Assembly: GCF_039649665.1 (NCBI RefSeq)
Contig: NZ_JBDJAW010000023.1
Location: 1-64,000, forward strand
DNA length: 64,000 nt
Reading direction: 5' to 3'
Source: Microbispora sp. ZYX-F-249
GTDB lineage: Bacteria; Actinomycetota; Actinomycetes; Streptosporangiales; Streptosporangiaceae
In this document: in pieces, positions 1 through 64,000 of the stretch
Layout of the letters: every line of letters starts with the position of its first letter
Position numbering within the stretch: the stretch's first letter is position 1
Notes under the pieces: generated by a model
Seen by the model: the letters and a program-made list of their open reading frames with translations, nothing else
What the model was told of the DNA's origin: nothing
The model's database searches: none
Made by a program: the position numbers and the translations under genes

Positions 1-915
1 CGGTTTGGCGTAGGCGTCCAGCAACGCCTGCAACCGGGCGGCGTGCTCACGCGGGAGATAGAACTCCCCTTCCAGCCCGCCGCCCTTGCCCGGGCGGACC
101 CGGAGGAACCGCCGCGCGTAGTCGGCCCGCTCATCGCGGTCCTCACCATCGGGGTCCAGCACCGCCCGCAGATAACGACCCGCCTTGGCCACCTCCGCCG
201 CGCCCGCCCTGGCCGCCAGCTCCACCAGGATCGGCTCGGCCAGCGCGGCCTGCTCATCCGGCAACCCGGAGATCGCCGCGCAGATGGCTTCGGCCACTCC
301 GGCCGCCAGCTCGCCGGCGGCGAACTTCTCCCGCACCCGAGGCAGGCGGGCCAGCTCCACCGCCAACGTCAGCAGCCGGCCCGCACCGACGACGGTCATC
401 CCGCCCGAGGTGCGCAGCCAACTGCGGGTGGAGGCATGACCGTGCCGCCTGGCCTGCCCCACCCGATGCACCCGCGCCACCCGATCCGCAAGAGCAGACG
501 TGATCCGATCCCGGGCGAACAACAGGTCCTCGGCCTCGGCCAGGCAGATGTCCGCATCGTCGGGAACCGGCGCCGACGCCAACGCCTGCGCCGACTCCCG
601 CACCGAGGCCACCAGCACCCACGACGACCGGCCCCGCCGATCACCCGCGCCAGCGGTGTCCGCACCGGCGGTATCCGCCCCGGCAGAGTCCGCCCCAACA
701 GAACCCGCCCCGGCGGAGCTCCCGGCCTCCTCACCGTGGTCGGCGGGGCGGCTGTCGTTATGGCCGGAGGCTCCTCCGGTCGCGGCTCCACAGCCGCAGG
801 TGCACGAATTTCTGGAGGCCCACAACGGTGACTCGGCAGTCAGCCGCTCCCACCAGCCGCCGTCGGGGCTGTTCGAAGGATGAGGGAAATCAGGATCGAC
901 AGCTAGCGGATCCAT
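1..915 (-). CDS. DUF222 / 13E12-family protein (HNH endonuclease type), N-terminal part
   Basis: An open frame of 305 codons runs off the left edge, so only the N-terminus is present. It starts at ATG 913-915 behind GGGGAGGCGCG. After about 60 residues comes an Ala/Gly/Asp-rich linker with repeats of GADTA, then a helical region (DDADICLAEAEDLLFARDR, ALADRVARVHRVGQARRHG, EFYLPREHAARLQALLDAYA) characteristic of DUF222 proteins. Family members usually end in an HNH nuclease motif, which would lie outside the window, so nuclease activity cannot be judged. Many actinobacterial genomes carry dispersed 13E12/DUF222 copies, often in variable regions. The codon pattern fits this frame; opposite-strand frames here are shadows. 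Confidence 0.8.
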   Translation of the reverse strand, partial: MDPLAVDPDFPHPSNSPDGGWWERLTAESPLWASRNSCTCGCGAATGGASGHNDSRPADHGEEAGSSAGAGSVGADSAGADTAGADTAGAGDRRGRSSWVLVASVRESAQALASAPVPDDADICLAEAEDLLFARDRITSALADRVARVHRVGQARRHGHASTRSWLRTSGGMTVVGAGRLLTLAVELARLPRVREKFAAGELAAGVAEAICAAISGLPDEQAALAEPILVELAARAGAAEVAKAGRYLRAVLDPDGEDRDERADYARRFLRVRPGKGGGLEGEFYLPREHAARLQALLDAYAKP

Positions 916-1026
916 CGCGCCTCCCCACCAAAATCGAACTCTTGTATGAATTCTTTCACGCCGTCGCATCGCGAACACCTGTGAGCGGCGATTTGTTGGA
1001 GCGACAGGTTGGGCGGGGAGTGCCCG

Positions 1027-2118
1027 TCAGATCCGGCCGATGTCGGCGGGGAGATCGAGGGCGAGCACGTGGTCGAAGTGGAGGAAGGTCTCGAACTTGG
1101 AACCCGGCGCGACCGACTCGTCGGCCTCCAGGTCGCGCAACAGGCGCAGCGCCTCCGGCGTGTCGAGGTCGTCGTCCAAGGCCTGCTGGACGCGCTGGGC
1201 GTGGGCATCGTCGATCGGTCGGCTCGGCGATTCGGCCCATTCGGCGACCCGGCGCCGGAGCCGCCGCAGTTCTTCATCGGCGGTGCGGAGGGCGTCCCAG
1301 GTGAGGTCGACCGGTCGCCGGTAGTGGTGCTCGAGCAGGGCCAGCCGTACGGCGAGGGGGTCGAGGCCGGCGGCGGCGACGCCGGACAGCGAGACCACGT
1401 CGCCGGTGCCGGCGGGGCGGCCGTCGAACAGCAGGCGCCCGGAGTGCGCCCAGTGGGCGGCGGCCTCCTGACCCGTCGCGGCGTTCGACTGGGCCCGCGC
1501 CCGCTCGTGGTGGGGGAAGCACAGGTCGGCCCCGCCCACGTACAGGTCGAAGCGCGCGCCGAGGAAGCGCAGCGGCGTGGCCGAACATTCGATGTCGCGG
1601 CCGGGGAGACCGCGTCCCCAGGGGGCGTTCCAGGCCGACCCGGCGCCGCCGTCCGTCGAATCCCCCAGGGGCTCCCACAGGGGCCAGTCGGAGACCGCGT
1701 CGGGCTTGCCGGAGATGTCGCCGTACGTGGGGAAGGATGCCGCGTCGAAGAACACCGCCCCCTCGGGGGTCACGTAGGCGTGGCCGCGCTCGATGAGCCG
1801 TCCGATGAGCTCGATCACCACGCCCATGGTCTCGCTGGTCCGGGGGGAGTGCTCGGGGGCGCGCATGTTGAGCGCGAGCGTGTCGGCGTCCAGTGAGGCG
1901 CCGTCTCCGCCACCGAGGTCGGAGACGTTGCGGCAGGCGAGCACCCGCAGTCCGGCGCGCTCGGCGAGGCGGCGGACCAGGTCGGCGAGCAGGGCGGGGC
2001 GTAGGTCGGCGAGACCGGCGGTCTCATGCGCGGTACAGGTGTACACCCGCAGGATTCGCGAGCCGGCCGGGGCGGCAGGCACGACCTGCCGGGTCAGGGT
2101 GTCGTGGAGCCGCAACAT
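1027..2118 (-). CDS. Cysteinyl-tRNA synthetase-like protein lacking HIGH and KMSKS
   Basis: The 363-residue protein aligns by eye with class I CysRS/MshC. The zinc-site elements are retained: a Cys in VYTC, the Cys of DIECSA, and His/His/Glu in GGADLCFPHHERARAQ. The HIGH stretch is replaced by ETAGLADLR, and the KMSKS loop by GTGDVVSLSG before LDPLAVRLALLEHHYR. The C-terminal CysRS anticodon-binding region is short. I therefore expect no normal aminoacylation; cysteine or zinc binding may remain. It starts 43 bp after the sigma-like gene on the same strand, so it is probably the last gene of that operon. MshC is an alternative, but MshC keeps the ATP-binding motifs. Confidence 0.72.
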   Translation of the reverse strand: MLRLHDTLTRQVVPAAPAGSRILRVYTCTAHETAGLADLRPALLADLVRRLAERAGLRVLACRNVSDLGGGDGASLDADTLALNMRAPEHSPRTSETMGVVIELIGRLIERGHAYVTPEGAVFFDAASFPTYGDISGKPDAVSDWPLWEPLGDSTDGGAGSAWNAPWGRGLPGRDIECSATPLRFLGARFDLYVGGADLCFPHHERARAQSNAATGQEAAAHWAHSGRLLFDGRPAGTGDVVSLSGVAAAGLDPLAVRLALLEHHYRRPVDLTWDALRTADEELRRLRRRVAEWAESPSRPIDDAHAQRVQQALDDDLDTPEALRLLRDLEADESVAPGSKFETFLHFDHVLALDLPADIGRI

Positions 2119-2161
2119 GGTCCGAGCCTACGTGCTGCCCCCGACATCACTCCGCCCGGAG

Positions 2162-4027
2162 TCAGGCGAGGAAGGTCAGGATGTCGCGGTCGCCGCGCTC
2201 GCGCAGGCGATCGAGGACCTCCTCGCGGGCGATCCCCTCGGGCAGGCCGATGCGCGCGCCGATGAGCCGCAGGCCCTCGGCCTCCGACGCCACCGGAGCG
2301 GTGTACCCGATCAGGTGCAGCGCCTGGTTGATCGCGGGCAGCCCGGCCGCCGCGGCGGGCAGGAAACGGGTCAGCAGCTCGCCGCCGTCGGAGACCGTGA
2401 GGAAGACGTGGTCGCCCTCGGACGCGTTGTACTCGGCCAGCACGTTCCTGATCGAGCCGATCGTCGGCTGGTTGTGCCAGCTGATCACCACCTCACCCGA
2501 CGCGGTGGAGGCGGTGAGCTGGCCGCCGGGCGCCATGCCGAGGTGCGCGGCGAAACCGGTCGGCAGCGGGGAGCCCGAGCCCCGCAGGTGCTCGGCGTTC
2601 ACGTCCACCCGGTGCCACCAGCGGCCGTCCCTGCTGCGGAAGCAGCGGCGGGTCATCGACACGTCGCGGCGCGGCTGGTACGGCTCGGCCTGGTCCTGCC
2701 CGGCCACCCTGATGTAGCCGCGCTGGGTCCGCTCGAACCCCGGCCCTCCGGCGTACGCCCTGATGGAGCTCTCGCTCACGTCGTAGCGGGAGGTCAGGTT
2801 GTCCACCACCGTGCTCACGGACGCCTCGCCGCCCGCGCGCTCGATCTCCCGAATGATCATCTCCCGGATGCCGAGGTACTCGTCGCCGCCCCAGCGGCGC
2901 AGGCCGTACTTGCTGCGGTCGAGCCGGATGAACCGCTCGTCGGAGGCGAGCTGGTTGCGGATGCCGACGAGGCTGTAGTCCTCGCCGATGCGCGTCTGGA
3001 TCTCCTCGGGGGTGAGCGGCGCGTGGGTCACCGCCAGCACGGCCTCCGCCTTGTCGCCCATGCTGCGCGGCCAGGGGACGACGTGGCCGTCCAGCACGCG
3101 TAGGTGCGGCACCGACGCGAGCCAGCGCTCGGCGATGTCCTCCCGGATGCCGAGCTGGGAGACGAGGGAGACCGCCTCGTCGAGTGGCCGGGGGCCGTCG
3201 GCGAACAGCTGCCGCGTCTTCTCCCTGAGCTCGTCCGCGCCGCCCGCGACCAGCCAGCCGTCCACCTGCTCGTACCCCGTGAGCAGCGTGCGGACGAACC
3301 GCCAGGCGGGGATCGCGAGCGTGATCAGCTCGGTACGGTGCCACGGCACGGCCGCCGCGAGGTCGTCGGCGGGCACGGCCGAGCCCAGCCGGGTGCGCAG
3401 CCAGGACAGGTGGGCGTTCAGCGGCGCGGCGGCCGGTCCGTTCAGCCAGTCCATCACGTGGTCGCGCAGGTCGCGCTCGATCTGCCGTATGCGCTCGCGG
3501 GTGACCGAGAAACGCTGGGCCAGCTCGTCCAGTGTGGCCCGCTGGGCCTGGCCCGGCTGCTGGGAGGCGTCGAAGTAGAGCCGGTCCCGCGCGATGGCCC
3601 GCTGACGGTCGTCCAGCCGCGCGAAGATCTCGTCGATGATCTCGGGCATCGGCCGCTCGGGGAGAGCGGGCGGGACCGCGGCTCCGGCCGGCTCCCGCGC
3701 CGGCTCGGTGGCCAGCAGCTTGTCGATCACGTCGACGTACAGCTCGTGGACGCTCTCCCGGGGGCCGGGCGTCTGCAGGCTCTCCTCGGGGTGGGTGAAC
3801 CTCAGCAGCGGCAGGATGTCGCCGAGGACCAGGTGCGCCCAGCAGGCGATCGTGAGATCGGCGAGCCGGGAGGCGACCTGGCCGGTCCCCACCGCCGCAC
3901 AGGCCCGGTCGAGGGGGAGCGCCTGCCACCACGCGTCGGGAAGACCGGGGTCGCTCGCGATCGGCTCTACCTGGCTGGGCGCGGTCCAGCGCAGCGGAGG
4001 CACGATGTCGCTAAGGCTGAGGTTCAT
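2162..4027 (-). CDS. Sigma-region-4/HARE-type multi-HTH protein (long paralog)
   Basis: A 621-residue protein of unknown function. A sigma-70 region-4-like helix-turn-helix lies at about 165-190 (TLDELAQRFSVTRERIRQIE). At about 325-381 there is a HARE-HTH-like winged helix (LTPEEIQTRI through DERFIRLDRSKYGLRRW), and at about 387-443 a second winged helix ending GYIRV. The C-terminal 160 residues (RRCFRSRDGRWWHRVDV to RERGDRDILTFLA) form a separate conserved domain. N-terminus, middle and C-terminus all match the 6147-7754 protein, which lacks the winged-helix insert. It lies 55 bp downstream of the helicase gene. I infer a DNA-binding regulator or adaptor for the helicase; it lacks sigma region 2, so it is not a true sigma factor. 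Confidence 0.75.
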   Translation of the reverse strand: MNLSLSDIVPPLRWTAPSQVEPIASDPGLPDAWWQALPLDRACAAVGTGQVASRLADLTIACWAHLVLGDILPLLRFTHPEESLQTPGPRESVHELYVDVIDKLLATEPAREPAGAAVPPALPERPMPEIIDEIFARLDDRQRAIARDRLYFDASQQPGQAQRATLDELAQRFSVTRERIRQIERDLRDHVMDWLNGPAAAPLNAHLSWLRTRLGSAVPADDLAAAVPWHRTELITLAIPAWRFVRTLLTGYEQVDGWLVAGGADELREKTRQLFADGPRPLDEAVSLVSQLGIREDIAERWLASVPHLRVLDGHVVPWPRSMGDKAEAVLAVTHAPLTPEEIQTRIGEDYSLVGIRNQLASDERFIRLDRSKYGLRRWGGDEYLGIREMIIREIERAGGEASVSTVVDNLTSRYDVSESSIRAYAGGPGFERTQRGYIRVAGQDQAEPYQPRRDVSMTRRCFRSRDGRWWHRVDVNAEHLRGSGSPLPTGFAAHLGMAPGGQLTASTASGEVVISWHNQPTIGSIRNVLAEYNASEGDHVFLTVSDGGELLTRFLPAAAAGLPAINQALHLIGYTAPVASEAEGLRLIGARIGLPEGIAREEVLDRLRERGDRDILTFLA

Positions 4028-4082
4028 GCAGGTCCAACCGGCAAGGGGAATATATCCGCAGTTCAGACTAGGGGATCCGACG

Positions 4083-6143
4083 TCAGGCCGGGATGAAGGG
4101 ACTGGCTCGGCCGGAATAGGACACGTAGAGCAACTCCCCTGCCCGCGTACATGCCACGTAGAGCAGCCCCCGTTCGCGTTGCAGATCGTGCGCCCGGGCC
4201 GTCGGGTCCTCGTCGGCCGGGGTCAGCGCGTCCGGCGCCGGCACGATTCCGTCAGCCACGCCTATCACGGCCACCCGACGGAATTCCAGCCCTTTCATGC
4301 CATGAAGGGACGTGACTTTGACCGTGATGCCCGCTTCGCGTAGTGCGGTGCGTGCGTTGCGCACGAGGTCGGGGGTGCGGGCGGCGACCGCGATCTGCGC
4401 GGTCGGCACGCCCTCCTCCAGCCACTCGGCCACGGTGGAGACGAGCCCGGTGATCTCCGCCTCCGCGCTCACGTACTCACGCACCACGGGACGCCGGCCG
4501 TGGTCCAGCGCGCGGTAGCCGTACATCGCGGCGTTGCCCGCGACCAGACCGTCCGCGGGGCCGCCGCCCCGCAGTCGCACCCCCCACGAGAGGATCTCGG
4601 CGGGCAGCCGGTGGGAGATCCTCAGGCGGAACCCGCGGGCGGGGATGCCGACGTCCGCGAGCGCCACCCGCGTGTCGAACATCCGCTGGTGCGGGTCCCC
4701 CAGGATGAACAGGTCGTTCGGGGCGGCGGGGACCGCCGCGCGCAGCAGCCGCCACTGCGCCGGGTGCAGGTCCTGCGCCTCGTCCACGACGATGTGCCGG
4801 TACGGCTCCCGCCCCGGCGCCTCGTCGCCCAGCAGATCGCCGACGGCCCGTCCGAGCAGGCCCGCCGCCTCGGAGGCGAGCTGGAGCAGGGTGCGCCGGC
4901 CGGACTCGCGCAGCCGTCGTACGACGTGCTGGACGGCCTCCCACACCATCGTCCTCGCCTCGGCGTCCAGGCGGACGCCGCGGCCGGGCCGGGCCGCGGC
5001 CTGGTACTCCTCCAGCGTGCGAAGGTCCTGCGCGAGGATCACCTGCTCCCATTCGCGCAGCAGGAAGGCGCTGCCGAAGCGCCCGACGGCCGCCTCCTGC
5101 CACAGGTCGGCCAGGTCGTCGGAGGAGACGAGCGCCGGGGCGCGGCCCTCCGCCGCGGCGACGATGCGGTGGGCGATCCGGTCCACGTTGCCCACCTCGA
5201 CGCGCTTGCGGACCAGCTCGTCATCGATGATCATGTCGAGCCGCGCGGACAGCTCGGTCGCGAGGCCCTGTGAGAACGTGACGAGCAGCACCGGGCCGGT
5301 GGCCGCGCGGGCCAGCAGGGCGGCCCGGTGCAGCGCGATCACCGTCTTGCCGGTGCCCGCGCCCCCGGTGATCAGCACCGGCTGCTCGTACGCCGGCCAG
5401 TTGGCGTACGTGTGCTGCGGCGGGTACAGGAACGTGCACCAGGCGGGCAGCGTGAGGATGCGCTCGAGCTCGGCGGCGTCGGCGGCGAACGCGGCCCGGT
5501 CGGGGCTGCGCCGCAGCGCCGCGAGCAGGTCCTCGGGGTCGACGTCGTCGGCGACGCGCGAGCGGCAGGCGTCCAGCTCGCGCCAGGCCGCGGCGAGCGA
5601 GCCGCCGCGGGCGAGCGCCGCGAGCGGCGCGTACTGGCTCTGCGGGAGCATGGGCTCCACGGCCGTGAGATGCGACTCCGACGTCATCAGCCGCAGCAGC
5701 GGCAGCAGGCGGGCGTCGACGCCGATGTTCAGCAGGTCGGTGTCGCACCAGTTCTCGAAGATCGGCCGCCCGCCGGACTCCGCCGCGCGGCGCAGGGCGG
5801 GCTCGATCCGTTCGAGGGCCTCGGCGTCCCAGGTCTCGACGATCCCGATCGCCGTGTTGACGCCGACCCTGTGCCGCTGGGCGTACGACCACGCCTCGGC
5901 GTCCGGGAGCACGGTGAGCAGCCAGTAGACGTCCTCCTGCCGCACCACCACCCCCCGGTGACGGTCGGCCAGCCGGAGCGTGGCGACGCGGGGATCGCGG
6001 CTGTTGCGCACCCTCTCGGGGTGCGGCGCGGCGGACGCGTTCAGCAGGAACCGGCGTACCGCGACGGCGACGTCCCGGCGGACGGGCCGGGTGAGCGCGC
6101 CGAGCCCGCGCAGGAACTCCGGGGAGATCGCGAGCCGGGGCAT
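4083..6143 (-). CDS. UvrD-family helicase with RelE/ParE-like N-terminal domain
   Basis: A 686-residue superfamily 1 helicase. Walker A is GGAGTGKT (about 260-267), Walker B is VVDEAQD (about 452-458), and the C-terminal motifs SLHGMKGLEFR and LLYVACTRA are present. Residues 1-95 do not belong to the helicase: the order ISPEFLRGL, a short helix, VATLRLADRHRGVVV, then YWLLTVLPDAEAWSYAQRHR matches the RelE/ParE fold seen fused to UvrD helicases in actinobacterial conflict-type proteins. About 160 residues of unknown helical sequence follow. It starts at ATG 6141-6143, 3 bp after the stop of the short HTH paralog, so translation is probably coupled. A defence or stress-related nucleic-acid role is inferred; no nuclease residues were identified. 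Confidence 0.8.
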   Translation of the reverse strand: MPRLAISPEFLRGLGALTRPVRRDVAVAVRRFLLNASAAPHPERVRNSRDPRVATLRLADRHRGVVVRQEDVYWLLTVLPDAEAWSYAQRHRVGVNTAIGIVETWDAEALERIEPALRRAAESGGRPIFENWCDTDLLNIGVDARLLPLLRLMTSESHLTAVEPMLPQSQYAPLAALARGGSLAAAWRELDACRSRVADDVDPEDLLAALRRSPDRAAFAADAAELERILTLPAWCTFLYPPQHTYANWPAYEQPVLITGGAGTGKTVIALHRAALLARAATGPVLLVTFSQGLATELSARLDMIIDDELVRKRVEVGNVDRIAHRIVAAAEGRAPALVSSDDLADLWQEAAVGRFGSAFLLREWEQVILAQDLRTLEEYQAAARPGRGVRLDAEARTMVWEAVQHVVRRLRESGRRTLLQLASEAAGLLGRAVGDLLGDEAPGREPYRHIVVDEAQDLHPAQWRLLRAAVPAAPNDLFILGDPHQRMFDTRVALADVGIPARGFRLRISHRLPAEILSWGVRLRGGGPADGLVAGNAAMYGYRALDHGRRPVVREYVSAEAEITGLVSTVAEWLEEGVPTAQIAVAARTPDLVRNARTALREAGITVKVTSLHGMKGLEFRRVAVIGVADGIVPAPDALTPADEDPTARAHDLQRERGLLYVACTRAGELLYVSYSGRASPFIPA

Positions 6144-6146
6144 GGG

Positions 6147-7754
6147 CTATCCCAGCAGGGTCAGAAGGTCGCGGTCCCCGCGTTCACGCAGCCGCGCGAG
6201 GAGTTCCGGCCGCTCGACGTCTCCGGCGAGGCCGACGCGCGTCGCGATCACCTGCTCCGCCTGCTCGGGCGTGCCGCTCGGCGTGGTGTAGCCCACCAGG
6301 CGCAGGGCCCGGCTCGTCTGGTCGCCGCCGTCGGCGGCGGGCAGGTGCCGTACGCGCAGCATGCCCTCCTCGGACAGGGTCAGGAAGATGTGGCTGCCCT
6401 CCTCCGCGGAGATCTCGCTGAGAATCCCCCGGAGGGAGTCCAGGGCCGGCCGCGCGCGCCAGGAGAGCGCGACCTCGCCGGCCGCGCTGTGCACCGTGCG
6501 GTCCTCGCCCGGCACGAGGCCGATGTAGGCGGCGAACCCGCTCGGCAGCGGCACCTCGACACCGTCGAGGTGTTCGCCGGACACGTCCACCCTGAGCCAC
6601 CACCTGCCGTCCGGCTGCCGGAAACACCGCCGGGTCAGCGCCACGTCCTTGAGCCCGCTCTGCCGGCGGTCCGCCTTCTGGGCGCGCAGTTGCGGCACGC
6701 TCTCCAGCCACTGCCGCGCCACGTCGGGACGTATGCCGAGAGAGGAGATCATCTCCAGCGCCTGGGAGACGGTCGGCGGGCGCTCGGCCGAGGCGATCAG
6801 GTTCCGCGTCTTCTCCCGCAGTTCCTCGATGTCGCCGGCCACGAGCCAGTCGCCGGACAGGCGGTGGCCGGGGAGCGTGGCGAGCACGAACCGCCAGGCG
6901 GGCACCTCCAGCGAGCGCAGTTCGCGCTCGTGCCACTCGGCGGCCGCGACGAACCGCGACTTCGGGACCGCGGCTCCGAGCTCGTCGGTGAGACGGGCCA
7001 GGTGCTGGTTGTACGGCGCCGCCACGGGCAGCGCGAGCCAGCGCGACAGCCGGTCGCGCAGGGCCGCTTCCGACTCGTGGATGACGGCGGGAGGGACGGC
7101 CAGCAGTTTGGCCAGTTGCTCGGGCGCGGACGGCTCGCCGGTGAAGACCCGGTTCTGCGCCACCATCCAGGTCTGGTCGTCCAGGTCGCCGAACGCCGCG
7201 TCGATCAGCGCGGGCAGGTCCTGGTCCAGAACCGGCTCCTCCGCCGGCTCGGCGTGCTCCGGCTCCTCCGCCGGCGCTGCGTGCTCCGGCTCGGCCTGCT
7301 CCGGCTCGGCAGCCTCCTCCCGAGGGGGGATCTCCTCCGGAGGCACCTCTTCGGGGGCCATCTGCGAGAACACGGCGGTGAAGAGGGCCGTCAGCACGGG
7401 CCGGGCCTTGACGAACGGCTGGTCGGCCAGTTCCCGGCCGGACAGCGCGAGAAGGCCGTGCCACGACCCCGCCCGGTCGAGCGCGATCGCGACCTGGGGG
7501 TCGTCGGCCTCGTCGGGATCCATCACGTACAACGCGGGCAGCACGTCGCCGACGGCCGCCGCCGGCCAGTGGTCGAGCGCGAGCCCGGTGAGCAGGTCGC
7601 CGAGCGCCTCGGCGTCCAGGACGGCGAGCACGCGGTGCAGGGGCAGCGTCCGCCACCAGGCGTCCGGCAGGCCGGGCCGGTCGGTCAGCGCGGTGATACG
7701 GGCAGCGTCACTCCAGCGCAGTGGTGGCACGAGGTCACTCAGGCAGAAGTTCAT
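6147..7754 (-). CDS. Sigma-region-4-related protein (short paralog, degenerate HTH)
   Basis: This 535-residue protein is a paralog of the 2162-4027 product. Both begin MN.(S/C)LSD(I/V)VPPLRW, which sets the start at ATG 7752-7754 behind GGGGAAAGC rather than the ATG/GTG 14 codons upstream. The long paralog's sigma-like HTH corresponds here to SAPEQLAKLLAVPPAVIHE, which no longer shows a convincing HTH. The HARE/winged-helix section is missing: LESVPQLRAQKADRR runs straight into the shared C-terminal domain (TRRCFRQPDGRWW). A Glu/Ala/Pro-rich linker with EHAEPAEEP-type repeats lies around residues 145-180. It is the first gene of the helicase operon. An intact and a degenerate paralog in one operon suggest a heteromer; that is inference. 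Confidence 0.75.
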   Translation of the reverse strand: MNFCLSDLVPPLRWSDAARITALTDRPGLPDAWWRTLPLHRVLAVLDAEALGDLLTGLALDHWPAAAVGDVLPALYVMDPDEADDPQVAIALDRAGSWHGLLALSGRELADQPFVKARPVLTALFTAVFSQMAPEEVPPEEIPPREEAAEPEQAEPEHAAPAEEPEHAEPAEEPVLDQDLPALIDAAFGDLDDQTWMVAQNRVFTGEPSAPEQLAKLLAVPPAVIHESEAALRDRLSRWLALPVAAPYNQHLARLTDELGAAVPKSRFVAAAEWHERELRSLEVPAWRFVLATLPGHRLSGDWLVAGDIEELREKTRNLIASAERPPTVSQALEMISSLGIRPDVARQWLESVPQLRAQKADRRQSGLKDVALTRRCFRQPDGRWWLRVDVSGEHLDGVEVPLPSGFAAYIGLVPGEDRTVHSAAGEVALSWRARPALDSLRGILSEISAEEGSHIFLTLSEEGMLRVRHLPAADGGDQTSRALRLVGYTTPSGTPEQAEQVIATRVGLAGDVERPELLARLRERGDRDLLTLLG

Positions 7755-7842
7755 GCTTTCCCCATCACTCACAGAGACCAGTCCATAGTCTGGCAAATCG
7801 CCCCCGCTGTGGTGGAGGTTCGGGGTTCACGCGACTCGCGGC

Positions 7843-8640
7843 TCAGCGGCGTTCGGCTGCGAAGCGGAGGCGGACGTAGTCGGCCATCCAGCCGGTCTCC
7901 CGGCGCAGGGCGGGGGCGGCCAGTTCGTTGACCCGGCGCAGCAGCGGCTCCACGGCCGCCGGGGGGACCCGGTCGAGCAGTGAGCCGGCGAACATCCGGA
8001 CCCAGTCGGCCGCGCCGTTCGGGCACTCGTCGAGGGGGGTGGGACGGTCGAAATACTCCAGCAGCCGGACCGTGAAGCCGCCCTTCTCCAGGCGGAGGGC
8101 GTACTCGGCCGGGCTGGGGAAGTACCACGGCAGCTCGGGCTCGCGCAGGCCGTACTCGCGCCAGGCGGTGAACACGGCGGCGGTCAGGGCCGCGCAGTTG
8201 CCCGCGCCGCCCATCTCGGCGACGAACCGGCCGCCCGGCCGCAGCGCCTCCCGCACGCAGCCGATCACCGCGTCGGGGTCGCGGCTCATCCAGTGCAGCG
8301 CCGCGTTCGAGAAGACCGCGTCGTACGGCTGGGCGACGGTGAAGTCGTAACCGTCGCCCACGGTGAAGTCGAGTCCGGGATGGTGCGCGATGGCCTGCTC
8401 GATCATGGAGTGGGAGCCGTCGATGCCCAGCACGTGAGCGCCGCGCCTGGCGATGTCGGCGGTCAGCACGCCGGTGCCGCACCCGAGGTCGAGCACGCGC
8501 TCACCGGGACGAGGGTCGAGCAGTTCCACCAGCGGAGCACCGTGGGCGGAGACGTAGCCGAAGGAGCTGTCGTAGGCGCGAGCGTTCCATCGGGTGAGAC
8601 TGGGAGTTTCGTACCTCAAGATCGGCTCGCATTCTGACAC
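7843..8640 (-). CDS. Class I SAM-dependent methyltransferase
   Basis: A 265-residue Rossmann-fold methyltransferase. Motif I is VLDLGCGTG, the acidic end of strand 2 is GIDGSHSMI, motif IV-like FSNAALHWM follows, then [13 protein letters not shown]. The layout [17 protein letters not shown] plus ALHWM resembles trans-aconitate 2-methyltransferase-like enzymes, but the acceptor cannot be told from sequence. It is 88 bp upstream of the helicase operon on the same strand, so cotranscription is possible. The start could also be an internal codon nearer the WNAR motif; the ATG at 8638-8640 is the first available. Confidence 0.82.
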
Positions 8641-8664
8641 GTGGTGCCCTGTGTCGGGATTGCC

Positions 8665-8692
8665 GCAGTCTCATGCCGACTTGTGAGACTGC
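8665..8692. terminator. Hairpin between methyltransferase and lipoprotein genes
   Basis: GCAGTCTCA and TGAGACTGC form a perfect 9-bp inverted repeat around a 10-nt loop. It lies downstream of the solute-binding protein gene and just upstream of the methyltransferase start. A terminator for the lipoprotein gene is the simplest reading, but there is no clear T-run, so an operator for the methyltransferase is possible. Confidence 0.4.
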
Positions 8693-8744
8693 TGGGCTGA
8701 CGACACACTTTACGGCTTCCGCCGCCCCCGCGAGATCAGGTGGC

Positions 8745-9845
8745 TCAGCCGACCATCCGGGCCCAGTTCGCGGCCACGTACGCCTTGGCCCGATCCTGCT
8801 CGGGGACGCTCAGGATGACCGGGTCGCCCGACACCCCGGGCAGCCTGGCGGCGGCGTCCCCGTCGAGCGCGTCGCGCATCTCCATCGCCTCGATGCGGGC
8901 GGGGCGGGCGAAGGCCTTGAGAAAGAGGTTCTGGCCCTCGTCGGACAGCAGGAACTCCTCCCAGAGCCGGGCGGCGGCGGGGTGCGGCGCGTCGGCGCTG
9001 ACCGCCTGCATGTAGTAGGAGGCGAGCACCTCGTTCTTGGGGATCGTCACCCGCCAGGCCGCCGCGCCGCGCCCGGAGGCGGCACGCGCCGCGTTCATGA
9101 AGTCCCAGTCCACCACGGCGGTCGCCTGGTCGGGCCGGCCGAGCATGCCGCCCTTCTTCAGCCGCGCGAACAGGTTCACGCCCCGCGCGGCGTCCGGCAG
9201 ACCCTTGCCCAGCGAGGCGGCCATCACGGCGTCGAACGCCGACGCCACCCGGCGCGGGTCGCCCGGCAGCGCCACCACGGTCCCGGGCCTGACCAGCGCG
9301 CCGTACGACGCGGGAGCGGGCACCTTCCGGGGGTCGTAGCCGATCGACATGTAGCCGCCGTAGGCGGCGAACCAGCGTCCCCTCTGCTCCTTGACGTCGT
9401 CGGGGATGTCCGCCCAGCCGGTCACCCGGTAGGGCGCGAAGAGCTTGGCGTTGGCGACCGCGACCTCCAGGGTGAGGTCGAAGACGTCCGGCGCCTGCTT
9501 GGTCCCCTTCAGCCGGGCCGCGGTGTCGATCTCCTGCTTGCTGCTCGCCTCCGGCGCGATCGAGGTCACCTTGATGCCGTACTTGTCGGAGAACCTCGCG
9601 ATGATCTCCTTGTAACCCACCCAGCCGCCCGGCAGGCCCACGACGGTGAGCGCACCCTCCTTCTTGGCCGCCTCGACGAGCCTGTCCATGGTCCCGAACC
9701 CGGACTCCAGGCTGTCGGCGCGGGGGTTCAGGGGAGGCAGCGGCTTGTCCGACGAGGACGGCGACGACGGCTTCGAGCAGGCGGAGGCCGCGGACAGGAG
9801 GATCGCCGCCGAGGAGATCGTCACGACGCAGGCACGTATGGTCAC
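8745..9845 (-). CDS. Extracellular solute-binding lipoprotein (ABC type)
   Basis: A 366-residue protein starting at GTG. A signal peptide ends in a lipobox, LSAASAC, so the mature N-terminus is a lipidated Cys followed by a Ser/Pro-rich linker. The body has type-1 periplasmic binding protein features: [56 protein letters not shown] and the C-terminal [16 protein letters not shown]. This resembles iron, thiamine or spermidine/putrescine-type binding proteins. No permease or ATPase gene is adjacent, so it is an orphan binding protein, or its partners lie elsewhere. The ligand is not predictable. Confidence 0.82.
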
Positions 9846-9931
9846 GCCGCGTATGCTCCCCGCGTCGCGGCGGCCGTTCGCGTCGGCGCGCTGGGGGATT
9901 ACCGAGTCGGCGTCCGCTGCAGGCGCGGGGA

Positions 9932-10168
9932 TTACCGGGCGGGCGGCGCCGGCGGCACGACCTTGGCGGCGGCCAGGGTGTCCTCGGCGATCTCGACGAG
10001 GCTTCCGTCCCGTTTCCGCACGATGAGCACGCCGTCGTGCCAGGACTCCAACACGCCGACCGCGTCCCGGTACCCACCGGGCACCGTGCGTCGCGTCGTC
10101 ACCCGTTTGCCCACGTCGGCGGGGGTGACGGCGATCACGAAACGGGCTCCGAGCCGAGGGGCCACCAC
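9932..10168 (-). CDS. Small SH3-like protein (Rv0428c-type N-terminal domain)
   Basis: A 78-residue protein. The GTG start is chosen because AGGAGG lies 9 nt upstream; longer upstream reading would enter the divergent ferredoxin gene. The sequence [16 protein letters not shown] ... [20 protein letters not shown] ... [16 protein letters not shown] matches the small beta-barrel that, in Streptomyces and Rv0428c-type proteins, precedes a GNAT acetyltransferase domain. Here translation stops directly after the [10 protein letters not shown] linker, so the acetyltransferase half is absent. It is divergent from fdxA with a short shared upstream region. Function as a free-standing domain is unknown. 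Confidence 0.6.
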
Positions 10169-10262
10169 GATTGCCCCCCTCCTGTTCCGGCTAGTCGGCA
10201 GGCACCGCAATACTAGGGCTAGCAACCCGCGGTCGAGCCGTGCAACCCAGAAGGAGCCCGAG

Positions 10263-10589
10263 GTGACGTACGTCATCGCGCAGCCTTGCGTGGACGTCCT
10301 GGACAAGGCGTGCATCGAGGAATGCCCCGTCGATTGCATCTACGAGGGCGAACGCATGCTCTACATCCACCCCGACGAGTGCGTGGACTGCGGTGCGTGC
10401 GAGCCGGTGTGCCCCGTAGAGGCGATTTTCTACGAAGACGACCTTCCCGAGCAGTGGAAGGACTTCTACAAGGCCAACGTCGACTTCTTCGAGGAGCTGG
10501 GCTCGCCCGGCGGCGCCTCGAAGGTCGGCAAGATCAACAAGGATCACCCGGTGGTCGCGGCGCTCCCGCCGCAGGGTGAGGACCACTGA
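10263..10589 (+). CDS. fdxA: 7Fe (3Fe-4S/4Fe-4S) ferredoxin
   Basis: A 108-residue soluble electron carrier. It starts at GTG 10263 behind AAGGAG, giving VTYVIAQPC. Cluster ligands are visible in CIEECPVDC and [12 protein letters not shown], the pattern of actinobacterial seven-iron ferredoxins that hold one 3Fe-4S and one 4Fe-4S cluster. The remaining length (ending PPQGEDH) is typical of FdxA/FdxC. It is followed at once by dapC, the gene order also found in mycobacteria and Streptomyces. Redox partners are unknown; cytochromes P450 are common partners in this phylum. Confidence 0.95.
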
Positions 10590-10633
10590 CCTACGCCTGA
10601 CCGGCGTGGTCCGTGACGACTGGGGGATTTTCT

Positions 10634-11713
10634 TTGCTTGCGTTGCCGGACTTCCCATGGGATCGGCTCGTGCCCTATCAGGACCTGGCACGGGCGCATC
10701 CCGGCGGGATCGTCGACCTGTCGGTCGGCACACCGGTAGACCCGGTGCCCCCGGTCGCCCGCGAGGCGCTCGCCGCCGCCGCCGACAGCCCCGGCTATCC
10801 CCTGACGTACGGCACGCCGCGGCTGCGTGAGGCGGCCGCGGGCTGGCTGCGGCGGCGGCACGGCGTCACGGTCGACCCCGCCGACGTGTTGCCGACCATC
10901 GGCTCCAAGGAACTGGTGGCCTGGCTGCCGACGCTGCTCGGCGTGCGGCCCGGCGATCGCGTGGTCTTCCCCGAACTCGCCTATCCCACCTACGACGTGG
11001 GCGCGAGGCTGGCCGGGGCCGAGCCCTACGCGTCCGACGGGCTCCTCGCGCTGGGCCCGGAGCGGGTCCCGCTCGTCTGGGTGAACTCGCCGTCCAACCC
11101 CACCGGGCGCGTCCTGCCCGCCGAGCACCTGCGCAAGGTCGTCGCGTGGGCGCGCGAGCGCGGCGCGGTCGTCGCGTCCGACGAGTGCTACATCGAGCTG
11201 GGCTGGGAGGAGCACCCGGTCTCCGTCCTCCATCCGGACGTGTGCGAGGGCTCCCACGAGAACCTGCTCGCGGTCCACTCGCTGTCGAAACGGTCGAACT
11301 TCGCCGGATACCGCGCGGGCTTCGTCACCGGCGACCCCCGGCTCGTACGGCGGCTGCTGGAGGTGCGCAAGCACGCCGGCATGATGATGCCCGCCCCGGT
11401 CCAGGCCGCGACGGCGGCCGTGCTGGACGACGACGCGCACGCCGACGAGCAGCGCGAGCGGTACGCCCGGCGACGGGCGGCGCTGCGGCCCGCGCTGGAG
11501 CGGGCCGGCTGGCGGGTCGAGCACTCGGCCGCCGGGCTCTACCTGTGGGCCACGAACGGCTCCGGCTGCTGGGACCAGGTGCGCGCCCTGGCCGAGCGGG
11601 GCATCCTCGTCGCGCCGGGCGAGTTCTACGGTGACGCCGGGCGTGCCCACGTCCGCATCGCCGTCACCGCCACGGACGAGCGCGTCGATGCGGCGGTCAG
11701 CCGCCTCCAGTAG
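10634..11713 (+). CDS. dapC: Succinyldiaminopimelate transaminase
   Basis: A PLP-dependent class I/II aminotransferase that makes N-succinyl-LL-2,6-diaminopimelate for lysine and peptidoglycan synthesis. Family landmarks are FPWDRL near the N-terminus, LSVGTPVDPVP, VNSPSNPTG, SDECYIELGW and the PLP lysine in SLSKRSN. A TTG start at 10634 is preferred because GGGGGA lies just upstream and the product then begins close to FPWDRL as in homologs; a GTG at 10613 would add seven residues without a ribosome binding site. Just downstream of fdxA; dapE, the next step in the pathway, is 1.5 kb further on. Confidence 0.93.
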   Translation: MLALPDFPWDRLVPYQDLARAHPGGIVDLSVGTPVDPVPPVAREALAAAADSPGYPLTYGTPRLREAAAGWLRRRHGVTVDPADVLPTIGSKELVAWLPTLLGVRPGDRVVFPELAYPTYDVGARLAGAEPYASDGLLALGPERVPLVWVNSPSNPTGRVLPAEHLRKVVAWARERGAVVASDECYIELGWEEHPVSVLHPDVCEGSHENLLAVHSLSKRSNFAGYRAGFVTGDPRLVRRLLEVRKHAGMMMPAPVQAATAAVLDDDAHADEQRERYARRRAALRPALERAGWRVEHSAAGLYLWATNGSGCWDQVRALAERGILVAPGEFYGDAGRAHVRIAVTATDERVDAAVSRLQ

Positions 11714-11724
11714 GATCGCGCGCC

Positions 11725-12357
11725 ATGACGACAGCGATCGTGATCGTGCTGAGCCTCGCCACGGTCGTCGTGCTGGGCGTCTTCGCCGCGGCCCGGCGCA
11801 CCCGGGCGCGGCGGCCGGTCCGCACCCCGCCCGCCCCCGCGGGAGGGTCCTCGCCGTCCGACCCCTCGGCGGACCCGGACTTCTTCGACCCCCGCACGAT
11901 CCGGGTGGGGGACACCGTCTACGTGGAGGCCGCACGTTACCGGGCCGCCGGCGCCCTGCACTGCACCATGCAGGGCGAGAAGTGGACGGAGTACCTCCTG
12001 GACGAGGGCGCCCGGCGGTACAACTGGCTGTCGGTCGAGGAGCGGCCGGGCCGGGAGGGCGAGCCCCTCCACCTGGAGGTCCTGCTGTGGACCGACGTGC
12101 CGACCCAGGGCATGGTGCCGGCCAAGCACATGCTGATCGTGGACGGCGTCGAGTTCTCCCCGATCGAGCGCGGCACGGCCGCCTTCCGCTCCGAGGGGAC
12201 GACCGGGCTGCCCGAGCGCGGCCTGCTCGACTTCGCCGACTACCGGGCGGCCGACGGCCGCCTGCTGTCGTTCCAGCGTGTCCAGGGTGGTCAGTGGGAG
12301 GCGTCCTACGCCCGCCCGCTCACCCCCGGTTCGGTCCGGGTGGATCGGCTGCCCTGA
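11725..12357 (+). CDS. DUF4178 membrane-anchored protein
   Basis: A 210-residue protein with an N-terminal membrane segment (residues about 3-22, IVIVLSLATVVVLGVFA), a basic then Pro/Ser-rich linker, and a beta-rich C-terminal domain. The domain (VGDTVYVEAARYRAAGAL, WTEYLLDEG.RRYNWLSVEE, DFADYRA ... GQWEASYARPL) matches DUF4178, a family of unknown function often near polyamine or membrane genes in actinobacteria. It starts 11 bp after dapC, which suggests cotranscription. Confidence 0.75.
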   Translation: MTTAIVIVLSLATVVVLGVFAAARRTRARRPVRTPPAPAGGSSPSDPSADPDFFDPRTIRVGDTVYVEAARYRAAGALHCTMQGEKWTEYLLDEGARRYNWLSVEERPGREGEPLHLEVLLWTDVPTQGMVPAKHMLIVDGVEFSPIERGTAAFRSEGTTGLPERGLLDFADYRAADGRLLSFQRVQGGQWEASYARPLTPGSVRVDRLP

Positions 12358-12379
12358 TCACCGGGGTAGGTTCTGCTTC

Positions 12380-13180
12380 GTGGAACGGCGCCTTACCAAA
12401 CCTGTCGTGACCGTCATGGTCATCGTCGCCCTGCTGGCCGCGGCCATCTTCTACGGCGCCTACCACTTGCTGAAGCGGACCGAGCCGTTCGCTCTGGGCG
12501 AACACTGCATCGTCAAGACCACCGACGGCACGCTCGACATCGACATCGAGCAGGCCCAGGTCGCCGCCACCATCGCGGCCGTCGCCGTGCGGCGCAAGCT
12601 GCCCGAGCGCGCCCTCCAGATCGCCTACGTCACCGCGATCCAGGAGTCCAAGCTGGCCAACCTGCCGTACGGCGACCGCGACTCGGTGGGCGTCTTCCAG
12701 CAGCGGCCCTCGCAGGGCTGGGGGACGGCCGAGCAGTTGCAGGACCCCGTCTACGCGACGCGGAAGTTCTTCGCCGCCCTGGAGAAGGTGAAGAACTACC
12801 GGACCCTGCCGCTGCACGAGGCGGCCCAGGCCGTGCAGCGCTCCGCCGACGGCTCGGCCTACGCCGAGCACGAGTACGACGCCAAGATCCTCTCGGCGGC
12901 GTTCATCGGGCGCGTCCCCCAGGCGGTGCACTGCTGGTATCCGCCCTCGGACAAGCCGGCCTCGGCGCAGCCGGAGGCCGCGCGCAAGCAGCTCGTCCGC
13001 GCGCTCGGGACGGACTCCGCGCCCAAGCGCGGCTGGCTGGTGGCCGCCTGGTACGTCGCCCACGCACAGAGGTACCACCTGCGCCAGGTGCGTTTCGAGG
13101 GCGTCACCTGGACGGCCGCCAGCGGGCACGACGGCTGGCGCAAGGACGCCAAGCCCGTCGCCACCGTGCAGATCGCGTGA
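12380..13180 (+). CDS. Membrane-anchored lysozyme/SLT-fold-like protein
   Basis: A 266-residue protein with a GTG start, chosen because it precedes the basic N-terminus MERRLTKP and one membrane segment (VTVMVIVALLAAAIFYGAY). The extracytoplasmic part contains AIQESKL.NL.YGDRDSVGVFQQRPSQGWGT followed by QDPVYATRKFF, a pattern resembling lysozyme-like transglycosylase folds: Glu in AIQES and GVFQQRPS in the active-site cleft. Homologs are sometimes labelled heavy-metal transporter, which the sequence does not support. A cell-wall role is inferred. It lies between DUF4178 and dapE in the same direction. Confidence 0.65.
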   Translation: MERRLTKPVVTVMVIVALLAAAIFYGAYHLLKRTEPFALGEHCIVKTTDGTLDIDIEQAQVAATIAAVAVRRKLPERALQIAYVTAIQESKLANLPYGDRDSVGVFQQRPSQGWGTAEQLQDPVYATRKFFAALEKVKNYRTLPLHEAAQAVQRSADGSAYAEHEYDAKILSAAFIGRVPQAVHCWYPPSDKPASAQPEAARKQLVRALGTDSAPKRGWLVAAWYVAHAQRYHLRQVRFEGVTWTAASGHDGWRKDAKPVATVQIA

Positions 13181-13204
13181 CCCGGTCGATTAAGGTCGGG
13201 TGAC

Positions 13205-14260
13205 ATGCGGCTTGACCTTGCCCAGGACGTGGGCGCGCTGACGGCGCGACTGGTGGACATCGAATCGGTGAGCGGCGCGGAGAAGGCGCTGGCCGACGCC
13301 ATCGAGGAGGCACTCGTTCCGCTCCCGCACCTGACGGTGCTGCGGGACGGAGACGCCGTGGTGGCGCGCACCGATCTCGGCCGGGCCGAGCGCGTGGTGA
13401 TCGCCGGGCACATCGACACGGTCCCGGTGGCGGGCAACCTGCCCAGCAGGGTCGAGGACGGCGTGCTGCACGGGTGCGGCACCTCCGACATGAAGAGCGG
13501 CGTTGCCGTCCAGCTCAAGCTCTGCCTGCTGGCCGAGCCGAACCGCGACCTCACCTTCGTCTTCTACGACTGCGAGGAGGTCGAGGCCGAGCGGAGCGGC
13601 CTGCTGCGGCTCACCCGCACCCATCCCGAGTGGATCACGGGTGATTTCGCGGTCGTGATGGAGCCGACCGACGGGCTCATCGAGGGCGGCTGCCAGGGCA
13701 CGCTGCGGGCCGACATCACGGTCAAGGGCGTGCGGGCGCACAGCGCCAGGTCGTGGGAGGGCGTCAACGCCATCCACGGCATCGCGCCGGTCCTGGAGAT
13801 CCTTTCCGGTTACGAGGCGCGGCGCCCGGTGGTGGACGGCCTCCAGTTCCGCGAGGGGCTCAACGCGGTGGGCGTACGCGGCGGGGTGGCCGGGAACGTG
13901 ATCCCGGACGAGTGCGCGGTGACCGTGAACTACCGCTTCGCCCCCGACCGCACGCTGGAGGAGGCGTTCGCCCACGTCCAGGAGGTCTTCGACGGCTTCG
14001 ACGTGCGCCTCACCGACGGCGCGCCGGGCGCGCGTCCCGGGCTGACCCACCCGGTCGCCGCGGCGTTCGCGGACGCGATCGGCGGCACGCCCCGGGCCAA
14101 GCTCGGCTGGACCGACGTCGCGCGGTTCTCGGCCCTCGGCATGCCCGCCGTCAACTGCGGCCCGGGCAACCCCGACATCGCGCACACGGCCGGGGAGAAC
14201 GTGAGCCTGGCGAAGATCGCCGAGAGCGAGCGCCGCATGACCGCCTGGCTGACCGCATAG
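13205..14260 (+). CDS. dapE: Succinyl-diaminopimelate desuccinylase
   Basis: A 351-residue M20-family dinuclear-zinc hydrolase that releases succinate from N-succinyl-LL-DAP. Metal ligands are visible in GHIDTVP, GCGTSDMKSG and DCEEVEAE, with the later His in the NPDIAHTAGENV context. The dimerisation domain begins near GGCQGTLRADITVKG. It starts at ATG 13205, 24 bp after the upstream gene, with AAGGTCGGG as a weak ribosome binding site. Together with dapC this gives the succinylase branch of DAP synthesis. Confidence 0.95.
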   Translation: MRLDLAQDVGALTARLVDIESVSGAEKALADAIEEALVPLPHLTVLRDGDAVVARTDLGRAERVVIAGHIDTVPVAGNLPSRVEDGVLHGCGTSDMKSGVAVQLKLCLLAEPNRDLTFVFYDCEEVEAERSGLLRLTRTHPEWITGDFAVVMEPTDGLIEGGCQGTLRADITVKGVRAHSARSWEGVNAIHGIAPVLEILSGYEARRPVVDGLQFREGLNAVGVRGGVAGNVIPDECAVTVNYRFAPDRTLEEAFAHVQEVFDGFDVRLTDGAPGARPGLTHPVAAAFADAIGGTPRAKLGWTDVARFSALGMPAVNCGPGNPDIAHTAGENVSLAKIAESERRMTAWLTA

Positions 14261-14273
14261 CCCGTAGATAGAA

Positions 14274-14319
14274 GAAAGTGGCTCTCCTCGCCGGCCATTT
14301 GGCGGGGAAAGCCACTTTC
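14274..14319. terminator. Bidirectional terminator between convergent genes
   Basis: GAAAGTGGCT and AGCCACTTTC form a 10-bp stem, extended inward by CTCGCC/GGCGGG, between the ends of dapE and the convergent glycosyltransferase gene. A-rich and T-rich flanks on both strands make it suitable as a terminator in both directions. Confidence 0.8.
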
Positions 14320-14335
14320 GTCCCGAGCAGCACCC

Positions 14336-16537
14336 TCATTCCTTAGACGGAGCCTCGGCGAAGACCGGTTCCACGCTCCCGGGAATGTTTTCAAAATTCT
14401 TCAGGGTGTTGAAGGTGCCCTCCCGCCGCACGGTGTGCCACCGCAAGCGCACCCCGAGAACGGCCGTGGCGACGGACTGGATGACCACCAGATACATCAG
14501 CTGCCGGTAGACGAACTGCTGCAGCGGGAGCACCCACAGCGCCGACGCCCGTTCGCCGTCCAAGCGCAGCGCGTACCACCCGCTGAGTGCCTGGGCGGTG
14601 ACGAATCCGGCCCAGACCGCGACGACGGGCAGCGGATCGGCCACCGCCACGCTGTAGACCGCCATGATGTCGACCACCGGGGCCAGCAACGGCAGGACCA
14701 CCTGGAAGAGCGTGAGATACCCGAGGCACCGGCGGCCGAAGGGTCCTCGCTCCAGCACCGCCCCGCGGTGCTTCCACATCGCCTGCAGAGTGCCGTAGCA
14801 CCAGCGGTAGCGCTGGCGCCACAGCTGCCGCAGCGAGGTGGGCGCCTCGGTCCAGGCCCGGGCCCGTTCCTCGTAGACGACCCGCCAGCCCGCCCGGCAG
14901 ATCGCCATCGTGAGGTCGGTGTCCTCGGCGAGGGTGTCGAGGCTGACGCCGCCGACCGACAGCAGCGCCTGCCGGCGGAAGGCGCCGATCGCGCCGGGCA
15001 CCGTCGCCATGCAGCCGAGCAGGTCGAAGGCGCGCCGGTCGAGGTTGAACCCGATGACGTACTCGATGTGCTGCCATCGGCCGATCATGCCGCGGCGGTT
15101 GCCGACCTTCGTGTTGCCGCTGACCGCGCCCACCGAAGGGTCGGCGAGCGGCTGGACGAGGTTGCCGATGGTCGACGGCTCGAAGACGGTGTCGCCGTCC
15201 ACCATGATCAGGATGTCGTGTGAGGCGTGGGCGATGCCGGTGTTGAGCGCGGCGGGCTTGCCGCCGTTGGGCTGACGTATGACGCGTACGCCGGGCAGAT
15301 TCAGCGAGGCGGCGATCTCCGCCGTGCGATCGCTGGAACCGTCGTCCACGACCAGCACCTCGACCCGTCCCGAGTAGTCCGTCGTCACCAGCGAGCGGAC
15401 CGTCGCCTCGATCCCCGCCTCCTCGTTGTACGCGGGGACGATCACCGACACGGCCGGAGGGGCCGGCCACACGGGCACGCGGTCACGCCTGCGTCTGGGG
15501 GCGTTCTCCGGGCGCCTGCGGCGGGTCCTGCGGGCATGGACCCAGGCCAGCGAGACGAAGAAGGCCAGGCGGGCGAGGGTGAGCATCCCGGCGACGGCGA
15601 GGACCCAGCCCAGTGAACCGGTGAAGGCGGCCGAGACCCGCTGAGCGACGGCGAGAACGCTCCCGAGGAAGCGCTCGACGGTCCCGGTGGGCGTGTGGGC
15701 CGAGGGCAGCCCGGCGGCCTTCGTGAGCGTGGTGGCCGAGTAGCCCTTCTTCGTCAGTGCGTTCAGCAAGGCGTCGACGGCGGCCACAGTCCCGCTCCGG
15801 TCGCCTCCGGCGTCGTGGAACATGACCACCGCGCCCCGGCCCCGGCGCGGGAGCGTGTCCCTCACCATCCGGTCGACCGCGGGACGGCTCCAGTCCCGCG
15901 AGTCGAGGTCGGTGAGGGCCACCAGGTATCCCTCGTCCCCGAGTACGTGCATGGCCGCGAGCTGGGCGCCGCCGACCGCCGACGGCGAGGAGGAGTACGG
16001 CAGGCGCGCCAGGCGCGTGTGCACCCCCGTCGTGCCCGCGAGGACCTTCTGCGTGAGGGACATCTCCAGCCGGGTGCGCCAGAGCGGGGTGGTCGTCAGG
16101 TCGGCGTGGGTGTAGGTGTGGTTGCCGAGCTCGTGCCCCTCCGCGAGGATCCTGCGGACCAGCTCGGGGTGCTCGGCCACGTGGGCGCCCACCACGAAGA
16201 AGGTCGCCTTGGCGCCGTGCCTGCGCAGCACGTCGAGGATCCGGGGGGTCCACTTCGGGTCGGGGCCGTCGTCGAAGGTCAGCGCGACCGTCCGGGCGGC
16301 CGTACGCACGGTGCGAGGGCGCGGGCCCGAGGCGTTCACGACCGGCCCGCCCGAGCGGACCCGGTCGAGCTCGGGGGAGTGCTCCTCGCCCGCGGCAGGG
16401 GGCGCGTGGGTCTCGCCGACGACGTTGTGCGCGAAGCCGTCGAGCAGCAGCGCGCCGGCCGTCAGCAGGGCCGCGATCGCCACGAGGAACCAGTGGCCGC
16501 GGGGGTCGGTCCGCTTGCCGCGCCGTCCTGCCGTCAT
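14336..16537 (-). CDS. Bifunctional polysaccharide deacetylase / family 2 glycosyltransferase
   Basis: A 733-residue membrane protein. A signal-anchor helix (WFLVAIAALLTAGALLLDGF) is followed by a NodB carbohydrate esterase domain: TFDDGPDPKWTPRIL, the HELGNHTYTHADL metal motif, and VVMFHDAGG. A second transmembrane helix leads to a GT2 domain with SVIVPAYNEE, VLVVDDGSSDRT, VDGDTVFEP, EDTDLT and the processive QRYRW motif, then several C-terminal membrane helices. This resembles NodC/hyaluronan synthase/PgaC enzymes, with deacetylase and synthase in one chain. The likely product is an N-acetylhexosamine polymer that is partly deacetylated. The ATG at 16535-16537 is chosen because upstream sequence is the tail of the preceding gene in another frame. 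Confidence 0.88.
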   Translation of the reverse strand: MTAGRRGKRTDPRGHWFLVAIAALLTAGALLLDGFAHNVVGETHAPPAAGEEHSPELDRVRSGGPVVNASGPRPRTVRTAARTVALTFDDGPDPKWTPRILDVLRRHGAKATFFVVGAHVAEHPELVRRILAEGHELGNHTYTHADLTTTPLWRTRLEMSLTQKVLAGTTGVHTRLARLPYSSSPSAVGGAQLAAMHVLGDEGYLVALTDLDSRDWSRPAVDRMVRDTLPRRGRGAVVMFHDAGGDRSGTVAAVDALLNALTKKGYSATTLTKAAGLPSAHTPTGTVERFLGSVLAVAQRVSAAFTGSLGWVLAVAGMLTLARLAFFVSLAWVHARRTRRRRPENAPRRRRDRVPVWPAPPAVSVIVPAYNEEAGIEATVRSLVTTDYSGRVEVLVVDDGSSDRTAEIAASLNLPGVRVIRQPNGGKPAALNTGIAHASHDILIMVDGDTVFEPSTIGNLVQPLADPSVGAVSGNTKVGNRRGMIGRWQHIEYVIGFNLDRRAFDLLGCMATVPGAIGAFRRQALLSVGGVSLDTLAEDTDLTMAICRAGWRVVYEERARAWTEAPTSLRQLWRQRYRWCYGTLQAMWKHRGAVLERGPFGRRCLGYLTLFQVVLPLLAPVVDIMAVYSVAVADPLPVVAVWAGFVTAQALSGWYALRLDGERASALWVLPLQQFVYRQLMYLVVIQSVATAVLGVRLRWHTVRREGTFNTLKNFENIPGSVEPVFAEAPSKE

Positions 16538-16553
16538 CGCGTGCTCACCCTCT

Positions 16554-17108
16554 TCACTTGGGTCCGCGCGTCCGGCCGACCTGACCCGGCGGTGTGCCGC
16601 CGTGGCCGGGGTTCGCCGTCGGCGCCTCCGTGACCTCGGGCGACGGTTCCGCAGGTGGTCCCGCCGTCTCGGACGGCGAGGGCCGCCGGGCCGGCGCCGA
16701 GGAGGGGACGCGGGACGGGACGGAGGACGGGACGGAGGACGGGGAGGCGGACGGCCGGGGTGGCCGGGAGGCGGACGGCCGAGCGGCGGGCGAGGTGGTC
16801 GTCCGCGTGGGACGGGCGGCGGGCGTCGGCGCCGGAGGCCGGGCGGAGGTGCTCGTCCTTTGCGAGGGGGAGGGGCTGGGCGAGCGTGACTGCGGATGCG
16901 CCGCGTCCGTCCGGCCACTCTGCCCCGGCCAGTTCAGCGCGGGGAGACCGGAGCCGCCGACCATGCCGCCGAGCACGCCGACCAGCAGAGTCACCGTGAG
17001 AGCCGTGACCAGCACTCCGGTGACGATCGCGGTGACGGTCAGCACCTTGCTTCTGCGACCGGTGTGGTCGACGAAGACGGCTGTGCTCGTGGGGTGTGGC
17101 TCTCTCAC
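16554..17108 (-). CDS. Single-pass membrane protein with Pro/Ser/Arg-rich tail
   Basis: About 184 residues from GTG 17106-17108; this start is chosen because VREPHPTSTAVFVDHTGRRS directly precedes the membrane segment (VLTVTAIVTGVLVTALTVTLL), the usual architecture of short partners of polysaccharide synthases. An earlier GTG at 17198 is possible, and no strong ribosome binding site decides. After the helix comes a disordered Ser/Pro/Arg/Thr tail with SSVPSSVPSRVPSS-type repeats, presumably in the cell wall. It ends 16 bp before the deacetylase-glycosyltransferase start, so the two are an operon and may act together. No domain function recognised. Confidence 0.65.
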   Translation of the reverse strand: MREPHPTSTAVFVDHTGRRSKVLTVTAIVTGVLVTALTVTLLVGVLGGMVGGSGLPALNWPGQSGRTDAAHPQSRSPSPSPSQRTSTSARPPAPTPAARPTRTTTSPAARPSASRPPRPSASPSSVPSSVPSRVPSSAPARRPSPSETAGPPAEPSPEVTEAPTANPGHGGTPPGQVGRTRGPK

Positions 17109-17221
17109 GGGTTTTGATGCTATTGAGGCTGGGCTGATGTTTGGGACCCCGTATGACGTTTGGGGCATAACTAATCGGGTACTTCGCGCGTCTTGCACCG
17201 TTACCGATTCCGACCGTTAGC

Positions 17222-17977
17222 GTGACCGTCATGAACCACACCCGACCCGAACGCCGGCAGGGTCCGTCCCTGGTCCGCGGCGGCCTCGTCCCCGAATCCA
17301 CCCACGACCAGCGCCTGCTCGACCGCCGTGGTCCCACCGGCTGGCTGCACGAGGATCCCTGGCGGGTCCTGCGCATCCAGTCCGAGTTCGTCGAGGGTTT
17401 CGGCGCCCTCGCGGACCTTCCCCCCGCCGTGACCGTCTTCGGCTCGGCCCGCACCGGTCCCGACAGCCCGGAGTACGAACTCGGGGTGAAGGTCGGCTCG
17501 GCGCTCGCCAAGGCGGGCTACGCGGTGATCACCGGCGGCGGCCCCGGCGTGATGGAGGCGGCCAACAAGGGCGCGCTCGAAGCCGGCGGCGTCTCGGTCG
17601 GCCTCGGCATCGAGCTGCCGCACGAGCAGCGCCTCAACGACTACGTGGACCTCGGCATCGAGTTCCGCTACTTCTTCGTGCGCAAGACGATGTTCGTCAA
17701 GTACGCCAGCGGGTTCGTGGCCCTGCCCGGCGGTTTCGGGACGCTCGACGAGCTGTTCGAGGCGCTGACCCTGGTCCAGACCCGGAAGGTCACCTCGTTC
17801 CCGGTGATCATGATGGGCGCCGCGTTCTGGGCGCCGCTCGTCGACTGGGTCCGCGACACGCTGCTGACCACCGGCAAGATCTCGAAGCAGGACGTCGACC
17901 TGATCTCGGTCACCGACGACCCCGACGAGGCCGTGCGGATCATCGTGGAGGCCGACCGGCGCGCCGCCACTCAGTAG
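17222..17977 (+). CDS. LOG family (TIGR00730-type) Rossmann-fold protein
   Basis: A 251-residue protein with the lysine-decarboxylase-like fold of LOG enzymes. Diagnostic motifs are VTVFGSART, ITGGGPGVMEAAN and PGGFGTLDELFE. Characterised family members are 5'-monophosphate phosphoribohydrolases that release the base from cytokinin ribotides or other nucleotides; the substrate here is unknown. The GTG at 17222 and the ATG three codons later are both possible starts. A second, shorter LOG gene follows 9 bp downstream, an arrangement also seen near dapE in other actinobacteria. Confidence 0.9.
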   Translation: MTVMNHTRPERRQGPSLVRGGLVPESTHDQRLLDRRGPTGWLHEDPWRVLRIQSEFVEGFGALADLPPAVTVFGSARTGPDSPEYELGVKVGSALAKAGYAVITGGGPGVMEAANKGALEAGGVSVGLGIELPHEQRLNDYVDLGIEFRYFFVRKTMFVKYASGFVALPGGFGTLDELFEALTLVQTRKVTSFPVIMMGAAFWAPLVDWVRDTLLTTGKISKQDVDLISVTDDPDEAVRIIVEADRRAATQ

Positions 17978-17986
17978 GGTTGCCCT

Positions 17987-18565
17987 GTGTTCGTCTGCGT
18001 GTACTGCTCGTCCAGCCAGAAGATCGACCGCAAGTACCTCGACCTCGCCCGTGAGGTGGGGACGGAACTGGCCCACCGCGGCCACGGCCTCGTCAGCGGA
18101 GGCGCGATCGTCTCCTGCATGGGCGAGGTCGCCCGGGCGGTCCGGGCCGGCGGCGGCCACACCATCGGGGTGATCCCCCAGGCCCTGGTCGACGTCGAGA
18201 TCGCCGACACCGACTCCGACGAGCTGATCGTCACGGCCGGCATGCGCGAGCGCAAGGGGATCATGGACGCCAGGTCCGACGCGTTCCTCGTGCTCCCGGG
18301 CGGCATCGGCACCCTGGAGGAGCTGTTCGAGATCTGGACCTCCCGGGTGCTCGGCCTGCACGAGCGGCCGCTGGTCGTCCTCGACCCCTGGGGCCTGTAC
18401 GCGCCGCTGCGCGATCTGGTCGACGGCATGTACGAGCAGGGCTTCACCCGGCCGAACGTGTTCGACGCGATCTCGTGGGCGACCACGGTGGAGGAGGCGC
18501 TCGACATGCTCGAGCTGTCCACCGTCCGCCTCAGCCCCACGGGCGAGGAGCTCGGCGAGAGCTAA
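17987..18565 (+). CDS. LOG family protein, short paralog
   Basis: A 192-residue LOG protein with VYCSSSQKID, VSGGAIVSCMGEVARA, ERKGIMDARSDAFLVLPGGIGTLEELFE and a C-terminal helix ending LSPTGEELGES. It is shorter at the N-terminus than the preceding paralog and closer to the TIGR00730 type with a phosphoribohydrolase active site (Arg/Glu in PGGIGTLEE). The glycine-rich GGGPG of the upstream gene is GGAIVSCMG here. Its 3' end overlaps the convergent small gene by 4 bp. The two genes probably form one transcript. Confidence 0.9.
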   Translation: MFVCVYCSSSQKIDRKYLDLAREVGTELAHRGHGLVSGGAIVSCMGEVARAVRAGGGHTIGVIPQALVDVEIADTDSDELIVTAGMRERKGIMDARSDAFLVLPGGIGTLEELFEIWTSRVLGLHERPLVVLDPWGLYAPLRDLVDGMYEQGFTRPNVFDAISWATTVEEALDMLELSTVRLSPTGEELGES

Positions 18566-18834
18566 GCCAGGCCGCGGCGGGTCAGGGCGGGGGGCCTGCG
18601 GCCCAGCAGGGCCTCGGTCATGTCGAGGGCCTGCCGTACGTCGTGGGACGTGCGGAAGACGCTCGCGCCCGCCCAGGCGAACGCGGCGGCGGCCGCGAGG
18701 GCCTCGGTCTCGTCGCCGGGGAGCGTCACGACGACGGTGTGTCCCGCCCGGGCCAGCGCGGACACCTCCGGCAGCGAGGCGGCCTCGACCCAGCCGGGCT
18801 CGGTCTCGTCGTCGGGCCCGATCACGCGCGTCAT
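18562..18834 (-). CDS. Small protein resembling the C-terminus of dihydropteroate synthase
   Basis: 90 residues from ATG 18832-18834 behind GGAAGC. The C-terminal half (AAAAFAWAGASVFRTSHDV, QALDMTEALLGRRPPALTRRGLA) looks like the last strand and helix of actinobacterial pterin-binding DHPS proteins, but the catalytic N-terminal regions are absent. In mycobacteria folP2 lies at this place, between the LOG and DivIVA/tag genes, so this may be a reduced relic or a descendant with a new role; its orientation is opposite to its neighbours. It may no longer be an enzyme. Confidence 0.55.
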   Translation of the reverse strand: MTRVIGPDDETEPGWVEAASLPEVSALARAGHTVVVTLPGDETEALAAAAAFAWAGASVFRTSHDVRQALDMTEALLGRRPPALTRRGLA

Positions 18835-18877
18835 GCTTCCATGCTCGCACGCCGGTGAGTTGTGGCACGATTCGTAT

Positions 18878-19279
18878 GTGCTGGTCGTACTCGTCATCGC
18901 CGGGCTCGCCGTGATCGTCTGCGTGGTCATGGTCTCGTTGGGACGCGGCGGGGAGATGGCGGAGTTCCCTCCTGACGCGCCGCCGCTCGATCTGCCCGCG
19001 GCCGGCCAGGTGACCCCCGCCGACCTGATCGCGCTTCAGCTCCCCATCGGCCTCGTGGGCTACAGCACCCAGGCGGTCGACGAGACCCTGCACCGCGTCT
19101 CGGTCGCGCTGGGGGAGCGCGACACCCGCATCGCCGTGCTGGAGCAGCGCGTGGCCGAGTTATCGTACGCCCGGCCGCAGGTGCGTCAGGAGACGCCGCA
19201 GGCCGAGGCGGAGCGGACCGACGCCGCCGACGAGAGCCTGGCCGAGCGTGATCGCGCCGAGGCGGAGGAGGCGTGGTGA
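18878..19279 (+). CDS. DivIVA-domain-containing membrane protein
   Basis: 133 residues from GTG 18878. An N-terminal membrane helix (VLVVLVIAGLAVIVCVVMV) is followed by a short DivIVA-like segment (VGYSTQAVDETLHRVSVALGERDTRIAVLEQRV) in which a GY.. element precedes a coiled coil, and an acidic Glu/Ala-rich tail. DivIVA relatives recognise membrane curvature and organise polar growth in actinobacteria; this small member is likely peripheral to that. Its stop overlaps the tag start (GTGA). The position matches Rv1209-like genes next to tag in mycobacteria. Confidence 0.78.
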   Translation: MLVVLVIAGLAVIVCVVMVSLGRGGEMAEFPPDAPPLDLPAAGQVTPADLIALQLPIGLVGYSTQAVDETLHRVSVALGERDTRIAVLEQRVAELSYARPQVRQETPQAEAERTDAADESLAERDRAEAEEAW

Positions 19280-19854
19280 CGGCGCACGACGGGCTCGTCC
19301 GCTGCGGGTGGGCGGGCACGACGCCCGACTACGTCGCCTACCACGACGAGGAGTGGGGCCGTCCGGTCCGCGGGGACGACCTCGTCTTCGAACGGATCAC
19401 CCTTGAGGCGTTCCAGTCCGGCCTGTCGTGGCTGACGATCCTGCGCAAGCGGGACAACTTCCGCAAGGCGTTCGCCGGGTTCTCCATCCCGGCGGTGGCG
19501 GCCTTCGGCGAGAGCGACGTGGAGCGCCTCCTCGCCGACACGGGCATCGTGCGCAACCGCGCCAAGATCGAGGCGGCCGTCGCCAACGCCCGCGCCGCCG
19601 CGGAGCTGCCGGGCGGGCTGTCGGCGCTGGTGTGGCGGTACGCCGAGGAGCCCGGGCGGGTGCCCGCCACCCTCGCCGACGTCCCGGCCAGCACCGCCGG
19701 CTCCACGGCGCTGGCCAAGGAGCTCAAGAAGAACGGCTTCCGCTTCGTCGGGCCCACCACGGCCTACGCCCTGATGCAGGCCATCGGGCTGGTGAACGAC
19801 CACGTGGCCGACTGCCACGTCCGAGAGGCCGTCAGCGCCCTCCGCCGTGTCTGA
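19276..19854 (+). CDS. tag: DNA-3-methyladenine glycosylase I
   Basis: A 192-residue base-excision repair enzyme of the HhH superfamily. Landmarks are RCGWAG near the N-terminus, YHDEEWG, FERITLEAFQSGLSWLTILRKR, FRFVGPTTAYALMQAIG and the C-terminal NDHVADCH. The conserved Cys and His of RCGW and of HVADCH bind the structural zinc of Tag proteins. The second of two adjacent GTG codons is used because AGGAGG is better spaced to it; it overlaps the upstream stop by 4 nt, so translation is coupled. Confidence 0.95.
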   Translation: MTAHDGLVRCGWAGTTPDYVAYHDEEWGRPVRGDDLVFERITLEAFQSGLSWLTILRKRDNFRKAFAGFSIPAVAAFGESDVERLLADTGIVRNRAKIEAAVANARAAAELPGGLSALVWRYAEEPGRVPATLADVPASTAGSTALAKELKKNGFRFVGPTTAYALMQAIGLVNDHVADCHVREAVSALRRV

Positions 19855-20024
19855 TTGCTTCTAAGCGCCTATCGGCCTTCGCTGTGTTGTCTGCTTCGAA
19901 GCGCCTACCGGCCTTCGCTGTGTTGTCTGCTTGAAAGCGCCTACCGGCCTTCGCTGTGTTGTCTGCTTGAAAGCGCCTATCGGCCTTCGCTGTGTTGTCT
20001 GCTTCGAAGCGCCTATCGGCCTTC
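19848..20024. repeat. 36-bp tandem repeat (about 4.7 copies) between convergent genes
   Basis: Nearly identical 36-bp units, phase TGTCTGCTTCGAAGCGCC ... TTCGCTGTGT, follow head to tail from the end of tag into the last codons of the enoyl-CoA hydratase gene. Copies differ at a few sites only (CTATCGG/CTACCGG; TTCGAA/TTGAAA). Each contains a GCTTCGAAGC or near palindrome. The copy overlapping the hydratase gene supplies its final codons and stop, so the array seems to be repeated duplication of that gene end. There are no spacers, so this is not CRISPR. Confidence 0.9.
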
Positions 20025-20792
20025 GAAGGTCGGCCTCTCCTTGTTGAGGAACGCCTTGGTCGCCGCCGCGTGGTCGGCGGTGGCCGCACACTCGTCCTGA
20101 AGCTCCGCCTCCCGCTCCAGCGCGTCGGCGAGGGAGCAGGACGCCGCGTGGTCCAGCGCCGCCTTCGTGGCGGCGTACGCCCGGGTGGGCCCCTGCGCGA
20201 GCCGTACGGCGAGGCCGCGGGCGGCGGACGCCAGCCGGTCGGCCGGGACCACCTCGGCGACCAGGCCGAGCTCCAGGGCCCTGGCGGCGTCCACGACCTC
20301 GCCGAGCAGCAGCATCTGGCGGGCGCGCGCGGGACCGACGAGCCGCTGCAGGGTCCACGACGCGCCGGAGTCGGGCGCGAGCCCGATCCCGGTGAACGCC
20401 ATCGAGAATCTGGCGCCCTCCGCCACCACCCGGAAGTCGCACGCGAACGCCAGCGAGGCGCCCGCCCCCGCGGCGACCCCGTTGACGGCGGCCACGACGG
20501 GCTTGCCCATCGTGGCGACGGCCAGCACGATCGGGTTGTAGTGCTCGCGCACGGTGTTGGCCAGCCCGAGACCCCGGTCGAGGTTGCCGGCGTGCTCGCG
20601 CAGGTCCTGCCCCGCGCAGAAGGCCCGGCCCGCGCCGGTGAGGAGCACGGCCCGCACCGACGCGTCGTCCGCGGCGCGCCGCACGGCCGCGAGCAGTTCG
20701 GTATTCATCGCGACGGTCAGCGAGTTCATCGCGTCGGGGCGGTTCAGTGTGATCGTGGCGACGGCTTCGTCGACGTCGTAGGTCACGGTCAT
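20013..20792 (-). CDS. Enoyl-CoA hydratase/isomerase (PaaG-like)
   Basis: A 259-residue crotonase-fold enzyme. The oxyanion-hole segments are GRAFCAGQDL and NGVAAGAGASLAFACD; the acid/base region is GIGLAPDSGASWTLQRLVG, where Asp replaces the second catalytic Glu of classical hydratases, as in PaaG-type isomerases. The end KAFLNKERPTFEGR is typical. ATG 20790-20792 is chosen, directly after the PaaX gene stop; an upstream ATG would add five residues and overlap it. Pairing with a PaaX regulator supports a role in phenylacetyl-CoA or related ring/acyl-CoA breakdown. The final codons lie in the 36-bp repeat array. Confidence 0.87.
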   Translation of the reverse strand: MTVTYDVDEAVATITLNRPDAMNSLTVAMNTELLAAVRRAADDASVRAVLLTGAGRAFCAGQDLREHAGNLDRGLGLANTVREHYNPIVLAVATMGKPVVAAVNGVAAGAGASLAFACDFRVVAEGARFSMAFTGIGLAPDSGASWTLQRLVGPARARQMLLLGEVVDAARALELGLVAEVVPADRLASAARGLAVRLAQGPTRAYAATKAALDHAASCSLADALEREAELQDECAATADHAAATKAFLNKERPTFEGR

Positions 20793-20793
20793 C

Positions 20794-21567
20794 TCAGGCG
20801 GCTCCATTCAGTGTGCGGTCCACGAACGCGGCGGCGGCGGGCAACAGCCGCGCGGCCTCCTGGTCGAAGAAGGCGCGGGCCTTCTCGCCCGGCCAGCCCG
20901 GCGGCAGCAGATCGGCGGGGAGCCCGGGGTCGCGGAACAGGAAGTTGCGCCAGCCGTGCACCAGCCTGCTGCGGACGGCGAAGACCCGGTCGTCCGGCGC
21001 GTCGTCGGGCAGCGAGCCGACCAGGTCCGCGGCGCTGGCCAGCCAATCCTCGTACGCGTCGCCGATGGCGTCCAGGTCCCACGCGCGGGCGAGCAGGTCA
21101 CGCGGGTCGCCCTCGTACGCGGCGTCGAACCGATGGCCGGGCACCCGCAGCGCGTCGAGCTCCGGCGACGGCCGGGGGCCGATCCAGGTCGTCTCCGACA
21201 GCGGGGCGTATCCGAGGAAGGCGAGGTCGGCACGGAGCCGCTCGCGCCGGGCCCGGTCCCTGACCGGTTCGAGCACCAGGACGTGCCAGCGCCCGGCCCA
21301 CGGCGCGTCGCCCCCGCGGTAGACGCGGGCCGCCGTCTCGTCGAGCCTGCGTTCGCACTTCGGGGTGACCGCGTACCCCGGTCCCTGCGGCAGCCGTACG
21401 GGGTCGAGCCAGCCCTGCCTGACCATGCGGGATATGGCGGTCCTCACGGCGGGCGCCGCGATGTCGAGCGGCGCGAGCAGCCTCACGAGCGCGGCCACTG
21501 AGGCACGGCCACCACGGGTGCGAAGGTGGTCCCCATAAAGATCGAAAAGCGCGGCTCGGGCGTTCAC
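20794..21567 (-). CDS. PaaX family transcriptional regulator
   Basis: A 257-residue GntR-like winged-helix repressor. The N-terminal HTH runs through VAALVRLLAPLDIAAPAVRTAISRMVRQGWL, followed by the PaaX central domain (WHVLVLEPVRDRARRERLRADLAFLGYAPLSETTWIGP) and C-terminal effector domain (VHGWRNFLFRDPGLPADLLPPGWPG). Known PaaX proteins bind phenylacetyl-CoA and repress catabolic operons. The GTG at 21565-21567 starts the conserved VNARAALFDLYGDHL. It is cotranscribed with the following hydratase gene, which is probably in its regulon. Confidence 0.9.
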   Translation of the reverse strand: MNARAALFDLYGDHLRTRGGRASVAALVRLLAPLDIAAPAVRTAISRMVRQGWLDPVRLPQGPGYAVTPKCERRLDETAARVYRGGDAPWAGRWHVLVLEPVRDRARRERLRADLAFLGYAPLSETTWIGPRPSPELDALRVPGHRFDAAYEGDPRDLLARAWDLDAIGDAYEDWLASAADLVGSLPDDAPDDRVFAVRSRLVHGWRNFLFRDPGLPADLLPPGWPGEKARAFFDQEAARLLPAAAAFVDRTLNGAA

Positions 21568-21747
21568 CCCACCCAGTGTGGGGTCACGTCCGGTCCGTCC
21601 ACAACGCGTGCCGCGCCGCATTGATCCACTGACCGGAGCCGGGCCGTTACCTTTTTGAGCTCGGAGGCGGGATAATAGAACATCACAGAAACGTGAATAC
21701 GCCGGTTACCCTCCGGGGCGGCCGACAACGCGGGAAGGGATACACGC

Positions 21748-21915
21748 ATGGCGGCGATGAAGCCGCGGACCGGTGACGGTCCGCTGGAGGTCACCAAGGA
21801 AGGACGGGGCATCGTCATGCGGGTCCCTCTCGAAGGTGGCGGCCGACTCGTCGTGGAGCTGTCCGCGGACGAGGCCAGTGCCCTCGGCGACGCGCTGAAG
21901 AAGGTGGTCGGCTGA
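21748..21915 (+). CDS. DUF3117 small conserved protein
   Basis: A 55-residue protein from ATG 21748 behind GGAAGGGA. The sequence MAAMKPRTGDGPLEVTKEG ... VMRVPLEGGGRLVVELS ... EASALGDALKKVVG matches the actinobacterial DUF3117 family, highly conserved and of unknown function. It is divergent from paaX, with a 180-bp intergenic region that includes GATAAT at 21671-21676, a possible -10 element. The next gene, pepA, begins 78 bp later. Confidence 0.9.
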   Translation: MAAMKPRTGDGPLEVTKEGRGIVMRVPLEGGGRLVVELSADEASALGDALKKVVG

Positions 21916-21993
21916 TCTGATCAGCCGACCTGTTCGATTCACGGCCCTGGCGGCGGGTGATCCCGCCCCGGGGCCGCCCTGTTGGAGGTGGAC

Positions 21994-23439
21994 GTGCCCA
22001 TCGAGACCACGCCGGTCTTCGCCGGTCCTCACGGTGACGACAGTCGCGGCGCCGGGGTCGCGCCGGACGCCGACCTGGTGGCCGTGCCCTTCGGCCCGGA
22101 TCTGACCCCCGCCGCGGCGTCCTGGCTCGAGTCGCCCGTGCCGGTGGACGCGCTGCTCGCGCATTACGAGGCCAAGGGGGAGCCCGGCGAGGTCGTGGAG
22201 GTGCCGGTGGCGCGGGACGGCGGCGTCCGCCGCGTCCTGCTGTACGGCACCGGCGACGGCTCGGCCGCCGCGCTGCGCAAGGCCGGGGCGGCCGTCGCGA
22301 GGCGGGCGAAGGGCCGCGCCTCGCTGTCGGTCGTCGTCCCGTCCGAGGGGGAGTCCGCCGCCCTGGTCGAGGGGGCGCTGCTCGCGGCGTACACGTTCAC
22401 CATCGGCAACGGCCGCACCAAGCCGGTAGGGGAGATCGTCTTCGTCGGCGGGGACGAGCGGGAGCTGAAGCGCGGCGAGGCCGTCGCGCGGGCCACCGCC
22501 CTCGCCCGCGACCTCGTCAACACCCCGTCCTCGGTGAAGACGCCCGCGTGGCTCGCCGACCAGGCGAAGGCGGTCGCGGCCGAGTCCGGGCTCGACGTGC
22601 GGGTGTGGGAGGAGCCCGAGCTCGGTGAGTTCGGCGGCATCAGGGCGGTCGGGCAGGGGTCGGTCAGCCCGCCGCGCCTGGTCCAGCTCTCCTACACCCC
22701 GGAGAACCCGCGCGCCCACGTGGTGCTCGCCGGCAAGGGCATCACGTTCGACACCGGCGGCCTGTCCCTGAAGCCCACCGAGGGCATGAAGGCGATGAAG
22801 ACGGACATGGCGGGCGGCGCCGCCGTCATCGCCGCGATGAGCGCGCTGGCGGCCTTCGAGGCGCCGGTGCGGGTCACCGGCCTCGTGGCGTGCGCGGAGA
22901 ACTCCATCTCGGGATCGGCGCAGCGGCCCGGGGACGTCATCACCCAGTACGGCGGGCGCACGGTCGAGGTGCTGAACACCGACGCCGAGGGCCGTCTGGT
23001 GCTGGCCGACGCGCTGGCGTACGCGCACGCCGAGCTGGACCCCGACGTCGTCGTCGACATCGCGACGCTGACCGGGGCGGCCAAGGTCGCGCTCGGCCAG
23101 TCGCTCGCGGCCGTCTACTCGACCGACGACTCGCTGGCCGCCGCGCTGGTAGACGCCGGCGAGGCCAGCGGGGAGCGGCTGTGGCGGATGCCGCTCGTCG
23201 AGGACTACCGCGCGATGCTCGATTCTGACGTGGCCGACCTGGCCAACATCGACACGATGAAGTCGGGCGCGGCGGGGTCGATCACCGCGGCGCTGTTCCT
23301 GCGCGAGTTCACCGGCGGCCGGCCCTGGGCGCACCTGGACATCGCGGGGCCCGCGCGGGCCGGCTCGGACGAGGGGGAGATCACCAAGGGCGGCACCGGC
23401 TTCGGCGTCCGCCTGCTCCTGCGTTACCTGACCGCCTGA
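21994..23439 (+). CDS. pepA: Leucyl aminopeptidase (M17)
   Basis: A 481-residue cytosolic M17 aminopeptidase with two metal ions. Catalytic and metal motifs are GKGITFDTGGLSLKP, MKTDMAGGAAV and NTDAEGRLVLADAL, with a C-terminal GSAGSITAALFL-type signature (KSGAAGSITAALFLREF). The GTG at 21994 is chosen because GGAGG is 5 nt upstream; earlier GTG/TTG codons lie inside that site. It functions in peptide turnover and processing. It is convergent with the methyltransferase gene, 6 bp apart. Confidence 0.95.
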   Translation: MPIETTPVFAGPHGDDSRGAGVAPDADLVAVPFGPDLTPAAASWLESPVPVDALLAHYEAKGEPGEVVEVPVARDGGVRRVLLYGTGDGSAAALRKAGAAVARRAKGRASLSVVVPSEGESAALVEGALLAAYTFTIGNGRTKPVGEIVFVGGDERELKRGEAVARATALARDLVNTPSSVKTPAWLADQAKAVAAESGLDVRVWEEPELGEFGGIRAVGQGSVSPPRLVQLSYTPENPRAHVVLAGKGITFDTGGLSLKPTEGMKAMKTDMAGGAAVIAAMSALAAFEAPVRVTGLVACAENSISGSAQRPGDVITQYGGRTVEVLNTDAEGRLVLADALAYAHAELDPDVVVDIATLTGAAKVALGQSLAAVYSTDDSLAAALVDAGEASGERLWRMPLVEDYRAMLDSDVADLANIDTMKSGAAGSITAALFLREFTGGRPWAHLDIAGPARAGSDEGEITKGGTGFGVRLLLRYLTA

Positions 23440-23445
23440 CGCCCC

Positions 23446-24075
23446 TCAGGTCAGCTTCACGGCGGCCAGGAGGCCGGAACCGAGCGGCAGCATCAGCGGA
23501 CGCAGCCGCTCGTCGTTCCTGACGAGCTTGCCCAGCTCCCGGATCGCGACGGTGTCCGGGTCGCGCTGGGTCGGGTCGGCCACCTGGTCGCCGCAGAAGG
23601 CGTCGCAGAAGACCACGACCCCGCCCCGGCGCAGGAGCCGTACCGACTCGGTGAGGTAGTCGATGTACTCCTGCTTGGCCGCGTCGCAGAAGACCATGTC
23701 GTAGCCGCCGTCGGCGAGGCGGGGGAGCACGTCGAGCGCGCGGCCGCCGATCAGGCGGATGCGGCTGCCGGAGAACCCGGCCTCCGCGAACGTCTGGCGC
23801 GCCATGCGCTGGTGCTCCGGCTCCACGTCGACGCTGGTGAGCGTGCCGTCCGGGCGCATGCCGCGCAGCAGCCACAGGCCGGAGACCCCGCACCCGGTGC
23901 CGACCTCCACCACCGAGCGCGCGTTGGCCACGGTGGCGAGGAAGCAGAGCGCCGCTCCGCACCCGGGCAGGATCGGGTGCGCCCCGACCTCGATGCCCCG
24001 CCGGCGCGCGGTCCGCAGGATGTCGTCCTCCGGGACGAACTCCTCCGCGTACTCCAGGCTGGCCGGTGTCGCCAT
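23446..24075 (-). CDS. O-methyltransferase (family 3 type, Rv1220c-like)
   Basis: A 209-residue SAM-dependent enzyme. SVVEVGTGCGVSGLWLL is motif I, LTSVDVEPEHQRMAR the post-I acidic strand, YDMVFCDAAKQEYIDYL the metal-dependent catechol-OMT-like motif, and LRRGGVVVFCDAF follows. ATG 24073-24075 is preferred since GGGAGAGG precedes it and homologs begin MATPASLEYAEEFV; an ATG eight codons upstream is possible. It is divergent from sigE exactly as Rv1220c is in M. tuberculosis. The substrate is unknown. Confidence 0.88.
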   Translation of the reverse strand: MATPASLEYAEEFVPEDDILRTARRRGIEVGAHPILPGCGAALCFLATVANARSVVEVGTGCGVSGLWLLRGMRPDGTLTSVDVEPEHQRMARQTFAEAGFSGSRIRLIGGRALDVLPRLADGGYDMVFCDAAKQEYIDYLTESVRLLRRGGVVVFCDAFCGDQVADPTQRDPDTVAIRELGKLVRNDERLRPLMLPLGSGLLAAVKLT

Positions 24076-24133
24076 CGGCCTCTCCCTCCCCTGCTTCATG
24101 TTGGTCGCAGCCTAGGGGAGTCGGACCGGAACG

Positions 24134-24160
24134 GGAACTCACGCCACAACGGGGACGTTG
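24134..24160 (+). promoter_or_regulatory. Putative ECF sigma (SigE-type) promoter
   Basis: GGAACT at 24134-24139 and CGTTG at 24156-24160, separated by 16 nt, match the GGAAC-N16-CGTT pattern of ECF sigma factor promoters, including those used by mycobacterial SigE. It lies 75-105 bp upstream of the sigE start, suggesting autoregulation. It was found by eye; no transcription start is known. Confidence 0.5.
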
Positions 24161-24266
24161 CACGCTTTGAACGGTCTTTGTTCGAGACCGCTCGGCCCGC
24201 GGTGCGCAGGAAGGGGCGAAACCAGGCACTATGGCTGTAGCGACGATCCTGCAGAGAGGAATGCCG

Positions 24267-24869
24267 GTGGACGAGCACGACCACCAGGCGGAGACTTCGG
24301 TGTCCGACTGGACGCCTCCCACATGGGAGGAGGTCGTCCGCACTCATTCCGCCCGGGTCTACCGGCTGGCCTATCGGCTGACGGGCAACGTCCACGACGC
24401 CGAGGACCTCACTCAGGAGGTCTTCGTCCGGGTATTCCGGTCCCTGTCGAGCTACACCCCGGGCACGTTCGAGGGGTGGCTGCACCGGATCACGACGAAC
24501 CTCTTCCTCGACATGGCGCGGCGCAAGCAGCGCATCCGCTTCGAGGGGCTGGCGGACGACGCGGCCGAACGGCTGCACGGACGTGAACCGTCCCCGGCGC
24601 AGGCGTACGACGACGCGCACCTGGAGCCCGACATCCAGGCCGCGCTCGACGCCCTGGCGCCGGAGTTCCGGGCCGCCGTGGTGCTGTGCGACATCGAGGG
24701 ACTGTCCTACGAGGAGATCGCCGCGACGCTCGGCGTGAAACTCGGCACGGTGCGCAGCCGCATCCATCGCGGCCGCGCCCAACTGCGGGAGGCGCTCGAC
24801 CACCGGGCGCCCTCGGCGAACCGGAACGGCGACCAAACCCCCCCTTCATTCAGCAGGGAGGGACTGTGA
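24267..24869 (+). CDS. sigE: ECF RNA polymerase sigma factor SigE
   Basis: About 200 residues. Region 2 is [32 protein letters not shown] and region 4 is [39 protein letters not shown], the ECF two-domain plan. A GTG at 24267 has GAGAGGA 6 nt upstream; ATG 24231 would add 12 residues without a clear ribosome binding site, and in mycobacteria alternative sigE starts are used. It directs the response to envelope stress. It overlaps the anti-sigma gene by 4 nt (GTGA), and the order sigE-rseA-htrA-tatB is conserved. Confidence 0.93.
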
Positions 24870-25429
24870 GTCATCTTGGCGAGCGCGTCTCCGCGCTCAT
24901 CGACGGCGAACTCAGTCACAACGAGCGAGAACGCGCGCTGGCGCACCTGACGTTCTGCGCGGACTGCCGCGCGGAGGTCGAGGCGATGCGGGCGCTGAAG
25001 ACCCGTCTGCGGTCCATGGACCCGCCCGCGATGCCGGCGGACCTCACCATGTCGCTGCTGCGGATGGCGGAGCCGGGAGGGCCGTTGCCGCCGCGGATGC
25101 GGCCCTTTCCCGACCACCCGGCCTTCGGCGCCGGGCGGCTTCCCGGCATGCACGCCGCCGGGCCGATGGACAACCGGCCCCGGGGCAGGGACGGCGGACG
25201 ATCGGGTCCGGGGCGGCCCGGCAGGATCAGACGCGCCGGATACGTCGCCGTGGGAATGGCCGGCGCCGCCGTCGCCCTCGGCACCATGCTCATGGCCGGC
25301 GGATCCACCGCCACCCCGAACCCGACGCCCGGGCAGATGTTCGTACAGCATCCCGCCCAGAACAGGGCGCCCGTGGTGAGCACGTCGCCCAGCCCGTCAC
25401 CGAGCGTCACCAGGGGGCTTTCGCGCTGA
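24866..25429 (+). CDS. rseA: Anti-sigma-E factor RseA (zinc-finger, membrane-anchored)
   Basis: A 187-residue protein. The N-terminal ZAS domain has the HxxxCxxC signature in [15 protein letters not shown], which binds and inhibits an ECF sigma factor in a redox- or zinc-sensitive way. A long Pro/Gly/Arg-rich linker leads to one predicted membrane helix ([19 protein letters not shown]) and a short Pro/Ser-rich outer tail. The GTG start overlaps the sigE stop, so stoichiometric coupling is likely. M. tuberculosis RseA is partly cytosolic; the helix here suggests a transmembrane type. Confidence 0.92.
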
Positions 25430-25556
25430 GCCGAGGAGACGGCATACGATCGGACACCGCAGCCGTCGTGTGCCGCTGTCCTCAGGGTTTCCGGCATGGT
25501 GCCGGTACCGCGTGGCTGCCAGCGGATGACCCCGTGCGCGAGGAGTGAGTGCCGCG

Positions 25557-26900
25557 ATGACCGACAACACGCGTTCCTTCGGCGCGTCGGACCGGCCCGA
25601 GTTCCTTCCCGCGGGCGAGGAGCCCCCTCAGGAGCCCTCCCAGGAGCCGTCTGCGGGGTCGTGGGGCACCTCCGGGCAGGAGACCTCTCCGGGCGGCCCT
25701 CCGCCGCCCACCGGCGCGTACGGCATGGGTCCCGGCTGGGCGCCGCCGCCGCTGTATCCCGCCGCCCCGCAGCGGGAGCCGCGGGGCCCCAACATCGCGT
25801 TGTACGCCGCCCTGGCCGTGGTCGTGGCGCTCGTCGCGGGCGGGGTGGCGAGCTGGGGGACGTTCCTGCTGACGCGCCCGTCCTCCGGCATCGACCCCGG
25901 ATACTCGCTCAGCGCGCCGTCGAAGCAGCCCACGGCACGGCCGCCGGGGTCGGTGGCGGGGGTGGCCGCCAAGGTCCTGCCCAGCGTGGTCTCGCTGGAG
26001 GTCAAGGGCAACAGCGAGGCCGGCACCGGCTCGGGCTTCGTCATCAAGGGCGGCTACATCGTCACCAACAACCATGTCGTGGCCGTCGCGGGACAGGTGG
26101 GCGAGATCCGCGTCCGCTACAACGACCGCACCTCCTCGGGCGCGCGCGTGGTCGGCCGCGACCCGAACTCCGACATCGCGGTGGTGAAGCCCGACGCGCC
26201 GGTCAAGGCGCCGGAGCTCCCTCTCGGCAACTCCGACGGCGCGGTCGTCGGGGATCCGGTCATCGCGGTCGGCTCGCCCCTGGGCCTGACCGGCACGGTC
26301 ACCACCGGCATCATCAGCTCGCTCAACCGCCCCGTCGAGGCGGGCGGCAGCACCGGGTCGGACTACGCGCTCATCAACGCGATCCAGACGGACGCCGCCA
26401 TCAACCCCGGCAACTCGGGCGGCCCCCTGGTCAACGCCTCGGGCGAGGTGATCGGGGTGAACTCGGCGATCGCCACGGTCGGCGGCTCCCTGCTCGGCCA
26501 GCAGTCCGGCAGCATCGGCCTCGGCTTCGCGATCCCCGTGAACCAGGTGCGCCGCATCGCCCAGGAGCTCATCACCACGGGGGCGGCCCGCACCTCCAGG
26601 ATCGGCATCACGATCGACCAGAGCTACCAGGGCCAGGGGGTGCGGATCGCCACCCAGACGGCCGGGGGCGCGCTGCCGGTCACCCCCGGCGGACCGGCCG
26701 CGAAGGCGGGGCTGCGCCCGGGGGACGTCATCCTCGAGGTCGACGGCCAGCCGGTGGGCGACAGCCGGGAGCTGATCGTGACCATCCGCAGCAAGGCCCC
26801 CGGCGACCAGGTGCGGATCAAGTTCCGGCACGACGGGGAGGTCCGTACGGCGACGGTCACGGTCGGCGCGGCACCGGTCCCCAGCGCGCGTCCTTCGTGA
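25557..26900 (+). CDS. htrA: HtrA/DegP-like serine protease with PDZ domain
   Basis: About 447 residues from ATG 25557 (a GTG four codons upstream is possible). A disordered Pro/Glu-rich cytosolic part precedes one membrane helix (IALYAALAVVVALVAGGVASW), then a trypsin-like domain with catalytic His in IVTNNHVV, Asp in PNSDIAVVKPD and Ser in NPGNSGGPLVN, and a C-terminal PDZ domain (GPAAKAGLRPGDVILEVDG). It acts outside the membrane in protein quality control. Its place after sigE-rseA makes it a likely SigE target and a feedback protease for envelope stress. Confidence 0.93.
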   Translation: MTDNTRSFGASDRPEFLPAGEEPPQEPSQEPSAGSWGTSGQETSPGGPPPPTGAYGMGPGWAPPPLYPAAPQREPRGPNIALYAALAVVVALVAGGVASWGTFLLTRPSSGIDPGYSLSAPSKQPTARPPGSVAGVAAKVLPSVVSLEVKGNSEAGTGSGFVIKGGYIVTNNHVVAVAGQVGEIRVRYNDRTSSGARVVGRDPNSDIAVVKPDAPVKAPELPLGNSDGAVVGDPVIAVGSPLGLTGTVTTGIISSLNRPVEAGGSTGSDYALINAIQTDAAINPGNSGGPLVNASGEVIGVNSAIATVGGSLLGQQSGSIGLGFAIPVNQVRRIAQELITTGAARTSRIGITIDQSYQGQGVRIATQTAGGALPVTPGGPAAKAGLRPGDVILEVDGQPVGDSRELIVTIRSKAPGDQVRIKFRHDGEVRTATVTVGAAPVPSARPS

Positions 26901-26976
26901 ACCGGCCATCACCTGTCCACAGCTCAGGGCGCGGGCATTAGTCTGATTTCAGTCGTACGCGCAGGAGGAGATCACC

Positions 26977-27324
26977 ATGTTCGGACTCGGCTGGGCAGAG
27001 GCCCTGGCATTGGTGGTGATCGCCCTGCTCGTGTTCGGGCCGGAGAAGCTGCCCCAGGCCGCCTCGCAGGCGGGCCGTACGCTCCGGCAGCTCCGGCAGA
27101 TGGCCAACAGCGCGAAAGAGGACCTGCAGGCCAACATGGGGCCGGAGTTCGCCAACTTCGACCCGGCCGACCTGAACCCCAAGAACTTCGTGCGCAAGCA
27201 CCTTCTCGACGACATCGAGAAGGACTGGAACGCCACCCCGGGAGTGGAGCCGGAGCCGGCGACCTCCCCCACGCAGGAGCTGGGCGTGGGAGAGATCCCG
27301 CCGTACGACAACGAGGCGACCTGA
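26977..27324 (+). CDS. tatB: Sec-independent translocase TatB
   Basis: A 115-residue protein with a strong AGGAGGAG ribosome binding site. MFGLGWAEALALVVIALLVFGPEKLP is the short N-terminal membrane helix plus the FGPEKLP hinge of Tat A/B proteins, followed by an amphipathic helix and an acidic tail; the length and long tail favour TatB over TatA. Together with TatC encoded elsewhere it exports folded twin-arginine precursors. Position after htrA is conserved in actinobacteria. Confidence 0.93.
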   Translation: MFGLGWAEALALVVIALLVFGPEKLPQAASQAGRTLRQLRQMANSAKEDLQANMGPEFANFDPADLNPKNFVRKHLLDDIEKDWNATPGVEPEPATSPTQELGVGEIPPYDNEAT

Positions 27325-27329
27325 CGCGG

Positions 27330-28469
27330 TCAGTGCTTGACCGGTGAGATGTCGAGCTTCAGGCCCTTGAGGCTGGTCGGCTTCTTACCGAGACCGGACG
27401 CGATCCGGCGCAGTTCCGCCGCCGCGGGGGCGTCGGGGTCGGTCAGCACGAGCGGCTTGCCCTCGTCGCCGCCCTCACGCAGCCGCATGTCGATCGGCAC
27501 CTGACCGAGCAGCGGCACCCGCGCGCCCAGCGTGCGGGTCAGCGCGTCGGCCACACTCTGGCCGCCGCCCTCGCCGAACACCGAGATGCGCTCGTCGCAG
27601 TGCGGGCAGGGCAGCCACGCCATGTTCTCGATGACGCCGGCGATCTGCTGGTGGGTCTGGGCGGCGATGGACCCGGCACGCTCGGCCACCTCGGCGGCGG
27701 CCTGCTGCGGGGTCGTCACGACCAGGATCTCGGCCGTGGGCAGGCGCTGGGCGACCGAGATGGCGATGTCGCCGGTGCCCGGGGGCAGGTCCATCAGCAG
27801 GACGTCGAGGTCGCCCCAGTAGACGTCGGTGAGGAACTGGTACAGCGCGCGGTCCAGCATCGGGCCGCGCCACACCACCGGCGTGTTGCCCTCGGGCTTG
27901 AACATGCCGACGGAGATGACCTTGATGTCATGCGCCACCGGCGGCATGATCATGTCCTCGACCTTGGTGGGACGCTCGCTCACGCCGAGCATGCGCGGCA
28001 CCGAGTGGCCGTAGATGTCGGCGTCCACGACGCCGACCTTCAGGCCCTGGGCGGCCATCGCGGCGGCGAGGTTCACGGTGACCGACGACTTGCCGACGCC
28101 GCCCTTGCCGCTCGCGACCGCGAACACGCGGGTCAGCGAGCCGGGCTTGGCGAAGGGGATCTCCTTCTCCGGCCCGCGGTCGCCGCGCAGTTTCGTCTGC
28201 AGCCCCTTGCGCTGCTCCTCGCTCATGACGTCCAGGTCCACCCGAACGCCGGTGACACCGTCGACCTTGGAGACCGCCTCGGTGACGTCGCGGGTGATCC
28301 TGTCCTTGAGCGGACAGCCGGCGACGGTCAGCAGCACGCGGACGCGCACCACCCCGTCGGCGGAGACGTCCACGTTGTCGACCATGCCGAGGTCGGTGAT
28401 CGGCCGGCGAATCTCGGGGTCGTTGACCGTCGCCAGCGCGGCCATGACCAGTTCAGGGGATGGTGCCAT
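27330..28469 (-). CDS. mrp: Mrp/NBP35 family ATP-binding Fe-S carrier protein
   Basis: A 379-residue P-loop NTPase. An N-terminal MIP18/DUF59 domain (ALATVNDPEIRRPITDLGMV ... VAGCPLKDRI) precedes the deviant Walker A GKGGVGKS, VDADIYGHSVPRMLG and MDLPPGTGD. CPHC near residue 290 is the CxxC of ApbC-type proteins that bind a bridging Fe-S cluster. It supplies Fe-S clusters to apo-enzymes. It is convergent with tatB, 5 bp apart, the mycobacterial arrangement (Rv1229c). Confidence 0.94.
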   Translation of the reverse strand: MAPSPELVMAALATVNDPEIRRPITDLGMVDNVDVSADGVVRVRVLLTVAGCPLKDRITRDVTEAVSKVDGVTGVRVDLDVMSEEQRKGLQTKLRGDRGPEKEIPFAKPGSLTRVFAVASGKGGVGKSSVTVNLAAAMAAQGLKVGVVDADIYGHSVPRMLGVSERPTKVEDMIMPPVAHDIKVISVGMFKPEGNTPVVWRGPMLDRALYQFLTDVYWGDLDVLLMDLPPGTGDIAISVAQRLPTAEILVVTTPQQAAAEVAERAGSIAAQTHQQIAGVIENMAWLPCPHCDERISVFGEGGGQSVADALTRTLGARVPLLGQVPIDMRLREGGDEGKPLVLTDPDAPAAAELRRIASGLGKKPTSLKGLKLDISPVKH

Positions 28470-28486
28470 GAATCCATGCTATGGAC

Positions 28487-28981
28487 TCAGCGGGTGTCCT
28501 CCGAACCCGCCCCGGACGATCTCACCCCGGCGGCGCTCAGCTCCTCCTGCAGACGCTGGAGCTCCGAGCGGATGTAGTCGCGCGTGGCCACCTCGCCGAG
28601 CGCCATCCGCAGGCCGGCGATCTCCCGGGTGAGGTACTCGATTTCGGCCTGGTTGCGCTCGGCCGTCATCCTGTCCTGCTCGTACTGGACGCGGTCGCGG
28701 TCGGCCTGGCGGTTCTGCGCGAGCAGGATCAGCGGCGCGGCGTAGGACGCCTGGAGCGAGAGCATCAGGGTCAGGAAGATGAAGGGGTACGGATCGAACT
28801 TGAACGGCGCGAACACGTTCCACAGCAGCCAGAACCCGACGAACACCGTCATGTAGACGATGAACCGCGCGGTCCCGAGGAACCGCGCGATCCGTTCGGA
28901 GAGCTGGCCGAACGCCTCGGGGTCGTAGTAGAGCCGCAGGCGCGGGGTCAGCTCACGCGGCTGGTCGAGGCGTTCAGTCAT
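28487..28981 (-). CDS. DUF1003 membrane protein
   Basis: A 164-residue protein of the DUF1003 family. Two membrane helices lie in the middle (IVYMTVFVGFWLLWNVFAP and FIFLTLMLSLQASYAAPLILLAQ), with the family's ...QNRQADRDR motif after them, then a coiled-coil C-terminus. Function unknown. The start overlaps the CBS gene stop by 8 nt, so the two are translationally coupled and may act together, possibly in ion transport given the MgtE-like partner. Mrp follows 17 bp downstream. Confidence 0.88.
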   Translation of the reverse strand: MTERLDQPRELTPRLRLYYDPEAFGQLSERIARFLGTARFIVYMTVFVGFWLLWNVFAPFKFDPYPFIFLTLMLSLQASYAAPLILLAQNRQADRDRVQYEQDRMTAERNQAEIEYLTREIAGLRMALGEVATRDYIRSELQRLQEELSAAGVRSSGAGSEDTR

Positions 28982-30182
28982 GTCGTTCTCGCCAGTCCTC
29001 CGGCAGCATGTGGTCCAGCACGTCGTCGACGGTCACCGCGCCCAGCAGACGGCACAGCTCGTCCACGACGGGGATCGCGACCAGGTTGTACGTCGCGAGG
29101 TACGACGCCACCTCGTGCACCGTGAGCTCGGGCCTGATCGGATCCACGGTGTTGTCTATCACGCTGCCGAGCAGTGTCGACGGCGGCTCCCTGAGCAGCC
29201 GCTGGAAGTGCGCCACCCCCAGGAAGCGCCCGGTCGGGGTCTCGGTCGGCGGGCGGGTGACGTACACCTGGGCGGCGATGGCGGGGGTCTGCTCCTGCTG
29301 GCGGATGTGCGCGAGGGCCTCGGCCACGGTCGAGGTCGGCGGGAGGATGACCGGCTCGGTCGTCATCATGCCGCCGGCGGTGTACTCCCCGTAGGTCAGC
29401 AGTCGCCGGACCGGCGCGGCCTCCTCCGGCACCATGAGCCGCAGCAGTCCCTCGGCCTGCTCCACGGGCAGTTCCTGCAGCAGGTCGGCGGCGTCGTCCG
29501 GGCTCATCTCCTCCAGCACGTCGGCGGCGCGCTCCCGGTGCAGCCGGCTCAGCACGAGCACCTGGTCGCGCTCGGGAAGTTCCTCCAGGACGTCGGCGAG
29601 CCGGTCGTCGTCCAGTGCCGCGGCGACCTCGGCCATCCGCTTGGTGGGCAGCTCGTGCAGCATGTTCGCCAGGTCCGCCGGGCGCAGCGCCTCGAAGACG
29701 GCGAGCAGATTGGCCGCGCCCTGGTCCTTCTGGATCCCCGCGAAGCCGCTGACCTCGTCCCAGTCCACGATCAGGGTCTCGCCCCTGCGCCGCTTCCCGC
29801 GGCGTACCGCGACCTTGGTGATGAGCCAGTCGGACGGCCGCGGCTGCTCCATGGCCAGGTCCTGGACGGTCACCCGCTCGCCCTTGTAGTCGACCGTGCG
29901 GTCGAGCATCTCCCCGATGGCGAGCGTCTCGGCGTCCCGGCACTCGAACCTGCGCATGTTGAGCTTGCCGGTGAAGATGAGGGCGCGGGCCTCGATGCTG
30001 GTGATCCTGGTGATCGGCAGGAAGACCCGGCGCCGTGGCTGGACCTCGACGACGAAGCCGTGGACCCGGGGGAGCAGCGGCCCCCGCAGCGAGACGACGA
30101 CGTCCCGGATGCGGCCGATCTGGTCGCCGGCCGGGTCGAAGACCGCCAGCCCCGCCAGGCGGGCCACGAAGATCCGATCCAC
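28974..30182 (-). CDS. PRC-barrel / MgtE-N / CBS domain protein
   Basis: A 402-residue soluble protein. The N-terminal PRC-barrel-like region (LAGLAVFDPAGDQIGRIRDVVVSL) is followed by an MgtE intracellular domain made of helical repeats (LRPADLANMLHELPTKRMAEVAAAL through LRLMVPEEAAPVRRLL) and two CBS domains (MMTTEPVILPPTSTVAEAL and VDPIRPELTVHEVASYLA). It has the cytosolic part of the MgtE magnesium channel without the membrane pore, so it is probably a Mg2+- or nucleotide-sensing regulator. Rv1232c-like genes occupy the same place in mycobacteria. Confidence 0.88.
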   Translation of the reverse strand: MDRIFVARLAGLAVFDPAGDQIGRIRDVVVSLRGPLLPRVHGFVVEVQPRRRVFLPITRITSIEARALIFTGKLNMRRFECRDAETLAIGEMLDRTVDYKGERVTVQDLAMEQPRPSDWLITKVAVRRGKRRRGETLIVDWDEVSGFAGIQKDQGAANLLAVFEALRPADLANMLHELPTKRMAEVAAALDDDRLADVLEELPERDQVLVLSRLHRERAADVLEEMSPDDAADLLQELPVEQAEGLLRLMVPEEAAPVRRLLTYGEYTAGGMMTTEPVILPPTSTVAEALAHIRQQEQTPAIAAQVYVTRPPTETPTGRFLGVAHFQRLLREPPSTLLGSVIDNTVDPIRPELTVHEVASYLATYNLVAIPVVDELCRLLGAVTVDDVLDHMLPEDWRERHD

Positions 30183-30267
30183 TCTGTCAGGTTACGCAAG
30201 GATGCGCACCGCTCGGCGTTATGACAGGATCCAAGCCGTTTATTGGTCATTACATGGGCAGGTGACG

Positions 30268-31212
30268 ATGAGGGCTGTCAGCCTGGCGATCGCGGGCGTC
30301 TCGGCCTTCTGTTTCGGGTTCTCGGGACCGATGGCGAAGATCCTCGGCATGGCGGGACTCACACCGCTGGAGGCCGTGTGGATCCGCATGGCGGGGGCCG
30401 GCGTGCTCCTGCTGGCGGTCCTGGCCGTCTTCAGGCCGCGCGCGCTGCGCATCCCCCGCGACCGCCTGCTGTTCTTCGCCGCGTACGCCGTGATCGCGGT
30501 GGCGGCCGTGCAGGCCCTGTTCTTCGTGGCCATCACCAGGCTGCCGGTCGGTGTGGCGCTGCTGATCGAGTACACCTCTCCGGTGATGGTGGTCCTGTGG
30601 GTGCGGTTCGTCCGGCGGCTGCGGCTGCCGCGCTCGGCCTATCTGGGGGCGCTGATCGCGGTCGTCGGGCTGGCGATCGTCGTGCAGGTCTGGGAGGGAC
30701 TGCGCCTGGACGCGCTCGGGCTGCTCCTCGCCCTGGTGGCCGCCGCCTGCTGCGCCGGATATTTCCTGATGAGCGACTCGTTCGGCGACGACGTGGACAC
30801 GCTCGGCCTGATCGGCTGGGGCATGCTCGGCTCGGCGGTGGTCCTGCTGCCCGTCTCCCGGCCCTGGAACATCGAGTGGGCGGCGCTCACCGGCGCCGTC
30901 GAGGTCGCCGGGCGCACGGTCCCGGTCGCCGCGGCCGCGGTGGTGCTGGTCGTGGTCGCCACGGTCGTCGCGTACGCGACGGGGGTCACCGCCGTGCGGC
31001 GGCTGTCGGCCGCGGTCGGCGCGACGGTCGCGTCGGTGGAGGTCATCGCGGGGGCGGTGATCGCCTGGGTGCTGCTCGGCGAGCGCTTGGAGACCGCCCA
31101 GATCACCGGAGGCCTGATCGTGCTCGCCGGGGCCCTGCTGGCCCAGACGGCGACCGAGCGGATCGGGCCGGACCGCCACGCCGCCGAGGTGACGGAGACC
31201 GTGCGCGTCTGA
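30268..31212 (+). CDS. EamA/DMT superfamily permease
   Basis: A 314-residue protein with ten predicted membrane helices in two EamA repeats; RAVSLAIAGVSAFCFGFSGPMAK opens the first and LIGWGMLGSAVVLLPVS the second. The motifs LPVGVALLIEYTSPVMVVLW and TVASVEVIAGAVIAWVLLGE are typical of RhtA/YdcZ-type drug/metabolite exporters. The substrate cannot be predicted. ATG 30268 follows GGTGACG; a GTG two codons upstream is also possible. Divergent from the CBS gene. Confidence 0.9.
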   Translation: MRAVSLAIAGVSAFCFGFSGPMAKILGMAGLTPLEAVWIRMAGAGVLLLAVLAVFRPRALRIPRDRLLFFAAYAVIAVAAVQALFFVAITRLPVGVALLIEYTSPVMVVLWVRFVRRLRLPRSAYLGALIAVVGLAIVVQVWEGLRLDALGLLLALVAAACCAGYFLMSDSFGDDVDTLGLIGWGMLGSAVVLLPVSRPWNIEWAALTGAVEVAGRTVPVAAAAVVLVVVATVVAYATGVTAVRRLSAAVGATVASVEVIAGAVIAWVLLGERLETAQITGGLIVLAGALLAQTATERIGPDRHAAEVTETVRV

Positions 31213-31217
31213 CGCTG

Positions 31218-31595
31218 TCACGTCCGGGGCGCGAGCCGTACGACCGTGGACCGCTCGGCCCAGCGGGCGGTCAGGCCGGCGGCGTCGCGGGCGTTGAGAC
31301 GCTCCTTGGCCAGCGCGGCCACGGCCTCGGGCGCGGCCGCCTGGTCCACCACCTCGGCGACGGCCGGGAAGCGGACGAGCTCGGCGCCGTTGTCCTTGCT
31401 GCGCAGCACGACCTCGACCTCGCCGCGCTCCGCCGCGATCTCGGTCAGGCCGGGCAGGGCACGCTCCTCGCCGCCGGTCACCACGTAGAGCGCCCCGTCG
31501 TGCCACACGTGCCAGGCCAGCCGCGGTCCGGACGGCAGGCCGAGCCACAGCACACCGGACTTCTTCGCGCCCTCTTCGATCACCGACAGGGTCAT
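31218..31595 (-). CDS. Conserved hypothetical protein, possibly split-barrel
   Basis: A 125-residue protein, from ATG 31593-31595 (no ribosome binding site, so possibly leaderless; an upstream GTG/ATG would add six residues). VLWLGLPSGPRLAWHVWHDGALYVVTGGEE.ALPGL and VEVVLRSKDNGAELVRFPA suggest a small beta-barrel, reminiscent of pyridoxamine-phosphate-oxidase-like folds, but I see no cofactor motif. It is convergent with the EamA gene, 5 bp apart, and divergent from the CitE-like gene. Confidence 0.7.
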   Translation of the reverse strand: MTLSVIEEGAKKSGVLWLGLPSGPRLAWHVWHDGALYVVTGGEERALPGLTEIAAERGEVEVVLRSKDNGAELVRFPAVAEVVDQAAAPEAVAALAKERLNARDAAGLTARWAERSTVVRLAPRT

Positions 31596-31630
31596 GGGGC
31601 ACAGCCTATTCACCGCGCTACCGTTGGCCC

Positions 31631-32569
31631 ATGCGCGCTCGACGTTCGTGCCTGGCGGTGCCCGGCAGCAACCCGCGATTCCTGGAGAAGGCCCAGGGCC
31701 TCGCCGCGGACGAGATCTTCCTCGATCTGGAGGACTCCGTCGCGCCCGGCGCCAAGGACGAGGCCCGCCGCAACGTCGTCGCCGCGCTCAGGGAGGGCGA
31801 CTGGACCGGGAAGACGGTCGTCGTCCGGGTCAACGACCTCACCACGCGCTGGACCTACCGGGACGTCATCGAGGTCGTCGAAGGCGCCGGCGACCGGCTC
31901 GACTGCCTCATGCTGCCGAAGGTCTCCGACGCCTCCCACGTGGTCTGGCTCGACACCCTCCTCGGCCAGATCGAGCGGGCCACCGGCCTGCCCGAGGGCG
32001 GCATCGGGGTCGAGGCGCAGATCGAGGACGCCCGCGGGCTCGTCAACGCCGACGACATCGCCGCGTCCTCGCCCCGGCTGGAGACGCTGGTCTTCGGCCC
32101 GGCCGACTTCATGGCCTCGATCGGCATGCGCACGCTGGTCGTGGGCGAGCAGCCACCCGGGTACGGCGAGGGGGACGCCTACCACTACATCCTCATGCGC
32201 ATCCTGATGGCCGCACGCGCGCACGGCCTCCAGGCGATCGACGGGCCGTACCTGCAGATTCGCGACCTGGACGGCTTCCGCCGGGTGGCCATGCGGTCGG
32301 CCGCCCTGGGGTTCGACGGCAAGTGGGTGCTCCATCCGTCGCAGGTGGAGGCGGCCAACGAGGTGTTCTCGCCGTCCCAGGAGGACTACGACCACGCCGA
32401 ACTCATCCTCGACGCGTACGAGTACTACACGACGGTCGAGAAGCGGGGCGCCGTCATGCTGGGGGACGAGATGATCGACGAGGCCTCGCGGAAGATGGCC
32501 CTGGTGGCGGCGGCAAAGGGCCGCGCCGCCGGACTCACCCGCTCCAGCTCCTTCACCCCGCCCGGGTGA
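31631..32569 (+). CDS. HpcH/HpaI aldolase / citrate-lyase beta (CitE-like)
   Basis: A 312-residue TIM-barrel acyl-CoA lyase. Motifs: RSCLAVPGSNPRFLEKA, FLDLEDSVAPGAKDEARRN (Mg2+ and CoA region), MLPKVSD, GVEAQIEDARG and GKWVLHPSQVEAAN. The family includes malyl-CoA, beta-methylmalyl-CoA and citramalyl-CoA lyases. The divergent 35-bp space to the split-barrel gene is very short. The precise acyl-CoA substrate is not decided by sequence. Confidence 0.9.
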   Translation: MRARRSCLAVPGSNPRFLEKAQGLAADEIFLDLEDSVAPGAKDEARRNVVAALREGDWTGKTVVVRVNDLTTRWTYRDVIEVVEGAGDRLDCLMLPKVSDASHVVWLDTLLGQIERATGLPEGGIGVEAQIEDARGLVNADDIAASSPRLETLVFGPADFMASIGMRTLVVGEQPPGYGEGDAYHYILMRILMAARAHGLQAIDGPYLQIRDLDGFRRVAMRSAALGFDGKWVLHPSQVEAANEVFSPSQEDYDHAELILDAYEYYTTVEKRGAVMLGDEMIDEASRKMALVAAAKGRAAGLTRSSSFTPPG

Positions 32570-32597
32570 TCGGCCGCCGTACGCGAAGAATGGACAT

Positions 32598-33731
32598 ATG
32601 AACGAACCACAGCCGGGCCCGGATCCGGCCGCCGGGCCGCCCCAGCTGCCCGGTCCCTATCTGGCGCCGGGACCGTACGCCGGCGGGACGGCCTGGCCGG
32701 CCGGTCCGCCGCAGCCGCTGCCGAACCCACCGCCGAACCCGCCGCAGTGGGCCCATCCGGCGCCGTATTCGGGGCCGTATCCCGGCCCTTATCCCGGTCC
32801 CCATCCGTGGGGGCCACCGCCGCCGCGTGCCCGCTGGGACGTCCCGCCCCCGCCCGGCACCCGGTACGACCGCCTGGCGCGTACGGCGTCGCACCGCTGG
32901 TGGCGGCCGATCGCCGGCACGCTCGCGATCATCGTGGCCTTCCTGGCGCTCTCGATCGCCCTCGGCCTGGTGGCCTTCATCGTGTCGCTGGTCACCGGGG
33001 TGCCCATGGTGCGCTCGGGAACCCGGCTGTTCGCCGATCCCGTCGTCGACCTCGGGTTCCAGCTGGGGGTCATCGCGCTGCTGCTGCCGCTGGTGCTCGG
33101 CGCGGCGTGGCTGTTCCAGCGCCGACCGCCGGGGTCGCTGTCGTCGGTGGCCCTGCGGCTGCGGTGGCGGTGGCTGGGGGTGTGCCTGCTGGTCGCGCTG
33201 GTGGCGGTCGTGCTCGGGCAGGCCGTCGAGGCCGTGACGCTGATGTCCGCGGGGGTGGATCCCGGATTCCGCTGGGCGGGCTGGGAGGAGTTCCTCCCGG
33301 CCATCGTCGTGATCCTGCTGCTGGTGCCGTTCCAGTCGGCGGCCGAGGAGTACGCCTACCGCGGCTGGATCATCCAGGGGTTCGGGGCGTACCTGCGCAC
33401 TCCGTGGCCGGCGATCCTGGTGGGCGCGGCGGCCTTCGCCGCCTCACACGGTTACACGGGCTGGGGGATCGTCTACGTCTTCGCGTTCGGCATGCTCATG
33501 GGCTGGCTGGCGGTCCGCACGGGCGGGCTGGAGGCGCCGATCGCCCTGCACGCGACCAACAACGTCGTGGCGTTCGGAGTCGTCGCGGCCTCCGGGGACA
33601 TGGGCAGCGCGATGGAACAGGGCGAGGTGCCCTGGGAGGCGCTGATCGGATCGGCCGTGCAGTTCGCGGTTTTCGGCATTGGCGTGCTGATAATCGCCCG
33701 AAAGTGGGCAATCCAGACCCTCTCCCGATAA
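32598..33731 (+). CDS. CPBP family intramembrane endopeptidase
   Basis: A 377-residue protein. The first 90 residues are Pro/Gly-rich and disordered with PGPYPGP-type repeats, followed by about eight membrane helices. The Abi/CPBP signature is present: EEYAYRGWIIQGF (EExxxR), a second motif with FAASHGYTG, and HATNN near the C-terminus. Relatives are type II CAAX prenyl endopeptidases and bacteriocin self-immunity proteins; substrates here are unknown. 28 bp after the CitE-like gene, so it may be in one transcript with it. Confidence 0.9.
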   Translation: MNEPQPGPDPAAGPPQLPGPYLAPGPYAGGTAWPAGPPQPLPNPPPNPPQWAHPAPYSGPYPGPYPGPHPWGPPPPRARWDVPPPPGTRYDRLARTASHRWWRPIAGTLAIIVAFLALSIALGLVAFIVSLVTGVPMVRSGTRLFADPVVDLGFQLGVIALLLPLVLGAAWLFQRRPPGSLSSVALRLRWRWLGVCLLVALVAVVLGQAVEAVTLMSAGVDPGFRWAGWEEFLPAIVVILLLVPFQSAAEEYAYRGWIIQGFGAYLRTPWPAILVGAAAFAASHGYTGWGIVYVFAFGMLMGWLAVRTGGLEAPIALHATNNVVAFGVVAASGDMGSAMEQGEVPWEALIGSAVQFAVFGIGVLIIARKWAIQTLSR

Positions 33732-33866
33732 ATCTCACTAGAGAGGTATGGCCCCGGGGCTCTTCCCGTGTTGCTCTGGATCCGTGATGGGGTATCACTG
33801 TGATCGCTTTGCCGTACCACAGGTGGAACGGTCCGGATCGACCTCTCCGGGGAGGAGGTACTGAGC

Positions 33867-36800
33867 GTGGCCTCGGGCCCCCACGAGCGCGACCGCCGGC
33901 ACGCCGCAGACGAGCAGGCGACCCCTCCCACGCCCCCGCCGGAGTTACACCACCGGCCGCCCGGTCCGTCCCCCTGGGCGCTGCCTCCGTTCGCCGCCCC
34001 CGTGCCGGAGGACGCGTCCGATGAGGCGGGCGATCCGGAGCCGGGCGACCCGGACTTACGCGGCGGCGGTCCGGACCCGGCGCCGCAGACCTGGGCGCCG
34101 CGCCCCGATCAGGACGCGCCGCGCGACCGCGGTCCCCGGACCGGCCGCAGGCCGTACGCCGCGCCGTACGGGGGCGGGGAACCGCGCCACAGCCGCTCCG
34201 AGGACCGCGGCGAGCACGGCGACGCGGGCGCGACCGGTCCGCCCGGTCCCGCGGGTTCCCCCGCGCCCCGGCACGGCGAGGGTGCCGGGTCGGCGGGGGA
34301 GGCGGCGTCCTCCGGGCAGGAGGCCCGGGGACGCCGCATCGTGAACCGGCCGGACAAGCTGGTCGCCTCGGGGCCGCCACGGCGGCGGCGTGCCCAGATC
34401 CCGCGCGAGAACCCCGACGGGCCGGACGCCCCCGAGATCGACACCCCGCCGTCGGGGCCGCTGCGCGAAGAGGACCCCACTGGTCAGGGGGAGCACGGTG
34501 GTCAGGGGGACCACGGTGGTCAGGGGGAGCACGGTGGTCAGGGGGAGCACGGTGGTCCGGGGGAGCACGTGTGGACGCACACGCCGCCCGAGCCGGTCGA
34601 GCGCATCGGGCGTCCGCCGGGGGGCCGTCCGGCGCGTCCCGACACGCTCGTGGCCGTCGGCCCGCCCCGGGCGGGCGGCGGACGCCGTCACAGACGGGTG
34701 CTGCCGGTCCGGCGGTTCCCGCCGCGCCTGCCCCGGCTGGTCGCTCCCGCGGTGATCGCCGTGGTCCTCGTCGCCGCCGCCGTGCTGGGCGTGGCGGTCG
34801 TCAGGTGGGCCGGCGGCCCGTCCACGACGGGACTGCGCCTCGCTGCGGGCGACGGCCAGTCGGGCGACGCGGCGTTCTCGGCGCCCGGTCTGCCGGGCAA
34901 CGGCTCCAGCCAGGTGCTCAACGCGTTCGCCGCGGCGGGCGCGACGGTGGTGGCGGCGGGCAGCGACACGACGAGCCCGCTCACCCGGCCGCTGTTCCTC
35001 GTGTCCCCCGACGGCGGCGCGCACTGGCAGACGGGCCGGGTCGCCGACGCCCCGGGGTACGAGTCCGCGCCGGGGGCGGTCGGCAGGGTCGCGGGCGGCG
35101 ACGGCCGCTGGCTCGCGGTCGGAACCGACGCGCCCGGCTCGGCCGGCCCGGCCGCGCGCGGCATGTGGGTCTCCTCCGACGGCAGGTCGTGGACGGCGGT
35201 GGACCCCGCGCGGCTGACCGCGTTCTGGAGCCAGGACAGGATCACCGACGTGGCGCGGACCGCGGCCGGCTTCCTGGCCGTGGGCGCCACGACCCTGCGG
35301 GACGGCACGGCGGGCCCGGTCGCCTGGGTGTCGCCCGACGGCGTCGGCTGGACGAGGGTGGACACCGACCAGATCGGCACCCCCGACAAGGTCCGCGCGA
35401 TGCGGGCGGTGGCCGCGCGGGGCGACCGGGTGGTGGCCCTCGCCGATCCCAGCTCCGGCAATCAGGGGTCGGGCGACACGGTCTCGGTCGTCCTGCGCTC
35501 CGACGACGGCGGGCGCACCTGGCTGCGTACGGCCGCGGCGCTGGCGGACGTACGGCCCGAGCCCGGCGCGCTTGCCGTCACCGCGAAGGGCTTCGTGCTC
35601 GTGCCCACCCGGCAGAAGTCCGACGGCGGCGAGGTGCGGGTCTACTGCTCGCCCGAGGGCGCCGACTGGACCCAGTGCGGCACGATAGGGCCGCTCGGCG
35701 CGGAGGGGACCGGCGTGCGGGGCCTGGCCGCGTCGGCGGCGGGGATCGCGGCGGTCGCCGAGTCGGCCTGGGAACGCTACGCCGTCTACACCAGCCGCGA
35801 CGGCCGCGAGTGGACCAGGAGCGCCGACCTCGGCGCCATCCCGGGCACCCTGCGCGGGCTGGCCGTCACCGACGCGGGGGTGCTCGTGGCGGGCGGCGAC
35901 AAGCGCGGGCCCGGCGACGTGGAGAACCTTCCCGTGCTGATCACCGCGGGGAAGGGCGAGGCGGCGCGTGGCGTGCCGCTCAAGGAGATCGCCGGGCTCA
36001 ACCGGCTCGCCAGGAACACCGCGGACCTCGCCGCCGCCGGCGGCACGTTCGTCGCCGTGGGCTCGGCCAACGGCGACGCCGCGATCTGGACGAGCGGCAA
36101 CAACGGCGCCAACTGGAAGGACGAGGCGTTCCCCGACCTGCTGGGCGGACCGGGCCGCCAGACCCTCAGCGGCGTCGCGCACGGCCCCAGGGGATGGCTC
36201 GCCGTCGGCAGCACGACGACCGACCCGGCGGTGACCCGCCCGCTGGTCGTCACCTCGGCGGACGGGAAGAGCTGGCGGCCCGGTCCGGCGATCCAGGTGC
36301 CCGCGGGCCACTTCCTGCTCGCGCCGAGTGTGGCGGCCGCCGGGCCGAAGGGCTACGTCCTCGCGGGGGAGGACCGCTCCGCCACGGGAACGCTGCCCGC
36401 CCTGTGGTTCAGCCCCGACCTCAAGCGCTTCACCCGTTCCGCGCCGGGCAGCATGCCGGCCGGCGGGGCGGGCGTGCGCCTGTACGACGTCACGGCGACC
36501 CCCCACGGATTCATGGCCGTCGGCGGGTCGGGCACCGCCGACCGGGAGACGGGAGTGGTCTGGGTCTCCTCCGACGGCCTCAACTGGAACGCCCGGGGCC
36601 GGGTGCTGCCGCCGGACGCCACCTCGGCCGGGCTGCGCCACGTGGTGGCGACCGGGGCGGGCGTGGTGGTCGTGGGCACCGCGATGACCGAGGACGGCCC
36701 CCGCCCGTTCTCCGCGCTGTCCACGGACGACGGCGCCGAATGGGAGTACGGCACGCTGCCCGCCGACGCCGCCGCCTCGGTCCTCGATGTGACCGCGACC

Positions 36801-37055
36801 GGGCGGGGACTCGTCGCCGTCGGGTCGCACCGGTCGTCCGCGGAGGGCGGCGAGGGCGACAGCGCGGCGTGGGTCTCCGCGGACGGGGTGGACTGGTCGC
36901 GCCAGGCGCTCACCCAGGACGGCCTCGGCGGCCAGGGGTCGCAGTGGCTCGGGGCGGTGGCGGTCTCCGGCAACCGGGTGGTGGCCGTCGGAAGGTCGGC
37001 CGGCCACGCCGACGACCATCTGACGATCTGGCGCAGCACGGTCACGGAGCGCTGA
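33867..37055 (+). CDS. Large membrane-anchored Asp-box/BNR repeat protein
   Basis: A 1,062-codon protein from GTG 33867 behind GGAGGAGG. About 290 residues of disordered, Pro/Gly/Arg-rich cytosolic sequence, including GQGEHG repeats, lead to one membrane helix ([21 protein letters not shown]). The extracellular part of more than 700 residues contains recurring S.DG..W....L/GG and VWVSSDG..W elements spaced 50-60 residues, characteristic of sialidase-type Asp-box beta-propellers. No sialidase catalytic residues are apparent. It may sense or bind cell-wall or surface glycans. Convergent with the Nudix gene by 14 bp of overlap. Confidence 0.82.
34482..34568. repeat. 18-bp tandem repeat encoding GQGEHG
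   Basis: Five units of GGTCAGGGGGAGCACGGT (one with GACC for GAGC, the last with TCCGG) lie inside the large Asp-box protein gene. The 18-bp period keeps the frame and encodes repeated Gly-Gln-Gly-Glu/Asp-His-Gly in the disordered N-terminal part. Copy number probably varies between strains. Confidence 0.9.
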
Positions 37056-37449
37056 TCCCGGAGACGACCCCCCATTCCGCGAGGGCGTCGGCGAGGCCGT
37101 CGGTCAGCGGGAGCCGTGCCAGGTCGGACGGCGCGCACCAGCGGGCGTCGGCGGCGTCGTCCCCGGCCACCGGCACGCCCGAGGCCGTCGCCACGTAGTC
37201 GTGGATCTCGTAGGTCGCGCCGCCGGGGGCGGGCCGCAGCACGGTGCCGGCGAGCCGTACCACGGTGACGTCGAGGCCGGTCTCCTCGCGCAGCTCACGG
37301 CGCAGAGCCTGCTCGTCGGTCTCGCCGGGCTCGACCCTGCCGCCGGGCAGGGACCACAGACCCTCGCCGGGAGGTCGGCCCCGCCGCACGAGCAGGAGAC
37401 GTCCCTCGGCGTCGGCGACGATCGCGCCCACACATCTGATACACCGCAC
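37042..37449 (-). CDS. Nudix hydrolase
   Basis: A 135-residue protein from GTG 37447-37449. The Nudix box is complete: [26 protein letters not shown], with the Glu residues of REEt.. for metal. The preceding strand [29 protein letters not shown] is typical of MutT/ADP-ribose-like Nudix enzymes. A GTG six codons downstream is an alternative. The N-terminus VRCIRCVG has two Cys. Its substrate is unknown. It overlaps the end of the Asp-box gene and is divergent from the DUF6758 gene. Confidence 0.87.
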
Positions 37450-37521
37450 ATCACCAAGATTACGACTAGATAACGGGCAGACTCTTGACGTACGGACATC
37501 ACGGACGCACCGTGAATATTT

Positions 37522-38166
37522 GTGAGAACCGCGCCAACTTGTCCGCGGTGCTTCGGGCCGCTGCACGAACCGAATGTCTGGTCGAGTTCCTGGCGTTGCG
37601 ACGCCCATGGGGACGTCCTGCCCTTCCAGCCGCCCCGGCGGCCGTCACAGGCCGCGCTGGAGGCCCTCTGCGAGACGGCCAGGGTGCCCGTCTGGCTCCC
37701 GTGGCCGCTCCCGTCCGGATGGCTGGTGACGGGCTTCGCCGAGGTGGGTGACGAGCGCACCGGTGTCAGGGCCAGCGTCGTCGCCCTCGCCGGCCCGTCG
37801 CTCACGCACGGCCCCGCCGACATGCTGCTCATCGCCGAGGAGCCGGGCATCGGTCTCGGCGCCGCGTACGCCGGGCTGCCCGGCCCGGACCCGGGAGCGG
37901 GGTTCGACGCCGGGCCGCCGCACGCCAAGATCGACGCGCGTGGGCACCCCACGGCGCTGTGGTGCGCGGGACGGGCGGTGCCGGGGGACCGGGCCGTCTA
38001 CGTGGGCGAAGCCCTCGGCAACTGGCTGTGGACGGTCGCCTGGCCCGTCGAGGCGGGGTGCTTCATCGCGCTGGCCAACCTGTCGCTGCGCGATCTGCGG
38101 GACCAGGACCAGGCCCTCGACCTGCCCTTCGGCGCCTTCTCGCCGCGTCTGGACGGAGAGGGATAG
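37522..38166 (+). CDS. DUF6758 family protein with zinc-ribbon N-terminus
   Basis: A 214-residue protein starting at GTG 37522. [24 protein letters not shown] is a putative zinc knuckle (Cys-Cys...Cys..His), followed by a domain of unknown function conserved in actinobacteria ([30 protein letters not shown] ...). There is no obvious ribosome binding site, so translation may start from a leaderless transcript. The MBL-fold gene follows after 14 bp, and the pair precedes a RecB-like nuclease. Confidence 0.8.
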
Positions 38167-38180
38167 TAAGGTTCTGAGCC

Positions 38181-38891
38181 GTGACAGCGCGCATCGAACG
38201 AGTGGTGACCTCGGGCCTGGTGGACTACGAGGGCGACGAGCACAAGGTCGAGAACAACACCTGGATCGTGGGTGACGACGACGAGGTGATCGTGATCGAC
38301 CCGGCGCGGGACGCCGACAAGATCCTGGGGCAGGTCGGCGAGCGCGAGGTCCTCGCCGTCATCTGCACGCACGGACTGCCCGACCACGTGGGCGCCGCGA
38401 TCGAGGTCGCGGCCAGGGACGAGGCCGTGATCGCCGTGCACCCCAAGGACAAGCGCCTGTGGCGGCAGACCTGGGAGGAGACCTGGCCCGACATCGACAT
38501 GGAGGACGAGGGGCTGTTCTCCGTGGCCGACGTCGAGCTGGAAGTGCTCTCCACGCCGGGGGTCACGCCGGGCGGCGTCTCGCTCTACTGCGAGGGCCTG
38601 GGCGTGGTCTTCAGCGGCAAGACCCTGCTCATGGACGGTCCCGGCAAGCTCGGCGGGGAGTACCCCGCGCTCGCCGACCAGCTCACCTCGATCGGCGAGC
38701 GGCTGTTCACGCTGCCGCACGAGACGAGGGTGCTGCCCGCGCACGGCGAGGAGGGCAGGATCGGCGACCTGGAGCCCGAGTTCGACCGCTGGCTGTCGGG
38801 GTCGCTGACCGGCGCCCAGGAGGCCGAGCCGGAGCCGCCGCTCGTGGACGGCACCCGCGCGTCCGGCATCACGCTGAACCTCGACGAGTAG
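38181..38891 (+). CDS. MBL-fold protein with substituted metal site
   Basis: A 236-residue protein of the metallo-beta-lactamase fold: NNTWIVGDDDEVIVIDPARDADKIL is the typical N-terminal part. The metal motif HxHxDH reads THGLPDH, so the second His is Leu; TPGHTPG is TPGVTPG, so the third His is Val; and the bridging Asp of FSGDT is Lys (FSGKTLL). Only the first His, the DH and LPAHGEE are kept. Catalysis by a normal dinuclear centre is unlikely; a structural, mononuclear or regulatory role is inferred. It overlaps neither neighbour and lies in a three-gene run. Confidence 0.85.
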   Translation: MTARIERVVTSGLVDYEGDEHKVENNTWIVGDDDEVIVIDPARDADKILGQVGEREVLAVICTHGLPDHVGAAIEVAARDEAVIAVHPKDKRLWRQTWEETWPDIDMEDEGLFSVADVELEVLSTPGVTPGGVSLYCEGLGVVFSGKTLLMDGPGKLGGEYPALADQLTSIGERLFTLPHETRVLPAHGEEGRIGDLEPEFDRWLSGSLTGAQEAEPEPPLVDGTRASGITLNLDE

Positions 38892-38895
38892 GGCC

Positions 38896-39828
38896 GTGGA
38901 GCAGCTCGGCCTCGACGGCATGCCGAGGCGGCTCTACACCTGCACCCCGTCGCGCCTGAACACCTGGCTCGACTGCCGGCGGCGCTACCGCTTCACCTAT
39001 CTCGACCGGCCCGCTCCGCAGAAGGGGCCCCCATGGGCGCACAACAGCGTGGGGGCCTCCGTCCACAACGCGCTGGCCGCGTGGTGGCGGGAGCCGTACG
39101 ACCGGCGTACGCCGGTCATGGCGGCCGTGCTGCTCACCAACGGCTGGATCCGCGAGGGGTTCAGAGACGAGGAGCAGTCGGCCACGTGGCGTGACCGCGC
39201 CCGCGCGATGGTCTCCTCCTACACGGCCACGCTCGACCCCGGCGACGAGCCGGTGGGCGTCGAGCGCACCGTCGCCACGCGCACGTCGGTCATCGCCGTC
39301 TCGGGCCGGGTGGACCGGCTCGACCGGCGCGGGGACGAACTGGTCGTGGTCGACTACAAGACCGGCCGCCGCCCGCCGACCTCCGACGACGCCCGTTCCT
39401 CGATCGCGCTGGCCGTCTACGCGATCGCCTCGTCCCGTATGATGCGCCGGGCCTGCCGCCGGGTGGAGTTACACCACCTGCCGACCGGGACGGTCGCGGA
39501 GTGGGAGCACACCGAGGAGTCGCTCGCCCGCCACCTGCGCAGGGCCGAGGACATCGCGACGGAGGCGGCCGACGCCGACGACGCCTACCGCGCGGCGGTC
39601 CCGAGGCGGGAGGACCGATCCGGGGCGGTCGAGGTGCCGCCCGAGATCGACCGGCTGTTCCCGCCCGAGCCGGGCCCCATCTGCTCCTGGTGCGACTTCC
39701 GCCGCCACTGCCCCGAGGGGCGGGCCGCGTCCCCCGACAAGCTTCCCTGGGACGGCCTGCCCGAGACCTCTTCCGGCCTCAGCCCGTCGTACGGCGGGGA
39801 CGGCGGCGAGGGTCGACCAGCGCTCTGA
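38896..39828 (+). CDS. RecB-family PD-(D/E)XK exonuclease with Fe-S cluster
   Basis: A 310-residue nuclease. The PD-(D/E)XK core is SGRVDRLDRRGDELVVVDYKTGRRPP. Cys residues at DCRRRYRFTYL near the N-terminus and CSWCDFRRHCPEG near the C-terminus are the four ligands of the 4Fe-4S cluster of AddB/Cas4/AdnA-type nucleases. No CRISPR genes are near, so a general DNA-repair role similar to the RecB-like proteins of actinobacteria is likelier than Cas4. GTG start 4 bp after the MBL-fold stop. Confidence 0.9.
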   Translation: MEQLGLDGMPRRLYTCTPSRLNTWLDCRRRYRFTYLDRPAPQKGPPWAHNSVGASVHNALAAWWREPYDRRTPVMAAVLLTNGWIREGFRDEEQSATWRDRARAMVSSYTATLDPGDEPVGVERTVATRTSVIAVSGRVDRLDRRGDELVVVDYKTGRRPPTSDDARSSIALAVYAIASSRMMRRACRRVELHHLPTGTVAEWEHTEESLARHLRRAEDIATEAADADDAYRAAVPRREDRSGAVEVPPEIDRLFPPEPGPICSWCDFRRHCPEGRAASPDKLPWDGLPETSSGLSPSYGGDGGEGRPAL

Positions 39829-40690
39829 GGCCCTTGCCGACGTCGTATCCGGCGGCGCCCAGGCGCTCGCGCGAGGCCCGCAGCATGGCCCTGGTGCGCT
39901 CGTCCAGCACCTGCTGGTGGACGAAGTCGGGGATCGTGTTCATGGTCAGCCGGAAGGCCCGCAGCGCCGCCGTGACCGTGATCTGCGGCACCTCGGGCAG
40001 CACGCCGTACATCCTGCGGGCCCAGTCGGGCAGCGTGTAGTAGCACAGCGCCCCGAACGGGAAGTAGACCGGCTTGGCCGGGGACAGGAAGCGCATGTCG
40101 TCCGGCAGCCGCGGCCAGAGCAGGAACCGCACGGCGGCGGCCGACTCGGGGATGACCCGCAGGACCGGCCGCATCCGCGCGAAATACTCGTCCATCTCAC
40201 TGACCGAGCCGGGCACGTCGTCGGCGTGGAGTCCGACGTAGGTGGCGCTGTTGCGCTGCTCGGCCAGGTACTGGTCGGCCTGCCGGTCGGTGATCCGGGC
40301 GCCCGCGCGGCGGACGACCTCCAGGTAGGACATGACCTCGGCGCAGTGGACCCACAGCAGCAGCTCGGGATCGTCCACGCGGTGGGTCCGGCCGGTGTCG
40401 GGATCGCGGATGCGCAACGCCCGGTGGATCGCGCGCACCCGCCTGCCGATCTCCTCGGCCTCCTCGGGGCTGCCGTACGTCACCCGGCCCACGAAGTCCG
40501 CCGTACGGCGCAGCCGGCCGAAGGGGTCCTCCCGGAAGTTGGAGTTCTGCCACACGCCCCGCATCGCCAGCGGATGCAGGGCCTGCAGCATCAGGCCGCG
40601 CACGCCGCCCACCCACATGCTCCGGTCGACGTGGACCAGCCACGTCGCGGACTCCGGAGGCTGGGCGGTCAGGCCGCTGGCGCCGGGCAT
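39779..40690 (-). CDS. Oxygenase MpaB family (DUF2236) protein
   Basis: A 303-residue protein of the DUF2236/MpaB superfamily related to latex-clearing oxygenase. LMLQALHPLAMRGVWQNSNF contains the family His, and WVHCAEVMSYLEV and Y.F.......LPDW are typical. Known relatives contain a heme b or catalyse oxidative cleavage. Substrate unknown. It is translated 10 bp after the alpha/beta hydrolase gene, so the two form an operon. Its 3' end overlaps the RecB-like gene by 50 bp on the other strand. Confidence 0.85.
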   Translation of the reverse strand: MPGASGLTAQPPESATWLVHVDRSMWVGGVRGLMLQALHPLAMRGVWQNSNFREDPFGRLRRTADFVGRVTYGSPEEAEEIGRRVRAIHRALRIRDPDTGRTHRVDDPELLLWVHCAEVMSYLEVVRRAGARITDRQADQYLAEQRNSATYVGLHADDVPGSVSEMDEYFARMRPVLRVIPESAAAVRFLLWPRLPDDMRFLSPAKPVYFPFGALCYYTLPDWARRMYGVLPEVPQITVTAALRAFRLTMNTIPDFVHQQVLDERTRAMLRASRERLGAAGYDVGKGLRALVDPRRRPRRTTG

Positions 40691-40700
40691 GACGACCGGC

Positions 40701-41585
40701 TCATCCGTGCTGGTGCTGGAGCAAGCGGCTCTCCGCGGCGTTCCAGAAGCGGGTCAGGGCCGCCGCGGTGGTCTCGGGGGCCTCGACGGCCGGCGAGTGG
40801 AGCGCACCCGGCACCACGACGCACTCCGCGTCGAGCCTGCGGGCCATCTCGGCCTGCAGCAGCGGCGGCCAGCCGTCGTCGTGCTCGCCGTACAGGACCA
40901 GGAGGTCGAGCCCGCACCCGGCGAGCTCCTCGCAGCGGTCCGGGGCGCCCAGGACCTCCTTCGCCATCGCCACGAGGCCGGTGGGGTGGTTGCTGAGCAG
41001 TCGCTTGCGCAGGAACGCGACGATGTCGTCGGGGACGCCTGCCGCCAGCGCCTCGGGCTCCAGCCTGTTCGACCACATGTAGTCCAGGCCGTACTCCGGG
41101 AGCTCGGCCAGCAGGACCCGGCCCATCCGCTCCCGGGGCCCGACGATGCCTCCCGGCCCCGAGCTCATGAGCGTGAGCGAGGCGAGCCTGGCGCCGCCGT
41201 TGAGCGCCGCCTCGCGGGCGACGAGCCCGCCGAAGGAGTGTCCCAGCAGGTGGACGGGCTCACCCTGGCCGACGGCCGCGGCGATCGCGTCGATGTCGGC
41301 GCCGAGAGCCGCGCACGTGTAGGCCGCGGGGTCGTCCGGGCCCGGCGTCTCGTACTGCCCGCGCATGTCGACCGCGATCACCCGGCGGCCGGCCTGCGCG
41401 AGCGTCTGCAGGACGGCGATGAAGTCCTCCTTCGACCCCGTGAAACCGGGGACGAGAAGGGCGGGCCAGCGCTCGGGGACACCGCTGGACGGAAGCGCTT
41501 CGAGGGCCGCGAACGAGCCCAGCGGCGTCTCGATCTGCTCACTGCTGACACCCGGCGGAAGGGTCAGGAACCGTGGCGTGCTCAC
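40701..41585 (-). CDS. Alpha/beta hydrolase
   Basis: A 294-residue hydrolase starting at GTG behind GGAGGAGG. PALLVPGFTGSKEDF forms the oxyanion region, GHSFGG the nucleophile elbow, LVLYGEHDDGWPP the acid region and VVPGALHSPAVEAPE the catalytic His. Substrate unknown; esterase/lipase or C-C hydrolase are both possible. It is the first gene of a two-gene operon with MpaB. Confidence 0.92.
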   Translation of the reverse strand: MSTPRFLTLPPGVSSEQIETPLGSFAALEALPSSGVPERWPALLVPGFTGSKEDFIAVLQTLAQAGRRVIAVDMRGQYETPGPDDPAAYTCAALGADIDAIAAAVGQGEPVHLLGHSFGGLVAREAALNGGARLASLTLMSSGPGGIVGPRERMGRVLLAELPEYGLDYMWSNRLEPEALAAGVPDDIVAFLRKRLLSNHPTGLVAMAKEVLGAPDRCEELAGCGLDLLVLYGEHDDGWPPLLQAEMARRLDAECVVVPGALHSPAVEAPETTAAALTRFWNAAESRLLQHQHG

Positions 41586-41889
41586 GAGGCCTCCTCCACC
41601 TCACCCCGGATCCCGGGAACCGATGGGCCGGACCGGCCCCACGTCCTGGACCGTCTGCTGAAGGCTCGCTCACTCACGTGGCATCACGATACCCAGGAAA
41701 GATCCTGACGACACTGCCGAAGCGACTACGCGGGTTTCGGATGGTCATTGCGCATGCCTCCTGTCCAGGTCATACCCACTGCGGGCGAACCGGCCCCCGA
41801 CGCGACGAGGGCAGGGCGAGCGCCGGCCGTCCGGCGCCCTCCCTGCCCCTGCTGTCGTGCTCATGGACGAGCGGGCCTGTGCCGGCCCC
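41586..41889. other. 304-bp intergenic region
   Basis: The space between the start of the alpha/beta hydrolase and the end of the DEAD-box helicase gene. It must hold the hydrolase promoter and the helicase terminator. I see no strong inverted repeat, RNA gene or coding frame with convincing codon use. Confidence 0.5.
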
Positions 41890-44004
41890 TCACCCCGTAC
41901 GGCGGGGCCGCGGCCGGGGCGGGCGACGCCGCTGCTGGGCGCGCTCGCTCGCGGCGGACGGCGCGATGTCGTCGTCGTCGGTCGCCAGGTCGGGGGACTT
42001 GAACACGATCGCGAACGGGCTGGCCGGGATGATCCGGTCAGGCTCCGGCCGCTGCTCCGGCCGCTCGGCGGGCTCCCCGTCGGCGATCCCGCGCACGGGC
42101 GCCTCCCCGGCCGGCTCCTCGACCGGGAGTGCCTGCTGGGCGGCGTCGGCGGCGCGGGTCCTGCGGCGGCGCGCCGGGCGCTCCTCCACCGGCTCCTCGG
42201 CCACGGGCACCCGGTCGCCGGCGTCGGCGGCGATGTCGGTGCCGGTGGTGGTGCCGGTGGTGGTGCCGGTGGTGGTGCCGGTGTCGGCGCCGGTGGTGGT
42301 CTCGGCGGCGCGGGTCCTGCGGCGGGTGGTCCTGCGCGTGGCCGCCGCCTTCGGCTCGTGCCCGTCGCCGGCGGGCGCGGCCTCCCCGTTCGCCGGGGCC
42401 TCGGCCTGCTCCTCGGGGCCGTCCTCGCGGAACCCCACGGCCGTGACGTCGGCCAGCGCGCCGGTCAGGGCCGCGGCGTTCGCGCCCCTTCGCCCGCGGC
42501 GCCCCGGCGCGGCCTCCGAGATGGTCTCCAGAGGCTCCACGGGAGCCTCCACCGGAGCCGGAGCCTCGGTCTCCGCCGAGAAGGACGGGTCGGCGTCCTG
42601 GGCGCGGCCACCGCGGGTGCGCCGCCGCTCGCGGGTGCGGGCGGGGCGCTCACGACGCTCTTCCCTGTCACCACGACCGGAGTCACCACGACCGGAGTCA
42701 CCACGACCGGACTTGCCCCGGGACCGGGTGCGGCCCGTCTCGCCGAGGTCCTCGATCTCCTCGGCCTCCAGGCCCGCCCGGGACCGCTGGGCGCGCGGCA
42801 GCACGCCCTTGGTCCCCTCGGGGATGTCGAGGTCGGTGTACAGGTGCGGGGAGCTCGAATAGGTCTCGACGGGCTCGGCGAAGTCCAGCGAGAGGGCGTT
42901 GTTGATGACCTTCCAGCGGGTCAGCTCGGTCCACTCGACGAAGGTCACCGCGACGCCGGTGCGGCCCGCCCGGCCCGTACGGCCGATCCGGTGGACGTAG
43001 GTCTTCTCGTCCTGCGGGCAGTCGTAGTTGACGACGTGGGTGACGTCGTCGATGTCGATGCCGCGCGCCGCGACGTCGGTCGCCACCAGCACGTTGATCT
43101 TGCCGTTGCGGAAGGCCCGCAGCGCCTGCTCGCGCTGGCCCTGACCGAGGTCGCCGTGGACGGCCGCCACCGCGAACCCCTTGTCCTTGAGCTGCTCGGC
43201 GACCATGTCGCAGGCCCGCTTGGTCTCGCAGAACACCATCGTGAGCCCGGCGCCCCTGCTCTGCAGCAGGCGGGCCACAATCTCGATCTTGTCCATGCGG
43301 TGCGTGCGGTACACGTGCTGCGTGGTCAGCGTGGTCGTCTCGGCCTCGGCCGTGCCGCTCTCCGCCCGGACCCGGGTCGGCCGGGTGAGGTAGCGGCGGG
43401 AGAGGTTGACGATCTCGCCGGGCATGGTCGCGGAGAACAGCATGGTCTGCCGCTGCTCCGGCACCAGCTTGATGATCCGCTCGATGTCCGGCAGGAAGCC
43501 GAGGTCGAGCATGCGGTCGGCCTCGTCCAGCACCAGCATGGTGATCTGGCCGAGGTCGAGGTGCTTCTGCTTGACCAGGTCGAGCAGCCGTCCCGGCGTG
43601 CCGACGATCACGTCGACGCCGTTCTTGAGCGCCTCGATCTGCGGCTCGTACGCGCGCCCGCCGTACACGGTGAGGATGCGCGACCCCAGCTTGCCGGCGG
43701 CGAGGACCAGGTCCTCGGTCACCTGGAGGGCCAGCTCGCGGGTCGGGACGAGGACCAGACCGCGTGGCTTCTTGCGGTTCTTCCTCGGCTTGCCGACGAG
43801 CTGCAGCATGGCGACGCCGAAGGCATAGGTCTTGCCCGTGCCGGTGCGCGCCTGTCCGATGACGTCCTGGCCGGCCAGCGCCAGCGGGAGCGCCATCTCC
43901 TGAATCGGGAATGGTGAAGTGATGCCCTCGGTCTCGAGCGCATCAGCGATCTCCGGGATGACTCCCAGGTCTCGGAACGTCGTTGTCAGCGTGGCCTGCC
44001 TCAA
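41890..44004 (-). CDS. DEAD-box ATP-dependent RNA helicase (RhlE-like)
   Basis: A 704-residue protein. Helicase motifs: F.DLGVIPEI ... PFPIQEMALP (Q motif), ARTGTGKT, PTRELALQV, TPGRLLDL, DEADRMLD, SATMP, VHGDLGQGQRE, ATDVAARGIDI and HRIGRTGRAGR. The last 300 residues are low complexity: RGDSGRGD and TTTGTTTGTTTG repeats, Arg-rich patches and acidic stretches, probably RNA binding and phase-separating. The start is uncertain; TTG 44004 is the first possible codon after an in-frame stop and no ribosome binding site is well placed. Next to a ferritin-like gene and DUF3107/TetR, as in mycobacteria. Confidence 0.95.
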   Translation of the reverse strand: MRQATLTTTFRDLGVIPEIADALETEGITSPFPIQEMALPLALAGQDVIGQARTGTGKTYAFGVAMLQLVGKPRKNRKKPRGLVLVPTRELALQVTEDLVLAAGKLGSRILTVYGGRAYEPQIEALKNGVDVIVGTPGRLLDLVKQKHLDLGQITMLVLDEADRMLDLGFLPDIERIIKLVPEQRQTMLFSATMPGEIVNLSRRYLTRPTRVRAESGTAEAETTTLTTQHVYRTHRMDKIEIVARLLQSRGAGLTMVFCETKRACDMVAEQLKDKGFAVAAVHGDLGQGQREQALRAFRNGKINVLVATDVAARGIDIDDVTHVVNYDCPQDEKTYVHRIGRTGRAGRTGVAVTFVEWTELTRWKVINNALSLDFAEPVETYSSSPHLYTDLDIPEGTKGVLPRAQRSRAGLEAEEIEDLGETGRTRSRGKSGRGDSGRGDSGRGDREERRERPARTRERRRTRGGRAQDADPSFSAETEAPAPVEAPVEPLETISEAAPGRRGRRGANAAALTGALADVTAVGFREDGPEEQAEAPANGEAAPAGDGHEPKAAATRRTTRRRTRAAETTTGADTGTTTGTTTGTTTGTDIAADAGDRVPVAEEPVEERPARRRRTRAADAAQQALPVEEPAGEAPVRGIADGEPAERPEQRPEPDRIIPASPFAIVFKSPDLATDDDDIAPSAASERAQQRRRPPRPRPRRTG

Positions 44005-44314
44005 TCAGTGCGAAGGGCGGCCTTCCGGGACAGCCGGCCGGCAGATCTTCCCCGGTCCGGGTCCTCGCGGACAGTCGCGCCCTCGTCGTGATCAGCGACC
44101 GCGGCATCCAGTGGTTCCTGGGGGTCCGGGGGATGGCCCCGGATCGACACAGTGAGCGGCACAGTGCGGTCGCACTTCCACGAAGCAGTCTACTCGATAC
44201 CACAACACGGAACCGATTTCTGCGTCTTCTCGCTAAAAGCTCTTGCTGTGTGGCGGGTGCCGAAGGCCCGGGCGCCGCTCGGATCGAGGGGGCCGGGAGC
44301 CGTACGCTGCACCC
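44005..44314. other. Divergent promoter region of helicase and ferritin-like genes
   Basis: A 310-bp non-coding space between divergent genes. Both promoters must lie here. It contains no feature I can name with confidence; the stretch near 44150-44260 is more AT-rich than its surroundings. Confidence 0.5.
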
Positions 44315-44974
44315 ATGAGTGATTCCTCTCCCGGGACCGTGGACCTGCTCGGTGTCCTCGCGTACGCCGAGCTCACCGCCTTCCTCCGGCTGGCCGAGGA
44401 CGCCGCGCTGCTGGCTCCGACGCTGAACGACAGGGCCGCCCTCGGGGACGTGGCCGCCACCGAATACGGGCACTTCCGGGTGCTGCGTGACCGGCTGGCC
44501 TCGCTCGGCGTCGATCCGGAGGAGGCGATGGCCCCCTTCGTGGAGGCCATCGACGCCTGGCACGCCCAGACCAGGCCCAAGGACTGGCACGAGGCGCTGA
44601 TCAAGGCGTACGTCGGTGTGGGGATCGCGGGGGACTTCTACCGTGAGGCGGCGCGCCACACCGCACCCTCCATCAGCGCCCTGGTGGACGAGGTGCTGAC
44701 CGACGAGAGCCGTGGGGAGTTCGCGGTGGAGCGGGTGCGCGCCGCGCTGGACGCCGACCCGCGGCTGTGCGGCCGCCTGGCGCTGTGGGCGCGCCGCATG
44801 GTCGGCGAGGCGCTGAGCCAGGGGCAGCGGCTCGCCGCGGCCCGGCCGCAGCTCGCCGCCCTGCTGGTGGGCGAGAACGGTGAGGACCTGGCGGAGGTCG
44901 GACGGATGTTCGCCCGGCTGACCGAGGAGCACGGCAAGCGGATGGCGGCCCTCGGCCTCACACCGGGCCCGTAG
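44315..44974 (+). CDS. Ferritin-like fold protein (Rv3210c-like)
   Basis: A 219-residue helical protein. LGVLAYAELTAFLRLAEDA, AATEYGHFRVLRDRL and GVGIAGDFYREAA carry the Glu and His positions (E..H) expected of a four-helix ferritin-like/MiaE-type di-iron bundle; the second pair is less clear. Family function is not established. It is divergent from the DEAD-box helicase gene and near DUF3107/TetR, the Rv3208-Rv3211 arrangement of mycobacteria. Confidence 0.82.
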   Translation: MSDSSPGTVDLLGVLAYAELTAFLRLAEDAALLAPTLNDRAALGDVAATEYGHFRVLRDRLASLGVDPEEAMAPFVEAIDAWHAQTRPKDWHEALIKAYVGVGIAGDFYREAARHTAPSISALVDEVLTDESRGEFAVERVRAALDADPRLCGRLALWARRMVGEALSQGQRLAAARPQLAALLVGENGEDLAEVGRMFARLTEEHGKRMAALGLTPGP

Positions 44975-45132
44975 TCTTCACGGGTTCCGCGGTTGTCGTG
45001 GGCGGCCACGCCGGGGTTGTCCAGTGCGCTGACCTGGTGAGACTCCTGGGGCGGCGAGGGCCGGGAGGTGCGGCGGGCGGTCCCGCGCGGCGGCCGGTCC
45101 GGCGTTCATGGGTCGCGCACGTGCCAAACGGA

Positions 45133-45270
45133 TGTACGGTGCGAGCATGAGGGCCTCGCGCCGCTACGGCAGTTCCTTGACGAGATGTGGGCCGAACACC
45201 TGGACTCCGCGTGCGGTGTTGCGGAGAGGAAGCGCGGGCTGTCCGACGATCAGCGGGAGGCGGGATCCCC
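45133..45270 (+). pseudogene. Possible ArsR-family regulator remnant
   Basis: In a 480-bp space without a clear gene, the stretch EGLAPLRQFLDEMWAEHL in one forward frame resembles the C-terminal helix of SRPBCC-linked ArsR regulators (the LAPLR.HLDRMW motif). No HTH, start or ribosome binding site can be matched upstream, so a decayed remnant is possible. It may also be chance. Confidence 0.25.
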
Positions 45271-45456
45271 ATCAGGCGGATCTGACCCGCCGTCCCCGCG
45301 GATGCGGTTACGGACGCACCTGAGCCCGCGGCGATCCCCGGGCGGCCGATCGACGGAGCTCGCATCGGACCTCACGGTCAGCCGCCGGGACGGCGCGCGT
45401 GGTGGGCGCGCGCCGCCGGCGGCCGGTGAGGCTCGGTGGGCTGTCCCGGTGGGGGG

Positions 45457-45687
45457 TTACAGAGTTCCGCCGAAGCCGACGGGGCGCGTCTCGTCCTCGC
45501 CGATCTCGACGAACCCGAGCGAGGCCACGGGGACGACCACTCGGCGGCCCTTGGTGTCGGTGAGCGTGAAGACGCCCTTCTCCGAGGCGAGCGCCTTGCG
45601 GAGCTCCTCCTCGATCTCCTCGGCCGACAGGTCGGTCTCCACGACGAGCTCACGGTGCACCGACTGCACACCGATCTTGATTTCCAT
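45457..45687 (-). CDS. DUF3107 protein (Rv3208A/TB9.4-like)
   Basis: A 76-residue protein from ATG 45685-45687 behind AAGGGGAG. MEIKIGVQSVHRELVVETDLSAEEIEEEL and GRRVVVPVASLGFVEIGE match DUF3107, a small conserved actinobacterial protein of unknown function; its association with the TetR gene is conserved. It starts 94 bp downstream of the TetR gene on the same strand. Confidence 0.92.
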   Translation of the reverse strand: MEIKIGVQSVHRELVVETDLSAEEIEEELRKALASEKGVFTLTDTKGRRVVVPVASLGFVEIGEDETRPVGFGGTL

Positions 45688-45781
45688 CGGGCTCCCCTTT
45701 CGCGAGGGCTGGTCCCTACCCATCGTCGCCCCCTCGGGGAGCGGTGAGCCCTGTGATCGCGTGAAGCGAACAGGATTCCGG

Positions 45782-46402
45782 TCAGCCGGTGCGCGGGAAA
45801 CCGCTGATGCCCCGCCAGGCCAGGCGCGCCATCAGCTGGGTCGCCGCCTCCTTGGGGATCGAGCCGTGGCTGCTCAGCCAGTAGCGCGCGCTCACCTCGG
45901 CCATGCCCACCAGGCCGACGCCGAGCAGGTGCGCCTCGTCGCTGGAGCAGCCGGTGTCCTCCTGGATGACCTGGCTGATCGCCTCGGCGCTCTCGTGCAG
46001 CGAACGCTCCATCCGCTGCCGTACGGGCGCGACGTTGCGCAGGTCGGATTCGAAGACGAGCCGGAACGCCTCGCCCTGGCTGGAGACGAAGTCGAAGAAG
46101 GCGCCGATCGCGGCCTGCACCCGCTGTTTGTTGTCACTGGTGGACTCGAGTGCCTGCCGGATCCGGGTCACCATGTCGTCGACATGCAGGTCCAGCAGCG
46201 CCAGATACAGCTCCAGCTTGCCCGGGAAGTGCTGGTAGAGCACCGGCTTGCTCACACCGGCCCGCTCGGCGATCTCGTCCATCGCCGCCGCGTGGTAGCC
46301 GTTCTCCACGAACACTTCCTGTGCCGCGCTCAGCAACTGGCGGCGGCGGGCCATCCGGGGTAGCCGGGTGCCCCGGGGCTTGGCGTCCGGGGTAGCGGTC
46401 AC
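45782..46402 (-). CDS. TetR family transcriptional regulator (Rv3208-like)
   Basis: A 206-residue regulator. The GTG at 46400-46402 follows AAGGAG by 6 nt. The N-terminal HTH is RRQLLSAAQEVFVENGYHAAAMDEIAERAGVSKPVLYQHF, followed by a helical ligand domain (LYLALLDLHVDDM ... FRLVFESDLRN ... HLLGVGLVGMAEVSARYWL). Conservation next to DUF3107 and rhlE across actinobacteria suggests a core rather than drug-resistance role. The effector is unknown. Confidence 0.92.
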   Translation of the reverse strand: MTATPDAKPRGTRLPRMARRRQLLSAAQEVFVENGYHAAAMDEIAERAGVSKPVLYQHFPGKLELYLALLDLHVDDMVTRIRQALESTSDNKQRVQAAIGAFFDFVSSQGEAFRLVFESDLRNVAPVRQRMERSLHESAEAISQVIQEDTGCSSDEAHLLGVGLVGMAEVSARYWLSSHGSIPKEAATQLMARLAWRGISGFPRTG

Positions 46403-46474
46403 GGCAGTCTCCTTGGAAGATGCGCATCGGGGGCTCCCGCCCCGGGGCCTCATCCTACGCGTGGGTAACTCGGG

Positions 46475-46675
46475 TCAACGATAGTCGTCGTCGTCGAGGT
46501 CGACCGTGCGCTCCTGCTCGGCCACGTCGGCCGGGTCGGCGTCGAACGGAACGCGCTCGGGCCAGCGCCGGTCGTCGGGGACCTTGACGAGCTGGTGCTG
46601 CTCGACCGCGTCGGCCTCCGGCGCCTCGATCGAGATCTCCTCGACCGTCTCGTCGAGGGGGTCCATCTCGGGCAT
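46475..46675 (-). CDS. Small acidic hypothetical protein
   Basis: A 66-residue, strongly acidic protein from ATG 46673-46675 with AAGGA 7 nt upstream. The pattern DPLDETVEEI ... VPDDRRWPERVPFDADPADVAEQERTVDLDDDDYR, with a P.DADPADV.EQ core, recurs in small actinobacterial proteins of unknown function. No membrane or secretion signal. It is 72 bp upstream of the TetR gene and downstream of the NHEJ genes, all on the minus strand. Confidence 0.7.
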   Translation of the reverse strand: MPEMDPLDETVEEISIEAPEADAVEQHQLVKVPDDRRWPERVPFDADPADVAEQERTVDLDDDDYR

Positions 46676-46755
46676 CTGCGTGTCCTTCCGTTCGAAGGTC
46701 GGCTGCGACAGGTCCAACACTACGGCCAGGGCGGCGGCGGAACTAAGCGGCGGGG

Positions 46756-47637
46756 CTAAGCGGTGAGGGGTACGAACAGGTCACCGTGTTCCGCCACCCG
46801 CTCCAGCACGTCGGCAGCGGTGAACACCAGCTGGTCCGGGCTGTCGCACGACTCGACCTCCTCCCACAGCAGGGGAGTGGACGCGGTCGGCCGCCGGGCG
46901 GCGCGCAGCGAATAGGGCGCGACGGTCGTCTTGGCCGGGTTGTTCTGGCTCCAGTCGATGAAGACCTTGCCCGGCCGCTCCTTCTTCGCCATCACGCTGG
47001 TCACGAACGGATGCTCCGCCTGCATCCGCCGGGCGAGCGTCTTGGCGTACTCGGACGTGCCCGGTCCCCGGTCCCAGGGGACGTAGAGCTGCATGCCCTT
47101 CTGCCCGCTGGTCTTGGGAAAGCCGTGCAGGCCGTCGTCCGCCAGGGCCTGCCGCAGCAGGACGGCGACGCGGCAGCAGTCGACGATCGTGGCCGGGGCG
47201 CCCGGGTCCAGGTCGAAGACGAGGGTGTCGGGCGGCTGCGGCTCGCCGTCCTTGGCCACCCGCCACATCGGCACGTGGATCTCCAGGGCTGCCAGGTTGG
47301 CGTAGTAGACCAGGGTCGGCAGGTCGTCCACGACCGCGAAGTCGATCTCTTCGCGGTTCTTGGTGCTGCCCGGCGCGGGCAGGGTCACCGTACGGACCCA
47401 GTCGGGCGTGTGCTCCGGGGTGTTCTTCTCGAAGAAGAACTGGCCTTCGACGCCGTTCGGGTAACGCTTGACCGTGAGCGGGCGCCCCTTCAGGTGCGGC
47501 AGCAGGACCGGTGCGATCCGGGTGTAGTAGTCGATCACCTCGGCCTTGGTGAACGCGGTGTCGGGATAGAGGACCTTGTCCAGATTGGTCAGGGCCAGCA
47601 GGCGGCCCTCGACCTTCACCCGCACCTTCTCGCTCAT
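46756..47637 (-). CDS. LigD-type NHEJ polymerase (primase-like) domain protein
   Basis: A 293-residue protein from ATG 47635-47637, which overlaps the ligase gene stop (ATGA). LTNLDKVLYP ... AEVIDYYTRIAPVLLPHLKGRP opens the archaeo-eukaryotic-primase-type fold; FDLDPGAPA carries two metal Asp residues, and the conserved SGQKGMQLYVPW and IDWSQNNPAKTTVAPYSLR follow. It extends ends with rNTPs/dNTPs in non-homologous end joining. In mycobacteria this domain is fused to ligase in LigD; here it is a separate gene. Confidence 0.92.
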   Translation of the reverse strand: MSEKVRVKVEGRLLALTNLDKVLYPDTAFTKAEVIDYYTRIAPVLLPHLKGRPLTVKRYPNGVEGQFFFEKNTPEHTPDWVRTVTLPAPGSTKNREEIDFAVVDDLPTLVYYANLAALEIHVPMWRVAKDGEPQPPDTLVFDLDPGAPATIVDCCRVAVLLRQALADDGLHGFPKTSGQKGMQLYVPWDRGPGTSEYAKTLARRMQAEHPFVTSVMAKKERPGKVFIDWSQNNPAKTTVAPYSLRAARRPTASTPLLWEEVESCDSPDQLVFTAADVLERVAEHGDLFVPLTA

Positions 47638-48590
47638 TCCTGCTCCTCCCGCCGCACGTCCGCGGGGACCTTGTCGGCACGCACGCCCCGCCACACGGGG
47701 TTGCGCAGCCGCCCGTCGCGCGTCCACATCGTGAACGCCACCTCGCCGACCACTTCGGGCCGGACCCATCGGGCGTTCCTGGAGATCTCCCTCGGCAGCC
47801 CGTCCGAGAAGGGGCTCTGCCCGATCTCGAGCGGCTCAATCAACCGGAGCAGGTCGCCGAGCGTGGCGTCGGTGAACCCGGTGCCCACGTGGCCGGCGAA
47901 GCGGAACTCGGCCGGGGAGGTCCCGGCGTACACGCCGAGCAGGAGCGAACCGACGCCGCCCGCGCGGCGGCCCTTGCCGGGCCGCCAGCCGCCGACGACC
48001 ACCTCGGCGGTGCGCAGGTTCTTGATTTTGATCCACCAGTCCGCCCTGCGCCCCGGCCGGTACGGCGAGTCGAGGCGCTTGGCGACCACGCCCTCCAGTC
48101 CCTGCCGCCTGGTGGCCTCCAGCACGGCCGGTTCACAGGGGAAGCACGGCGGCGCGTCCAGGCCGAGCGAGTCGAGCAGCGCCCGGCGGTCCCGGTACGG
48201 CAGGTCGAGCAGCGTGTGCCCGTCGAGATGGAGCAGGTCGAAGGGCAGGTAGGAGACCGGCAGCCGGCCGAGCAGGTGGGCCCCGGCGGGATCGGTGATG
48301 TGCATGCGCCTCTGCAGCCGGGCGAAGCTGGGCCGGCCCTCGGGGTCGAAGGCCACCACCTCGCCGTCGACGACCGCCCTGCGGCCGGCGAGCGGCGCCA
48401 TGGCGGCCGGGATCTCGGGATACCGCGAGGTGAAGTCGGCGCCGTGCCGCCCGGTCACCCGCACGCCGCCGTCGACGTACGCGAGCGCGCGGATGCCGTC
48501 CCACTTCACCTCCAGCGCGTACGCCTCGGGGTCGAGGGGGATTTCTCCTGGGATGGCAAGCATCGGCTCGATCGGATACGGCACCGCCAT
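47634..48590 (-). CDS. ligD: ATP-dependent DNA ligase (LigD ligase domain)
   Basis: A 318-residue ligase. The adenylation Lys is in LEVKWDGIRALAY (KxDG), VVDGEVVAF is motif III-like, EGVVAKRLDSPYRPGRR motif IV, and WWIKIKN motif V, followed by an OB domain ending VWRGVRADK. The protein lacks the nuclease and polymerase parts of LigD. It is divergent from ku, and its stop overlaps the polymerase gene, so the three make a compact end-joining set. Confidence 0.93.
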   Translation of the reverse strand: MAVPYPIEPMLAIPGEIPLDPEAYALEVKWDGIRALAYVDGGVRVTGRHGADFTSRYPEIPAAMAPLAGRRAVVDGEVVAFDPEGRPSFARLQRRMHITDPAGAHLLGRLPVSYLPFDLLHLDGHTLLDLPYRDRRALLDSLGLDAPPCFPCEPAVLEATRRQGLEGVVAKRLDSPYRPGRRADWWIKIKNLRTAEVVVGGWRPGKGRRAGGVGSLLLGVYAGTSPAEFRFAGHVGTGFTDATLGDLLRLIEPLEIGQSPFSDGLPREISRNARWVRPEVVGEVAFTMWTRDGRLRNPVWRGVRADKVPADVRREEQE

Positions 48591-48667
48591 AGTGGGTACC
48601 TGCCCATCAGGTAACTCCCTTGAATCCCACCATGGCGTTGTTCGAACACAGAGACGAGAATGTGGCT

Positions 48668-49591
48668 ATGCGCAGCATCTGGAAAGGCGCGATCTCGTTC
48701 GGTCTGGTCACCATCCCGGTGAAGCTGTACTCGGCCACCGAACAGAAGGACGTGGCGTTCCACCAGGTGCACCGGGAGGACGGCGGGCGGATCAAGTACA
48801 AGCGGGTCTGCTCGGTCGACGGGGAAGAGGTGCCGTACTCCGACATCGCCAAGGGATACGAGCTGGCGACCGGCGAGATGGTCGTGCTGACCGACGAGGA
48901 CTTCGCCGACCTGCCGCTGACCACCTCCCGCAGGATCGACGTGCTGCAGTTCACCCCCGCGGAGCAGATCGACCCCATCTACTTCGCGAAGTCCTATTAC
49001 CTGGAGCCGGACGGGCAGGGCGCCAAGCCGTACGTGCTGCTGCGGGACGCGCTGGAGCGGTCCGGACAGGTGGCGGTCGTCAAGGTCGCCCTGCGGCAGC
49101 GGGAGTCGCTGGCCGCCCTCCGCGTGCGTGACGGCGTCTTCGTGCTGGAGACCATGCTCTGGCCCGACGAGATCCGCGAGGCCGACTTCGGGTTCCTGGA
49201 GGAGGACGTCGACGTACGTCCCCAGGAGCTGAAGATGGCCGAGTCCCTGATCGAGACCATGGTCGCGGACTTCGACCCCACCGAGTACAAGGACGCCTAC
49301 CGGGAGGCGCTGCAGGAGGTCATCGAGGCCAAGGTGGCCGGCAAGGAGCTCGTCGCCCCCGAGGCCCCCGCGGAGGCCGGCCCCGCCGTCGACCTCATGG
49401 CCGCGCTGCGGGCCAGTGTCGAGGCGGCGAAACGGGAGCGTCAGGGCGTCACGGAGACCAAGGCGCCAGGCAGGGCCGCCAAGGCCAAGGCCGCGGCCTC
49501 CTCCGGGACCGCCGCCAGGAAGGCCGCGTCGGACGGCGCGGACGAGGAGGAGAAGGCGCCCAAGAAGCGGAAGACCCGCCGGTCCGCGTGA
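48668..49591 (+). CDS. ku: Non-homologous end-joining protein Ku
   Basis: A 307-residue protein from ATG 48668; the family consensus MRSIWKGAISFGLV sets this start over an ATG 16 codons upstream. The beta-barrel core continues with KLYSATE...VAFHQVH and GGRIKYKRVC, and the C-terminus has an extended Lys/Ala-rich tail (RAAKAKAAAS ... KKRKTRRSA) as in bacterial Ku proteins that bind DNA ends and recruit LigD. Divergent from ligD. Confidence 0.95.
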   Translation: MRSIWKGAISFGLVTIPVKLYSATEQKDVAFHQVHREDGGRIKYKRVCSVDGEEVPYSDIAKGYELATGEMVVLTDEDFADLPLTTSRRIDVLQFTPAEQIDPIYFAKSYYLEPDGQGAKPYVLLRDALERSGQVAVVKVALRQRESLAALRVRDGVFVLETMLWPDEIREADFGFLEEDVDVRPQELKMAESLIETMVADFDPTEYKDAYREALQEVIEAKVAGKELVAPEAPAEAGPAVDLMAALRASVEAAKRERQGVTETKAPGRAAKAKAAASSGTAARKAASDGADEEEKAPKKRKTRRSA

Positions 49592-49618
49592 GCCCGCACC
49601 TGCTCACAGCTGTTCTGA

Positions 49619-49654
49619 GGAGCCCCGGCGGATCGATCCGCCGGGGCTTTCTTC
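49619..49654 (+). terminator. Terminator downstream of ku
   Basis: A perfect palindrome from AGCCCCGGCGGATC to GATCCGCCGGGGCT (49621-49648) ends in TTTCTT, a classic intrinsic terminator 30 bp after the ku stop. It may also serve the convergent Asn-rich cluster from the other side. Confidence 0.9.
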
Positions 49655-49814
49655 ACGGTACGGAAGTGGGCGATCCGTACAGGGCCGCGAGCTCTCGGCC
49701 GCCCGTTCACCGCCGCCCGATCGCCACGGAGGTGGCGGAGGCGTGATCAGGGCGGGCCCGGACACCGCGGCTTCGCGCTGACGGCCCTGTACGCGTGGGT
49801 GTCACCCGTCAGTG

Positions 49815-50120
49815 TCAGTCGTCGTCGTCGCCGTCGATCTCGATGACGGCGTCACCGGATGCGAAGGCCACGTTCTTCCGGTTGACCTTCTTCTCCTTCT
49901 CGTACTTGAGCTTGAAGACGCGGAAGTCGTTGCGGTTGACGGCCGCGTTGCGGCAGCCGCGACCGCGACGTCCGTAGTGGTCACCGTGGCCCCAGTTGCT
50001 GGTCATGGTCGGGGTGCCAGGGGCGGCTGCCTGAGCGGCGGTGGCGCTCAGGGCGAGCGCGCCGCCGGCCATTACCGTACTGACCGCCAGACCGGTGATG
50101 ACGTTCCGGAATTTGGGCAT
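49815..50120 (-). CDS. Small secreted protein, outlier of the Asn-rich cluster
   Basis: A 101-residue secreted protein behind GAGGAGGACCTCA. The signal peptide MPKFRNVITGLAVSTVMAGGALALSATAAQA closely resembles those of the following paralogs. The mature part is about 70 residues, Arg/Asn/Gly-rich at the start (GHGDHYGRRGRGCRN), then FRVFKLKYEKEKKV and DAVIEIDGDDDD. It lacks the NNWW repeats but shares the RNDF and acidic alternating (VIEID) end. It sits last in the series of six genes; its leader carries the hairpin and a variant of the upstream element. Confidence 0.8.
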   Translation of the reverse strand: MPKFRNVITGLAVSTVMAGGALALSATAAQAAAPGTPTMTSNWGHGDHYGRRGRGCRNAAVNRNDFRVFKLKYEKEKKVNRKNVAFASGDAVIEIDGDDDD

Positions 50121-50260
50121 TGAGGTCCTCCTCGAAGGATGGAGTGCCCGAGTACGACATTTCCAGGGTCTGTCGGAAATGTCCGAGCGATGTCCTGTAT
50201 GTCCGACTATCGCCCGTGGCGTCTTAATTGCCGATGTGGCCTGCCGGCAAACTCGGCCGG
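50121..50260 (-). promoter_or_regulatory. Leader of outlier gene: GTTTGCCGGC element and hairpin
   Basis: Reading the minus strand, GTTTGCCGGC (50243-50252) lies about 123 nt before the start, and GACATTTCC (50156-50164) with GGAAATGTC (50175-50183), as written on the plus strand, forms a perfect 9-bp hairpin immediately before the ribosome binding site. Similar elements occur in four other leaders of the cluster. Confidence 0.6.
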
Positions 50261-50522
50261 AGGGGATTTGGGGCGGGGTTGTGCTGCGATGTGTGGCGTT
50301 GAGTGATCGCTGACCTGATCGACGTTCATGTCTGACGTGTCCCGGCGGGACGCGGGGTAGGGGGGCTTCCCGGTCGGCGGCGCGGTGTTCTCAATCCCCG
50401 GTTCTCGTGTGCTTCGTCCCTGTCGCGCCGCTGTCCGGGGAGGGCGGCGGCGGGTGTGGGGCGGGCCGGTTCACCCGATGGGAGAGGGGGTGGCGGGGTG
50501 GGGACCGGGCGCGCAAAGGTCA

Positions 50523-50551
50523 GGGCTCCGGCGAGGATCTCGCCGGAGCCC
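50523..50551 (-). terminator. Terminator of the second Asn-rich gene (copy 1 of shared hairpin)
   Basis: GGGCTCCGGCGAG and CTCGCCGGAGCCC form a perfect 13-bp stem with a 3-nt loop, about 200 nt downstream of the Asn-rich gene at 50750. Almost the same sequence recurs at 51786-51816 and 53030-53058. Confidence 0.8.
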
Positions 50552-50749
50552 TTATCTCATGCCATCCCGTGGAGGGCGTTTTCAGGCTTCCGCTCGCTCG
50601 GCGCGCGGGTGCGCTGAGAACGCCTGGCTGCACTCACCGGCGCCGTCGTTCCCGGCTGGTGGCGGGGAGGGACGCGCGGGCGGCTTGCCCGCTCCTCCCG
50701 TCACCCGGCCGGACGGCGCGGTGTCGCGCGAGGTGTCAGTCCTCGCGGA

Positions 50750-51298
50750 TCAGACGTCGTGGTTGGCGTTCTTGTTGTTGTTGTTGAAGCGCTCGCGGTC
50801 GTTGCGGTTCCACCAGTCGTTGTTGTTGTGGTCCCACCAGTTCTGGTCGGCCCACCAGTTGTTGTTGAGCCAGTTGAAGTCCTTGTCGTCCTTCTCCTGG
50901 AAACCGAAGGCGACATCCTTGGCGACGAGGCCGAAGGCGTCGTGCTGAGACTTGCCGTCCTTGTACAGGTTCTGGCCCCACCAGTTGTTGGTGTCCCACC
51001 AGTTGTTCTGGTTGCGGTCGTTGAGGTTGTGGTTCTGGTCGTTGCGCTGCGGGTTGTTGTTGTTGTTCGGGAAGAATGCGTTCGGGAAGTCGTTCCCCTT
51101 CTTGTTGTCCTGGGCGATGCCGCCCGTGCTGTCGTCGACGCCGTTGGCCGCGCCGTCCTTGACGATGGGGCTGTCGTTCTTCTTGAAGAAGAAGGGGTTG
51201 TCGTCGGCGCTGGCGGCCGTGGCACCCATGGCGACGGCCCCGCCGACGACGGCGGTGCTGAGCGCGAGCCCTGCGAAAATCTTCTTGAGGTTGGGCAT
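50750..51298 (-). CDS. Secreted Asn/Trp-rich protein A
   Basis: 182 residues from ATG 51296-51298 behind GGGAGGAACCATA. A Sec signal peptide (KKIFAGLALSTAVVGGAVAMGATAASA) is followed by a block PIVKDGAANGVDDSTGGIAQ shared with the next gene, an Asn-rich linker, and a core where NNWW, NWWGQN and WWADQNWWDHN surround AFGLVAKDVAFGFQEKDDKDFNW. The C-terminus is Asn/Arg/Lys-rich. No cysteine in the mature part. Unknown function; the Asn-rich, aromatic composition resembles prion-like or amyloid sequences. It is preceded by a long leader and followed by a shared-type terminator. Confidence 0.85.
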   Translation of the reverse strand: MPNLKKIFAGLALSTAVVGGAVAMGATAASADDNPFFFKKNDSPIVKDGAANGVDDSTGGIAQDNKKGNDFPNAFFPNNNNNPQRNDQNHNLNDRNQNNWWDTNNWWGQNLYKDGKSQHDAFGLVAKDVAFGFQEKDDKDFNWLNNNWWADQNWWDHNNNDWWNRNDRERFNNNNKNANHDV

Positions 51299-51480
51299 TA
51301 TGGTTCCTCCCTGACAGGATTCGATTTCGAATTGCCCTGCGTCTGTCGGCATTTCCCGTCCGTCTACTGTGGACAGGAATTCCTTCGTGGCTCTTATTGA
51401 GCCCTGCTTCCGACGCTAGTGGTGATTTCCTGCCGGACGGCCCGACAAACTGATGCCTGCTGCTTTTAGTTAATGATTAG
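51299..51480 (-). promoter_or_regulatory. Leader of protein A gene
   Basis: On the minus strand GTTTGTCGGGC (51440-51450) lies 142 nt before the start. Two hairpins follow: GGCTC/GAGCC (51389-51403) and an imperfect stem at 51348-51383 (GGCATTTCCCGTC against GACAGGAATTCC), the second ending about 50 nt before the start codon. Confidence 0.6.
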
Positions 51481-51720
51481 CTGCGTATAGGCTTGATTCG
51501 ATGGATAATGCGCCTTATGTAGGGATAGGTACGATTTGCCCCTCTGCTCTGGCCGGGTTCTGACGGTGCGGTGAGCGGAGGCGCCGGCTCACCCGCGCGA
51601 CGGAGGGACCAGTCCGAGGGAGCGCCGGCCGCCCGTAGGCACTCCCGGGGCGCGCCGGAGAAGGAATGGGCGCGACTGCGGGGCGGAAGTGGGCGGGCGG
51701 CGAAGGCCCGGAGGCACGTG

Positions 51721-51775
51721 GGCGGCCGTGACGACCGTGTGACGGCCGTGACGGCCGTGTGACGGCCGTGGCCGG
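51721..51775. repeat. Short direct repeats of the GTGACGGCCGT type
   Basis: A run of short imperfect direct repeats (GTGACGACCGT, GTGACGGCCGT twice with a shortened copy) directly precedes the shared hairpin at 51786. No function is evident; replication slippage in GC-rich spacer DNA is the simple reading. Confidence 0.6.
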
Positions 51776-51785
51776 GAAAAGAGCA

Positions 51786-51816
51786 GGGCTCCGGCGGAAC
51801 CTTCCCGCCGGAGCCC
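51786..51816 (-). terminator. Terminator of the third Asn-rich gene (copy 2 of shared hairpin)
   Basis: GGGCTCCGGCGG pairs with CCGCCGGAGCCC, 12 bp, downstream of the gene ending at 52026. The stem matches the other two copies except at the loop-proximal end. Confidence 0.8.
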
Positions 51817-52025
51817 TTGGTTGTCACTGTAGGAGGATTGACGGCCGTTCCCGTTCAGGCCGCCGTCGCTCGATGAGCGAGCGGCGGGCCGGTCGAGGAA
51901 CGTGTCTCCGCATTCAACGGCGCCAGTCCGTGTGCCGGGGTCGGAGACCTCGTGGGAGGTTCTCCGGATCCGTCACCTTCCCGGAGCGGCGCGATCGTCT
52001 CGCAGGAGCCGCTGGACCTGCCTTC

Positions 52026-52556
52026 TCAGTTCACGTGCTCGTTGTTGTTGTTGTTCCACCAGTTGTTGTCGTTGTTGTTCCACCAGTTGTTGTTCTGCCA
52101 CCAGCCGTTGTTGAACCAGGTGTTGTCCTTGTTCGTCTTGTCCTGGAAGCCGATCGCGACGTCCTTGGCGACGAGCCCGAAGCCGGAGAAGTCGTCGCGC
52201 CGGTCGGCGAAGGCGCCCTGGTTCCAGAAGCTCTGGTTGTTCCACCAGTTGTTGTTGTTGTTCTGGTTGAAGTCCTGGTTCTGGTTGTTGCGGTTGAAGT
52301 TGTTGTCGTTGTTCGGGCTGAAGAAGACAGGGAAGACGTTCTCCCGATCACCGCGGTCGCCGAAACCCCGGTTGCCCTGAGCGATGCCGCCAGTGCTGTC
52401 GTCGACACCGTTGGCCAGGCCGTCCCGGACGATCGGACGGTCGACGTCGCCGGTCCCGGTCGCGGCGCCGGCGGCACCGGCGCCCAGGGCGAGCACGCCG
52501 CCGACGGCGGCGGTGCTCAGCGCGAGACCGGCGATGATCTTGTGGAGCTTGGACAT
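52026..52556 (-). CDS. Secreted Asn/Trp-rich protein B
   Basis: 176 residues from ATG 52554-52556 behind AAGGGGGACACGC. A signal peptide (KIIAGLALSTAAVGGVLALGAGAAGA) is followed by PIVRDGLANGVDDSTGGIAQ, then Asn-rich linker and core: NNWWNNQSFWNQ, FGLVAKDVAIGFQDKTNKD, WFNNGWWQNNNWWNNN, ending in NNWWNNNNNEHVN. It is the closest paralog of proteins A and C; the FGLVAKDVAIGF strand between Trp-rich halves is the most conserved piece. No Cys in the mature protein. Unknown function. Confidence 0.86.
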   Translation of the reverse strand: MSKLHKIIAGLALSTAAVGGVLALGAGAAGAATGTGDVDRPIVRDGLANGVDDSTGGIAQGNRGFGDRGDRENVFPVFFSPNNDNNFNRNNQNQDFNQNNNNNWWNNQSFWNQGAFADRRDDFSGFGLVAKDVAIGFQDKTNKDNTWFNNGWWQNNNWWNNNDNNWWNNNNNEHVN

Positions 52557-52740
52557 GCGTGTCCCCCTTGACAGGATTCAGTATCCCTGAATTTGTTTAG
52601 GGCATTTCTTCGAAATGTCCTTCGGGCTCTTGATTGAGCCCTAACTTCCTGTGCTGTCATGATTTCCAGCGAGCTGGCCCGACAAACGGCACTCTAAGCC
52701 TTTTGATCACTAGTTAGACTCTTATGAGCTGACTTAGAGG
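52557..52740 (-). promoter_or_regulatory. Leader of protein B gene
   Basis: On the minus strand GTTTGTCGGGC (52677-52687) lies 121 nt upstream of the start, after a block CTCTAAGTC...CATAAGAG...GATCAAAAGGC shared almost base for base with the protein C leader. Hairpins GGGCTC/GAGCCC (52624-52641) and GGGCATTTC/GAAATGTCC (52600-52620) follow, then the ribosome binding site. Confidence 0.65.
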
Positions 52741-53029
52741 AATTAGAAGAGAAATGTCTCAATTGACCGATTTACGGCGTTGCGTCTCGCGGCTCTGGAC
52801 GGACACGAAGGCGGCGCCCTGATAGGTGGGGTGTCGTCGGCAGGCACCGTTGCCGTCCGACTCCGGCCGATCCGGAGTCCGGGAGGGGCGGTCCGGCGGG
52901 GCCTGTGGTGCCGGCACCCGCGCTCGAGGCCGTCGCCTCGGGCTCCGTGCCGGACGGCGGAACCCGAAGGGTCTTGGGGAGAGGCTCGCGTCCGTATGCG
53001 TGGGGTCCGCCGTACCGGGGGAAAAGTCA

Positions 53030-53058
53030 GGGCTCCGGCGAGAGTCTCGCCGGAGCCC
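53030..53058 (-). terminator. Terminator of the fourth Asn-rich gene (copy 3 of shared hairpin)
   Basis: GGGCTCCGGCGAGA and TCTCGCCGGAGCCC form a near-perfect palindrome (about 12-14 bp), downstream of the gene that ends at 53263. The flanking AGTCAGGGCT and CCCTTGTCTG also match the first copy. Confidence 0.8.
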
Positions 53059-53262
53059 TTGTCTGCTGGATAGAACGGCCGTTCCCGGAGCGTGGAGTGC
53101 TCACGGAGCTTGCGACGCCGCGGGAACGTGACTGCGCCTCAGGGCGCCGTTCTCCTGTCGAGGCGGTGGAGTACGGTGTGGCCGGCCGTTTCCGTCATCC
53201 TTCACCTCCCAGGATTCCGAGCGGCGCGGTCGTCTTGTGGACCGTTGCCGGCCCCGCCTTTC

Positions 53263-53730
53263 TCAGTTGCAGAAGTTGTTGTTGCCGTTGTTCCAGTTGT
53301 TGCAGTTGTTGTTGTTCCACCAGTTGTTGTTCTGGAACCAGCCGTTGTTGAACCAGTTGCTCTCGCGGTTGGTCTTGTCGCTGAACGCGATCGTGGCGCA
53401 GGGGCCGACGATGGCGAAGTTGGAGTCGCTGTCGAGGTTGTCGCAGAACGCGCTCTGGTTCCAGAAGCTCTGGTTGTTCCAGAAGTTGTTGTTCTGGTTG
53501 TTGTTGCACCAGTTGTTGTTGTCGCAGTTGTTGTTGAAGCCGTTGCCACAGTTGTTGTTGTTGTTGCCCAGTCCGATGGGAACGAAGTTGTTCTGGGGCG
53601 GCATGCCGCCGAGACCGAAGAAGCCGTCTCCGCAGCCGGCGCTCGCGGCCGTGGCGCTCATGGCGATCGCGCCCCCCGCGATCGCGGTGCCGAGTGCGAG
53701 GCCGGCGAGAACGTTCTTGAACTTAGGCAT
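53263..53730 (-). CDS. Secreted Asn/Trp/Cys-rich protein C
   Basis: 155 residues from ATG 53728-53730 behind AAGGGGGACAGCA. After the signal peptide (FKNVLAGLALGTAIAGGAIAMSATAASA) the predicted mature part has 44 Asn in 123 residues and eight Cys (even number, possible disulfides), in contrast to A and B. The shared core is present: NNNFWNNQSFWNQ, FAIVGPCATIAFSDKTNRESNW, FNNGWFQNNNWW. The PIVKDG block is missing. Unknown function; exported and probably rigidified by disulfides. Confidence 0.86.
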   Translation of the reverse strand: MPKFKNVLAGLALGTAIAGGAIAMSATAASAGCGDGFFGLGGMPPQNNFVPIGLGNNNNNCGNGFNNNCDNNNWCNNNQNNNFWNNQSFWNQSAFCDNLDSDSNFAIVGPCATIAFSDKTNRESNWFNNGWFQNNNWWNNNNCNNWNNGNNNFCN

Positions 53731-53925
53731 TGCTGTCCCCCTTGAAAAGGATTGGAATTCCCCGCATCCTCCGATATTTCTCACTGGAGATTCGAGAGAA
53801 ATATCTCTATGGCCCCCGTGGGCCGGGTTCCTGCGATACGTTGATGTCCGACGTGCGAGCCCGACAAACGCGCCTCTGTAGCCTTTGATCTGCTATTAGA
53901 GCTTTATGGCGGGACTTAGAGTAAT
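53731..53925 (-). promoter_or_regulatory. Leader of protein C gene
   Basis: GTTTGTCGGGC (53859-53869, minus strand) lies 129 nt upstream of the start, after the same CTCTAAGTC...GATCAAAGGC block as in protein B. Hairpins GGCCC/GGGCC (53811-53824) and a perfect 10-bp stem GATATTTCTC/GAGAAATATC (53773-53805) follow. The second stem differs in sequence from those of the other leaders but pairs fully. Confidence 0.65.
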
Positions 53926-54346
53926 AAAGGGCGACTTGTCCAGGAATGTCCGATTTGTTGAGTCGGACGTCCGGCGGTCACGTGGAATGGCCAGGGGCGT
54001 CCGGGCGGACATGCCCGGCAGGCGTCACGGGCGGGGCGCCGGGAGGATGGGGAGCCGGCCTGGTGTGCCTCGTGAGGAGTGCCGTCGCGCGAGCTTCTGC
54101 GAAGCCCTGTCGAGGGCACGTGGAGGGCCGCGGAGGGCCGTGCAGGGCACGAGAAGGCCTGACGGCACGGCCGACGCGTGCCGACCGCGTCGTCCGGCGG
54201 GAGCGGGCCGCTTGAGGCGGCCGTACGCGATTCGGAGGGAGTCGCGACATGGCCGTGCGGGGCCGGCGGAAGCGTGCCGCACGTCCGCGTGCGGCGTCAC
54301 ACGGACGCCGGGGCGGCGGAGGCGGCGAATCTCTGCGCAACGAGAA

Positions 54347-54401
54347 GCGCCCGTGCTCGCGGGAGCCGCGGAGACGGTCCACGGTCGGCGAGCACGGGCG
54401 C
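54347..54401 (-). terminator. Terminator of the fifth gene
   Basis: GCGCCCGTGCTCGC and GCGAGCACGGGCGC form a 14-bp inverted repeat with a loop of about 27 nt, about 80 nt downstream of the gene that ends at 54479. It is unrelated in sequence to the three shared hairpins. Confidence 0.7.
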
Positions 54402-54478
54402 CCTTCAGTCGACCCCCGGGCCTGTCACCGGGTGTCAGCGCAGCCGGTCACCCGGCAACGTTCACGGGATGCCCGCGA

Positions 54479-55114
54479 TCAGGGCACGTAGAAGCCGGAG
54501 GCGTCGGAGCCGGAACCGTAGCCGTCCCGGTCGTACATCCCGTGGTGCTTCTTCTTGTCCTTGTCCTTGATGTCGGCGTCGACGTCGATGTCGACATCCT
54601 TGGTCTTGGCCTGCGGGTTGATCTCGGTGGCCGTGTTCGTGCGCGGGTCGGCCTGCGAGGCCTGGTCCTGCCAGGGCCGGTTGTGCAGCTGGTTGTAGTC
54701 GCTGGTGTTGGTGTACGGAATCGTGGAGTTCTGCGACCACTGGGAGTTCCACGGAACCGCGGCGGAGCCGTTCGACGACTTCTGGAACGGCGTGAGCACG
54801 AGCGTGAAGTCACGCAGCAGGAACTGGCTCTGGTTCTCCGACTGACGAGCGTGCTGCCACTCGTGGTTCTTGTTCTTGTTCTTGTTCTTGTTCTTGTTAC
54901 GGCCCTTCTGCCCCTGGGCCTGCCGGTTGGTGTTGTAGTTGCGGTTGTAGGTCGGCCGGACGTAGCGGACGCCGCCGGACGGAGCGGGAACGTACCCGCC
55001 CATGACGGTCGCTGCGCTGGCCGTGCCGGCGGTGGCGCCGCCGAGCGCGATGGCCGCGCCGCTCAGCGCGGTGCCGAGGGCGAGAAGCCCGGCGATGTTC
55101 TTCAACGCGGACAT
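54479..55114 (-). CDS. Secreted NK-repeat protein, subfamily 2 member 1
   Basis: 211 residues from ATG 55112-55114 (AGAGGAG 10 nt upstream). A signal peptide (LLALGTALSGAAIALGGATAGTASA) precedes ATVMGGYVP, a basic Asn-rich part with NKNKNKNKNKN, then FLLRDFTLVLTPFQK, a Ser/Asn/Pro/Tyr region (PYTNTSDYNQ), TNTATEINPQAKTK and an alternating strand DVDIDVDADIKDKDKKK. Order and motifs match the next gene but not the WW-rich trio. Its own leader has only a GC-rich hairpin and lacks the GTTTGTCGG element. Confidence 0.84.
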   Translation of the reverse strand: MSALKNIAGLLALGTALSGAAIALGGATAGTASAATVMGGYVPAPSGGVRYVRPTYNRNYNTNRQAQGQKGRNKNKNKNKNKNHEWQHARQSENQSQFLLRDFTLVLTPFQKSSNGSAAVPWNSQWSQNSTIPYTNTSDYNQLHNRPWQDQASQADPRTNTATEINPQAKTKDVDIDVDADIKDKDKKKHHGMYDRDGYGSGSDASGFYVP

Positions 55115-55200
55115 TTGGGTGTTTCTCCTCTGAATATCGCGACCCCGGCCCGGTCCCGTTGGGGGACCGGAGCGGGTGGTAGTGGTTCGGCGCCGTCGTG
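55115..55200 (-). promoter_or_regulatory. GC-rich leader hairpin of the fifth gene
   Basis: CCGGTCCC (55150-55157) and GGGACCGG (55163-55170) form a stem just upstream of the ribosome binding site. It takes the place of the ATTTCC/GGAAAT hairpin of the other leaders but shares no sequence with it, so a relation is doubtful. Confidence 0.4.
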
Positions 55201-55514
55201 TGTGACGCGGCGCGATGCGTTCGCTCGCACCGGCGGTCCTCTCCTCGAACACGCCACCGGTGCTCTGCTTCCTCAACTGCTCGTTCGACCGCGGGACGGA
55301 GCGGCGGAAGGGTGGCGCCGGCGCCGTGTCTCACGGTCGTCCGGTCGCCGCCCGTCCCGCAGGGCGGTGTCCGCCGCTCCGGTCTCGCGTGTTTCTTCCG
55401 TCGCTCGCGCACTCCGGCTCAGGCGAGGCCGCCGGTCACGAGTACGGGTGGCCGCGGGTTGCCGCGTCACCCGCCGTGGCCGGGACGTTCATGAGGCCGT
55501 TTGTGCGGATCCGA

Positions 55515-56126
55515 TCACTCCGCGATAACCTGCGGGCGGTCGTAGCCGCGGTCGTAGCCGCCGTCGTAGCCCTTCTTCTTCTCCTTCTCCACGTCGACGT
55601 CGATGTCCGCGTCGATGTCCTTCTTCTTGATGCGCGGGTTGACCTCGGTGGCCGTGTTCGTCTTCGGCTGGGCCAGGGACTCCTGGTCCTGACGCGGGTT
55701 GTTGAACTGGTCGCTGTAGCTGTTCGTACGCGTGTACGGGTACGACTGCGTGTTGCCGTACTGCCAGTTGTACGGAAGCGCCCGCGCGTCGGTGTCCGTC
55801 TTCTGGAACGGCGTGAGGACGAGCGTGAAGTCACGCAGCAGGAACTGGTTCTGGGCCTGGTTCTGCCGCTCGTGCTGCCACTGCTTGGTCTTGTTCTTGT
55901 TCTTGTTCTTGTTGCCGTTCAGGGCCTTGTTCTTCTGCCGCTGCCCATTCCGGTTGCGGTTGTAGTTCACGTAGGGGTAGTAGCCACCGCCGCCGCCCAC
56001 GTAGCCACCCATCACGGTGGCCGCGTTCGCGCTGCCGGCGGCGACAGCGGTGCCCACGGTGACGGCACCGCCGGTGAGCGCGGCGCTGATCGCGAGGATC
56101 CCGACCAGGTTGTTGAACTTGGGCAT
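55515..56126 (-). CDS. Secreted NK-repeat protein, subfamily 2 member 2
   Basis: 203 residues from ATG 56124-56126 behind AAGGAGGACATGAA. A signal peptide (VGILAISAALTGGAVTVGTAVAAGSANA) precedes ATVMGGYVGGGGGYYPYVNYNRNRNG, NKNKNKNKTKQWQHERQ, QFLLRDFTLVLTPFQK, PYTRTNSYSDQFN, TNTATEVNP and DIDADIDVDVEKEKKK. It is the closest paralog of the preceding entry. The alternating Asp/Ile-Val stretch would form a two-faced beta strand. The first gene of the six in transcription order; it has a long leader with the shared element. Confidence 0.84.
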   Translation of the reverse strand: MPKFNNLVGILAISAALTGGAVTVGTAVAAGSANAATVMGGYVGGGGGYYPYVNYNRNRNGQRQKNKALNGNKNKNKNKTKQWQHERQNQAQNQFLLRDFTLVLTPFQKTDTDARALPYNWQYGNTQSYPYTRTNSYSDQFNNPRQDQESLAQPKTNTATEVNPRIKKKDIDADIDVDVEKEKKKGYDGGYDRGYDRPQVIAE

Positions 56127-56300
56127 TTCATGTCCTCCTTGAAGGATTGTTGCCCCGACACTCCGGCGTTTTCCAAGTCGTTCGGAAAATGCCCTTACTG
56201 ATGACCCTTGGTGGATCATCCCTGCATTGTCTTGTTTTCCTCACCGTCCGAGTGACAAACGGCGATCAGCGGCTTTTGCCATTCACTTATCGCTTTATTG
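56127..56300 (-). promoter_or_regulatory. Leader of subfamily 2 member 2 gene
   Basis: GTTTGTCAC (56252-56260, minus strand) lies 126 nt upstream of the start. Hairpins GATGACCC/GGATCATC (56200-56220, one wobble pair) and GGCGTTTTCC/GGAAAATGCC (56165-56193) follow before the ribosome binding site: the same two-hairpin layout as in the WW-rich leaders. Confidence 0.6.
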
Positions 56301-56519
56301 GCATCGTTGACACCGGTAGCATCGCATTGGTCCGAATTGTGATTCCTATCCGCATTTCGAAATGTCCGAATAGGGGTGATATTGGCCCTATGTCGCTCTC
56401 GCCGATCGGGGCGAACCCGGATGATCGATCTCGTGCCCCCGGGGTAGCGGGAGTGCCCGCCGAGGTGACGTACGGGCGGGGTTATGGTCGAGAAACGCGA
56501 GGCGAACAGGGGAGGACGC

Positions 56520-57434
56520 GTGGGTGTCGAGCCGATTCCACCGTGGCCCGGCAGGCTCATCGAGCTGGGGGACGCGCGCATCCATGTGCGGACGACCCCG
56601 GAGGGGCCGCCGGAGACCGCCGTATACGTGCACGGACTGGCGGGCTCGGCGACCAACTGGACCGACCTCATGGGCGCGCTCGCCGACGATGTGCGGGGCG
56701 TCGCCGTCGACCTGCCCGGGGCGGGGCACTCCCCGGAGCCGGCGGACGGCGACTATTCGGTCCCCGCCCATGCCGGAGCGGTGGTCCGTCTGGTGGAGGC
56801 CCTGGGGGAGGGGCCCGTCCACCTTCTCGGCAATTCCATGGGCGGCGCGGTCTCGGTCAGGGTCGCGGCCACACGGCCCGACCTCGTCAGGTCGCTGACG
56901 CTGGTCTCGCCGGCGCTGCCCGACCTGCTGCCGAGATACGGCCCGGCCAGGATCGCGATGTCGGCCGCCCCGCGGCTGGGCGAGCTGGCCGCCCGCTGGC
57001 TCAGCGCGCTGCCGCCGGAGCGGCGCATCCAGGCGACGCTCAGCATGTGCTACGCCGACGTCGGGCGGGTCCACCCGGAGCGGCTGCGCGAGGCGGTCGA
57101 GGAACTGCGCCGCCGCGACAGGCTGCCGCACGCGGGGGCGGCCATGGTGGGCTGTGCCCGCGCGATCGTGCGGGAGTACTTCCGCCTGGGCCCGGACAAC
57201 CTCTGGCGGCAGGCCGAGCGGGTCTCCGCGCCCACCCTCGTCGTGTACGGCCTGCGCGACCGGCTGGTCCACGCCCGCATGGCGCACCGGGCCGGACGGG
57301 TCTTCCGTGACGTGCGCCTGGTCACACTTCCGCACGCCGGTCACGTGGCGCAGATGGAGTATCCCGAGCTCGTGGCCCGGGAGGCGCGACGCCTGCTGGC
57401 CTACACCAGGGAATCTCTGCGCCGAACAGCCTGA
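56520..57434 (+). CDS. Alpha/beta hydrolase
   Basis: A 304-residue hydrolase. The GTG at 56520 is chosen because GGGGAGG is 4 nt upstream and homologs start near PWPGRLIELG. Active-site elements: YVHGLAGSATNW, LLGNSMGGAVS (nucleophile Ser), VVYGLRDRLVHARM (Asp), LPHAGHVAQME (His). A carboxylesterase of the Rv3203/LipV kind is likely. It is followed by moeZ after 98 bp. Confidence 0.9.
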   Translation: MGVEPIPPWPGRLIELGDARIHVRTTPEGPPETAVYVHGLAGSATNWTDLMGALADDVRGVAVDLPGAGHSPEPADGDYSVPAHAGAVVRLVEALGEGPVHLLGNSMGGAVSVRVAATRPDLVRSLTLVSPALPDLLPRYGPARIAMSAAPRLGELAARWLSALPPERRIQATLSMCYADVGRVHPERLREAVEELRRRDRLPHAGAAMVGCARAIVREYFRLGPDNLWRQAERVSAPTLVVYGLRDRLVHARMAHRAGRVFRDVRLVTLPHAGHVAQMEYPELVAREARRLLAYTRESLRRTA

Positions 57435-57532
57435 TTGGGGAATGCGGGGCCACCCCGGTTAAGTTGTGAGAAGAGCTTGTGATGGGCCCATGGAGCCGAG
57501 CGCGACATTGGCACGAAAACGGGAGTGGAACT

Positions 57533-58711
57533 GTGTCGTTGCCACCGCTGGTAGAGCCGGCAGCAGAGCTGACGGTTGACGAGGTGCGCCGCTACTCGCG
57601 CCACCTGATCATCCCCGACGTCGGCATGGCGGGTCAGAAGCGCCTGAAGAACGCCAAGGTGCTGTGTGTGGGCGCGGGCGGCCTGGGCTCTCCCGCGCTG
57701 CTGTACCTGGCCGCGGCCGGGGTCGGGACGCTCGGCATCGTCGACTTCGACGTCGTGGACGAGTCGAACCTGCAGCGCCAGGTGATCCACGGACAGTCGG
57801 ACGTGGGCCGCCTGAAGGCCGAGTCCGCCGCCGCGAGCGTGCGCGAGATCAACCCGCTGGTCAACGTCATCATTCACAACGTCGCTCTCACGACCGACAA
57901 CGTGATGGACATCTTCTCCGGCTACGACCTCATCGTGGACGGCACGGACAACTTCGCCACCCGCTACATGGTCAACGACGCGGCGGTGCTGCTGGGCAAG
58001 CCGTACGTGTGGGGGTCCATCTACCGGTTCGACGGGCAGGCCAGCGTCTTCTGGGCCGAGCACGGTCCCTGCTACCGCTGCCTCTACCCCGAGCCCCCGC
58101 CGCCCGGCATGGTCCCGAGCTGCGCCGAGGGCGGCGTCCTCGGCGTGCTGTGCGCGTCGATCGGCTCCATCCAGGTGAACGAGGCCATCAAGGTCATCAC
58201 CGGCGTCGGCGAGCCGCTCGTCGGCCGCCTGATGATCTACGACGCCCTCGAGATGAAGTACCGGGACGTCAAGGTCCGCAAGGACCCCGAGTGCCCGCTG
58301 TGCGGCAAGAACCCGTCGATCACCGAGCTGATCGACTACGAGGCGTTCTGCGGCACGCTCTCGGACGAGGCGCAGCAGGCCGCCGCGGGCAGCACGATCA
58401 CCGCGGGCGAGCTCGAGGCGATGCGCGAGCGGGGTGAGGAGATCATGCTCATCGACGTCCGCGAGCCGAACGAGTACAAGATCGTCAACATCCCCGGCGC
58501 CGTGCTGATCCCCAAGGGCGAGTTCCTCAACGGCTCGGCCCTGGAGCGGCTGCCGCAGGACAAGAAGATCGTGCTGCACTGCAAGTCGGGCGCCCGCTCG
58601 GCCGAGGTCCTCGCGGTCCTCAAGAACGCCTGCTTCTCCGACGCCGTCCACGTGGGCGGCGGCGTGCTGAGCTGGATCAAGACGGTCGACCCCAGCCTGC
58701 CGACCTACTGA
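57533..58711 (+). CDS. moeZ: Adenylyltransferase/sulfurtransferase MoeZ
   Basis: A 392-residue two-domain protein, the length of MoeZ in M. tuberculosis; GTG 57533 follows GGAG. The ThiF-type adenylation domain has GAGGLGSPALLYLAAAGVG and DGTDNFATR, with CPLCGK as zinc ligands together with CYRC. The C-terminal rhodanese domain has the sulfur-carrying Cys in VLHCKSGARSAEVL. It activates sulfur-carrier proteins (MoaD, CysO and related) for molybdopterin, thiamine or cysteine synthesis. Confidence 0.96.
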   Translation: MSLPPLVEPAAELTVDEVRRYSRHLIIPDVGMAGQKRLKNAKVLCVGAGGLGSPALLYLAAAGVGTLGIVDFDVVDESNLQRQVIHGQSDVGRLKAESAAASVREINPLVNVIIHNVALTTDNVMDIFSGYDLIVDGTDNFATRYMVNDAAVLLGKPYVWGSIYRFDGQASVFWAEHGPCYRCLYPEPPPPGMVPSCAEGGVLGVLCASIGSIQVNEAIKVITGVGEPLVGRLMIYDALEMKYRDVKVRKDPECPLCGKNPSITELIDYEAFCGTLSDEAQQAAAGSTITAGELEAMRERGEEIMLIDVREPNEYKIVNIPGAVLIPKGEFLNGSALERLPQDKKIVLHCKSGARSAEVLAVLKNACFSDAVHVGGGVLSWIKTVDPSLPTY

Positions 58712-58720
58712 CGCGGAACC

Positions 58721-58761
58721 GACGACGGCCGCCGCCTCCTGCCGGGGCGGCGGCCGTCGTC
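58721..58761 (+). terminator. Terminator downstream of moeZ
   Basis: GACGACGGCCGCCGCC and GGCGGCGGCCGTCGTC form a perfect 16-bp stem with a 9-nt loop just after the moeZ stop. Confidence 0.85.
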
Positions 58762-58765
58762 GTGG

Positions 58766-58810
58766 CGCCCTATCCGTGTCCGCCCTACTCGTGTCCGCCC
58801 TACTCGTGTC
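58766..58810. repeat. 15-bp direct repeat at the end of the regulator gene
   Basis: Three consecutive units of CGCCCTACTCGTGTC (the first has TATCC for TACTC). The third contains the end of the wHTH regulator gene including its stop codon (GGHE-stop). The same pattern, a gene end duplicated in tandem, occurs at 19848-20024. Confidence 0.85.
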
Positions 58811-59111
58811 CGCCCGGCACGACCGTGAGGCCGCTGGGCGCGACGATGCGCTGCAGGTTCTCGACGTACGCGGTGAACGCCGCTCGCCCCTCGTCCGTGA
58901 GCTTGAACCACGTCTTGGGCCGCTTGCCCACGTAGCCCTTGCGTACGGTGACGTACCCGGCGGCCTCGAGCGCGCTGCCGTGCTTGGACAGGACGGAGTC
59001 GCTGACGCCGACGGTGTCGCGGACGAACGCGAACTCCGCCTCCTCGGCCGCCGCGAGCAGCGAGACGATCTGCAGCCGGGTCGGCGCGTGGATGACCGGA
59101 TCGAGATCCAT
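58800..59111 (-). CDS. Small winged-helix transcriptional regulator
   Basis: 103 residues from ATG 59109-59111, which overlaps the previous gene's stop (TGATG). HAPTRLQIVSLLAAAEEAEFAFVRDTVGVSDSVLSKHGSALEAAGYV is a MarR/ArsR-like winged helix, followed by KRPKTWFKLTDEGRAAFTAYVENLQRI. It resembles the DUF4364/PadR-like short regulators paired with membrane proteins. Coupled to the upstream membrane protein gene, which it probably regulates. The last codons lie in a 15-bp repeat. Confidence 0.87.
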   Translation of the reverse strand: MDLDPVIHAPTRLQIVSLLAAAEEAEFAFVRDTVGVSDSVLSKHGSALEAAGYVTVRKGYVGKRPKTWFKLTDEGRAAFTAYVENLQRIVAPSGLTVVPGGHE

Positions 59112-59575
59112 CAGCGGTTCTCGATCCCGCGGGCGAGCAGCGCGGAGACCCAGCGCCCGACGAAGGGCCCGGTGACGAGCTGGAACGCCGTCATGGCGAG
59201 GCCGCCATAGGTGCGGGCGTAGGCCACCTCGGCCGCGCCCAGGCCGAAGGCGACGGCCAGGCAGATCCCGATGCTCAGGAGAAGCCAGACGGCGAAGACC
59301 CCGAGGGCGTCCGCGCGCATCAGGCTGCGGTGGGCCGTCATCGTGCGAGTCCGGATGAAGACGGCGATCAGCGCCCCCATGCCGGCGCACAGCAGGACAC
59401 TCGTGATCACCGTCACCGGAACGGGCGTGCCCGGCTCGGTGACGAACTGCACACCGGTCACGAACAGCCCGACCCCGACGCCGTACCAGGCCGGGAACCA
59501 GGGCTGGGACCTGACGGCCTTCGCCTGGGTCTGCCGGATCGTCGCCAGGCTACGCGCCGCTTCCTCGGGGTTCAT
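59111..59575 (-). CDS. Four-helix membrane protein of a regulator pair
   Basis: 154 residues from ATG 59573-59575 behind AGAGGAG. Four membrane helices are predicted (WFPAWYGVGVGLFVTGVQFV; VTVITSVLLCAGMGALIAVF; ALGVFAVWLLLSIGICLAVAFGL; TYGGLAMTAFQLVTGPFVG). Unknown function, a type of small integral membrane protein often encoded just before a short wHTH regulator. The AT-rich upstream part (59590-59640, TTTCCATTATGGAAAG) contains a palindrome that could be an operator. Confidence 0.8.
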   Translation of the reverse strand: MNPEEAARSLATIRQTQAKAVRSQPWFPAWYGVGVGLFVTGVQFVTEPGTPVPVTVITSVLLCAGMGALIAVFIRTRTMTAHRSLMRADALGVFAVWLLLSIGICLAVAFGLGAAEVAYARTYGGLAMTAFQLVTGPFVGRWVSALLARGIENR

Positions 59576-59592
59576 GGGGGCTCCTCTCGCCG

Positions 59593-59647
59593 CTCTTTCC
59601 ATTATGGAAAGTACTTTCCTCTTTCCGTAGCGTCAAGTACTTTCCGT
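59593..59647. promoter_or_regulatory. Palindromic operator-like sequence upstream of the membrane/regulator pair
   Basis: The stretch CTTTCCATTATGGAAAG (inverted repeat CTTTCCAT/ATGGAAAG) is followed by TACTTTCC..CTTTCCG..AAGTACTTTCC, with several TTTCC half-sites in AT-rich DNA. This is a probable binding region for the encoded wHTH regulator; the assignment is inferred. Confidence 0.5.
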
Positions 59648-59725
59648 GCGATTTGGGGGGATGCCGGTCGGTAGGTCGCGTTAAGGTCACTGAAGGAGGG
59701 AGGCCACGACGGGAACGGAGGCGAA

Positions 59726-60445
59726 GTGGGCGAGACGCGGACCTGGCCTGCCGTGGCCGTGGCCTCCGCGATCACCCTCGTCCTGGCGATCGTCGGCGGG
59801 ATCGCGGCCAGCGCCGCCGTCGCCGAGCTGACCAGAGGCCCGAGCGCCGCCGAGCTGCGCGAGGCACAGGCGGCCGAGACGGCGTTGCGGTGGGAGCGCT
59901 GGCCGGCCGGCCGGATCTTCCCCGCCACGCTGGTCTACACGAGCGAGCAGGGCGGGCGTGAGCTGGCGCGGCGGGTGGGCATCTCCTCGCGCACCGACTG
60001 CCGCGGCGCCGTCGACAGGGCCATCGCCGACCAGATGAAAGCGGCCGGCTGCCGGGCGATCCTGCGGGCCACCTACCTCGACGCCCTGCAGGGCATCGTG
60101 GTGACGATCGGCGTGGCGGCCTTCCCCGACGCGCTCGGGGCGCGCTCGGCCATCCCCGTCTTCCCGAGCGACGGGTCGGCCGCCCCCGGGCTGCGCGCCC
60201 TCGCGTTCCCCGGCACGGTGACCGACCGCTTCACGGCGAGCGGACGCCAGGCGCTGACCCTGCGGACGGCCGGGCCGTACCTCGTGATGGCGACGGCGGG
60301 GCAGGTCGACGGGCGTCCGGCCCGTGCGCTCGGAGAGCAACGGGACACGATGTTCTCGTTCACCGAGGACCTGGCCGAGGAGGTCGGCGACATCCTCACC
60401 GCCCCCGCCTCCCCGGACTGCACCGCCAAGGAGTGGCGGTGCTGA
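59726..60445 (+). CDS. Membrane protein of mycosin module, copy 1
   Basis: A 239-residue protein starting at GTG behind GGAGGCGAA. A signal-anchor helix (VAVASAITLVLAIVGGIAASAAVA) precedes an extracytoplasmic domain with RWERWPAGRIFPATLVYT, ARRVGISSRTDC, GCRAILRATYLD, LAFPGTVTDRF and AGPYLVMATAGQVDGR. It is paralogous to the protein at 61708-62613. Unknown function; two Cys pairs (DC, GC) suggest disulfides. It overlaps the next gene's start by 7 nt, so it is probably coexpressed with the protease. Confidence 0.85.
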   Translation: MGETRTWPAVAVASAITLVLAIVGGIAASAAVAELTRGPSAAELREAQAAETALRWERWPAGRIFPATLVYTSEQGGRELARRVGISSRTDCRGAVDRAIADQMKAAGCRAILRATYLDALQGIVVTIGVAAFPDALGARSAIPVFPSDGSAAPGLRALAFPGTVTDRFTASGRQALTLRTAGPYLVMATAGQVDGRPARALGEQRDTMFSFTEDLAEEVGDILTAPASPDCTAKEWRC

Positions 60446-61698
60446 CCGCGCTGCGGCGGAAGGTCCTCGCCGCGTCGGCCGCGGCGCTGCTCGCCGGCGC
60501 GTTCCTGCCCACCGGCCCGGCCGAGGCCGACGACGTACGGCTCAGTCAGCAGGACGTGCTGCGCACCCTGGACGTCGACGACGCCTGGCGGCTGACCAAG
60601 GGCAGGGGCGTCACCGTCGCGGTCCTGGACTCCGGCGTCGATCCCGATCACCGCGACCTCGCCGGGTCGGTCGTCACCGGGAGGGACTTCACCGTCGGGG
60701 CGAACCCGCGCGGGGTGCAGCCGGTGCGCCTGCACGGCACGTACATGGCCTCGCTCATCGCCGGGCACGGGCACGGCCCGGGCGGCGCCGACGGCATCAT
60801 CGGCATCGCGCCGGAGGCCAAGGTGCTGTCCGTGCGGGTGATCCTGGAGGACGAGGAGCCCGGGTTCCGCACGTTCAACTCGGACACGCGGTACGAGGCC
60901 GTGGTCGCCAAGGGCATCCGGTACGCCGTGGACCACGGCGCGAAGGTCATCAACCTGTCGCTGTCGAAGGACATGCCGACGAAGGACGAGCGCACGGCGA
61001 TCCGCTACGCGATCTCCAAGGGCGTCGTCCTCGTCGCGGCGGCGGGCAACGACGGGGCGGGCAAGCGGACCGCGCCGTACTCCTACCCCGCCTCGATCCC
61101 CGGCGTGATCTCGGTGGCCGCCGTGACGTCCACGCTGCGGCGCGCCTCGTTCTCCAACCGCAACTCCTCGGTCATGGTGGCCGCCCCGGGCGTCGACGTC
61201 CTCGGGGCCGGGCCGGGCGACGAGTACTGGGTCGGCCGGGGGACCTCCCAGGCGACCGCGCTCGTCTCCGGCGTCGCCGCGCTGATCAAGTCGCGCTACC
61301 CCCGCATGTCGCCCGCCCTCGTCGCGCAGGCGCTCACGTCGTCGCCGGCCCGCCGGGGTCCCTACAACACCGGCACCGGTTTCGGAGTGGTCAACGCGCA
61401 CCGGGCGCTGAGCGTCGCGGCCACCCTCGCCCGCCACAGCGCGACGGCGTCGGGGGCCGGCGTGCAGAGCCCCTCGCGTCCCGTCCGCTCGGCCGCCGAC
61501 GGCCACGACCCGATCATGGTCGTCCAGCGCGACACCGGGACGATCCTCCTCTACGGCGGCATCGCGCTCGGCGCCTTCGCCGGCTCCGGCGCGGGTCTGG
61601 CCGTCCTGCTCGTGCTCACGCGGCGGGCGCGCAGACGGCAGCGGGAGGAGGACGACGCGCTGCCGCCGGCTCCTTGGCCGACGGGCCTGCCGACGTAG
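60439..61698 (+). CDS. Mycosin-like S8 serine protease (active-type)
   Basis: 419 residues from GTG 60439, chosen since AAGGAG lies 5 nt upstream and the paralog starts at the equivalent place. A signal peptide is followed by a subtilase domain with catalytic Asp in VAVLDSGVDPDH, His in LHGTYMASLIAGHG, and Ser in GRGTSQATALVSGVAALI, plus the oxyanion Asn in VAAAGND. A single C-terminal helix (LYGGIALGAFAGSGAGLAVLLVL) anchors it. This is the architecture of the mycosins of type VII secretion. No other ESX gene is visible in the window. Confidence 0.9.
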   Translation: MLTALRRKVLAASAAALLAGAFLPTGPAEADDVRLSQQDVLRTLDVDDAWRLTKGRGVTVAVLDSGVDPDHRDLAGSVVTGRDFTVGANPRGVQPVRLHGTYMASLIAGHGHGPGGADGIIGIAPEAKVLSVRVILEDEEPGFRTFNSDTRYEAVVAKGIRYAVDHGAKVINLSLSKDMPTKDERTAIRYAISKGVVLVAAAGNDGAGKRTAPYSYPASIPGVISVAAVTSTLRRASFSNRNSSVMVAAPGVDVLGAGPGDEYWVGRGTSQATALVSGVAALIKSRYPRMSPALVAQALTSSPARRGPYNTGTGFGVVNAHRALSVAATLARHSATASGAGVQSPSRPVRSAADGHDPIMVVQRDTGTILLYGGIALGAFAGSGAGLAVLLVLTRRARRRQREEDDALPPAPWPTGLPT

Positions 61699-61707
61699 CA
61701 TCGAGGT

Positions 61708-62613
61708 ATGCCGCCCGAGCAGTCCCGCACCCCGAAGACGGCACGGACGCCGTCCGGCCTCCGGCGGGCGGGCCCGCGGGCACTGCCGCTCGGCGCGTCC
61801 GCCCGGCGCCCGCGCGCGCGGCCCTGGAGGGCGTCCAGAGGGCGCGCCGCCGCCGCGCAGGCGGCCAGGGAGCGGGCCGAACTCGAGCGGGGCGTCCGGT
61901 TCCGCTCGCTCTACCTCACGATCATGGGTGTCGTCCTCGCCGTCGCGGCGGTGAACGTGCTGCTGGGATCGGTCGGGCTGATCCAGGAGAACAGGTCCCG
62001 GCCGCTCACCGACGCCGAGCGCGCCCGCTACGTGGCCGAGGACGTGGCCAGGCGATGGCGCGCGTGGCCGGCCGGGATGGTCTTCCCCGAGGAGTTGCCC
62101 TACACGGCGCTCGGCCGTGCGCAGCAGTACGCGCATCGGGTCGGCATCGCCCCCGAGGCGGACTGCGCGGCCGCGGCCGACTCGCCGGTGGCGTCGGTGC
62201 TGCGCAAGTACGGCTGCCAGGCCATGCTGCGCGCCACCTACGTCGACCAGACCTCGACGTTCGCCGTCACCGTGGGCGTCGCCGTGCTGCCGAGCGAGCA
62301 GGCCCGCACCGACGCGGCCGGCGAACTGCCCGTGGACGACCGGGTGGGCGTACGGCCGGTGGCCTTCTCCGGCACGGTCACCGACACCTTCGGCGCGGCC
62401 CAGCGCCAGCGCACCGGATGGGTGGGCGCGGGGCCGTACATCGTCTTCTCCACAGCGGGGTACACCGACGGCAGGACTCGTGCCTCCGTCCCCTTGGAGG
62501 AACAGGTGAACAGCGAGATGTGGCCCGTGGCCGAGACCGTGGCCGGGCGCATCGCGCGCGCCCTCGGAGAGCCCCCGGACGTCCCCCGTTGCACGCAGGG
62601 GAACGTGTGCTGA
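61708..62613 (+). CDS. Membrane protein of mycosin module, copy 2
   Basis: 301 residues from ATG 61708, 9 bp after the first protease. A long Arg/Ala/Pro-rich N-terminus leads to a membrane helix (LYLTIMGVVLAVAAVNVLLGSV). The extracytoplasmic part (RAWPAGMVFPEELPYT, HRVGIAPEADC, GCQAMLRATYVD, VAFSGTVTDTF, AGPYIVFSTAGYTDGR) is paralogous to the 59726-60445 protein. It overlaps the next gene by 7 nt, the same overlap as in copy 1, which supports a module duplication. Confidence 0.85.
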   Translation: MPPEQSRTPKTARTPSGLRRAGPRALPLGASARRPRARPWRASRGRAAAAQAARERAELERGVRFRSLYLTIMGVVLAVAAVNVLLGSVGLIQENRSRPLTDAERARYVAEDVARRWRAWPAGMVFPEELPYTALGRAQQYAHRVGIAPEADCAAAADSPVASVLRKYGCQAMLRATYVDQTSTFAVTVGVAVLPSEQARTDAAGELPVDDRVGVRPVAFSGTVTDTFGAAQRQRTGWVGAGPYIVFSTAGYTDGRTRASVPLEEQVNSEMWPVAETVAGRIARALGEPPDVPRCTQGNVC

Positions 62614-63773
62614 GGCCGGCCTCCGTCTGCGCGGCGCTGACCGCCGTCCTGCTGGGGGCCGGGCCGGCGGCCTGGGCGGCGCCGGGCGGCGAGGACGCGA
62701 CGTGGGCGCTCGACGCCGTCGGCGCCGCCGCCGCGTGGAAGGTCAGCAAGGGCGCGGGCGTGACCGTCGCCCTGCTCGGCGCCGGGCAGCCGGACACCGG
62801 CCTGCCCGAGCTCGGCGACCGGGTCGAGCGCGGGCCGGACATGACGGGCACGGCGTTCGGCGACGAGACGGCGAAGTCGGGCGACGACGCGACCGCGATG
62901 GCCTCCGTGATCGCCGGGAGCGGGCGCGGCGGTGGAATCTCCGGGGTCGCGCCGGAGGCGCGCGTGCTGTCCCTGCCCGTGGTGGCCCCGCGGCCGCAGG
63001 GCGGCTCCGTCGATCCCGAAGGCGCGGCGGGGGAGTCGCAGGACAGCCCGATCGCGCGCGGCATCCGCTACGCGATCGGCCGGGGAGCCAAGGTCATCTG
63101 CCTGCCCGTCCCCGTGTACGCCGTGGACCGCGCGGAGCGGGACGCCGTCTCCTTCGCGCTGGCCAGGGGCGTCGTTCTCGTGGCGGCCGCGGGGGACGCG
63201 GGCCGGTCGCCCTACGCCCGGCAGAACGGCACCTCCTACTGGGCCTTTCCCGCGGGCTACCCCGGGGTGGTCGGCGTCGCCGCCGCCGACCGCCGGGGCG
63301 CCAAGACCGCGGGCAGCAGCGACAACCTCTCCGTCCTGGTCGCCGCGCCGGGGGACCGGGTGCCCGCCGCTCTCGCCGGCGGCCGCCACGGGACCGTGTC
63401 GGGGACCGGAGTGGCCAGCGCGATCGTCGCGGGGACTATTGCACTGATAAAGGCCAAATATCCGGATTTGTCGCCGGAATTGGTGTCGCGCGCGCTGACC
63501 TCGACCTCGCGGCCCCACCCCGCCGCGGGTTATGACGACAAAGTCGGATTCGGAGTAGTGGACGCGGCGGCGGCCCTGCGGAAGGCCGGGGAACTCACCG
63601 GGTATGGCCGCGCCTCGGCGGTTCAGGACGACGCGCACTTCGGCAAGGGCCCGGTCTCGCGGGGACCCGCGCGCCCGGGGCCGGATCCGGTTAGGCTCTG
63701 GATCTACGGCATCGCCGTTCTGCTGGGAATAGGCGGTTTCTGCGTCGGTGCCGTCGCGCTGCTCCGCCGATAA
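62607..63773 (+). CDS. Mycosin-like subtilase without catalytic residues (pseudoprotease)
   Basis: 388 residues from GTG 62607. A signal peptide and S8 fold are clear (VTVALLGAGQPDTGLPELG, MASVIAGSGRGGGISGVAPEARVLSLPVV, GTIALIKAKYPDLSPELVSRALT, GFGVVDAAAAL) and a C-terminal helix (LWIYGIAVLLGIGGFCVGAVALL) anchors it. At the positions of the triad I read Gly for Asp (LLGAGQPD against VLDSGVDP), DDATAMAS for the His-Gly motif, and GTGVAS for GTSxA. The oxyanion Asn is AGDAG. All catalytic residues therefore appear lost. A binding or chaperone role, perhaps as a partner of the first protease, is inferred. Confidence 0.87.
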   Translation: MLRPASVCAALTAVLLGAGPAAWAAPGGEDATWALDAVGAAAAWKVSKGAGVTVALLGAGQPDTGLPELGDRVERGPDMTGTAFGDETAKSGDDATAMASVIAGSGRGGGISGVAPEARVLSLPVVAPRPQGGSVDPEGAAGESQDSPIARGIRYAIGRGAKVICLPVPVYAVDRAERDAVSFALARGVVLVAAAGDAGRSPYARQNGTSYWAFPAGYPGVVGVAAADRRGAKTAGSSDNLSVLVAAPGDRVPAALAGGRHGTVSGTGVASAIVAGTIALIKAKYPDLSPELVSRALTSTSRPHPAAGYDDKVGFGVVDAAAALRKAGELTGYGRASAVQDDAHFGKGPVSRGPARPGPDPVRLWIYGIAVLLGIGGFCVGAVALLRR

Positions 63774-63887
63774 CCGATGCCGGTGATCACATGTTGGCAG
63801 CCGTTTCGCAGCATTTCGGACGCGGTACTCCCGATGTTCGTGTTTCCGGTGACACGGCCGGGTCAAGTTTCGCTAAGGTCGCGGCTC

Positions 63888-64000
63888 ATGGGGTACGAGC
63901 TGCGCGTAGAGCGTGATGCACCGCTCGCCTACGCCGAACTCGCGAGCGTCTCGGCGCAGGCCGGATTCGAGCTGCGCGGGTCGCACGAGGCGGGCGAGGT
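63888..64000 (+). CDS. Truncated gene at right edge, unknown
   Basis: An open frame from ATG 63888 (AAGGTCG upstream) continues to the window end without stop: MGYELRVERDAPLAYAEL, then ASVSAQAGFELRGSHEAGEV. Only 37 residues are visible. No family recognised. Confidence 0.5.
   Translation, partial: MGYELRVERDAPLAYAELASVSAQAGFELRGSHEAGE

Follow-up and report, generated by a model that had tools for sequence, protein, structure and literature searches.

Six adjacent genes of Microbispora sp. ZYX-F-249, a spore-forming soil actinomycete, encode small, apparently secreted proteins of low sequence complexity, and the question raised by this locus is what such a gene set does for the cell. We analyzed it within the window, a 64,000-nucleotide stretch of contig NZ_JBDJAW010000023.1 (Table 1). 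The ORFs lay where the first-pass annotation had drawn them, in tandem on one strand, with spacers of 629, 727, 706, 748, and 400 nt that agreed with its range of 400–750 bp. With cleavage sites placed by eye, Asn made up 44 of the 124 mature residues of C (35.5%), 26.2% of B, 24.5% of A, approximately 11% of the products of genes 5 and 6, and 8.6% of that of gene 1, in comparison with 0.6–3.7% in four flanking proteins. The Asn count previously given for C was reproduced, whereas the mature length of 123 residues was not; gene 1, given its mature Asn content of 8.6%, is not really Asn-rich. The 'GLVAKDVA' core pattern, read by eye, fitted A and B but not C, in which the core has diverged. Terminator-like sites numbered 16 in the region, against 8.8 expected from shuffles.

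Table 1. Features of the array, its cassettes and its flanks (positions in the window)
Feature	Position	Strand	Remarks
ATP-dependent DNA ligase (PF01068, PF04679)	47634..48590	-	Adjoins Ku
Ku protein (PF02735)	48620..49591	+	One flank of the slot
Gene 1	49815..50120	-	101 aa; Sec-type signal peptide; acidic C-terminal tail (GDAVIEIDGDDDD); Ku-proximal array member
Cassette of gene 1	50121..50252	-	Promoter-like motif and two-hairpin 5' leader; R1 training sequence
Hairpin akin to that of gene 3	50522..50552	-	3' of gene 2; read straight from the sequence
Gene 2 (A)	50750..51298	-	182 aa; Asn/Trp-rich; core FGLVAKDVAFGFQEK
Cassette of gene 2	51299..51450	-	R1 training sequence
Terminator-like hairpin	51785..51817	-	3' of gene 3
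Gene 3 (B)	52026..52556	-	176 aa; Asn/Trp-rich; core FGLVAKDVAIGFQDK
Cassette of gene 3	52556..52687	-	R1 training sequence
Hairpin akin to that of gene 3	53029..53059	-	3' of gene 4; read straight from the sequence
Gene 4 (C)	53263..53730	-	155 aa; Asn-rich; 8 Cys; diverged core FAIVGPCATIAFSDK
Cassette of gene 4	53731..53869	-	Second box GGACAT; outside the R1 training set
Gene 5	54479..55114	-	211 aa; Asn/Lys/Gln-rich; core LLRDFTLVLTPFQK (LLRDF core)
Gene 6	55515..56126	-	203 aa; Asn/Lys/Gln-rich; core LLRDFTLVLTPFQK (LLRDF core); hydrolase-proximal array member
Cassette of gene 6	56127..56260	-	R1 training sequence
Alpha/beta hydrolase (PF00561)	56484..57434	+	Other flank of the slot
ThiF and rhodanese protein (PF00899, PF00581)	57479..58711	+	MoeZ-type; adjoins the hydrolase

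Secretion of the array proteins is suggested by signal peptides that we judged by eye. All six leaders proved to be related, as had been proposed, although only A and C literally match the pattern written for them: a profile built from 20 leaders, the six array leaders included, scored those six at E 2e-9 to 3.6e-16 in their own genome. All six genes are real, but the set extends beyond them: they are the local part of a larger family with at least five further related genes in the same genome (C10:70815, C1:319764, C1:60314, C16:116516, and C27:66412). The leader profile was found in 70 of 250 genomes sampled from Streptosporangiaceae and in 14 of 68 genera; a sample of 394 genomes of the class, 365 of them listed without their kinship, gave nine matches, also all from Streptosporangiaceae. 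Among the genomes searched, relatives thus occurred only within this family. Eight genomes of the whole-genome sample are the same contigs as the named Microbispora loci L038–L045.

In 29 array loci, chosen because family genes are present, the hydrolase–ThiF pair lay beside the array in all 29 and Ku on the opposite side in 27, enclosing two to eight family genes per locus (flanks were measured stop to stop, and by strict bounds one of the four genes of L059 lies beyond the slot). All eight of the named Microbispora loci carry six genes in this slot, which indicates that the six-gene array is not a chance arrangement; in L045 the gene at the position of A best matches B, and two other Microbispora loci (L062 and L063) have five genes each. 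Mature parts can be aligned across Microbispora species and vary greatly between genera. A conserved slot with genus-specific mature proteins makes surface-protein evolution directly comparable between genera. The slot of locus L171 holds a His-rich protein, in a genome without leader matches.

Could this sequence simply be drifting? Asn codons across nine orthologues per gene were AAC in 1495 cases and AAT in 23, the array contains runs of AAC, and mature-part dN/dS values of 0.54–0.88 indicated weak constraint. The runs and the high dN/dS would suit genes of little function that expand through AAC triplets; however, the slot, signal peptides, cores, cassettes, and Asn percentage are all kept (32–42% Asn in C across the orthologues), and the RNA leader described below covaries, so that we regard drift as very improbable. 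Secreted metal-binding or storage proteins would be consistent with His/Cys/Gly-rich family members in several genera and with the His-rich occupant of the L171 slot. Mature A, B, and the products of genes 5 and 6 contain no Cys, though, and the feature common to the family is a leader plus a cassette rather than metal ligands; this function seems improbable.

The cassette consists of GTTTGT-N14-GG(A/C)AAT followed by a two-hairpin leader that ends at the start codon, and it is common to most members; none was found upstream of gene 5 or of most genes corresponding to it. Upstream of 173 family genes, near-duplicates included, the gap between GTTTG and GGAAA was exactly 15 nt in 80 of 92 co-occurrences. 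A regular expression recognized the cassette of 125 of these genes but not the GGACAT variant that precedes gene 4. Alignment A2, on which model R1 was trained, comprised 52 of the 125, and many of these 52 are among the later matches. Across 21 loci the cassette stood before 89 of 106 leader-family genes, and 89 of 91 cassette matches preceded such a gene, while seven comparison loci gave no match. In six whole genomes, R1 was applied to 150 candidates per genome out of the several hundred that a first look had given, and 45 of the 47 matches directly preceded a family member. R1 matched seven times in the genome of ZYX-F-249, five of these being training sequences and two not (53731–53869 and C1:320100). 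Allowing one mismatch, the pattern had five sites elsewhere in this genome, and a reversed control pattern had two. Together, the family and its cassette are well supported, and the cassette can be used as a genome-wide finder of further members. The earlier reading had overlooked this shared cassette, along with the Ku/hydrolase–ThiF slot, the paralogues elsewhere in the genome, and the fusions to other domains.

A sigma-70 consensus scan of the region found no promoter. The available part of PMC8346170 gives GTTTAA-N12-14-GGG(A/T)A(A/T) for SigB homologues, with GTTT more conserved for the sporulation-specific SigF, SigH, and SigN. The cassette spacer was 14 nt in 88 of 93 cassettes, 13 nt in four, and 15 nt in one, and so falls within the SigB-type range of 12–14 nt; the GTTT -35 box was present in 93 of 93, by selection, whereas the GTTTG–GGAAA spacing peak of 80 of 92 came from unselected sequences. 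Set against the Streptomyces coelicolor SigB-family promoters described in that part of the paper, the cassette is alike in its GTTT box and 14-nt spacer but differs in that GG(A/C)AAT lacks the third G and a conserved two-hairpin leader follows. A GGG start of the -10 box occurred in none of the five window cassettes, and the search pattern had excluded it from the 93. In its boxes, the motif resembles a promoter of the SigB/SigF type.

With RNAalifold, alignment A2 yielded no base pairs; single sequences were then folded and pairs counted instead. Over 93 of the 125 cassettes, with eight Microbispora loci omitted as near-duplicates, the mean folding z was -2.52 for the leaders, -1.89 for their reverse complements, and -0.13 for an upstream control. 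Since the reverse complement also beats shuffles, part of the signal may reflect a DNA palindrome. In helices picked from the same alignment, 82 double-change cells were counted against 29.6 in shuffled data (0/500). The folding statistics and covariation support a two-hairpin leader. Six Rfam matches up to E 5 in 49500–56700 were all below the gathering score and were judged to be chance; the family's RNA leader matches no Rfam entry at that score.

Pfam and NCBIfam scans assigned none of the six proteins to a family, in line with the earlier statement that no motif of the chaplin or rodlin families is seen, and a PDB sequence search with the two main core profiles found no relative. The suggestion that the system was undescribed also held in the open-licence literature, where no description was found; the available parts of PMC4514598 and PMC4709908 contained nothing relevant. 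Two AlphaFold models had mean pLDDT values of 46.5 and 37.9, with no confident fold and a quality too low for a fold search. Taking 30 Gln plus Asn per 80 residues as a threshold, only B and C of the six exceeded it. These results do not establish the amyloid nature suggested by the first-pass annotation, which is at most a hypothesis. Comparison of the two main core profiles revealed no similarity, and a single motif uniting their 'FQK' strands was dropped; one common assembly core consequently lacks support. In NCBIfam, gene 1 weakly matched lactococcin 972 (TIGR01653), with an E value of 0.0076 and 16.5 bits, below the cut-off of 32.1. This match, together with a conserved leader before mature parts that vary strongly between genera, could point to secreted antimicrobial or bacteriocin-like peptides. 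Nevertheless, the match spans residues 7–51, mainly leader; Microbispora mature parts remain alignable and keep their Asn content; the module also occurs joined to enzymes and to collagen-like repeats; and the nearest flanks encode DNA ligase, Ku, hydrolase, and the ThiF protein, not immunity or export functions. Such peptides are thus unlikely.

Among coat proteins, the array resembles chaplins in logic without belonging to them: alike are the several small signal-peptide proteins per genome, the longer relatives bearing the same module, and the proposed hyphal or spore role, whereas the array proteins are polar and Asn/Gln-rich, and a Pfam scan up to E 5 found no ChpA-C domain (PF03777) in the six. 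Chaplins are hydrophobic and form an amyloid coat where air meets water. Chaplin repeats in all 15 Microbispora genomes examined, that of ZYX-F-249 included, led us to reject the array as a substitute for missing chaplins; in this genome they lie on another contig than the array, and another coat protein is therefore present. Curli subunits such as CsgA are Gln/Asn-rich secreted proteins assembled outside the cell, but the six proteins had no Pfam match, including to curlin repeats, and carry one core rather than tandem repeats. According to the available part of PMC4255298, the exoskeletal chaplins, rodlins, and SapB were worked out in Streptomyces, and obvious rodlins are reported in streptomycetes only. 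The array proteins are comparable to rodlins, as treated there, as candidate coat proteins of sporulating actinomycetes, but come from Streptosporangiaceae and had no NCBIfam match; they provide candidate coat proteins for that family.

The LLRDF core of genes 5 and 6 also occurs fused to other domains: to PF00144, of the beta-lactamase/DD-peptidase type (E 3e-57, 1.2e-56, and 4e-53), to collagen-like repeats, and to regions without a Pfam match, often behind the same cassette as the array genes. In eight of 15 LLRDF loci, those chosen by the LLRDF profile alone (the other seven were chosen for R1 matches), a cassette match ended at the start codon in five (E 5.2e-6 to 0.0057); two had no match, and one had a weak match only, away from the start. 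The PF00144 fusions and SigB-like boxes would also be expected of cell-wall binders that form no polymer. In such proteins the short core and the polar repeats would attach to peptidoglycan or wall polymers, and under stress the fused members would bring a DD-peptidase-type enzyme or a collagen-like rod to the wall. The net charges of genes 5 and 6 (+7 and +8) would fit, but A, B, and C are negative (-8, -7, and -5) and Asn/Trp-rich, many minimal copies carry no cargo, and neither Pfam nor NCBIfam revealed a known wall-binding domain in the six; we consider wall binding possible but doubtful.

The structural or matrix role proposed by the first-pass annotation gained indirect support, both from the fusion of the genes 5/6 core to collagen-like repeats and DD-peptidase-type domains and from the SigB/SigF-like promoter motif. 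From these features, and from short conserved cores within Asn/Gln/Lys/His/Trp-rich low-complexity sequence, we infer a matrix function; the family proteins are probably components of the outer coat of the cell. We give an even chance to the view that Streptosporangiaceae possess an extracellular assembly system, a co-expressed matrix or exoskeleton, with the array at its core. The cassette would then act as a SigB/SigF-type promoter whose transcript begins with two hairpins, and production of the proteins would be joint, perhaps under stress or while aerial hyphae or spores develop. Once exported, the proteins would come together through their short cores and polar-aromatic segments to build a hyphal or spore matrix, and members that carry a DD-peptidase-type or collagen-like domain as cargo would be held in or on it. 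More tentatively, this may be a new type of assembly system, in which a SigB-like promoter and a dedicated two-hairpin RNA leader co-express fast-diversifying low-complexity scaffolds and the LLRDF core serves as a docking or co-polymerization tag by which enzymes and collagen-like rods enter the hyphal or spore matrix; the core might then be of use as a short targeting module in surface display. The collagen-like fusions (L140 and L141) scored E 3.9e-4 and 0.013 (20.6 and 15.7 bits against a Pfam cut-off of 27.2) and E 3.8e-7 against the SclB model, also below its cut-off. They are like SclA/SclB-type proteins in having collagen-like repeats, but these fall below curated cut-offs, and what the fusions have in common with the array family is their N-terminal LLRDF region.

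The array in the window consisted of six minus-strand ORFs of 101–211 codons with spacers of 400–748 nt, in agreement with the coordinates, the six same-strand genes, and the 400–750 bp spacers given in the first-pass annotation (genes 1–6; A, B, and C are genes 2, 3, and 4). All six proteins started with Sec-type signal peptides of a single kind, and the close relationship claimed for the six leaders was borne out by a leader profile, which scored all of them in the window's genome at E 2e-9 to 3.6e-16 and was built on 20 leaders, these six among them. The conserved strand attributed to A, B, and C held for A and B, which had a common Asn/Trp-rich region surrounding FGLVAKDVA[IF]GFQ[DE]K; C carried only a diverged form of this core, as judged by the A/B/C core profile. 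Genes 5 and 6 encoded a common Asn/Lys/Gln-rich region followed by LLRDFTLVLTPFQK (LLRDF-core profile), and the gene 1 product ended in an acidic tail. The maximum Q+N count per 80 residues was 25 for genes 5 and 6, 27 for A, 33 for B, and 34 for C. The first-pass annotation had seen no chaplin or rodlin motif; none of the six proteins reached a Pfam or NCBIfam family, neither core profile found a solved structure, comparison of the profiles detected no similarity between the two main cores, and no paper on these proteins was found among open-licence papers. Structure prediction, proposed as a check, gave for B only a low-confidence beta-hairpin at core residues 124–139 (AlphaFold, mean pLDDT 37.9) and nothing usable for gene 6.

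All 29 array loci with 2–8 genes, which were chosen for fetching because family genes were present in them, adjoined alpha/beta-hydrolase and ThiF/MoeZ-type genes. Ku lay on the opposite side in 27, and the other two had no Ku within the fetched stretch. The arrays of Microbispora, and of several relatives, had an LLRDF-type gene beside the hydrolase, an acidic-tail gene beside Ku, and Asn/Trp-rich genes in between; in other genera, the same kind of leader preceded Gly/Trp/His/Arg-rich or Asn/His/Gln/Arg-rich proteins. Within Microbispora, the dN/dS of the mature parts was 0.54–0.88, the Asn percentage was maintained, and Asn codons were AAC in 1495 cases versus AAT in 23. The slot can be empty where a genome has no leader matches: a Ku search of 12 leader-negative genomes matched 10, and three of the seven loci fetched had Ku and then the hydrolase and ThiF genes with no leader match. 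Elsewhere among the seven, Ku stood beside the ThiF gene in one, the ThiF gene was 6 kb off in one, and none of the slot's flanks was seen in two. Other small ORFs with signal-peptide-like starts were contained in two of the three empty slots. In locus L171, from a leader-negative genome, the Ku–hydrolase slot contained a His-rich ORF with such a start and a different leader.

The window's genome is a Microbispora and so belongs to the Streptosporangiaceae. Among 250 genomes of this family, the leader profile matched 70, in 14 of 68 genera, and the homologue search with protein B that the first-pass annotation had proposed matched 37 at E 0.001, some solely through the leader. Among 394 class-wide genomes, the leader profile matched nine, all from the same bacterial family, and the LLRDF profile six, all Microbispora. 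Larger proteins with the LLRDF core were also dispersed in the window's genome. In a relative (G144), 14 cassette matches were distributed over the array and several other contigs, a family expansion.

Locations of the array and of related features (L, fetched locus; C, contig; G000, the window's genome)
Feature	Location	Strand
Six-gene array	window, 49815..56126	minus
Gene 5	window, 54479-55114	minus
His-rich ORF	L171:1847-2353	minus
Cassette and DUF6444 frame	L136, ~977-1401	
Dispersed LLRDF protein	G000:C1:319764	
Dispersed LLRDF protein	G000:C1:60314	
Dispersed LLRDF protein	G000:C16:116516	
Dispersed LLRDF protein (L155)	G000:C27:66412	
ChpA-C matches	G000:C1:81908-83347	

Most family members had GTTTGT-N14-GG(A/C)AAT upstream of the start codon, followed by a pair of hairpins, frequently a GGGGCAA box, and a ribosome-binding site (the cassette). 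GTTTG and GGAAA co-occurred 92 times, a count that includes near-duplicates from Microbispora, and in 80 of these cases the gap between them was exactly 15 nt. In the window's genome, the exact bipartite motif occurred at five sites, all before a family member, the gene 4 site was one of six with one mismatch, and a reversed control pattern had two sites. The transcript region of 93 cassettes folded better than dinucleotide shuffles (mean z, -2.52; reverse complement, -1.89; upstream sequence, -0.13), and z was lower on the forward strand in 67. Pair counting in 52 sequences, with helices selected from the very alignment counted, gave 82 cells in which both sides had changed, versus 29.6 after shuffling (0/500) and 26–40 in slid controls; by contrast, RNAalifold predicted zero pairs from that alignment. 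A covariance model made from these 52 gave 91 matches across 21 array loci. Of these, 89 lay immediately before one of 106 leader-family genes, one lay before a gene-1-like gene overlooked by the leader profile, and one was weak; since training sequences were among the matches counted (two of seven in the window's genome were outside training), these counts and those for whole genomes represent consistency, not independent discovery. In six whole genomes (150 candidates scored per genome), 45 of 47 matches preceded a family member; one of the two exceptions was weak (E 0.036), and a DUF6444 frame came after the other. Seven comparison loci gave zero matches. The cassette was absent from 17 of the 106 genes, 14 of them LLRDF-type and not hydrolase-proximal, like gene 5. 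Gene 5 and most of its counterparts lay inside the array yet without the common cassette. In L136, the cassette was followed by a DUF6444 frame and, farther along, a B-like remnant; we take the DUF6444 site to be an IS66-like insertion, and the family gene was apparently interrupted by an insertion element.

The boxes were similar to promoters of Streptomyces coelicolor SigB homologues, for which the available text of PMC8346170 gives GTTTAA-N12-14-GGG(A/T)A(A/T), with GTTT best kept in those of the sporulation-specific SigF, SigH, and SigN. The third G of the GGG box was absent from the five window cassettes, and GGG was ruled out in the larger set by the search pattern itself; therefore, we named the cassette SigB-like, not SigB-dependent. 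Two boxes 5' of GTTTGTC are possible regulator sites: among 173 upstream sequences of family genes, window genes included, TCGGACAT occurred in 53 (median -222) and CAATAAAG in 31 (median -173).

The LLRDF core was also fused to a domain of the beta-lactamase/DD-peptidase type (PF00144; E 3e-57, 1.2e-56, and 4e-53), with AmpH carboxypeptidase, under its cut-off, as the best NCBIfam relative; to collagen-like repeats scoring under the Pfam cut-off; to Pro/Ala/Thr-rich tails; and to long regions with no Pfam match. In 12 of 15 loci for these larger proteins, a cassette match ended ≤3 nt from the start codon; seven of the 15 had been fetched because the covariance model matched. Among the eight fetched via the LLRDF profile alone, five had a match ending this close to the start codon (E 5.2e-6 to 0.0057); in another, a weak match lay 85 nt off (E 0.033), and two had none. 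Several Microbispora loci (L137, L139, L154, L156, L158, and L160) carried the module with apparently one beta-lactamase/DD-peptidase-type domain, and the Pfam scan behind these fusions covered L137, L139, and L154. In L155 and L157, the module preceded several hundred residues, with no Pfam match in that region of L157.

We infer that members are probably transcribed jointly from the common cassette and exported by Sec, and that their low-complexity chains would come together around the short strand-forming cores to build a matrix of hyphae or spores, into which LLRDF-module proteins would probably carry enzymes or rods. The strongest rival to matrix formation is binding of the proteins to the wall. 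Obvious rodlins are reported only from streptomycetes in the available text of PMC4255298. The array as a substitute for missing chaplins was rejected because the window's genome has chaplin repeats on a different contig, as six ChpA-C matches, the listed ones inside a single 726-aa frame; there were 5–8 in each of the other 14 Microbispora genomes.
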